Assembly (NCBI GenBank): GCA_023150835.1
Contig: JAKLKB010000088.1
Coordinates: 1 to 28,623, forward strand
Direction of reading: 5' to 3'
DNA: 28,623 nt
Source of the DNA: Myxococcota bacterium
GTDB taxonomy: Bacteria; Myxococcota_C; UBA6777
The notes beneath the pieces are model-generated. The model saw only the letters and a list, made by a program, of their open reading frames with translations. It was not told the origin of the DNA and made no database searches. Positions 1 to 28,623 of the stretch are shown here, one piece after another (position 1 is the first letter of the stretch; every line of letters starts with the position of its first letter). The position numbers and the translations under genes were made by a program.

Positions 1-80
1 TGGAACGGGTAGCGTCTGCGTCTCGTGCATACAGCGTGCGTCACGAAAAAACAACATCCCCGCTGCTTCCGACTTTCGCT

Positions 81-104
81 CCCTCCCCTGTTCACGGGGG
101 AGGG
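81..104. repeat. GC-rich intergenic hairpin
   Basis: CCCTCCCC (81-88) pairs perfectly with GGGGAGGG (97-104) across an 8-nt loop, followed by a G-rich tail to about 117. It resembles the widespread 'CCCTCCCC...GGGGAGGGCTGGGGTGGGGG' class of dispersed intergenic repeats. Bases 1-80 before it hold nothing I can recognise. Confidence 0.6.
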
Positions 105-144
105 CTGGGGTGGGGGGCCAACAAGCGCTTCACCTAACGCCTAT

Positions 145-325
145 GGGGGCTGCCCCTACGTTTTACGGTCACACTACGAGCGGATTTGGTATACCTCTTC
201 AAGAACTGGCAAGAACCAGTCTTGAGAGTCATGCCTACGTTTTACGCTCACACAATGGGCAGATCTCGTATCCCCCCCTGTGGTTGCCCCTACATTTTAC
301 GCTCACACAATGGACAGATTTCGTA
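145..325 (-). repeat. three tandem half-copies of repeat family M
   Basis: Three partial copies follow one another at 145-192, 233-270 and 275-325. Each runs from the hairpin arm or the 'CCTACGTTTTACG' segment through 'TCACAC' to a 'GGATTTGGTAT', 'AGATCTCGTA' or 'AGATTTCGTA' terminus. That is the same half of the element as the right part of the complete copy at 25864-25975. The opposite (TACGATATCC) end is missing from all three. They look like relics of repeated insertion or unequal recombination. No gene is visible in this stretch. Confidence 0.7.
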
Positions 326-367
326 GCCGTACATCCAATACTTTTCGCGATGAAATAGAATGAGGAG

Positions 368-507
368 TGACGCAGTTGATCAAATCCCCCCGTGTTCGGG
401 TACTTCAAGCGGCAGTACTGTTTGTTTGAAAAACCAGTGATCACCCCGTCGATGCGGGGTCAAGGGGCGACAGTCCCTTGCGGGGTGTGGTACCTCGCCA
501 CAAAAAC
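368..507 (+). repeat. dispersed repeat family A, copy 1
   Basis: It begins TGACGCAGTTG and continues through 'CCCGTGTTCG', 'TTCAAGCGGCAG', 'TTTGTTTGAAAA' and 'CGGGGTCAAGGGGCGACAG' to 'CCACAAAAA'. The inner hairpin CAAGGG/CCCTTG is intact. The outer one (GTGG/CCAC) is shortened compared with the other copies. It lies directly upstream of the beta-barrel gene, so its 3' end may fall in that gene's leader. Confidence 0.75.
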
Positions 508-542
508 GATCCAACCGCGCAACTTCGACAGAAGAGGAAAAT

Positions 543-1889
543 ATGCGAAAAAACAGTTATTGGCCACTCTACTTTGGCGCGTTGCTCTGCCTGTTTTCGA
601 TGACATCGCAAGCACGCGCAGAACTCAAGCTGCGGGGCTATGCTGAGTCGCGGTATGCGTACTTGTTTGGAACCGACCTCGCGGGGATCTGTGGCGATTA
701 TGCCCCGGGTGGCTCGCTCAACATCTTTTGCAATCCGCAGATGTTGATCAACCGCATCCGACCGAGTGTACAGGCCAGCTTCACAGAAAAAGCGACGTTG
801 CGTGCGACCTTTAACGTCCTCACCACGCATCTTGGCTTGGATCGCAAGATCGAAAGCATCTGGGATATCTTGACGATCGATCGAATCTTTCTAGAGCTTC
901 GTACAAAATACATCGACTTTCGCTTAGGCAAGCAATCCTTTGAGTGGGGGCCTGCGGTAATCTGGAATCTGACAGCCCCCTTTAACCAACAGAACTTGTT
1001 TGAGCCAAACGCTGAACGCCCGGGTTTATGGGGTCTGAACGCATACATCGCTTATTCTCAAACAGGCGGTTTTCGTTTGGGCGTCATTGCAGAACCCGAT
1101 ATCGCGGTCTCTTCCGAAAAGATCTTAGGAGCGAAGACCTTTCTGCGATGGGCGCACACTTTTGGAGAAACCCAAGTCGCGACGACTTTTTTATGGAGTA
1201 GCAACCAAAAACTCTTTACCATCGGCGCGGATATCAAAGGGCAGTTGGAGATCGGATTTTGGTCTGAGGCCGCCGTCACCATCCCTTACGAAACAGCGGC
1301 TCTTCCCGCAGGCCAAGATCCTCGCCCCGTCAACTTCCAAATTGTAGCAGGCATCGATTACAGCTTCCCCGTCTTGGATCGCCTCGTTCTTGCTTTACAG
1401 TACTACTACAACCACAATGGAAAGACAAAATCAGATGACTATCCACTCAATACACCGACAGGAAAAACGCAACTTGACGCTGCAATGAACCTTGTCTACA
1501 CAGCCTCTCGTTCTGCCGCTGTCACTTTGCCCTCAGGTCCGTTTAACCCGGGAAACTTCGCAGGTCTCGGTGTATCCAGCGGCTTCTTGGGTACACATTA
1601 CCTTTTACTTACAGCCAACCTGACTTTTCTCGAAGATTACACCCTCAGCCTGTTTGCTCTGTCCAATCTACTCGATCCTTCAGTGATCTTCGGCCCCGGA
1701 TTTACATGGAACTTTCTGTCTAACTTTACTCTCTCCGTGACTGCGTATTTTTCTCTTGGCCCAACCAACGCAGAATTCGCTGCCACCACGCGCACTGTGA
1801 CGATCAGTGAAAACGGGGTAAACGCACAAAAAAATGTCCGCATTCAACCACTTGCAACGGCTCTCGCGCAAATGAAATATAATTTCTGA
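543..1889 (+). CDS. outer-membrane beta-barrel protein (porin-like)
   Basis: This 448-residue protein starts at the ATG at 543, preceded by AGAGGA at good spacing. Residues 1-26 form a signal peptide with a hydrophobic core (PLYFGALLCLFSM) and an ARA cleavage motif. The mature part has many alternating aromatic/polar strands typical of a transmembrane beta-barrel and ends in KYNF, the C-terminal phenylalanine expected for BAM-assembled proteins. It has no conserved catalytic motif that I recognise. It lies upstream of a Lol-like ABC module, separated by repeat copies, and may be the outer-membrane partner of that export system. Alternatively it is an independent porin. Barrel nature is well supported; substrate is unknown. 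Confidence 0.85.
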   Translation: MRKNSYWPLYFGALLCLFSMTSQARAELKLRGYAESRYAYLFGTDLAGICGDYAPGGSLNIFCNPQMLINRIRPSVQASFTEKATLRATFNVLTTHLGLDRKIESIWDILTIDRIFLELRTKYIDFRLGKQSFEWGPAVIWNLTAPFNQQNLFEPNAERPGLWGLNAYIAYSQTGGFRLGVIAEPDIAVSSEKILGAKTFLRWAHTFGETQVATTFLWSSNQKLFTIGADIKGQLEIGFWSEAAVTIPYETAALPAGQDPRPVNFQIVAGIDYSFPVLDRLVLALQYYYNHNGKTKSDDYPLNTPTGKTQLDAAMNLVYTASRSAAVTLPSGPFNPGNFAGLGVSSGFLGTHYLLLTANLTFLEDYTLSLFALSNLLDPSVIFGPGFTWNFLSNFTLSVTAYFSLGPTNAEFAATTRTVTISENGVNAQKNVRIQPLATALAQMKYNF

Positions 1890-1900
1890 GCCGTTCTATA

Positions 1901-2025
1901 TTTGTGGGGTTCCACCCCACGCCCCGCAAGGGAGCTTTGCCCCCTTGACCCCGTATCGGCGAAGTGAGCGATGGTGCTTTAAACAAACGACTCCATCGCT
2001 TGAAGTGGTGCGAACACGGCTTATT
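1901..2025 (-). repeat. dispersed repeat family A, copy 2
   Basis: Read on the minus strand it matches the family: 'GTGTTCG', 'TTCAAGCGATGGAG', 'TCGTTTGTTT', 'CGGGGTCAAGGGGG', 'CCCTTGCGGGG' and a closing hairpin GTGGGGT-GGA-ACCCCAC followed by AAAT. The 5' TGACGCAGTTG end is missing. It lies 11 bp after the barrel gene, so its hairpins could act in that gene's 3' end. Confidence 0.75.
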
Positions 2026-2056
2026 AGAAAGGGTATGGTGTAAAATCCGCCCATTA

Positions 2057-2169
2057 TACGAAATCCGCCTGTAGTGTGATCGTAAAAACGTAGGGGCAGC
2101 CCCCTGTGGCTGCCCAAGGATAGGGCGTCTGGGCGCTATCCTTCTATCATAGATCACCCGGATATCGTA
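2057..2169 (+). mobile_element. MITE-like repeat family M, complete copy
   Basis: This 113-bp element has ends TACGAAATCCGCC and (reverse complement of the right end) TACGATATCCGGG. A central perfect hairpin GGGCAGCC/GGCTGCCC lies inside it. TTA flanks it on both sides (2054-2056 and 2170-2172), as expected of a 3-bp target duplication. A further end fragment (TAAAATCCGCCC) lies just left, at 2041-2052. No transposase is encoded. Confidence 0.8.
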
Positions 2170-2317
2170 TTATATGATCGCAAAGGTGTAGAAGAATCCC
2201 CATGTGGCTGTCCTATTACAGAACGGTTATAGAAAACGATGCTTATGTTTCGAGCAGACTTTTTTCAAATCTCGTACGAGACGACTTTTTACACAGACAA
2301 CCCAACGGAGGTGCAAA

Positions 2318-3058
2318 GTGCGACTGACCGCTTATTGTGAAGATGTGAGCCGAATCTTTCGACCGGGAAGCAACGAAGTCCGCGCACTTGACGGTGTGAC
2401 GTTCCGACTTCATCGCGGAGAGATGGCTGCTGTGGCGGGTCCATCGGGATCGGGAAAGACCACACTGCTCAACATGATCGGATGCCTTGATCGGCCTGAT
2501 CAAGGCAAAGTCTTTTTGGATGGTGAAGATATCTCGCATAAAAGCAAACATCAACTTGCGCAGATCCGCAACGAAAAAATCGGATTTATCTTTCAGTCTT
2601 TTCACTTGATCCCCGTCTTGACGGTATTTGAGAATGTCGAATTCGCTCTCCAGATCCAAGGCAAGCTTTCCGCAGACGGGCGCAAAGATCGCGTGATGCC
2701 TGTCCTTGAGGCCCTTGGCATCGCCCAATTGGCCAGCCGCAAACCAAGCGAGATCTCAGGCGGCCAGCAACAACGGGTCGCCATCGCACGCGCTCTTGTC
2801 AAAAAGCCTGTTTTGATTCTTGCAGATGAACCGACAGCAAATCTCGACTCTAAGACGGCTCTTTCTATTATTGAACTGATGGTTAAGCTGCATCAAGAAG
2901 AAGGTACGACGTTTCTTTTTTCGACACACGATCCGATGGTGATGGACACCGCCCCTCGCCTTGTCCACCTGCGCGACGGAAAGATCGTCAGCGACAGCGG
3001 CGAGCAGATGAACAAAAACCAACCCAAAGAAACGGAGGCGGGAGATGTTTCTGCTTAA
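2318..3058 (+). CDS. LolD/MacB-type ABC transporter ATPase
   Basis: The protein has 246 residues from the GTG at 2318, chosen because CGGAGG precedes it by 6 bp. The open frame runs back to 2204, but that part is repeat-flanking sequence without family similarity. Motifs are Walker A GPSGSGKT (41-48), Q-loop Q93, signature SGGQ (147-150), Walker B LILADEP (167-172) and H-loop H204. This is the LolD/MacB/FtsE class that powers extraction of lipoproteins or peptides from the inner membrane rather than classical import. The last 14 bases overlap the next permease gene, which indicates translational coupling. With the two permeases and the LolA-like protein it forms a lipoprotein-trafficking module. 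Confidence 0.93.
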
Positions 3059-4289
3059 ACTTGCGACGCTCAATATCTTCCGCAACACCAAGCGTTCGAT
3101 CCTGACGATGACCACCGTGTTTGTCGGTGTCTTTGGCTTTATCATGGCCTCGGGGATGGTCAACGGCGTCGAGCAGACCTATGTGCGCATCGAGATCGAC
3201 ACGGAAACCGCCCACTTGCGTGTGATGCACAAGCGTTATCTCAGCGAAGAAGAAAACTTTCCGCTCGATCTGATCTTGCCCCAACAACGGGCGGTTCACT
3301 CCATGATCAAAAAAGATTGGCCCGAAGCCGTGGTGGTTCCGCGAATTATCTTTTCTGCGCAGCTTGGCGATGGAGAACAAGCCCTCGGGGCAAGGGGGGT
3401 GGCGATCGACTCCGCCCTTGCTGAAAAAGCGTTCTCCTTGAGTCGCTTTAGCTCTTCAAAAAAACCGCTTCCAGAAACAGGCAAATGGATCTTTGTCGGA
3501 TCGATTATCGCGAAAAGCTTTAAGAAAAAAATCGGCGATACACTTACCATTGAAAGCCGAACTCGCGATGGTTCGATGAATGCGGACGATTATCAGATCG
3601 CGGGTGTGATCTCGACAGGAAACATGATTATCGATGGCGGTAGCTTTTACATACCACTCAAAAGTGCGCGTGATCTCTTGCGTATGCCCAAAGGTCTTAC
3701 AGATGTTGTCGTCAAGCTACCCAAAAAACAAGACGCTTTGCTCGTTTCGACTCGGCTACAAAAGCAATTCGGTGCGGTCCAAGCGCAGACATGGCAAGAC
3801 AAGACCCGCACGATCTTTGAACTCAACAAGATGCGCCGCCAGATGTTCAACGTCCTGATCAGTATCATCCTGATCGTTGCCGCCGCCGGGATGGCCAATA
3901 CAGTCTTGATGAGCGCCTTTGAGCGCAAGGGCGAGATCGGGATGATGATGGCGCTTGGGATGCCAGAAGGTCGGATTGTTCGGCTGTTTACAGCAGAGGC
4001 CGGGATGTTGGGCTTGATCGGTAGCGTCTTCGGAGCGCTTTGTGGCGGAAGTTGGGCGTATTACCTCCAAGTCTACGGTTGGGATATCTCTGCAATGGTC
4101 GAAAAAACCTATGGTGCAACAGGGCAAACAACAGGTCTTTCTGTCGCTTCTTTTATCTTTTTCGATATCTCTATTTCTACGATCCTCATGGGCATCTTTC
4201 TTGGAGTATTCGTCTCTCTTCTCGCTTCGCTGTGGCCAGCTTGGCGTACCACCCGCTTTGACCCACGCGAAGTCCTCGCAAGGAGCTAA
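3045..4289 (+). CDS. FtsX/MacB-family ABC permease (LolC/E-like), first subunit
   Basis: This 414-residue inner-membrane protein starts at the ATG at 3045, inside the end of the ATPase gene, with GGAGGCGGGAG upstream. It has the MacB fold. TM1 (about 18-38) is followed by a large periplasmic domain (about 40-265), then three TM helices including 'NVLISIILIVAAAGMANTVL'. The cytoplasmic coupling segment is ERKGEIGMMMALG. The C-terminus 'LWPAWRTTRFDPREVLARS' is typical of the family. It should pair with the ATPase and the longer permease downstream to release lipoproteins toward the periplasmic LolA-like carrier. A two-base gap separates it from the next gene. Confidence 0.9.
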   Translation: MFLLKLATLNIFRNTKRSILTMTTVFVGVFGFIMASGMVNGVEQTYVRIEIDTETAHLRVMHKRYLSEEENFPLDLILPQQRAVHSMIKKDWPEAVVVPRIIFSAQLGDGEQALGARGVAIDSALAEKAFSLSRFSSSKKPLPETGKWIFVGSIIAKSFKKKIGDTLTIESRTRDGSMNADDYQIAGVISTGNMIIDGGSFYIPLKSARDLLRMPKGLTDVVVKLPKKQDALLVSTRLQKQFGAVQAQTWQDKTRTIFELNKMRRQMFNVLISIILIVAAAGMANTVLMSAFERKGEIGMMMALGMPEGRIVRLFTAEAGMLGLIGSVFGALCGGSWAYYLQVYGWDISAMVEKTYGATGQTTGLSVASFIFFDISISTILMGIFLGVFVSLLASLWPAWRTTRFDPREVLARS

Positions 4290-4291
4290 TC

Positions 4292-5845
4292 ATGGGCATC
4301 ACGATCAAACTTGGACTCAAAAATATTGGGCGCAACCGCACCCGCTCTTTTCTCACCATCATTGCTGTTGTCTTTTGCTCAGGCGGGATCACCCTTTATA
4401 GCGTGATGTTTGAAGGTTCGATGGATATGTTCTTGCGTGGTTTTACCAGTCAAACGGGTCATGTTCGTCTGCTTCACCCCAAACTCGAAAAAGAAGAACG
4501 CCTTGGTGCAGGTCGCTACTTTCTTACAAACATTCCAGCCCTTCAAACACAACTGAACGATCTTCCCGGCGTCACCGCCGTCGCACCACGCATCAGTCTT
4601 GGTGCCTTTTTGACGAAAGATAAAAAAGAAGATGTCCAAGCACATCTTCTATCTTCGCAAAGCAAACTGACCCTTTCCGAAGGCGCACTACCCACACAGC
4701 ACGATCAAGAAGTCCTGATCGATGCCTCCCTTGCCAAGCGCCTCAAGTTTGAAGTGGGCGAATCCATCGAGATCATCCCTCGACAAGCGGGATCCACGCA
4801 GCGCCAAAACCTCTTCATCACGGGATTTGTCAAAGACACCTCTCCGACCCAAACATCCGCCATCTATGCACATCCCCAAGCTCTCCAGCCTTTTCTCAAA
4901 AACTCCCCTGCTGCACCGACGGCTTCTCCGCTTGCTCTTTCGTTGGTCTACTCCAAGCAAGCCCCCGCGCAAGGCACAGGCATCATCCCCGCTGCCGAGA
5001 GCCAAGGCATCCAGCTTCACAAAAAGATCGGCGCTGGAAAGATGCTCGCCCCCAACGGAAAACAGATCCTTCTTGGAAAAGATCTCGCCGAGCGGCTGGA
5101 TGCCAAGGTAGGCGAAAAGATCACGCTGATGGGAAAAAAAGCCGAAGAAGGTGGGATCTCGATGATGACACTCCAGATCGTCGGGATCTTTAGCTTGGGC
5201 AATGGCGCACAGGACAAGATGTTTTACGTCAACTTGCCCACCGCGCAATACTTCCTTGATATCCCCGATCAAGCCACCTACTTACTGCTTTTTGGCCAAG
5301 GCATCTGGAGTTCCACCGCCATCGCCGCTGCCGTCAAAAAGCGCAAACTCCCGCCCCAAGTGACCGTCCAGCGCTGGCAAGACACAACCTTCGGGGCCAC
5401 CATGCTTCCGTTGGCTCAAGTGATGCTCTTTATCCTTGGAGGGTTGATCGTCTTTATCGGCGGGATCGGCCTTCTCAACACGTTGATGATGTCTGTTCTG
5501 GAACGCAAAAATGAGATCGGCATCATGATGGCGCTTGGTCTATCGCCTCGACATATCGGCGGGATCTTTCTGTTTGAAGGCGTACTCTTCGGTGTGATCG
5601 GGGCCGTTCTCGGTGTCCTGCTTGCCGTGATCGCTTCGATCCCTCTAATCACAAAAGGCTTGTCTTTTGGCTCAGCCGCTTCGCAGCTTCCTATCCCGAT
5701 CGAGGAGTCCTTCAAAGGAGTGCTTACGCCTACGGGCATCATCGTTGGTTTGCTTGTGGGTATCCTCTCGACTGTTGTCGGGGCGCTGTGGCCTTCTTAC
5801 AAAGCCTCTCAAACGGATCCGATCGAAGCCTTACGAAAGTCTTAA
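4292..5845 (+). CDS. FtsX/MacB-family ABC permease, second subunit with duplicated periplasmic subdomain
   Basis: The protein has 517 residues. The AAGGAGC ribosome site lies in the last codons of the preceding gene. The architecture is as in its partner: TM1 (about 18-38), a periplasmic region, then three TMs with coupling helix ERKNEIGIMMALG and the end LWPSYKASQTDPIEALRKS. It is about 100 residues longer because the periplasmic part seems to contain two related segments. Residues 127-202 (EVLIDASLAKRLKFEVGESI... then FITGFV) align with 245-323 (QILLGKDLAERLDAKVGEKI... then LQIVGIF). The first permease seems to have one such segment, so the two subunits are probably an asymmetric LolC/LolE-like pair. 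Function in lipoprotein export is inferred from the cluster. Confidence 0.9.
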   Translation: MGITIKLGLKNIGRNRTRSFLTIIAVVFCSGGITLYSVMFEGSMDMFLRGFTSQTGHVRLLHPKLEKEERLGAGRYFLTNIPALQTQLNDLPGVTAVAPRISLGAFLTKDKKEDVQAHLLSSQSKLTLSEGALPTQHDQEVLIDASLAKRLKFEVGESIEIIPRQAGSTQRQNLFITGFVKDTSPTQTSAIYAHPQALQPFLKNSPAAPTASPLALSLVYSKQAPAQGTGIIPAAESQGIQLHKKIGAGKMLAPNGKQILLGKDLAERLDAKVGEKITLMGKKAEEGGISMMTLQIVGIFSLGNGAQDKMFYVNLPTAQYFLDIPDQATYLLLFGQGIWSSTAIAAAVKKRKLPPQVTVQRWQDTTFGATMLPLAQVMLFILGGLIVFIGGIGLLNTLMMSVLERKNEIGIMMALGLSPRHIGGIFLFEGVLFGVIGAVLGVLLAVIASIPLITKGLSFGSAASQLPIPIEESFKGVLTPTGIIVGLLVGILSTVVGALWPSYKASQTDPIEALRKS

Positions 5846-6025
5846 TCTTTTTATAATAGGAGTGACGCAGTTGAAAAAGGAAACCGTGAAGAATCAAGAC
5901 GTTGTAGATGCGGTTTGCGAACTGCCCGCGCCCAAACGTAGGTCTTTTTCGTATCGAACTGCGTAAGTCCTCTATAACAAGACTTATAAACAAACCACCA
6001 AACCACCCAAGAAAGGGCCTTTCAG
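5846..6025 (+). other. operon gap with a family A end remnant and a possible 31-codon ORF
   Basis: The sequence AGGAGTGACGCAGTTGA (5858-5874) is identical over 17 bp to the left edge of family A copy 1. A reversed match, AACTGCGTA (5957-5965), closes the stretch, as if an element had lost its middle. Between them a 31-codon frame runs from TTG 5871 to TAA 5966 (starting LKKETVKNQD), with AGGAG 8 bp ahead. It could be a tiny gene, but nothing supports its translation beyond that. The gap separates the permease genes from the LolA-like gene. Confidence 0.4.
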
Positions 6026-6826
6026 ATGCGATCACCCCAAGCCCAACGATGCTTTACAGCGCGTTCCACAAAAACCGCCTTCGTTGCGATGCTCGGCACG
6101 GCGGCACTTTTTCTCTCGATTGCCCCGACCTACGCCCAAGACAAGATCACTCCCGAAGAGATCATCCGACGCATGGACAAAAATCACGTCTTTGAGAGCC
6201 GAGAATCTCATACGATTATGCGGATTCATCGCTATGGTCGCACTCGTGAAAGCCACATGCGCAGCTATTCCAAAGGCGAAGATTCTTCCTACACCGAGTT
6301 TTTGTCGCCTGCTCGTGACAAGGGCATCAAGTATCTGAAACTGCGCAACAATCTTTGGATGTATATGCCTTCGGCTGAAAAAGTCCTCAAGATCTCAGGC
6401 CACATGCTCCGGCAGTCGATGATGGGCAGCGATTTTTCTTACGAAGATATGCTTGATTCGACCGCACTACGCGACCGCTACAACAAAGAACTGGTGGGCG
6501 AAGAAGCAGTCAACGGCCAGCTTTGCTATGTACTCAAACTCACACAAAAAAATCAGGGCGAAACCTACCCCACCCGCAAAGTCTGGATCCACAAAACCCA
6601 ATTCGTCACCCTCAAATCCGAGCTATTCGCCGTTTCTGGGCGCCTACTCAAAGTCATGACGCTCAGCAACGTCAAGCAATACGGAGAACGCTACTACCCC
6701 ACCGTTGTCCGTATGGAAAACAAGCTGCGGCGTGGCACATGGACCGAAGCCACCATGAAAACCATCAAGTTCAAAGTCCAACTCCCCGAACAGATCTTCT
6801 CTCTGCGCAACCTTCAGCGCGATTAA
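6026..6826 (+). CDS. LolA-like outer membrane lipoprotein-sorting protein
   Basis: This 266-residue exported protein has a signal peptide spanning about residues 1-37 (AFVAMLGTAALFLSIAPTYA, then Q). The mature part has 'EEIIRRMD' at the start, a MRIHRYGRTRESHMR strand pair and the hallmark segment MYMPSAEKVLKI...GSDFSYEDM (about 112-142). These are typical of the family annotated 'outer membrane lipoprotein-sorting protein' (LolA-like fold). It is expected to bind acylated substrates in the periplasm and shuttle them to the outer membrane. It follows the ABC permeases by 180 bp, consistent with being the periplasmic carrier of that module. AAAGGG precedes the ATG. Confidence 0.88.
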   Translation: MRSPQAQRCFTARSTKTAFVAMLGTAALFLSIAPTYAQDKITPEEIIRRMDKNHVFESRESHTIMRIHRYGRTRESHMRSYSKGEDSSYTEFLSPARDKGIKYLKLRNNLWMYMPSAEKVLKISGHMLRQSMMGSDFSYEDMLDSTALRDRYNKELVGEEAVNGQLCYVLKLTQKNQGETYPTRKVWIHKTQFVTLKSELFAVSGRLLKVMTLSNVKQYGERYYPTVVRMENKLRRGTWTEATMKTIKFKVQLPEQIFSLRNLQRD

Positions 6827-6960
6827 CCCCCCCATCCCTCCGAGACATCGCCCCCAAGAAGGCGAGCCTGATCGTGGTACGCATCGTCCCCCCCGATTCT
6901 TCCGTAACGTCGGCCTCAAGCCGTTCAACCAACCATCCGCATTGATGCGATGAATGCTTG

Positions 6961-7106
6961 TACGAAATCTGCCCATGCCTGATACCCCCCGACCGATGAG
7001 CTTTACAGACGAAGTGTCCGAGTGTTCGCCCTCTGTGGCTGCCCGACCACTGGGCGTCTACAGCGGATCGCACCGGCCCTTCGATCACACTTTTCCGGGT
7101 ATCGTA
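6961..7106 (+). mobile_element. MITE-like repeat family M, degenerate copy abutting a stop codon
   Basis: The ends TACGAAATCTGCCC (left) and CCGGGTATCGTA (right) match the family, with 'CTCTGTGGCTGCCC' and 'GGGCGTCTAC' inside, but the interior is diverged and longer (146 bp). The right flank TTA (7107-7109) is, on the minus strand, the TAA stop codon of the DMT-like permease. The left flank is TTG. Confidence 0.65.
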
Positions 7107-8174
7107 TTACGCCTTTGCGGCCTTGCGTTTTTGATGCCGTTCCACCAACGGCGGGATGCTCAACACCAAGATCGCTGCGATGATCAGGCCCGCTCCTGCG
7201 AGCTTGTAAGGACTCGGTGCAGGCGCATTGAAAAACCACGTCAACAACCCGCTCGCCAACACACCCGCCAAGATACTCGACGACCGATTCACAGGCACAC
7301 AAAAGGTATTTTCTTGTTTGTTGAGCAAGATCAGTCCACCAAAGATCCCCGTCCCTTGGGAGAAAAGCCCTATCAAAAGCACACCTGCCAACACGATCCC
7401 TCCATCAAACAACGAGAAGCCTTGCGCCAACTCCCGCCCCAACGAACCCCATCCCAAAGCCGCCAACACCACCACAAACGCCATAATCGCCGACACACCG
7501 ACGATCTGCTCTTCTGCGAAAAATTGCCATTGTTTCGACGAATCATCCGACTTCGCCATCGAACTCATCAAGCGCAAGCGCACAAAATAAGCAGCTAGAT
7601 ACAGAGAGATATCGACCACCACCGCCGTGTTCAATGCCGTACTGCCACCGGGCTCCCAAAATGCCACCACCAGCGCCAAAAAGCTCAGAAACAAGCCCAC
7701 CCACGAAAACCACCGCGCTTTCCGACCGCTCAACATATCCACCGCAGGCGCGATCATCAACACGCCACCACGCATCAGCAGCATCGCAAACACGATGCTG
7801 ATCCCCTTGAATGTGTAAGCCAACGTCGTTGTCGCAATAATTGTTGCAGTACAAAGCCCCGACAAAAACGTCCCTGTTGACGGGCGTGGGATCGACAATG
7901 GGCCGATCTTGAATTGGTGGGCATAGCGCCAAAGCCCTGTCGCATACAAAAAGATCACCATCCCCACCGCCGAGACCACCAGACTCAACGGAAGCAAACG
8001 CGCCCCATCCATCGGGCCATTCGTCCCCCACCACAGCCCCCGCGAGATCGCTCGGGCGATCAAGCTGTACGGCACATAACACGCAAAATAACCAAAAGCG
8101 AACCACCAGATCGAAGCGTTCGCGATGCGATCCGCCATACTGCTTGGTACAGAACCTTTGCTTTCGTTTTGCAT
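7107..8174 (-). CDS. DMT/EamA-like multi-pass membrane transporter
   Basis: This 355-residue protein has about ten hydrophobic helices in two halves and a basic C-terminus (ERHQKRKAAKA). That layout resembles the drug/metabolite transporter (EamA) superfamily. I cannot name a substrate. The start at 8174 (MQNESKG) has GGATGGAG upstream; the inner ATG at 8138 (MADRIAN) is a possible alternative. The gene is divergent from glyoxalase I. Its TAA stop codon coincides with the flanking triplet of a family M repeat, so its transcript should run straight into that element. Confidence 0.7.
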   Translation of the reverse strand: MQNESKGSVPSSMADRIANASIWWFAFGYFACYVPYSLIARAISRGLWWGTNGPMDGARLLPLSLVVSAVGMVIFLYATGLWRYAHQFKIGPLSIPRPSTGTFLSGLCTATIIATTTLAYTFKGISIVFAMLLMRGGVLMIAPAVDMLSGRKARWFSWVGLFLSFLALVVAFWEPGGSTALNTAVVVDISLYLAAYFVRLRLMSSMAKSDDSSKQWQFFAEEQIVGVSAIMAFVVVLAALGWGSLGRELAQGFSLFDGGIVLAGVLLIGLFSQGTGIFGGLILLNKQENTFCVPVNRSSSILAGVLASGLLTWFFNAPAPSPYKLAGAGLIIAAILVLSIPPLVERHQKRKAAKA

Positions 8175-8323
8175 CTATTTTATGCTCCATCCTCTCAGGA
8201 TAGCCCGTGTTTTGTCAGCTCGCACCTATCCTGCTATGCCAAAAGCTGGATCACTGAGCCTAAACCAACTTTCTCTCGCACACAACTTCTTTCTTCCCTC
8301 GCAAAAACCCCAAAGGAGATTCG

Positions 8324-8764
8324 ATGAAATACCTACACACCATGCTCCGCGTCACAAACCTCGATCAATCGCTCGATTTCTTTTGCAACAAGCTTGGCAT
8401 GGTCGAGATCCGCCGCAACGACTACGAAAAAGGCCGCTTTACGCTCGTTTTCCTCGCAGCTCCCGACGATGCCGAACAAGCCCGCCTCACACAATCTCCC
8501 ACGCTCGAACTCACCTACAACTGGGACCCCGAAGTCTACACAGGTGGACGTAACTTCGGCCATCTGGCCTTTTCCGTCGATAACATCTACGCCACCTGCC
8601 AAAAGCTCCAAGACAACGGCCTGATCATCCATCGCCCTCCACGCGACGGTCGCATGGCCTTCATCCGCACGCCCGACAATATCTCCATCGAACTACTCCA
8701 AAAAGGCGAAGCTCTCGAACCTGCGGAACCTTGGCTCTCCATGCCCAACACAGGTACTTGGTGA
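8324..8764 (+). CDS. gloA: lactoylglutathione lyase (glyoxalase I)
   Basis: The 146-residue protein belongs to the vicinal-oxygen-chelate superfamily. It would isomerise the hemithioacetal of methylglyoxal and glutathione to S-lactoylglutathione in the cytoplasm. The two beta-alpha-beta-beta-beta modules supply the metal ligands H5, E62, H80 and E123, in the order known for GloA (His, Glu, His, Glu). 'TLELTYNWD' and 'FGHLAFSV' are characteristic. The length is close to short bacterial GloA. AAGGAG lies 5 bp before the ATG. The gene stands alone between the divergent permease and an SRPBCC gene. Confidence 0.95.
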
Positions 8765-8890
8765 TCCCCGCTCTGTTCTACCCGTCCCAACAGGCCGATC
8801 AATGATCTCAACGAGCATAGACAGATCCACAGCCACCATCACTGTCTCTATTCGCCACGCCCCATTCTCCCCATCCCAACGGAGTCTTCG

Positions 8891-9352
8891 ATGCCCCGCT
8901 TTGAAGGTGACACCCACGAGCTCCTCACCCTCAACGTCCCCCGCGAACAAGCCCTCGCGGCCTTTCGTGATCCCAAGACAATCGCCCGCTACACGGGGCA
9001 GATGGCCTCTTACAAGATCCTCGACGATCACACCATTCATTTTCACGTACAGCCCCAATCCTCTCACGGCGTGACCTTCCAAGCCGACTACATCTGCCGC
9101 TACGACGTCGACTCCCAAGGCGTCCTGACTTGGCGCTCCACCACAGCAAACCATATCTCCGTCTCTGGAGAAGCCCGATTCACCGCCATATCCCCCACAC
9201 AAACCCGGCTCGAATACAAACAGTCCCTCGCGATGGACATGACCATCAATCGCCTACTCGCCGCACTTATCGCCCCCCTGATCAAAAAAGGCATCCGTGA
9301 CGGTGTCCTCGATTATCTCAAACGCATGAAACAAGCTCTCGAATCCCCCTAA
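8891..9352 (+). CDS. SRPBCC (START-like) family protein
   Basis: The protein has 153 residues. An N-terminal 'VPREQALAAFRDPKTIARYTG' segment, antiparallel strands in the middle (TIHFHVQP, FQADYICRYDV, TRLEYKQSLAM) and a long C-terminal helix (APLIKKGIRDGVLDYLKRMKQAL) form the pattern of SRPBCC/polyketide-cyclase-like lipid- or ligand-binding domains. The ligand is unknown. ACGGAG precedes the ATG by 6 bp. Its stop codon TAA sits inside a sequence resembling one unit of the 29-bp tandem repeat downstream. Confidence 0.75.
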   Translation: MPRFEGDTHELLTLNVPREQALAAFRDPKTIARYTGQMASYKILDDHTIHFHVQPQSSHGVTFQADYICRYDVDSQGVLTWRSTTANHISVSGEARFTAISPTQTRLEYKQSLAMDMTINRLLAALIAPLIKKGIRDGVLDYLKRMKQALESP

Positions 9353-9372
9353 CCACCGCCTTTTTTCACACT

Positions 9373-9488
9373 CTCCCGAACCGCCACTTTTTTCTTCCAC
9401 ATCCCCGAACCACCGCTTTTTTCTTCCACATCCCCGAACCACCGCTTTTTTCTTCCATATCCCCGAACCACCGCTTTTTTCTTCCATC
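9373..9488. repeat. tandem array, four 29-bp units
   Basis: Four units of the form TCCCCGAACCACCGC-T6-CTTCCAYA follow head to tail, with the conserved G at 9378, 9407, 9436 and 9465 (exact 29-bp steps). The first unit is diverged and the last three are almost identical. A fifth, imperfect unit (CCCCCTAACCACCGCC-T6) reaches into the stop codon of the SRPBCC gene at about 9345-9370. The array fills the gap between two convergent genes. It has no spacers, so it is not a CRISPR. Confidence 0.9.
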
Positions 9489-9493
9489 CTCCC

Positions 9494-10909
9494 TCAAGCA
9501 GACTCTTTAGGTACGATCCATCGGCGCAAAAACACCAACAGCACAGGCGCGCTCAGCGTTGTCAAACCGATCACCAACCACATCATCGCTGCATTTCGCG
9601 GCCCTTCTTCGGGACAATACGCGGCCAACAAATACCCCGAAAAGATCCCTGCGGGTAGCTTTGCCAACACCCAAGGCAAGCCACTCATCGCCATATACGT
9701 GCTTTCTTCTCCTTTTGGCGCGATCGCTGCGGTGTATTCATATAGCTTCGGCCCCCACAGAGCCTCGCCGATCGACAACATCACATAAAACAAGATCACG
9801 GGTACATACACAGGGTGTATTCCCAAGGATTTCGCAATAGGCGCGTAGTGTTGTGCATCAATCGCCAAAAAAAACGGAGACAACGCAGAAATAAAACCTC
9901 CGACAATTAAAACAGAAAAAGTGCGAAATCTTGCTGTATACACAGCAATCAACGGAGGCAAGACCATCATCATAAAGCCGTTAATCGAATACGTCTTTCC
10001 GATAGCCGCCATCGGACCGATCTCTCGCAACATGAACTTCGGCATCGTGATATGTACATGCGTAAACAGTAGCTTGATGACAGACATCAACACGATTAAG
10101 ATCATAAACATCCAAAAAACCTTGTGCGACATCGACGCCCACAACAAACGCAGCGGATTCTTTCGCTCTTTCTGATCCCGCTGCGTCGCTTCCACATCTT
10201 CTTCTGCGTAGATGCCTTGGCGCACAAACAGCACGATCGCCAACAACCCCAACAACGTCGTCACAAAGCCAAACAAAAACACCAACTGATAGCTACTGAA
10301 CTCATACCCCCACAGCCGCAAGACGTAGGGCGTCACATCATGCCCGCCCTTCATCACGATCTTGCCCTTTGGTACGCCGCCCATGCTGCGCACGATCCAT
10401 GTTAGCTGATCCAACGCGATCCCCGCCACCAACGCCCCCACATTCATCAACGCATAAAAGATCGCAAAGGCCAGTCCTCGGCTGCGTGCTGTTGTGTACT
10501 GCTTGATCGCCGCCGACTTGATCGGGATCAGCAGAGGCATCCCAAGCGCCAACAACGGCAGCGAAAACAACACTGTCACGTAAAAAGACGGGGCCACACC
10601 AAACAAAAACCGCCCCACCACACACGCCAATAACCCCAACAACAACGAGCGCTTGATGCCGATCACATCGCACAACGCCCCCGCCAAAAAGATCAAGATC
10701 CCGTACCCCAGCGACCAATAACCAAATAGCTTCCCCGCCTCCACATCGTTTAAGCCCAAGTGTTGGCTGAAATACAACACCATCACCATCATCGACGTAA
10801 AATAAGCCAGCGACTCCATCAGCTTCGCGAAATAAACGACCCACAACTCTCGCACAGACGACTGCATCAACAGACGATACTCGTTCAAAAAATGAAGTAT
10901 TTTTTCCAT
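9494..10909 (-). CDS. MFS transporter
   Basis: This 471-residue protein has about 12 TM helices. The motif GALCDVIGIKR between TM2 and TM3 is the MFS motif A (GxxxDxxGxK/R). Long loops around 'VRSMGGVPKGKIVMKGGHDV' and a central charged loop (RQGIYAEEDVEATQRDQKER) split the N and C halves. The overall look recalls POT/peptide-type MFS carriers, but the substrate is not evident. I start it at the ATG at 10909 (MEKILHFLNEYR) with AAAGGAG upstream. The frame continues to 11020, but that part lies in a family A repeat. Confidence 0.85.
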   Translation of the reverse strand: MEKILHFLNEYRLLMQSSVRELWVVYFAKLMESLAYFTSMMVMVLYFSQHLGLNDVEAGKLFGYWSLGYGILIFLAGALCDVIGIKRSLLLGLLACVVGRFLFGVAPSFYVTVLFSLPLLALGMPLLIPIKSAAIKQYTTARSRGLAFAIFYALMNVGALVAGIALDQLTWIVRSMGGVPKGKIVMKGGHDVTPYVLRLWGYEFSSYQLVFLFGFVTTLLGLLAIVLFVRQGIYAEEDVEATQRDQKERKNPLRLLWASMSHKVFWMFMILIVLMSVIKLLFTHVHITMPKFMLREIGPMAAIGKTYSINGFMMMVLPPLIAVYTARFRTFSVLIVGGFISALSPFFLAIDAQHYAPIAKSLGIHPVYVPVILFYVMLSIGEALWGPKLYEYTAAIAPKGEESTYMAMSGLPWVLAKLPAGIFSGYLLAAYCPEEGPRNAAMMWLVIGLTTLSAPVLLVFLRRWIVPKESA

Positions 10910-10943
10910 CGACTCTCTCGCTCCTTTCTTCTCTTCGCCAAAC

Positions 10944-11085
10944 TGACGCAGTTGGCCAAAAACCCCGCGTTCTCGATACTTCAAGCGGCACCGTCGCCCG
11001 AGTGAAAAACCTTCGATCACCCCGCCAAAACGGGGTCAAGGGGCGACAGTCCCTTGTGGGGTATGGGGCAACGCCCCACAAAAAC
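10944..11085 (+). repeat. dispersed repeat family A, copy 3
   Basis: This complete copy starts TGACGCAGTTGG and passes 'TTCAAGCGGCACCGTCG' and 'CGGGGTCAAGGGGCGACAG'. It closes with the hairpin TGGGGC-AAC-GCCCCA and CAAAAAC. It lies upstream of the minus-strand MFS gene. Just after it, GCCCCACAAAAACAT recurs at about 11120, so the right end has been partly duplicated. Confidence 0.78.
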
Positions 11086-11170
11086 ATACCCGATGACGTC
11101 ATCCCCTTTCAAACTTTGCCCCACAAAAACATCCCACGGCGTCACGACTCTCCCCCAAAAACGCGCTCCT

Positions 11171-11713
11171 TCAAATTACATCGTTCCCTTCACGGCTTGG
11201 GATCGCATGACCAAGCAAGGCCCGCATAAAAAACACCACCACACTCAACGTTCCCCATCCCAACCCCACGACCACACCCGCATCCACAATACCCCGCCAA
11301 GGCTGCGCGATCTGCCGAATCGTGATCACCAAACCCACGACCAACACGACGATCACCCACGATACGATCAGTCTTTTTCGGTGCGCAGACAACAGCGCCA
11401 TGCACACCCCCGGCGCAAGCAACACCTGCCACCAGCGCCCTCCCTGCGCCAATAAAAATCCGCGTTCCACCACCATCGGACTAAATGAACGCTGAAACCC
11501 CCGATAGCCCTCCAGATACGCATTGGCCACCACCCAGACTACCCACACCAACCAATGCCATCCGCCCATCTCCCCGCTACGTATCGCAGCCCACGCATAA
11601 CCGCTCAAACGCCACAACGCATCCATCAAGATCACCACCACCCCCAACACACCCCAACACAACGCCAACCAACCCACCAAACTCCCCACTCGTGGGGGAT
11701 GAAATCGTCGCAT
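11171..11713 (-). CDS. small multi-pass membrane protein of unknown function
   Basis: This 180-residue protein has about four TM helices (around 9-30, 52-68, 95-110 and 115-165 with a break). A conserved-looking central loop 'NAYLEGYRGFQRSFSPMVVER' follows the second helix. I have seen similar loop patterns in uncharacterised bacterial membrane proteins but cannot assign a function. AAGGAG lies 10 bp before the ATG. It is divergent from the YkgJ-type gene, with a 196-bp gap that holds no recognisable element beyond the two promoters expected there. Confidence 0.7.
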   Translation of the reverse strand: MRRFHPPRVGSLVGWLALCWGVLGVVVILMDALWRLSGYAWAAIRSGEMGGWHWLVWVVWVVANAYLEGYRGFQRSFSPMVVERGFLLAQGGRWWQVLLAPGVCMALLSAHRKRLIVSWVIVVLVVGLVITIRQIAQPWRGIVDAGVVVGLGWGTLSVVVFFMRALLGHAIPSREGNDVI

Positions 11714-11909
11714 CCGCGCTCATCTCCTTCTTTTCCCAACGCACAAAGCACTCGCCACCGAGCGCACAGGATGCTAACATACGCCCGCAACACCAACAAG
11801 CACGACTCGCGGATATCTCGCTCTCCGACCGCTTCCTTGCTTCATCACGAAACCATCGCTATTTCAATCAAACCGAACCAACGGCTCTTTCAACGCCACG
11901 ACAAAAACG

Positions 11910-12632
11910 ATGACTTTTCAACGCATCCTCACCAGCGGACCCATCGAAAAAAACATCCACCAGCTTTGGCAGCGCTACCGATCTCAGCCGATCCGCCGAC
12001 CTCGCCATCTCTGGCGATTGTTTCGGCTCCACCGCGAATTTGACCTCTCTCCAACCGATCCTTCTTCATGGCAATGGAACTTCCCACGCGGACAGATCCC
12101 CCAATGCTCGGTATGTACCGACAACTGTTGCAAAGGCCCCCACAACACCGTGCTTTTGCGCCTTGTCGACGTCGCTCGTTTTGTCGATCGCGGATGGACC
12201 GATCGCATCACTCTCCAAAAACCCACCTTCCCCTCCGAAGTCCTCGCACAAAAGCCCATGCTCCAAGCCACCCTACGATCCTTCCATTGGCAGATCTTCC
12301 CGATACTCAAGCAAGATCCACACACGCACGCCTGTGCTTTCCTCGACTCCGCAAGCCGCTGCTCGATCCACCCCGATCGGCCTTGGATCTGCCGCGTTTT
12401 TCCTTACCACCTTGACTTTGATCAACAGGCCGTATCATGGAGCGAACGCTGTCGATGGCCACAACAGGCCGACACAAACGCCCCACAAACCAAAGAACTC
12501 GAACACGCCGTCTTTCACAGCTTCTTTACAGAAAAGATCCGCGACCTGATCCTCGTCACCGTCTACCGCGAAGAGATCGCTGCCTCTGCCCTTGCCCCTT
12601 TTCTCGATCTCTCCGCCCTTTCCAACCTCTAA
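11910..12632 (+). CDS. YkgJ-type cysteine-cluster protein
   Basis: The protein has 240 residues and eight cysteines in the pattern of the YkgJ/Fe-S-like zinc or iron cluster family. C66-x2-C69-x3-C73-C74 is followed by C142, C151 (CSIHPDRPWIC), C161 (CRVFP) and C181. Family members coordinate a metal with these residues; the biochemical role is mostly unknown. No strong ribosome site precedes the ATG at 11910, so the start is uncertain. The LysR gene follows after 19 bp and may be co-transcribed. Confidence 0.8.
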   Translation: MTFQRILTSGPIEKNIHQLWQRYRSQPIRRPRHLWRLFRLHREFDLSPTDPSSWQWNFPRGQIPQCSVCTDNCCKGPHNTVLLRLVDVARFVDRGWTDRITLQKPTFPSEVLAQKPMLQATLRSFHWQIFPILKQDPHTHACAFLDSASRCSIHPDRPWICRVFPYHLDFDQQAVSWSERCRWPQQADTNAPQTKELEHAVFHSFFTEKIRDLILVTVYREEIAASALAPFLDLSALSNL

Positions 12633-12651
12633 TCCCTTGGAGCTCATGGGT

Positions 12652-13563
12652 ATGCGCAGCCAAGATGAGATGACCGCCTTCGTCAAAGTCGTTGAACTCG
12701 CTAGTTTTACTGCCGCCGCAGAGCATCTCCAAGTCCCCAAATCCACCCTCAGTCGGTGGATATCTCGTCTCGAAGAACGCCTCGGCGCACAACTCATCAC
12801 CCGAACCACCCGATCGATCTACCTGACCGAACTCGGACAAGCCTACTACAGCCGCTGCCGACAGATCATCTCCGCCATCGAAGAAGCCGAAGAATCCATC
12901 CGTGAGATGCACGAATCTCCACGTGGCACCTTGCGTATCACCATGCCCTCCGCCAAACAAGGCTCCCCCTTCTCCCAGATGCTGCTCCAATTCCTTGGCG
13001 CTTACCCTGACGTGACTCTCGAAGTCCTTACCACCACCCGCTATGTCAACATGGTCGAAGAAGGTTTCGATATCGCCATCCGCGCCGGAAATCTCGAAGA
13101 CTCTTCCCTCGTCGCCAAAAAAATCTTCGACGTACAGCAACACGTCGTCGCCAGCCCCGCTTATTTCCAAAAACACGGAACACCCGCCTCTCCCGAGGAT
13201 CTCCTCCATCACAAATGCCTCTATCACGGTGTCCACAACGAACAAGCCCAATGGATCACTCGACAAGGCCGCCCCATCCCCATCCGACCGCACTTTTGCT
13301 CCAACGATGTCGAACTCCTTCACGAAGCTGCCCTCCAAGGCTACGGACTCGCCCTGCTCCCGGGCGTACTCACCGCTGACGACCTCCTCCAAAAACGCCT
13401 ACTCCCCGCTCTGCAAGACCATATCACGGGACAAACAGGACTCTTCGTCCTCTATCCACCCAACCGCTACCTCTCTCAAAAAGTCCGTGTTTTCGTGGAC
13501 TTTTGCACGCAGTACCTCCGAAAACACTACCAGCAAGTCTTTGAAAAACATAACGAGAACTGA
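12652..13563 (+). CDS. LysR-family transcriptional regulator
   Basis: This 303-residue protein has a winged helix-turn-helix at the N-terminus (about 17-38: ASFTAAAEHLQVPKSTLSRW, then ISRLEERLG), the usual LTELG segment and a LysR substrate-binding domain containing 'GFDIAIRAGNLEDSSLVAKK'. That is the CrgA/DsdC-like branch common among LysR proteins near oxidoreductases. I choose the ATG at 12652 because GGAG lies 9 bp upstream; the ATG at 12646 would be only 3 bp from it. The target genes are not clear. An atypical SDR follows on the same strand after 321 bp of repeats. Confidence 0.93.
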   Translation: MRSQDEMTAFVKVVELASFTAAAEHLQVPKSTLSRWISRLEERLGAQLITRTTRSIYLTELGQAYYSRCRQIISAIEEAEESIREMHESPRGTLRITMPSAKQGSPFSQMLLQFLGAYPDVTLEVLTTTRYVNMVEEGFDIAIRAGNLEDSSLVAKKIFDVQQHVVASPAYFQKHGTPASPEDLLHHKCLYHGVHNEQAQWITRQGRPIPIRPHFCSNDVELLHEAALQGYGLALLPGVLTADDLLQKRLLPALQDHITGQTGLFVLYPPNRYLSQKVRVFVDFCTQYLRKHYQQVFEKHNEN

Positions 13564-13571
13564 GCAAAAAA

Positions 13572-13710
13572 TGACGCAGGTGACAAAAGATCCCGTGTTC
13601 GCGACATTTCAAACGACAGAGTCGCCTGCGTGGAGCACAGCGATCTGTTCGACGGTACGGGGTCAAGGGGCGGCAGTCTACGGCGGGGTGTGGGGTGACA
13701 CCCCAAACAC
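13572..13710 (+). repeat. dispersed repeat family A, copy 4
   Basis: It starts TGACGCAGGTGAC 8 bp after the LysR stop codon and passes 'CCCGTGTTCGCG' and 'CGGGGTCAAGGGGCGGCAG'. It ends with hairpin TGGGGTG-A-CACCCCA. The inner CAAGGG/CCCTTG hairpin is eroded here. It lies immediately beside a family M element. Confidence 0.75.
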
Positions 13711-13725
13711 AGAGCAACCACCTAG

Positions 13726-13838
13726 TACAAGCTCCGCCCGTTATGTGATTGTAGGAATGTAGGGGCAGACCCCTGTGTCTGCCCAATCATCGGGCGTCTA
13801 CGTACTCTCCTTTGTGTACACGTCACTCGGATATCGTA
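13726..13838 (+). mobile_element. MITE-like repeat family M, complete copy
   Basis: This 113-bp element has a left end TACAAGCTCCGCCC and a right end CGGATATCGTA. The central hairpin GGGCAGAC/GTCTGCCC differs from the 2057 and 25864 copies by a paired change. Its right half (GGGCGTCTACGTACTCTCC) is nearly identical to the copy at 28336-28448 read in reverse, which defines a subfamily. Flanks are TAG and TAA. Confidence 0.8.
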
Positions 13839-13884
13839 TAAGCCCCTATCCAAACCAAGAACCACCGAACGAAAGGACAACACG

Positions 13885-14793
13885 ATGCCCAACGAACTCC
13901 CGATCCGCCGTGTCGCTGTAGCAGGAGCCACAGGAAACGCTGGCAAAGAGATATTGCGCGCCGCGAAACAACGCGGTCTCTTCGTTCGCGCCCTTGTCCG
14001 ATCGCCGCACAAACTCCAAGAAGCGCGGGACTTTTGCGACGAGATCCACACCGTCGAGATCACAGATCCTGTCTCTTTGCAAGGTTCGCTCGAAGGTGTC
14101 GATGCTTTGATCTCAGCCATCGGAAAAACCTTTCAACGCGACGCCACTCCGCGCTATCTCGTCGATGTCACTGCCAACAAGCACCTGTTCGCCGAAGCCA
14201 AACACTCAAACCTCCGATGTATCGCTCTTTTAAGCGTTTTTATGGCCAGCACCGCCCATCCTGTCGCCCTTTTGCGCTACAAAGGCGAAGCCGAAGAAGC
14301 GCTCAAACAAACGGGGCTGCCTTATCTGATCGTCCAACCAAGCGGCTTTTTCTCTGATATGTGGGAAGTTTTTCGGATGTGTGAGCGCGGGGTCTTTTGG
14401 TCGGTCGGTGATGGAACGGCCCTCTTTAACCCCGTCTCTCTTATCGATCTCGCGGACTTTCTTGTCGACCGTCTGCTCGATCCTTCCGCCCACAACCAAA
14501 CCTATCCCGTCGGCGGACCCGATATCTTCCCCATGCGCGACCTCGCCAAGATCGCCGCCAAAGTCCTCCAAAAACCTGTGCGTGTCCGCCAGCTTCCGCT
14601 CTGGCTGTGCCGCCTGTTTGTCTCTCTTTCCCGACTAGCCGGACGCAACGCATGGGAACTTGCGCAGTTTTTTGTCGGAACTGTCGATTACATCCAATCT
14701 CATGGAAACGATGGTTCCACCCCATCCATCGGCACCCACCATCTCGAAGACTACTTCCGCCAACGTTATCTCAAACAAAACTTACGCGATTGA
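13885..14793 (+). CDS. atypical SDR / NAD(P)-binding oxidoreductase-like protein
   Basis: The protein has 302 residues. The Rossmann motif GATGNAG (14-20) follows the first strand (RRVAVAG). 'RALVRSPHKL' follows strand two, 'VDALISAIG' forms the next strand, and 'KGEAEEALKQTGLPYLIVQPSGFF' is typical of NmrA/complex-I-assembly-like atypical SDRs. These lack the classical YxxxK catalysis in many members. It binds NAD(P) and may be a redox sensor or reductase; no substrate is suggested. AAAGGA precedes the ATG. It stands between a family M and a family A repeat. Confidence 0.87.
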   Translation: MPNELPIRRVAVAGATGNAGKEILRAAKQRGLFVRALVRSPHKLQEARDFCDEIHTVEITDPVSLQGSLEGVDALISAIGKTFQRDATPRYLVDVTANKHLFAEAKHSNLRCIALLSVFMASTAHPVALLRYKGEAEEALKQTGLPYLIVQPSGFFSDMWEVFRMCERGVFWSVGDGTALFNPVSLIDLADFLVDRLLDPSAHNQTYPVGGPDIFPMRDLAKIAAKVLQKPVRVRQLPLWLCRLFVSLSRLAGRNAWELAQFFVGTVDYIQSHGNDGSTPSIGTHHLEDYFRQRYLKQNLRD

Positions 14794-14797
14794 ATGG

Positions 14798-14940
14798 TTT
14801 TGTGGGGCGCGGCCCCATACCCCGCAAGGGGTTGCAAACCCCTTGACCCCGTGTTCGGCGAAAAGATCACGGCTTTTCAAACAAACGACACTCTCGCTTG
14901 GACAGGCGCGAACACGGGCTTTTTGGAGCCAACTGCGCAA
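14798..14940 (-). repeat. dispersed repeat family A, copy 5
   Basis: On the minus strand it begins TTGCGCAGTTGG and contains 'CCCGTGTTCGCG', 'TCGTTTGTTTGAAAA' and the strongest inner hairpin of the family (CAAGGGGTT-TGC-AACCCCTTG). The outer hairpin is TGGGGC-CGC-GCCCCA. It begins 4 bp after the SDR stop codon and ends about 20 bp before the next start. Confidence 0.78.
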
Positions 14941-14962
14941 CACCTATCGAAGGAAAAATCCC

Positions 14963-15523
14963 TTGAAACCGATATCCATTCCCTCTTTTTTGCGTGAAGT
15001 GTTCGGCGAAACACAGCACCCGTTCGATCTTTTTCTCGTACTTTTTTCTGCTTTTTCAGTCAATCTTCTTCTTCTTTTTTCGCATCCATTTTTACAACCG
15101 TCTTGGTCTTCATGGAAGATCATTCTCTCTCACCTGCTGATCTTTGATATCGCGGCGGGTGCCGTCGCCAACCTCACCCACTCCACCAACGAGCACTATC
15201 AAGCCCGTCCTTCCTTGCGTTATGTCTTCTATGCCGTCCATCTCCATCTCATCCTACTTTTTCTTCTGCTCGATCAGTCCGTCCTCAAAGCCTGCCTGAT
15301 CACCGCGCTCACTGTCGCAGCCTCTCTGCTTGTCAATGCCTTCAAAGGCCATCCCTCCCAACGCATCCTCGCCGCAAGCCTCGTTGTACTCGGTAGTTCC
15401 GCGATCGCTCTCTTCCTCGCTCTTCCCTCTTTTGTACTTCTGCCTTCTGTCTTGTTCGTCGTCAAACTCACCTTTAGCTTTTCTGTCCACCACGCCGCCA
15501 TCGCTACGCACAACTCCCCCTAG
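14963..15523 (+). CDS. hypothetical multi-pass membrane protein (TTG start)
   Basis: It has 186 residues from the TTG at 14963, with GAAGGA 8-9 bp upstream. The frame is open further back to 14660, but that part overlaps the SDR gene and a family A repeat, so the TTG start is preferred. About six hydrophobic segments are visible (LFLVLFSAFSVNLLLLF, IILSHLLIFDIAAGAV, YVFYAVHLHLILLFLLL and three more). A histidine/asparagine-rich loop 'NLTHSTNEHYQARPSLR' follows helix two. I do not recognise the family. The 66-bp gap to the convergent gene holds only a short direct repeat. Confidence 0.65.
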   Translation: MKPISIPSFLREVFGETQHPFDLFLVLFSAFSVNLLLLFSHPFLQPSWSSWKIILSHLLIFDIAAGAVANLTHSTNEHYQARPSLRYVFYAVHLHLILLFLLLDQSVLKACLITALTVAASLLVNAFKGHPSQRILAASLVVLGSSAIALFLALPSFVLLPSVLFVVKLTFSFSVHHAAIATHNSP

Positions 15524-15527
15524 GAAT

Positions 15528-15563
15528 AACGACCGCTCACCCACCACAACGACCGCTCACCCG
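15528..15563. repeat. 15-bp direct repeat
   Basis: AACGACCGCTCACCC occurs at 15528-15542 and again at 15549-15563, in the gap between two convergent genes. Confidence 0.8.
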
Positions 15564-15589
15564 CCCATACCGATCACCAGACAAAGCGA

Positions 15590-16627
15590 TCACGGCAACG
15601 AGATCGACACCTCGTATTCGATCCGACAAGCACCGCTTTCAACCTCTAATTGTCCGAAAAACAGACAAGCATTTGTAAACGAACCTTGAACAAGGCCATC
15701 TCCGTTTCGGCTGTTGGCGGTAAATGGCGATCGTAGCCCCGACCAAGCACCTTCGAGAGGCCATGTCACGGGCAAAGGCGAATTAGGCTTGGAGCCAAAC
15801 TCCAGCTTGATCTGCCCTGCGTTGAGGCTCACAAAGAGACCGAGTCTTGTACCCGCCGCCAAGGCCGTTGCGGCACAAGAAGCGGCCCCACTTTTGACTC
15901 GACCACTTTGGATCACGGCTTTGTAGGACCCTTTGGGTTCGGCCAACGCACAAGCAGGCGGCATACACCCACCGTCGCTCATCTCGACGATCTCACACCG
16001 ATAACTCGTACGGCAATCCTTGTTTTCTTTGCAACGCTTTAAGCAAGCGCCCGATGCTGCGCCCGGAACATAACAAACAGCGTCAGGCGGGCAAGCATCC
16101 CCTCCTATAAAGCAAGCCTTCGTACAATACCCGCCCGGGGGTCCACTCCCAGAGTCCGATGGAAAGGGAAACATCGGTAGTTCACCCTCTTTCATGCAAC
16201 GCATGGGAGATCCTCCACAATCCGCATCACTTCGGCACGGATCGCCGATCTTTGGGCTGACTGCTTCGGGAAGACTCTCTTGAGACTCGGGGCGAGCTTC
16301 TTCTCCTTCGGCGGGTTGTTCTTTTGGTTCGGGCTGTACCTCGATCGCAGCCTCCACGACGACTTCTTGCTCAGGCCCCATCTCCACCGCCTTTTCGGAT
16401 GCCTCCGTTGGCGATTCTGCGTTCGGTTCGCTCTCTGCCTGTGCAGCATCCCCGACAGCTTCGGCTTTTTCGATGCCTCCATCCGCTGCGCTCGCTTCTT
16501 TTTCGTCGCTAGGCAGGACGTTCACACACTGACAATGGCTCACACTCAACGCCAAGCCGATCAACACCCCAAAGATCCATACGTGGACGCTTTGCCTTGC
16601 CCCACGACGCAAGCCCATCCCTTTCAT
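15590..16627 (-). CDS. Cys-rich secreted lipoprotein-like protein with acidic linker
   Basis: The protein has 345 residues from the ATG at 16627 (16618 is an alternative). The frame stays open to 17158, but that extension runs antisense through the neighbouring gene and is rejected. Residues 1-32 contain a hydrophobic export segment (VWIFGVLIGLALSVSHC). The Cys at 32 could be lipidated, though His at -1 is unusual for a lipobox. A Glu/Ala/Pro-rich linker (about 40-125) precedes a 12-Cys module (131-226) with patterns like GDPCRSDADC, GGYCTKAC, CPPDAVC and CLKRCKENKDC. Such modules are common in Myxococcota surface proteins. The C-terminal domain (about 230-345) is beta-rich and unassigned. 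It is divergent from the Ig-like/TM gene. Confidence 0.75.
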   Translation of the reverse strand: MKGMGLRRGARQSVHVWIFGVLIGLALSVSHCQCVNVLPSDEKEASAADGGIEKAEAVGDAAQAESEPNAESPTEASEKAVEMGPEQEVVVEAAIEVQPEPKEQPAEGEEARPESQESLPEAVSPKIGDPCRSDADCGGSPMRCMKEGELPMFPFPSDSGSGPPGGYCTKACFIGGDACPPDAVCYVPGAASGACLKRCKENKDCRTSYRCEIVEMSDGGCMPPACALAEPKGSYKAVIQSGRVKSGAASCAATALAAGTRLGLFVSLNAGQIKLEFGSKPNSPLPVTWPLEGAWSGLRSPFTANSRNGDGLVQGSFTNACLFFGQLEVESGACRIEYEVSISLP

Positions 16628-16879
16628 CGCTCCGACGCTCCCTTCTTCCTCTGCCTCTGTTTTGGCAACACCGCATGATGCACCTTGAAATGCAACGCCC
16701 TGTCTGCTAGGGTCGCGTCTGCCCAAACAGGATGCGCAGGCCCACAACCTCCAATCGCTTTTACAAGCACTTGCCTTCGAGAGATCATGCGTACCTTTTT
16801 TCACACCGCATTGACCCAACCCAACCCACGATGGTCTGCCTTTTTCTCCAAACACCCTTTTCGAGAAGGCTTTTTCTCC

Positions 16880-18184
16880 ATGATCAAAAAAGCTATCCGA
16901 TTCCTCTGCTTCTTGGGCCTTTTTGGCCTGATCAAGCCTTGGCCACCAGCCCATGCCCAAACCTGCAAATGCGCCAGCAGCGATATCGAAGTCTTCCCTG
17001 CCGTCGGGCAAGTTGTCCCCCGAAACACGCAGATCTGGGTACGCCTCCCCGCCGTAAGCGCACGTCTCACCTACGGAAAATACCCAGACTTCCAAAATTA
17101 CCCCACCCTCTGGGCTTCTTCTTACGTCACTCAACTGCTTCGTCTTGACCTGATGCACAAAGGCCAGATCGTCAATACCCCCCGATTTGACTTGCTTTCA
17201 GGACAGTGGCGGATGCTTAACCTCCGCCCCACCAAGCCGCTCGACGCCGGACAGACCTATCAGATCCGCCTCAGCGTGGGAGTATGGAGCGCCATCATCG
17301 GAAACTTCCGCACCACCAACGAACTCGCCAACGTCACACCACCCAAACCCGCCCTCAAAAACGCTCGCTTCCTCTGGGAGCGCCAAGTCGCAGGATTCTG
17401 CCTCTCTCCTACGCCTTACGCCGTCCTCGAACTCGACAAACTCCCACCCAACGAAACCGCCCCTCTTCTCGGCGTCTGGGTCGCCGATCCAAACGGCAAC
17501 ATCAACACCGCCGCCCCTCCCCGCTTGATCCTGTCTTCCCAGCAAAAAAAGCACTTCCTTGGAAGACCCGTCCAATGCTCCGAAAATAACTTGCCTTTTC
17601 CTCTCCAAAAAACCATGAAGATCGGGATCCGCTTTGGCCATATCACCGGCACATGGGGACCCGTCGAAGAGATCACGCTTGCCAAAGGCACCTTCTTGCA
17701 TCCGTGGACTTGGTCGCCCAATGGCCGTGTCCTCTTCTGGGTCGTCTTGGCCTTTTTGATCTTCCTGCTCGATCTTGTTCGGGTATGGCTGTTCCAACGC
17801 GTCTCCAACGAAAAGCTTGAGGACTACCTCGCCAACAACAAATCCATCGAAGGGGACTCGGCTTGGATCGGTCTCCGTCGCATGGTGCAAAGCGAAAAAC
17901 TCTATCGTCTCGGAAGTACTCTCCTTGGAACGCTCCATCTTCTTCTTGTCGTCTTCGGATTTTATGTGTTTTTCCGTAGTCTCTCACACTTTGCAGGCAC
18001 TCAAACAGCCCTTGCCCAACTCAACCTGACCTTCTATCCGATCGCATCCGCCCTCTTCCTGCACTGGCTTGTCACCTTTGCTTACATCCTGCGCATCCGC
18101 AGTAAGCGCAAAAAGATCGCTCATCTGCCCATCGCCGCCGGATTCAAAAAACCCAGCGATGAACTCTTGAAAGGCTGGAGATAG
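16880..18184 (+). CDS. exported Ig-like domain protein with three C-terminal TM helices
   Basis: This protein has 434 residues. I choose the ATG at 16880 because it gives a clean signal peptide (MIKKAIRFLCFLGLFGLIKP... cut after AHA-Q) with GAAGG upstream; the frame is open from 16685. After the signal come CKC (29-31) and an Ig-like domain (about 36-146) with VPRNTQIWV and LRPTKPLDAGQTYQIRL, the spacing seen in SbsA-type bacterial Ig-like domains. A second beta-rich part (about 160-268) with two cysteines follows. Three TM helices lie at about 284-304, 347-366 and 385-405, with a basic cytosolic tail. No known function. A 252-bp gap separates it from the divergent lipoprotein, so the two may be co-regulated. 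Confidence 0.75.
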   Translation: MIKKAIRFLCFLGLFGLIKPWPPAHAQTCKCASSDIEVFPAVGQVVPRNTQIWVRLPAVSARLTYGKYPDFQNYPTLWASSYVTQLLRLDLMHKGQIVNTPRFDLLSGQWRMLNLRPTKPLDAGQTYQIRLSVGVWSAIIGNFRTTNELANVTPPKPALKNARFLWERQVAGFCLSPTPYAVLELDKLPPNETAPLLGVWVADPNGNINTAAPPRLILSSQQKKHFLGRPVQCSENNLPFPLQKTMKIGIRFGHITGTWGPVEEITLAKGTFLHPWTWSPNGRVLFWVVLAFLIFLLDLVRVWLFQRVSNEKLEDYLANNKSIEGDSAWIGLRRMVQSEKLYRLGSTLLGTLHLLLVVFGFYVFFRSLSHFAGTQTALAQLNLTFYPIASALFLHWLVTFAYILRIRSKRKKIAHLPIAAGFKKPSDELLKGWR

Positions 18185-18284
18185 CGCGCAACCATCCACC
18201 CAAACCACCTATCTTTTCTCGCGCCCTCCCCAAATCGCCGAAAGGCCCGAACCCACAGCGCGAGTATCACAGGAGAAGCCCAAG

Positions 18285-19898
18285 ATGGCTGCCGAATATC
18301 ACATCATCGTCGTCGATCCTCGTGGCCGACAAATGGAATATCCCCTGCGAGGCGAACTTCTGATCGGTCGATCCCCTCAAAACCACATTATCCTTGACGA
18401 TCCCAACCTTGCTCCACAGCACCTGAGCATCGGCAGCGACGGGAAAAGCTGCTGGTTTCGTGCAGGAGATCAAGCCGGAAATATCAACGTCAACGGCGAC
18501 TTTTCACGCGAAGGCTGGCTCCACGGCGGCGAGCAGATCACTCTCGGAGCCTATCGCCTTTCTCTCAAAGTACCCGAGATCGACGCCCCCCCTGATCTCG
18601 GCGACTTTAGCTTCGATATGCCCGAACACACCGATGATCTCGCCGATGCTGCGGCCTTTCTCGATCAACCCAGTGATGCAGCCCCCTCCGATGTCCCCAA
18701 ACAACAACGCAGCGGCAATGTCCTTTGGCTCGGTTACGCCATCGCCATGTACGTCTTGGCGAGCGTCGTCTTGGCTTTTGGCAGCATCACCCTCTCTCAG
18801 CGGATGTTCGGAAAACCCGATATCCTCGAACAGCGCGAAGACGCGATGATCCGCGCCATGAACCAGATGCTCAAAGGCCGCACCCTCCTCATCCAACAAA
18901 ACTGGCAAGCCGCTTCCATCGCCCTACGCGAAGCCGAGTCCCTCACCCCCGAAGGCAGCCCCCTTCTGAAAGTCATGGCCACCCACCTCACCCGCGCAAA
19001 CAACGAGTGGGAATCCCTTTCCGCCTATCGACGCGCCAAAGACCTTTACTTCAAAGAAAACAAAGGCGCAGCAGCCCTCGGCTTACTCAACAAGATCCCC
19101 AACGACCGACACATCTACAACGACGCTCGCAAGCTTTATCAAGATATCTACGACAAAAATATCAAACAACTCCTTGCCAACGCCCGCGCTGGACTCGATG
19201 CCAAAGACGCCGACAAAGCACGCAACAATATCGCCGAAGCCCTCCGCTACGACGGCGATCTCGCAGAGGCCATCCCGCTCCAACAAGAACTTGAAAAACT
19301 CGAAACGGCCACCCCCGAAGGCCGCGCACGACTCGCCGCAGAACGCGCCAAATTCCAAAAAGGCATCGGTCTATTTCGCGGCGGAAACAGCAACGCTGCG
19401 CTTGCCTTCTTTGAAAACCTCTCCAAAACCTCCACAGGCCTCACCCGCCGTAAGGCCCTACGCTACATCAACAGCATCAAAAACTTCAAAACCATCCTCG
19501 CCCAAGGCCAACAAGCCCTCAGCAGCGGAAGCAACGCTCAAGCCATCACGCTTCTCACCAAAGCTCGACAGATGGACGAATCTCTCGGAGGCGGAAACCG
19601 CGACAAATATATGGGCCGCCTCGGAATCGCCTACTACAAACGAGGAAAAAGTAGCTTTGCAAGCAAGAAGTATGCGGATGCTTACCGCGACTATCAACGC
19701 TCTCTCACCTTTTCAAGCAACGCCGCTGCCAAAGCCGGCCTTGCCAGCGTCCGCGCCCAAGCCGCCAGCCTAATCAAACAAGCCAAACTGCTCAAAGATG
19801 TCGATGATGCCGAGGCCAGACGCCTCCTTGGACAAGTCATGCAGATCCTCCCCTCCAGCGAACCCCTCCACTCCACCGCTCGCAGCCTCCGACGTTAA
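18285..19898 (+). CDS. FHA-domain membrane protein with periplasmic helical repeats
   Basis: The protein has 537 residues, with AGGAG before the ATG. The N-terminal cytoplasmic FHA domain (about 5-96) has LIGRS (26-30), H46 and NVNG (68-71). The usual Ser before xxH is Ala (NLAPQHLSI), so phosphothreonine binding may be weakened. An acidic linker (98-140) leads to one TM helix (about 145-170). The remainder is a long alpha-helical region with TPR-like repeats (for example 'AALGLLNKIPNDRHIY' and 'GIAYYKRGKSSFASKKYADAYRDYQRSLTF'). The layout recalls FHA/TPR scaffold proteins of signalling or secretion systems. Partners are unknown. It follows the Ig-like/TM gene by 100 bp on the same strand. 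Confidence 0.85.
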   Translation: MAAEYHIIVVDPRGRQMEYPLRGELLIGRSPQNHIILDDPNLAPQHLSIGSDGKSCWFRAGDQAGNINVNGDFSREGWLHGGEQITLGAYRLSLKVPEIDAPPDLGDFSFDMPEHTDDLADAAAFLDQPSDAAPSDVPKQQRSGNVLWLGYAIAMYVLASVVLAFGSITLSQRMFGKPDILEQREDAMIRAMNQMLKGRTLLIQQNWQAASIALREAESLTPEGSPLLKVMATHLTRANNEWESLSAYRRAKDLYFKENKGAAALGLLNKIPNDRHIYNDARKLYQDIYDKNIKQLLANARAGLDAKDADKARNNIAEALRYDGDLAEAIPLQQELEKLETATPEGRARLAAERAKFQKGIGLFRGGNSNAALAFFENLSKTSTGLTRRKALRYINSIKNFKTILAQGQQALSSGSNAQAITLLTKARQMDESLGGGNRDKYMGRLGIAYYKRGKSSFASKKYADAYRDYQRSLTFSSNAAAKAGLASVRAQAASLIKQAKLLKDVDDAEARRLLGQVMQILPSSEPLHSTARSLRR

Positions 19899-19989
19899 TA
19901 CGCTCGGTAGCGCCGAACACTCCTCTCACACCACCTCCAACACCCCTCTCCCTGCCGCTCCTTTGCCCCATCCCACGCAGCCTTCGGCG

Positions 19990-20484
19990 TTAACGCGCTC
20001 GATCACGCCCTCCCGCCTGCGCTTGTCTGCGCTCAAAAAAACACGGACGTTGCGGCTTCCCTTGCTTCAGTTGGATCTGCACCGTCACCAGCTTTCCCCG
20101 TTCTGCCCGATGCACCTCCGCTTCGTGTGTCTCGTACCCTTCGCGACGGATACAATACACCCAGAAGTGGAAGGGTACACCGTGCATCATCAGCGGCATA
20201 ATCCACTCCCCCCGTAGCTCCTCGACGATGCGGATCTCGCCTTTGTCGTCCGCCGTATAAGAAGTTGTCTTGTGGATGCGCCGATGCGGATGGGATGCCC
20301 ACGTCAACGACATCTTCGTCTTGCCCAAGACTTGGCCTTTTGCATCAACAACGCGCAGCACCATCGACGGCTGCACCACTGCCGTACGCTTCACAGGCAA
20401 CGGACATCCCGCCAACAACACACTCACCCCAAACAGCCCTCCCCAACGCCCTATCCGTCTCATGAACCGTCCATACACCCTCAT
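19990..20484 (-). CDS. small lipoprotein with carboxypeptidase-regulatory-like domain
   Basis: The protein has 164 residues from the ATG at 20484 (AAGGAG 7 bp upstream). The signal peptide ends in a good lipobox, VSVLLAGC, with Cys at about 26, followed by PLPVKRT. The mature part (LRVVDAKGQVLGKTKMSL, then DDKGEIRIVEELRG) has the strand pattern of a beta-sandwich 'carboxypeptidase regulatory-like' domain. Its C-terminus is basic. Role unknown. It is convergent with the FHA gene and divergent from the nap operon. Its promoter region therefore abuts the FNR-type box at 20537-20550, which could also affect it. Confidence 0.75.
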   Translation of the reverse strand: MRVYGRFMRRIGRWGGLFGVSVLLAGCPLPVKRTAVVQPSMVLRVVDAKGQVLGKTKMSLTWASHPHRRIHKTTSYTADDKGEIRIVEELRGEWIMPLMMHGVPFHFWVYCIRREGYETHEAEVHRAERGKLVTVQIQLKQGKPQRPCFFERRQAQAGGRDRAR

Positions 20485-20536
20485 CAACGCGCTCCTTCTT
20501 TTTTCGTTTTTCCTCGACACGCAAGGGCATTCCAAT

Positions 20537-20550
20537 TTGATCTAGATCAA
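20537..20550. promoter_or_regulatory. FNR/Dnr-type operator upstream of the nap operon
   Basis: TTGATCTAGATCAA is a perfect palindrome matching the FNR-family consensus TTGAT-N4-ATCAA. It lies 108 bp before the napD start. A plausible -10 (TATAAA, 20594-20599) would place the transcription start near 20605 and the box near -61.5, the class I activator position. It predicts induction under oxygen limitation or by a nitrate/NO-responsive Crp-Fnr protein. Confidence 0.8.
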
Positions 20551-20657
20551 GATTATCACCTTGCACAAGTCAATCTTCGTTGATTACATCGCCTTATAAA
20601 TAAGGATTGCAGAGTCCATTGAAAGCCGCGTGATCTGACCCCACAAAGGAGAACGCC

Positions 20658-20897
20658 ATGCCTGTGATATCCTACCTCGCCTACCCCGAAAAACAACACC
20701 GCGCAACCCTCCTTGCAGAACTCAGCGCACATCCCTACTGCGAAGTGATCCCCGCAGAAAATGCCGATGTTTTCATCGTGGTGACCGACACACCCGACCG
20801 CCAAACCGACGAGACTGTCCGTACCTATCTTGAGCAGCACCACGGCCTCTTGTGCCTCGCCATGATCCACGGGCAAGTCGAAGACCCCCAAGAGTAG
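20658..20897 (+). CDS. napD: NapD-like Tat chaperone for the nitrate reductase
   Basis: This 79-residue cytoplasmic protein starts 6 bp after AAGGAG. The pattern 'LLAELSAHPYCEVIPAENADVFIVVTDTPD' and 'HHGLLCLAMIHGQVE' matches the ferredoxin-like fold of NapD, including the 'hP.CEV' turn. NapD binds the twin-arginine signal of NapA and delays export until the molybdenum cofactor is inserted. The size is normal. It lies 10 bp upstream of napA in what looks like one transcript. Confidence 0.87.
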   Translation: MPVISYLAYPEKQHRATLLAELSAHPYCEVIPAENADVFIVVTDTPDRQTDETVRTYLEQHHGLLCLAMIHGQVEDPQE

Positions 20898-20907
20898 GAG
20901 CGAAACG

Positions 20908-23229
20908 ATGACGATCTCTCGACGTGAATTTCTCAAAAACCTCGCCATCGGGAGCGCGCTCACCGCAGCCTCCCAACTGATCCCGGGCGTCTCCTTTGCG
21001 TGGGAAAAACCCACCAGCCAACATGGCAGCGATATCACATGGAAAAAAGCCCCCTGCCGCTTTTGTGGTACAGGATGCGGCCTCTTGATCGGTGTCAGCG
21101 AAGGGCGTGCCGTCGCTGTCAAAGGCGATCCACAAAGCGCCGTCAACAAAGGGCTTTTGTGCGTCAAAGGCTACCACTCCATCCAAGCCTTGTACGGAGA
21201 AGATCGCCTGAAAAAGGCGATGATCCGCAAAAATGGCCAGATGGTCGAAGTTCCGATCAAAGAAGCGCTCGACCTGATCGCACAAAAGATCAAAGAAACC
21301 ATCCAAAGCCACGGAAAAGACGCCGTTTCGATGTACGGCTCGGGCCAGTGGACCATCCCTGACGGATACGCCGCCTCCAAACTGATGAAAGGCTGCATCG
21401 GCACCAACAACCTCGAAGCCAACGCTCGCCTTTGCATGGCCAGCGCAGTCACCGGCTTTATGACCACCTTCGGTCTCGACGAACCCATGGGCTGTTACGA
21501 AGACATGGATCATGCCGACACTTTCTTCTTGTGGGGCAACAATATGTCCGAGATGCACCCCGTCCTTTTCTCACGCATCCTCGAACGAAAACGTACCCAC
21601 CCGCGCACCTTGATCATCGACTTCGCAACCCGCAGCACCCGCACCAGCGTCGCTGCCGATCGCTCGATCCTCTTTCGCCCTCAATCCGACCTCGCTGTCG
21701 CCAACGCCATCTGCTACGAACTCTTTCGCACGCAGCGTATCGATCTCTCCTTCTTGCAGAAACATTGTAGCTTCCGCAAAGGTAAAACCCAGATCGGATA
21801 CGGACTTCAAGACAAATTCGCCTTCCAAGATACTCCTGAGATCACCAACCTCGACGAATACAAAAAATTCCTCGAAGACTACACTCCCGAAAAAGTCGAA
21901 AAGATCTCGGGTGTTTCAGCCGAAGATATCCGCTACATGGCATCGCTCTACGGCGATCCAACCCGTAACGTCGTCTCCTACTGGTGCATGGGGATGAACC
22001 AACACACGCGGGGAACTTGGATCAATAACCTCGTTTACAACATCCATCTTCTTGTCGGAAAGATCTCTCGTCCGGGCAACGGTCCTTTCTCTTTGACAGG
22101 TCAGCCCAGTGCTTGCGGAACTGTGCGTGAAGTGGGAACCCTCACCCACAAACTCCCCAAAGGCATGGTCATGGACCCCAAAGCCCGAAAGTTCGCCTCC
22201 GATATCTGGAAAGTCCCTTATAGCCGCATCCCCGCCAAGCCCACTTACGACACCGTCGAGATGTTTCGCGCCCTTGATCGCGGTGATATCCGCTTCATGT
22301 GGATCCAAACCACCAATCCCATGGTCACCATGCCCAACCTCCGACGTTACCGCGATGCCACCAAAAAACAAGGCCGCTTTATCGTCGTCTCCGAGATCTA
22401 TCCCACCCCCACCACCGCCATCGCTGACGTGATCCTCCCTTCGGCCATGTGGATCGAGCGCGAAGGGATGTTCGGAAACTCCGAGCGCCGCACACAACAC
22501 TGGGAAAAGATGGTCAACCCACCCGGGGACGCCATGAGCGACACATGGCAGATCATCGAAGTGGCCCGCCGGTTGGGCTTTACCAAAGAATTCCCTTGGA
22601 GTGAAGACAAACATATCGAACACATCTGGAACGAGTATACCCGCTTCCATGACAATCCAGCCCATCGCATGGCCGATTATGAAACCCTCAAACGCGAGTC
22701 CGGCGTGATCTGGCCCTATGTCAACGGAAGATCCACCCAATGGCGCTACAACACCCAACTCGACCCCGCCACCAAACGCCGCAACGGAGCCGTCGACTTC
22801 TACGGAAAACCCGAAGGCAAAGCGTGGATCTGGCTCCGCCCCTACGAGGCCGCCCCCGAAGAACCCAGCAAAGACTACCCTTTCTGGCTCAATACAGGCC
22901 GCGTCCTTGAACACTGGCACACAGGCTCCATGACCCGCCGTATCCCCACCCTACACCAAGCCGTCCCCGCCTCTTACGTCGAAATCCATCCGCTCGACGC
23001 AAAACGCCTGAATATCCGCCATGGCGACAAAGTCAAGCTCACCAGTCCACGCGGTAGCATCCTCATCAACGCCTCGCTGAACCAACGCGCTTGTCCTCCT
23101 CTCGGCCAAGTCTTCGTCCCGTTTTTTGATGAAAATTATCTGATCAACGAACTGACCCTCGACGCTTATTGCCCGATCTCTCGGCAACCAGACTACAAAA
23201 AATGCGCGGTCCGCGTGGAGAGAGCATGA
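20908..23229 (+). CDS. napA: periplasmic nitrate reductase, catalytic subunit
   Basis: The protein has 773 residues, with TAGGAG before the ATG. The Tat signal has SRREFLK at 4-10 and a hydrophobic core (LAIGSALTAA). The [4Fe-4S] ligands are C50, C53, C57 and C85 (C-x2-C-x3-C-x27-C). C176 in ARLCMASAVTGF is the molybdenum ligand of Nap-type enzymes. 'GSGQWTIPDGYAA', 'FNQHTRG'-like MNQHTRGTW, 'GPFSLTGQPSACG' and 'STGRVLEHWHTGSMTRR'-like NTGRVLEHWHTGSMTRR are NapA hallmarks. It reduces nitrate to nitrite with a bis-MGD cofactor. It is about 50 residues shorter than E. coli NapA, the loss lying around residues 555-600. The stop overlaps the next start (ATGA). Confidence 0.97.
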   Translation: MTISRREFLKNLAIGSALTAASQLIPGVSFAWEKPTSQHGSDITWKKAPCRFCGTGCGLLIGVSEGRAVAVKGDPQSAVNKGLLCVKGYHSIQALYGEDRLKKAMIRKNGQMVEVPIKEALDLIAQKIKETIQSHGKDAVSMYGSGQWTIPDGYAASKLMKGCIGTNNLEANARLCMASAVTGFMTTFGLDEPMGCYEDMDHADTFFLWGNNMSEMHPVLFSRILERKRTHPRTLIIDFATRSTRTSVAADRSILFRPQSDLAVANAICYELFRTQRIDLSFLQKHCSFRKGKTQIGYGLQDKFAFQDTPEITNLDEYKKFLEDYTPEKVEKISGVSAEDIRYMASLYGDPTRNVVSYWCMGMNQHTRGTWINNLVYNIHLLVGKISRPGNGPFSLTGQPSACGTVREVGTLTHKLPKGMVMDPKARKFASDIWKVPYSRIPAKPTYDTVEMFRALDRGDIRFMWIQTTNPMVTMPNLRRYRDATKKQGRFIVVSEIYPTPTTAIADVILPSAMWIEREGMFGNSERRTQHWEKMVNPPGDAMSDTWQIIEVARRLGFTKEFPWSEDKHIEHIWNEYTRFHDNPAHRMADYETLKRESGVIWPYVNGRSTQWRYNTQLDPATKRRNGAVDFYGKPEGKAWIWLRPYEAAPEEPSKDYPFWLNTGRVLEHWHTGSMTRRIPTLHQAVPASYVEIHPLDAKRLNIRHGDKVKLTSPRGSILINASLNQRACPPLGQVFVPFFDENYLINELTLDAYCPISRQPDYKKCAVRVERA

Positions 23230-24068
23230 GTACGCAAAACACCCAACATACCGACGCGCCCAACCCAAGCGCGACCCCTTCCCCGACCGATACACCCAAC
23301 CTAAGCACAACCTCTTCTCTTTCGGGCGAAGGATTTACCGTTAGCTACGGCTTTATCGCTATCGCTTCGGGAATGATGCTGATGGGCGCTTGGGTGCTTG
23401 TCACCCTCGTGCTTCAAGGCATCGACCCCCAAGATCCTCACAAAAGCCACAACCCTCCCAAAGCTGCGCCCGTCCCACATCTCGCGGCTGCTTTGCCCGC
23501 AACTCCCACACTCACAAACGCCCTACTCTCCGCAACCCCCGGTTCTTCGGTGCGTTCCCTTCAACGCTTCTACAAACAACGTGCTTATTCGGGTGCCCCA
23601 CCACATATCCCTCACGATATCCTCGAACACAACGGCCAGATCGATGCTTGCCTGTCCTGCCACAGCCAAGGCGGTTATGTCCCCAAGTACAACGCCTTTG
23701 CACCCATCACCCCCCACCCCACCTACACAAACTGCGTCCAATGCCACGTCCCACAGCGCACACAAAGCACCTTCCGCCCCTCCGCATGGAAAGCCTCTCC
23801 TCGCCCCCAACTCCGCCGCACCGCACTCGCGGGAAGCCCTCCACCCATCCCTCACGATCTCCATATGCGCACCGATTGCAACGCCTGTCATGCCGGACCC
23901 GCCGCCGTCAAAGAGATCCGCGTCCCACACCCCGAGCGCAGCAACTGTCTCCAATGCCACGTCCCCCGCAAACAAGTCCCTCCCTTTCGCAGCCTTTCTC
24001 CGCTCCACCAACGCCTCGAAAAAAACGCTCCTCCACCCACCCCCTCACCCCAAAGGAAGAGACCATGA
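23226..24068 (+). CDS. membrane-anchored tetraheme cytochrome made of two NapB-like modules
   Basis: This 280-residue protein starts by ATGA overlap with napA (GGAGAG upstream). A Ser/Thr/Pro-rich cytoplasmic N-terminus is followed by one TM helix (about 38-63), then four CXXCH sites at 142-146, 170-174, 218-222 and 241-245. Module one (122-178) reads SGAPPHIPH...CLSCH...HPTYTNCVQCHVP. Module two (202-248) reads AGSPPPIPH...CNACH...PHPERSNCLQCHVP. Each is the signature of the diheme NapB, which is normally soluble and single. The protein should deliver electrons to NapA. A duplicated and tethered NapB is unusual. It overlaps the next gene by ATGA. Confidence 0.88.
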   Translation: MSTQNTQHTDAPNPSATPSPTDTPNLSTTSSLSGEGFTVSYGFIAIASGMMLMGAWVLVTLVLQGIDPQDPHKSHNPPKAAPVPHLAAALPATPTLTNALLSATPGSSVRSLQRFYKQRAYSGAPPHIPHDILEHNGQIDACLSCHSQGGYVPKYNAFAPITPHPTYTNCVQCHVPQRTQSTFRPSAWKASPRPQLRRTALAGSPPPIPHDLHMRTDCNACHAGPAAVKEIRVPHPERSNCLQCHVPRKQVPPFRSLSPLHQRLEKNAPPPTPSPQRKRP

Positions 24069-24712
24069 CACGCCCTCTCTGGTTACTCGCTTTGCTCTTC
24101 CCCACCCTCCAAGCCTGCAAGATCGCTTGCCATCTTCCCGGACAACACACCTCTGTTCACGACACCATCGCTAAAAAACAGCACTCCTTGCCGCTTTCCT
24201 CACGACTTTTTCCTGAATCGACCACCCAAATCAACTCCAAACAAACGATCCCTGTTCGGTGGGAAAGTCCATCAAGAGACTTTTTTGTCCATAAAAGGAT
24301 CCCTCACCTCAAACGATACCCTTGCAGTGGCTGCCACGATGACAAGATGCGCTACGATAGTCCCGAACGCTTTCGCGCCACACACGGCGATATCTTGCTC
24401 AAACACGCCTCGCCCGGCACTCTTCAATGCCAGTCCTGCCACCAACGCAAGAACATGGATCAACTCGCACTCCCCGCAGGAGGAAGCACCTCCTTCGATC
24501 ATGCCCACCAGCTCTGCGCTTCTTGCCACCAAAGCCAAGCCCGCGACTGGGCTGGCGGTGCGCATGGAAAACGCATCTCCTTCTGGTATGGCCCCCGCAC
24601 CCTTGAAAGCTGCACAAGCTGTCACAATCCCCACCAGCCGCTGTTTCCCAAAAAATGGCCCAAGATCCGCTATCGCCCTTTCCACCCCCACAAGGCGCGA
24701 TCCAACCGCTAA
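24065..24712 (+). CDS. tetraheme c-type cytochrome lipoprotein
   Basis: The protein has 215 residues. The signal (MTRPLWLLALLFPT) ends in a plausible lipobox LQAC with Cys18, so it is probably a lipoprotein. Four CXXCH motifs lie at 87-91 (CSGCH), 122-126 (CQSCH), 151-155 (CASCH) and 183-187 (CTSCH), with several further His for axial ligation (H81, H107, H146, H148, H167). It resembles class III/NrfB-like or cytochrome c7-type electron-transfer proteins, with no catalytic features. From its position it probably links the ferredoxin/NrfD module to the NapB-like protein. The 'CKIACH' at 18-23 is not counted as a heme site because it has three intervening residues. Confidence 0.82.
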   Translation: MTRPLWLLALLFPTLQACKIACHLPGQHTSVHDTIAKKQHSLPLSSRLFPESTTQINSKQTIPVRWESPSRDFFVHKRIPHLKRYPCSGCHDDKMRYDSPERFRATHGDILLKHASPGTLQCQSCHQRKNMDQLALPAGGSTSFDHAHQLCASCHQSQARDWAGGAHGKRISFWYGPRTLESCTSCHNPHQPLFPKKWPKIRYRPFHPHKARSNR

Positions 24713-24723
24713 GGAGTCCAACC

Positions 24724-25863
24724 ATGTCTCGCACCAAGGCATTTCTCTTCGGACAAACAGCGGAACACCAACCGCCCGAAGAATATACCTACCCACTGCT
24801 TCCACCGCCCCAATCCACCCAAGCGGCCTCCGCATCGCCCTCTTCGACTTCTGCATGCGCCGCCCCAAGCTCCTGTGGCTGTCAGCCACCCAAGCCCACC
24901 GCAGTCGATACTCCATACAAAGCCTTGCTCAAGGCCGATCTCCAAGAGGCCGAACCTGCCGATGGGATCTCACGACGCGAGATGCTTCAACACCTTCTGA
25001 TCGGTGTCGCGGCTACGGCAGCCGTCGCTTCTGGGTGCAGTGAAAATCTTGAAAAAGGCTCGCTGAATTGGGAAGAGTATTTTAAGAAAAATTATCGCGT
25101 CATGACCGCCCAAGAACGCACCGATACCGTCCAGCGGCTCGAACGACTCGCGCAGATGCGCAACGAAAAAAAACCCTCGATCCAAACCAAAAACGCGATC
25201 CCGGGTGTCCTTTACGGCTACGCCTTCAATATCTCCAAATGCAAAGGTTACATGGATTGCGTCGAAGCCTGCATCAAAGAAAACAACCTCGACCGAAAGT
25301 CGGGGATGCAATACATCCGTATGTTCGAGATCGAAAAAGGAAAGTTTAACGTCAACCTCGATCATGCCGATGGCACCTACCACCACGAAGTCCCCGCAGC
25401 AGGCCATGTCTACATGGGTACGCAGTGTTTTCAATGCGAAAATCCCCCTTGCGTCGCCGTTTGCCCCGTAGGTGCGACGTGGAAAGAAGACGATGGTATC
25501 GTCGTGATCGACTACGACTGGTGCATCGGCTGTCGTTACTGCCAATCTGCCTGCCCCTACTGGGCAAGGCGCTTCAATTGGCATGAACCTGTCGTCCCCA
25601 ACACCGAAGTCAATCCCATCCAACACTACCTCGGAAACCGCAAGCGTAAAAAAGGTGTCATGGAAAAATGCACCTTTTGCATCCAACGCTCCCGCGACGG
25701 CAAGCTCCCCGCGTGCGCAGAGGCCTGTCCTACAGGCGCACGTGTCTTCGGAAACCTTCTTGATCCAAATAGCGAGATCCGTTATGTCCTCGCAAACAAA
25801 AAAGTCTTTCGACTCAAAGAAGATCTCGGTACCGAACCCAAGTTCTGGTACTTTATGGACTAA
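24724..25863 (+). CDS. Tat-exported four-cluster ferredoxin subunit (NrfC/PsrB-like) with N-terminal extension
   Basis: The protein has 379 residues, with AAGGAG 8 bp before the ATG. Residues 1-80 are an unusual Pro/Ser-rich extension with C45, C51 and C53. The Tat motif SRREML (83-88) and a hydrophobic stretch ending ASGC (Cys105) follow, so the mature protein may be a Tat lipoprotein. Cluster ligands are C173/C179/C183 (CKGYMDCVEAC), 235-247 (CFQCENPPCVAVCP), 267-277 (CIGCRYCQSAC) and 316-335 (CTFC...CAEACP), the four-cubane pattern of NrfC/PsrB/HybA. It passes electrons from NrfD-type quinol oxidase subunits. Its stop codon TAA is the flank of a family M repeat. Confidence 0.9.
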   Translation: MSRTKAFLFGQTAEHQPPEEYTYPLLPPPQSTQAASASPSSTSACAAPSSCGCQPPKPTAVDTPYKALLKADLQEAEPADGISRREMLQHLLIGVAATAAVASGCSENLEKGSLNWEEYFKKNYRVMTAQERTDTVQRLERLAQMRNEKKPSIQTKNAIPGVLYGYAFNISKCKGYMDCVEACIKENNLDRKSGMQYIRMFEIEKGKFNVNLDHADGTYHHEVPAAGHVYMGTQCFQCENPPCVAVCPVGATWKEDDGIVVIDYDWCIGCRYCQSACPYWARRFNWHEPVVPNTEVNPIQHYLGNRKRKKGVMEKCTFCIQRSRDGKLPACAEACPTGARVFGNLLDPNSEIRYVLANKKVFRLKEDLGTEPKFWYFMD

Positions 25864-25975
25864 TACGATATCCGTGTGATGTGTGATCGTAAGATATCGC
25901 GTAGACGCTCGATTATAGGGCAGCCACAGAGGGCTGCCCCTACGTTTTGCGATCACACGATGGGCGGATCTCGTA
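25864..25975 (-). mobile_element. MITE-like repeat family M, complete copy inside the nap operon
   Basis: This 112-bp element has ends TACGATATCCG and (reverse complement) TACGAGATCCG, which pair over about 35-40 bp with mismatches. The central hairpin is GGGCAGCC-ACAGAG-GGCTGCCC. TAA lies on both sides (25861-25863 and 25976-25978). The left TAA is the stop codon of the ferredoxin gene. The element fills most of the 130-bp gap before the NrfD gene. Confidence 0.85.
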
Positions 25976-25993
25976 TAACCGCAGGAGAGCGCG

Positions 25994-27229
25994 ATGACGC
26001 CCCTTCAAGACAGGACTCTATTTCGCTTTTTTCGCGACGTGCTGCGGCACTCCGTCACAGGCAGTCTGCGCTACCACCTCTGGATGGGCAGTCTGACCTT
26101 TTTGATGGCGCTTGGCACCTACGCTTATCTGATCCAACTCAACAAAGGTCTCGGTGTCACGGGCATGTCCGATTATGTAAGTTGGGGGCTTTACATCTCC
26201 AACTTTACCTTCCTTGTCGGCATCGCCGCAGCCTCGGTCATGTTGGTTTTGCCGGCCTACATCCTCCATGACGTAGACTTCTCCAAAGCAGTCTTGATCG
26301 GCGAAGGACTCGCTGTCACCGCACTTTTGATGTGCCTTGCCTTTGTCACCGTCGATATGGGCGGACCTCACCGCCTCTGGCACATGATCCCCAAGATCGG
26401 CTACTTCAACTGGCCCCAATCCATGCTCACATGGGACGTGATCGTCCTCAACGGTTATCTCGCACTCAACCTCTTGATCCCCTTCTATATTTTATTCTCT
26501 CATTATCGTGGGCGCTCCCCCAAAAAAGCCCTCTACGTCCCTTTTATCATGTTTTCCGTCTTCTGGGCTGTCAGTATCCACCTCGCCACCGCCTTTTTGT
26601 ACGCAGGCCTCCCAAGCAGACCCTACTGGAACAACGCACTACTCGGGCCACGTTTTCTTGCTTCCGCTTTTGCCGGTGGCCCCGCCCTGATGATCTTGAT
26701 CCTCCACTTTATCAAGCAAAACACCGACTTCCCGATCGCCGAAGAAACCATCCGTAAACTCGCCCTGATCGTCACCGTCGCCGCACAGATCAACCTTGTC
26801 ATGCTTGGCTCTGAACTCTTCAAAGAATTCTACGCCCCCACCCACCACAGCCAAAGCGCGACCTACCTTTTCTTCGGACTCAAGGGTCACAAACCTCTTG
26901 TCCCGATCATCTGGACCGCCATCTTGCTCAATGTCTTTGCGACGTTGCTCTTTACCTTCCATCGCACCCGCAACAACAAGCCGATCCTGCTCGTCTCTTG
27001 CACCCTGCTCTTTGCCGCGATCTATCTCGAAAAAGGTATGGGACTCGTCGTTCCCGGCTTTATCCCTTCGCCGCTTGGCGAGATCGTGGATTACTTCCCC
27101 ACATGGATCGAGATCGCCGTCACCATCGGCATCTGGGCGCTCGGCTTCTTTGTCTTTACACTCCTCGTCAAAGCCGCCATCGCCATCGAAAAAGAATACG
27201 AAACCCACCACCGCTCCGAGCCACACTAA
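25994..27229 (+). CDS. nrfD: NrfD/HybB-type quinol-interacting membrane subunit
   Basis: This 411-residue protein has about ten TM helices. 'YVSWGLYISNFTFLVGIAAASVML' early and 'VDMGGPHRLWHMIPK' (about 116-130) are characteristic of the NrfD/PsrC/DsrP/HybB family; the region after it, 'WPQSMLTWDVIVLNGYLALNL', is also conserved. It exchanges quinol with its ferredoxin partner at the periplasmic face. It follows that partner here, with a repeat between them, and AGGAGAG precedes the ATG. As no NapC or NapGH is seen in the window, this is the likely quinol input for NapA. The gene symbol is family-level. Confidence 0.9.
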   Translation: MTPLQDRTLFRFFRDVLRHSVTGSLRYHLWMGSLTFLMALGTYAYLIQLNKGLGVTGMSDYVSWGLYISNFTFLVGIAAASVMLVLPAYILHDVDFSKAVLIGEGLAVTALLMCLAFVTVDMGGPHRLWHMIPKIGYFNWPQSMLTWDVIVLNGYLALNLLIPFYILFSHYRGRSPKKALYVPFIMFSVFWAVSIHLATAFLYAGLPSRPYWNNALLGPRFLASAFAGGPALMILILHFIKQNTDFPIAEETIRKLALIVTVAAQINLVMLGSELFKEFYAPTHHSQSATYLFFGLKGHKPLVPIIWTAILLNVFATLLFTFHRTRNNKPILLVSCTLLFAAIYLEKGMGLVVPGFIPSPLGEIVDYFPTWIEIAVTIGIWALGFFVFTLLVKAAIAIEKEYETHHRSEPH

Positions 27230-27364
27230 GTTCTTTGCTTCCTTTTGCACCTTTTTTCTTGTGCTGTTCTCTCCACCAAAAAGTCGATGGAGAGGAGGCG
27301 TGACGCACGCCCACCACACAAAGGTACAACCCCTTCACCCGCTCGCTCAGCACAGGAGGCTATC

Positions 27365-27793
27365 ATGGAACAAGGCCGATACAATATCGCCGCAGGACTC
27401 GCAACGCTCGGTTTTTTCATGGCATACGGATTTTTCTTAATCTATATGCGCGACTTTCATCCCAACAAAGCACAGTGGATTGCAGAATATGCTGTCGGAA
27501 AACATTTCGAATCCCGCCTCGCCCACGTCCACGGAAACTTGCTTGCTTTGCTCAACATCCTTCTTGGCTTTATCTTTCTTAAACTACAAGGCGGCGAAAA
27601 ACCACGTAAGATCGCCGCATGGATGGGCCTGATCGGGCTGCTTATGCCGCTCGGTATCCTTGGCGAAGTCTACTTCAATATGTCTCCGATCTTCGTTCTT
27701 GTCGGAGCCGCGAGTATGTTGGCCTCTGTTGTCTTCACCGCTTGGCTTTCCTACCGCTTTTGGCCCTCCGCTCAAAACGCCTCGTCCCCTTGA
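27365..27793 (+). CDS. small four-TM membrane protein of the nap operon
   Basis: This 142-residue protein starts at the ATG at 27365 with AGGAGG 6 bp upstream; the frame runs back to 27245 without a start signal. TM helices lie at about 8-28, 55-73, 83-101 and 108-130. Four histidines (H32, H47, H54, H56) lie before or at the start of the second helix, and could bind a b-type heme or quinone. I do not recognise the family. Its position between NrfD and a cytochrome suggests a role in the electron-transfer complex. The 135-bp gap before it holds nothing I can name. Confidence 0.75.
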   Translation: MEQGRYNIAAGLATLGFFMAYGFFLIYMRDFHPNKAQWIAEYAVGKHFESRLAHVHGNLLALLNILLGFIFLKLQGGEKPRKIAAWMGLIGLLMPLGILGEVYFNMSPIFVLVGAASMLASVVFTAWLSYRFWPSAQNASSP

Positions 27794-27858
27794 CATCTCG
27801 CGCCCTTTTTGGCTACACAGTCCCCTCCCTCTTCAACCCTCATCTGCTCGGGTGCTTC

Positions 27859-28335
27859 ATGCGACAAAAAACAACTTATGCTCTATTGATCGGCTTATTG
27901 CTCTCTGCGTTCGGTGCTGTCGCCAGTTTCGCAACGCCCACCACGCGGCCCACTCCCAAACCCACCCCGTCGGCTGCTCACAACAAACCCGAACTCACTT
28001 TCAAAAGCGTGATGATCCTCCTCCAACAACAAATGAACCTTGCTGCGGCGGGGATCTACCAAGAAGATTACGCTCTTATCCAACGCGCAGGATACGCCAT
28101 CGCCAAACACCCCGCCCCTTCGCTCGCAGAACGCAAACGCCTTGTGCGTGTCATCACCCCCATCCGCGAACAATACCGTACCGTTGGCCGAATCGTCCAC
28201 GGAAGCGCCGAAGACATGGCCCGTGCCGCCGAAAAACGACAGATGCCCGCTGTCTTAACCGCCTACCAACAACTCCTCGGGGGATGCGTTGCTTGCCACC
28301 AATTAACCCGCGCCTCCTTCCAAGCCACCCCCTAA
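27859..28335 (+). CDS. monoheme c-type cytochrome (c556/c'-like)
   Basis: The protein has 158 residues. A signal peptide (YALLIGLLLSAFGAVASFA) is followed by a Pro/Thr-rich spacer (27-45) and a helical domain. A single CVACH (143-147) sits near the C-terminus, as in the four-helix-bundle cytochromes c' and c556. No Met/His distal ligand is obvious, though M51 or M59 in the first helix would be in the usual c556 place. It is probably a periplasmic electron carrier or NO-binding protein for the nap chain. The ribosome site is weak (GGGTG). The stop codon TAA is the flank of a family M repeat. Confidence 0.8.
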   Translation: MRQKTTYALLIGLLLSAFGAVASFATPTTRPTPKPTPSAAHNKPELTFKSVMILLQQQMNLAAAGIYQEDYALIQRAGYAIAKHPAPSLAERKRLVRVITPIREQYRTVGRIVHGSAEDMARAAEKRQMPAVLTAYQQLLGGCVACHQLTRASFQATP

Positions 28336-28448
28336 TACGATATCCAAGCAATGTGTACACAAAGGAGAGTACGTAGACGCCCTATTCTTGGGCAGACACA
28401 GGGGTCTGCCCCTACATCCTTACGATGACACAACGGGCGTATCTCGTA
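28336..28448 (-). mobile_element. MITE-like repeat family M, complete copy after the last nap gene
   Basis: This 113-bp element has a left end TACGATATCC and a right end GGGCGTATCTCGTA. The hairpin GGGCAGAC/GTCTGCCC is shared with the copy at 13726-13838, to which the left half is also nearly identical. The left flank TAA (28333-28335) is the stop codon of the cytochrome gene. The right flank is TCA. Confidence 0.82.
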
Positions 28449-28496
28449 TCACACCCCCGCCGTCAAACCCCCTCCAAGATCCTTTTGCTGTGATTT

Positions 28497-28623
28497 CCGT
28501 GTACTCTTCTGCGTTCTTTCCGCACTTTCCGCACTTTCCGTGTACTCTTCTGCGTTCTTTCCGCACTTTCCGCACTTTCCGTGTACTCTTCTGCGTTCTT
28601 TCCGCACTTTCCGCACTTTCCGT
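28497..28623. repeat. tandem array of 41-bp units, cut by the window end
   Basis: Units beginning CCGTGTACTCTTCTGCG start at 28497, 28538 and 28579, with a fourth beginning at 28620. The units are identical. Each contains a double TTTCCGCAC submotif with a 10-bp step. The array continues past the window, so its full length is unknown. Confidence 0.92.

Follow-up and report, generated by a model that had tools for sequence, protein, structure and literature searches.

Element M, a family of non-coding MITEs of about 113 bp in a myxococcotal draft genome, duplicates a TNA trinucleotide within a defined target context, is nearly absent from inside genes and inserts into native stop codons. About a quarter of its full-length copies (47 of 182, through 49 ends) directly adjoin the stop codon of a gene. 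The preferred reading, with a probability of about 0.86, is that M is a non-autonomous MITE with a TNA target, and that losses from coding DNA together with a preference for TWA at gene 3' ends yield the spike at stop codons. On this reading a single genome shows that a trinucleotide target rule alone suffices to place a transposon on native stops, the ingredients being purged gene bodies, a TAA that is itself a TNA in each TAA-ended gene, and a duplication that restores the stop. Repeats at stop codons are accordingly not to be taken as functional 3' elements, and a similar spike, open to checking in genomes already available, is predicted for other TNA- or TWA-targeting elements (IS1031 group, Harbinger-type).

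Copies in the window and in the genome

The window, the whole stretch of 28,623 nt that was analyzed, corresponds to contig C22 in a draft genome of 7.56 Mb. Five M copies lie where the earlier note had placed them, all of 112-113 bp save one of 146 bp. On the minus strand are the full-length copy 2057-2169 (113 bp), with TTA at 2054-2056 and 2170-2172; the longer and older copy 6961-7106 (146 bp), common to the source and the sister species at the same place; and the full-length copy 13726-13838, with TTA at its left end and CTA at its right. The second flanking triplet is no longer intact at 6961 and 13726. The plus strand carries two further full-length copies, 25864-25975 (112 bp) and 28336-28448 (113 bp). 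Partial copies, right-end halves of families D4 and D5, occupy 147-330, close to the contig start.

As reported earlier, three copies abut gene stops, each in exact contact through the TACGATAY end of M. The left end of 6961-7106 abuts the minus-strand TAA at 7107-7109 of a 355-aa gene (7107-8174). Copy 25864-25975 follows the plus-strand TAA at 25861-25863 of a 4Fe-4S ferredoxin-domain gene (24724-25863); this stop is at once the left half of the target duplication, whose right TAA lies at 25976-25978 (plus strand). Copy 28336-28448 follows the plus-strand TAA at 28333-28335, both the stop of a putative cytochrome gene ending at 28335 and the left target triplet; the right triplet at 28449-28451 (plus strand) is TCA, most likely a drifted TAA copy. 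The identical triplets described for 2057-2169 (TTA/TTA) and 25864-25975 (TAA/TAA) are present, and 28336 has TAA/TCA. Among the gene identities proposed before, the ferredoxin is borne out by a Pfam match to Fer4_11; Pfam gave no match for the putative cytochrome gene whose end is 28335 or for the putative DMT permease gene of 355 aa (7107-8174).

Other repeats occur in the window. A second dispersed intergenic family with core GGGGTCAAGGGGCGACAGTCCCTTGCGGGGTGTGGGG is found at 368-506, 10944-11082 and 13572-13709, with inverted copies near 1900-2019 and 14794-14917, and tandem repeats have a 41-bp unit at the contig end (28494-28623) and a 29-bp unit at 9361-9505. An Rfam search of the 28,623-nt window found nothing matching.

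The ends of M are TACGATATCC and TACGARATCCGCCC, and its consensus, built from 33 copies, is TACGATATCCGAGTGATGTGTGATCGAAGGATAGTGCGTAGACGCCCGATTnTTGGGCAGCCACAGGGGGCTGCCCCTACGTnTTTACGATCACACAACGGGCGGATCTCGTA. The terminal inverted repeats (TACGATATCCG / CGGATYTCGTA) are imperfect past about 10 bp. M has the features of a MITE: it is short, without coding capacity, present in many copies with defined ends and terminal inverted repeats, and accompanied by a TNA target-site duplication and by empty sites in the sister species KLAP109. The exact pattern of TNA followed by the left end, TNATACGATATCC, occurs 269 times in the source genome and not once for the reversed control. A profile recovered 182 full-length copies, mostly of 112-113 bp, from 140 stretches (933 kb). 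Randomly paired copies are 76% alike, and 14 copies each match another at 98% or above; some movement of M is therefore recent. The family is dense in the source genome and present in KLAP109, and was undetected in three other genomes of the source genome's family. In the comparison set the phylum comprises five genomes of one family, with near relatives labelled Myxococcota or Myxococcales.

Thirteen back-to-back pairs of M copies have one triplet in common, and all 13 are head-to-tail (e.g. L091:11868/11984, L064:2283/2399, L147:2283/2399). Similarity within about half of these pairs is no higher than between random copies. Inverted neighbours were possibly lost as long palindromes. The core hairpin of M is also tandemly arrayed in the source genome, at C20:3330-3575, C21:14960-15123, C62:16418-16521 and C69:19727-19854, with periods of 110, 69, 39 and 51 bp, respectively.

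Target site and enrichment at stop codons

The triplet outside the left end of the 182 copies is TAA (50), TCA (41), TTA (41), TGA (36) or another (14). At the right end, which played no part in copy selection, the triplet is TNA in 149/182 copies, and the same triplet stands on both sides in 99 of the 139 copies with two-sided TNA. M thus targets TNA and duplicates all 3 bp of it. The target of TAA/TTA proposed in the earlier note proved too narrow, since all four middle bases are used, and its 3-bp duplication stands. A TA-only target of the IS630/Tc1 type was rejected: the middle base is duplicated as well, and empty sites hold only TNA. The triplet sits in a weakly palindromic context, approximately GN[not T]-TNA-[not A]NC, with G three bases before and C three bases after the triplet, T shunned just before it and A just after; the ends of M itself (TACG) are similar to this context. 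Insertions of M fall on TWA in preference to TSA and tend to lie at gene 3' ends, genes themselves being avoided.

Position relative to genes was assessed in a census of about 200 copies obtained by two pattern searches blind to stop codons, on contigs up to about C193. The census covered 140 stretches (933 kb) with about 70% of the exact left ends, and controls were drawn from the same stretches. Genes were called with a simple codon-usage ORF caller of our own (655 genes; stops TAA 278, TGA 236, TAG 81). Ends with a gene stop at distance exactly 0 number 49 (33 left, 16 right), with 0-4 at any other single distance. The constant orientation described before, with the same end always at the gene, holds for 3/3 copies in the window and fails genome-wide at this left-to-right ratio of 33:16 (two-sided p=0.02). 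At the 49 abutting ends the stops are TAA in 45, TGA in four and TAG in none, and none of the 81 TAG stops, a codon that unlike the other two does not fit TNA, is occupied.

Among copies bearing a duplication, six occur at about 22,300 coding TNA sites versus 55 at about 6,060 intergenic ones. The comparison of stop-abutting copies with intergenic expectation, proposed in the earlier note, gave an excess at TAA stops: these received 21 insertions versus 5.1 expected from the whole set of intergenic sites after weighting for context and TWA preference, and TGA stops two versus 1.8 with the same weighting. Insertions per weighted site (×10^-4) amount to 12.3 at TAA stops, 7.1 at convergent intergenic sites no more than 60 bp from a 3' end and 2 to 3 further away, 2.9 at divergent intergenic sites and 0.15 in coding DNA. 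In a gene-end-centred count requiring at least 100 bp free downstream, 20/173 TAA stops were occupied versus 12/176 TWA triplets 1-59 bp downstream (p=0.14; about 1.7-1.8-fold), and 1/149 TGA stops versus 18/478 matched TSA triplets, which is marginally lower (p=0.057). The preference for TWA over TSA partly explains the difference between TGA and TAA. Crowded downstream genes were rejected as its cause, the difference persisting with at least 100 bp free.

The spike thus mainly reflects the density of good targets, one per TAA-ended gene at position 0. It is sharp because every TAA-ended gene has a TWA at that position and other downstream positions have one only rarely. The enrichment of M at stop codons requires no special targeting. 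A transposase supplied in trans would cut a 3-bp staggered TNA target and so duplicate the triplet; most insertions into coding DNA would be lost through selection, and gene 3' ends would be the safest of the TNA sites left, with TWA favoured. The gene-side TAA copy would still serve as stop after insertion, leaving the protein unchanged, and the mRNA would acquire a predicted hairpin past the stop. Against this simple model stand the marginal shortfall at TGA stops, which it does not predict, and the twofold predominance of left ends at stops.

Active attraction of the transposition machinery to gene 3' ends or TAA stops, through terminators, termination complexes or supercoiling, would account for the roughly fourfold excess at TAA stops over the all-intergenic expectation and for the raised rate at convergent 3'-proximal sites. 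It is unlikely, however, as the excess shrinks to the non-significant 1.7-1.8-fold against nearby downstream TWA triplets, TAA stops do not differ significantly from convergent 3'-proximal sites (p=0.21), and TGA stops show no excess. Similarly doubtful, and somewhat more so, is the proposal that transposase or selection distinguishes TAA stops from all other TNA sites, TGA stops included, as a dedicated cost-free site; if true, such recognition would let M multiply without cost.

Retention of stop-codon copies by positive selection, with the hairpin serving as a terminator or mRNA-stabilizing 3' end, is again improbable, and a shade less credible than either. The hairpin predicted for the consensus is very stable (-52.6 kcal/mol, left to right), a T-run follows the core hairpin in the left-to-right direction only, and the gene-facing end is more often the left one. 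However, conservation is no higher among copies abutting stops than among the rest (p=0.33), the T-run is found in 15/23 stop-abutting versus 58/115 other copies, target duplications decay equally (27/49 versus 72/135), and matched downstream triplets are occupied nearly as often. A terminator role was rejected, stop-abutting and other copies being alike in conservation and T-run. Neutral tolerance is better supported than a functional 3' end, the 33:16 skew being the sole hint of more.

Corresponding sites in the sister species

The comparison genome, 'MAG: Myxococcota bacterium isolate KLAP109', is a draft from the same genus, with about 93% DNA identity to the window over 8.3 kb. Comparable gene ends in KLAP109 have the stop at the same codon in 26 of 27 cases (18 TAA, 4 TGA, 4 TAG), most of them without M. 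Clean examples are the sites matching L168, L104, L160, L164, L106, L138 and L040; one reads CAAAAAATAA|CCTGCGCG in the sister species and CAAAAAATAA-[M]-TAACCTGCGCG where occupied. The counterpart of window copy 28336-28448 is likewise empty and has a TAA stop. The 24 comparable occupied TAA stops correspond to TAA (17), TAG (4) or TGA (3) in KLAP109, so that 7/24 were swapped, which matches the rate at unoccupied TAA stops (11 kept, 4 swapped, i.e. 4/15; 1 other excluded). Judged from these alignments, the stop codon at M insertions is the gene's own and not supplied by M, because sister genes stop at the same codon and swaps occur at the background rate. That M enters a native stop and leaves the gene intact, as the earlier note had suggested, is upheld by L168, L104, L164, L040 and others, and the empty sites, whose comparison in relatives it had also proposed, contain TNA and keep the native stop.

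The note's alternative, that TAA belongs to M and gives a new stop to genes that M truncates, is very improbable and largely refuted: the convergent pairs at L045 and L077, with TAA left, TTA right and both genes stopping at M, and L116, with TAA on the gene side but TGA in both its opposite triplet and the sister gene, would fit it, but any TNA (TAA, TTA, TGA or TCA) flanks M, and the sister-gene stops and background swap rate given above contradict it.

At the stop abutted by window copy 25864-25975, KLAP109 also carries M, but as another, oppositely oriented copy (L171:5868-5982), as though this one stop had been hit twice independently. L172, which is more distant, is free of M at the corresponding stop, and its final residues are the same. 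In the two convergent gene pairs (L045:2406-2510 and L077:2398-2510; sister loci L285 and L281) both stops abut M; the sister stops are 6 bp apart, and 9 bp, the spacer and one triplet, are missing in both.

Comparison with known systems

The IS1031 group of the IS5 family has a 5'-TNA-3' target and a 3-bp repeat (PMC12016507), and M shares this 3-bp TNA target duplication. M differs in carrying no transposase, and no transposon found in the genome shares its ends TACGATATCC; the 17-bp ends of ISLrh, a member of the IS1031 group, GAACCTGTCTAGTATCT, are unlike those of M (PMC12016507). No PF01609 match in the source genome, an incomplete draft, has M ends around the transposase, nor does any PF13586 or PF13359 match in the source genome and four relatives, likewise incomplete drafts, have them. 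The IS5-type transposition proposed in the earlier note agrees in target type with the IS1031 group, and no cognate transposase or autonomous IS5-type partner with the same ends was found. M appears to behave like an IS1031-type (IS5 family) derivative MITE, a likeness of target type only, with no membership claimed.

An IS5-type transposase remnant (L255:1463-1877; source contig C238, about 23145-23559) has ends GAGGGTGTTTGCGAAAAAGTG and flanks TTA/TTA. It occupies the triplet adjoining an M copy; IS5-type elements were therefore once active here. Although the sole nearby candidate, it was rejected as the autonomous partner of M, its ends (GAGGGTGTTTGCG...) being different.

Eukaryotic PIF/Harbinger (PHIS) MITEs have 3-bp TWA or TNA duplications and IS5-related transposases (PMC4482050); their duplication is similar to that of M, the likeness being one of target type alone; PIF/Harbinger elements are eukaryotic. 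Among bacterial MITEs, RUP, Correia/NEMIS and RU-1/ERIC are examples of short, non-coding, multicopy elements with terminal inverted repeats, mostly intergenic, hairpin-forming and target-duplicating (PMC2229807), and M shares all these features. Most MITEs of the RUP/Correia/ERIC type have TA dinucleotide ends or targets, whereas M has a TNA duplication. No direct report of MITEs at native stop codons was found in the papers searched. The M family is new, the kind of element is already known, and the effect of its target is instructive: M differs from the bacterial MITEs named above in often landing on native stop codons.
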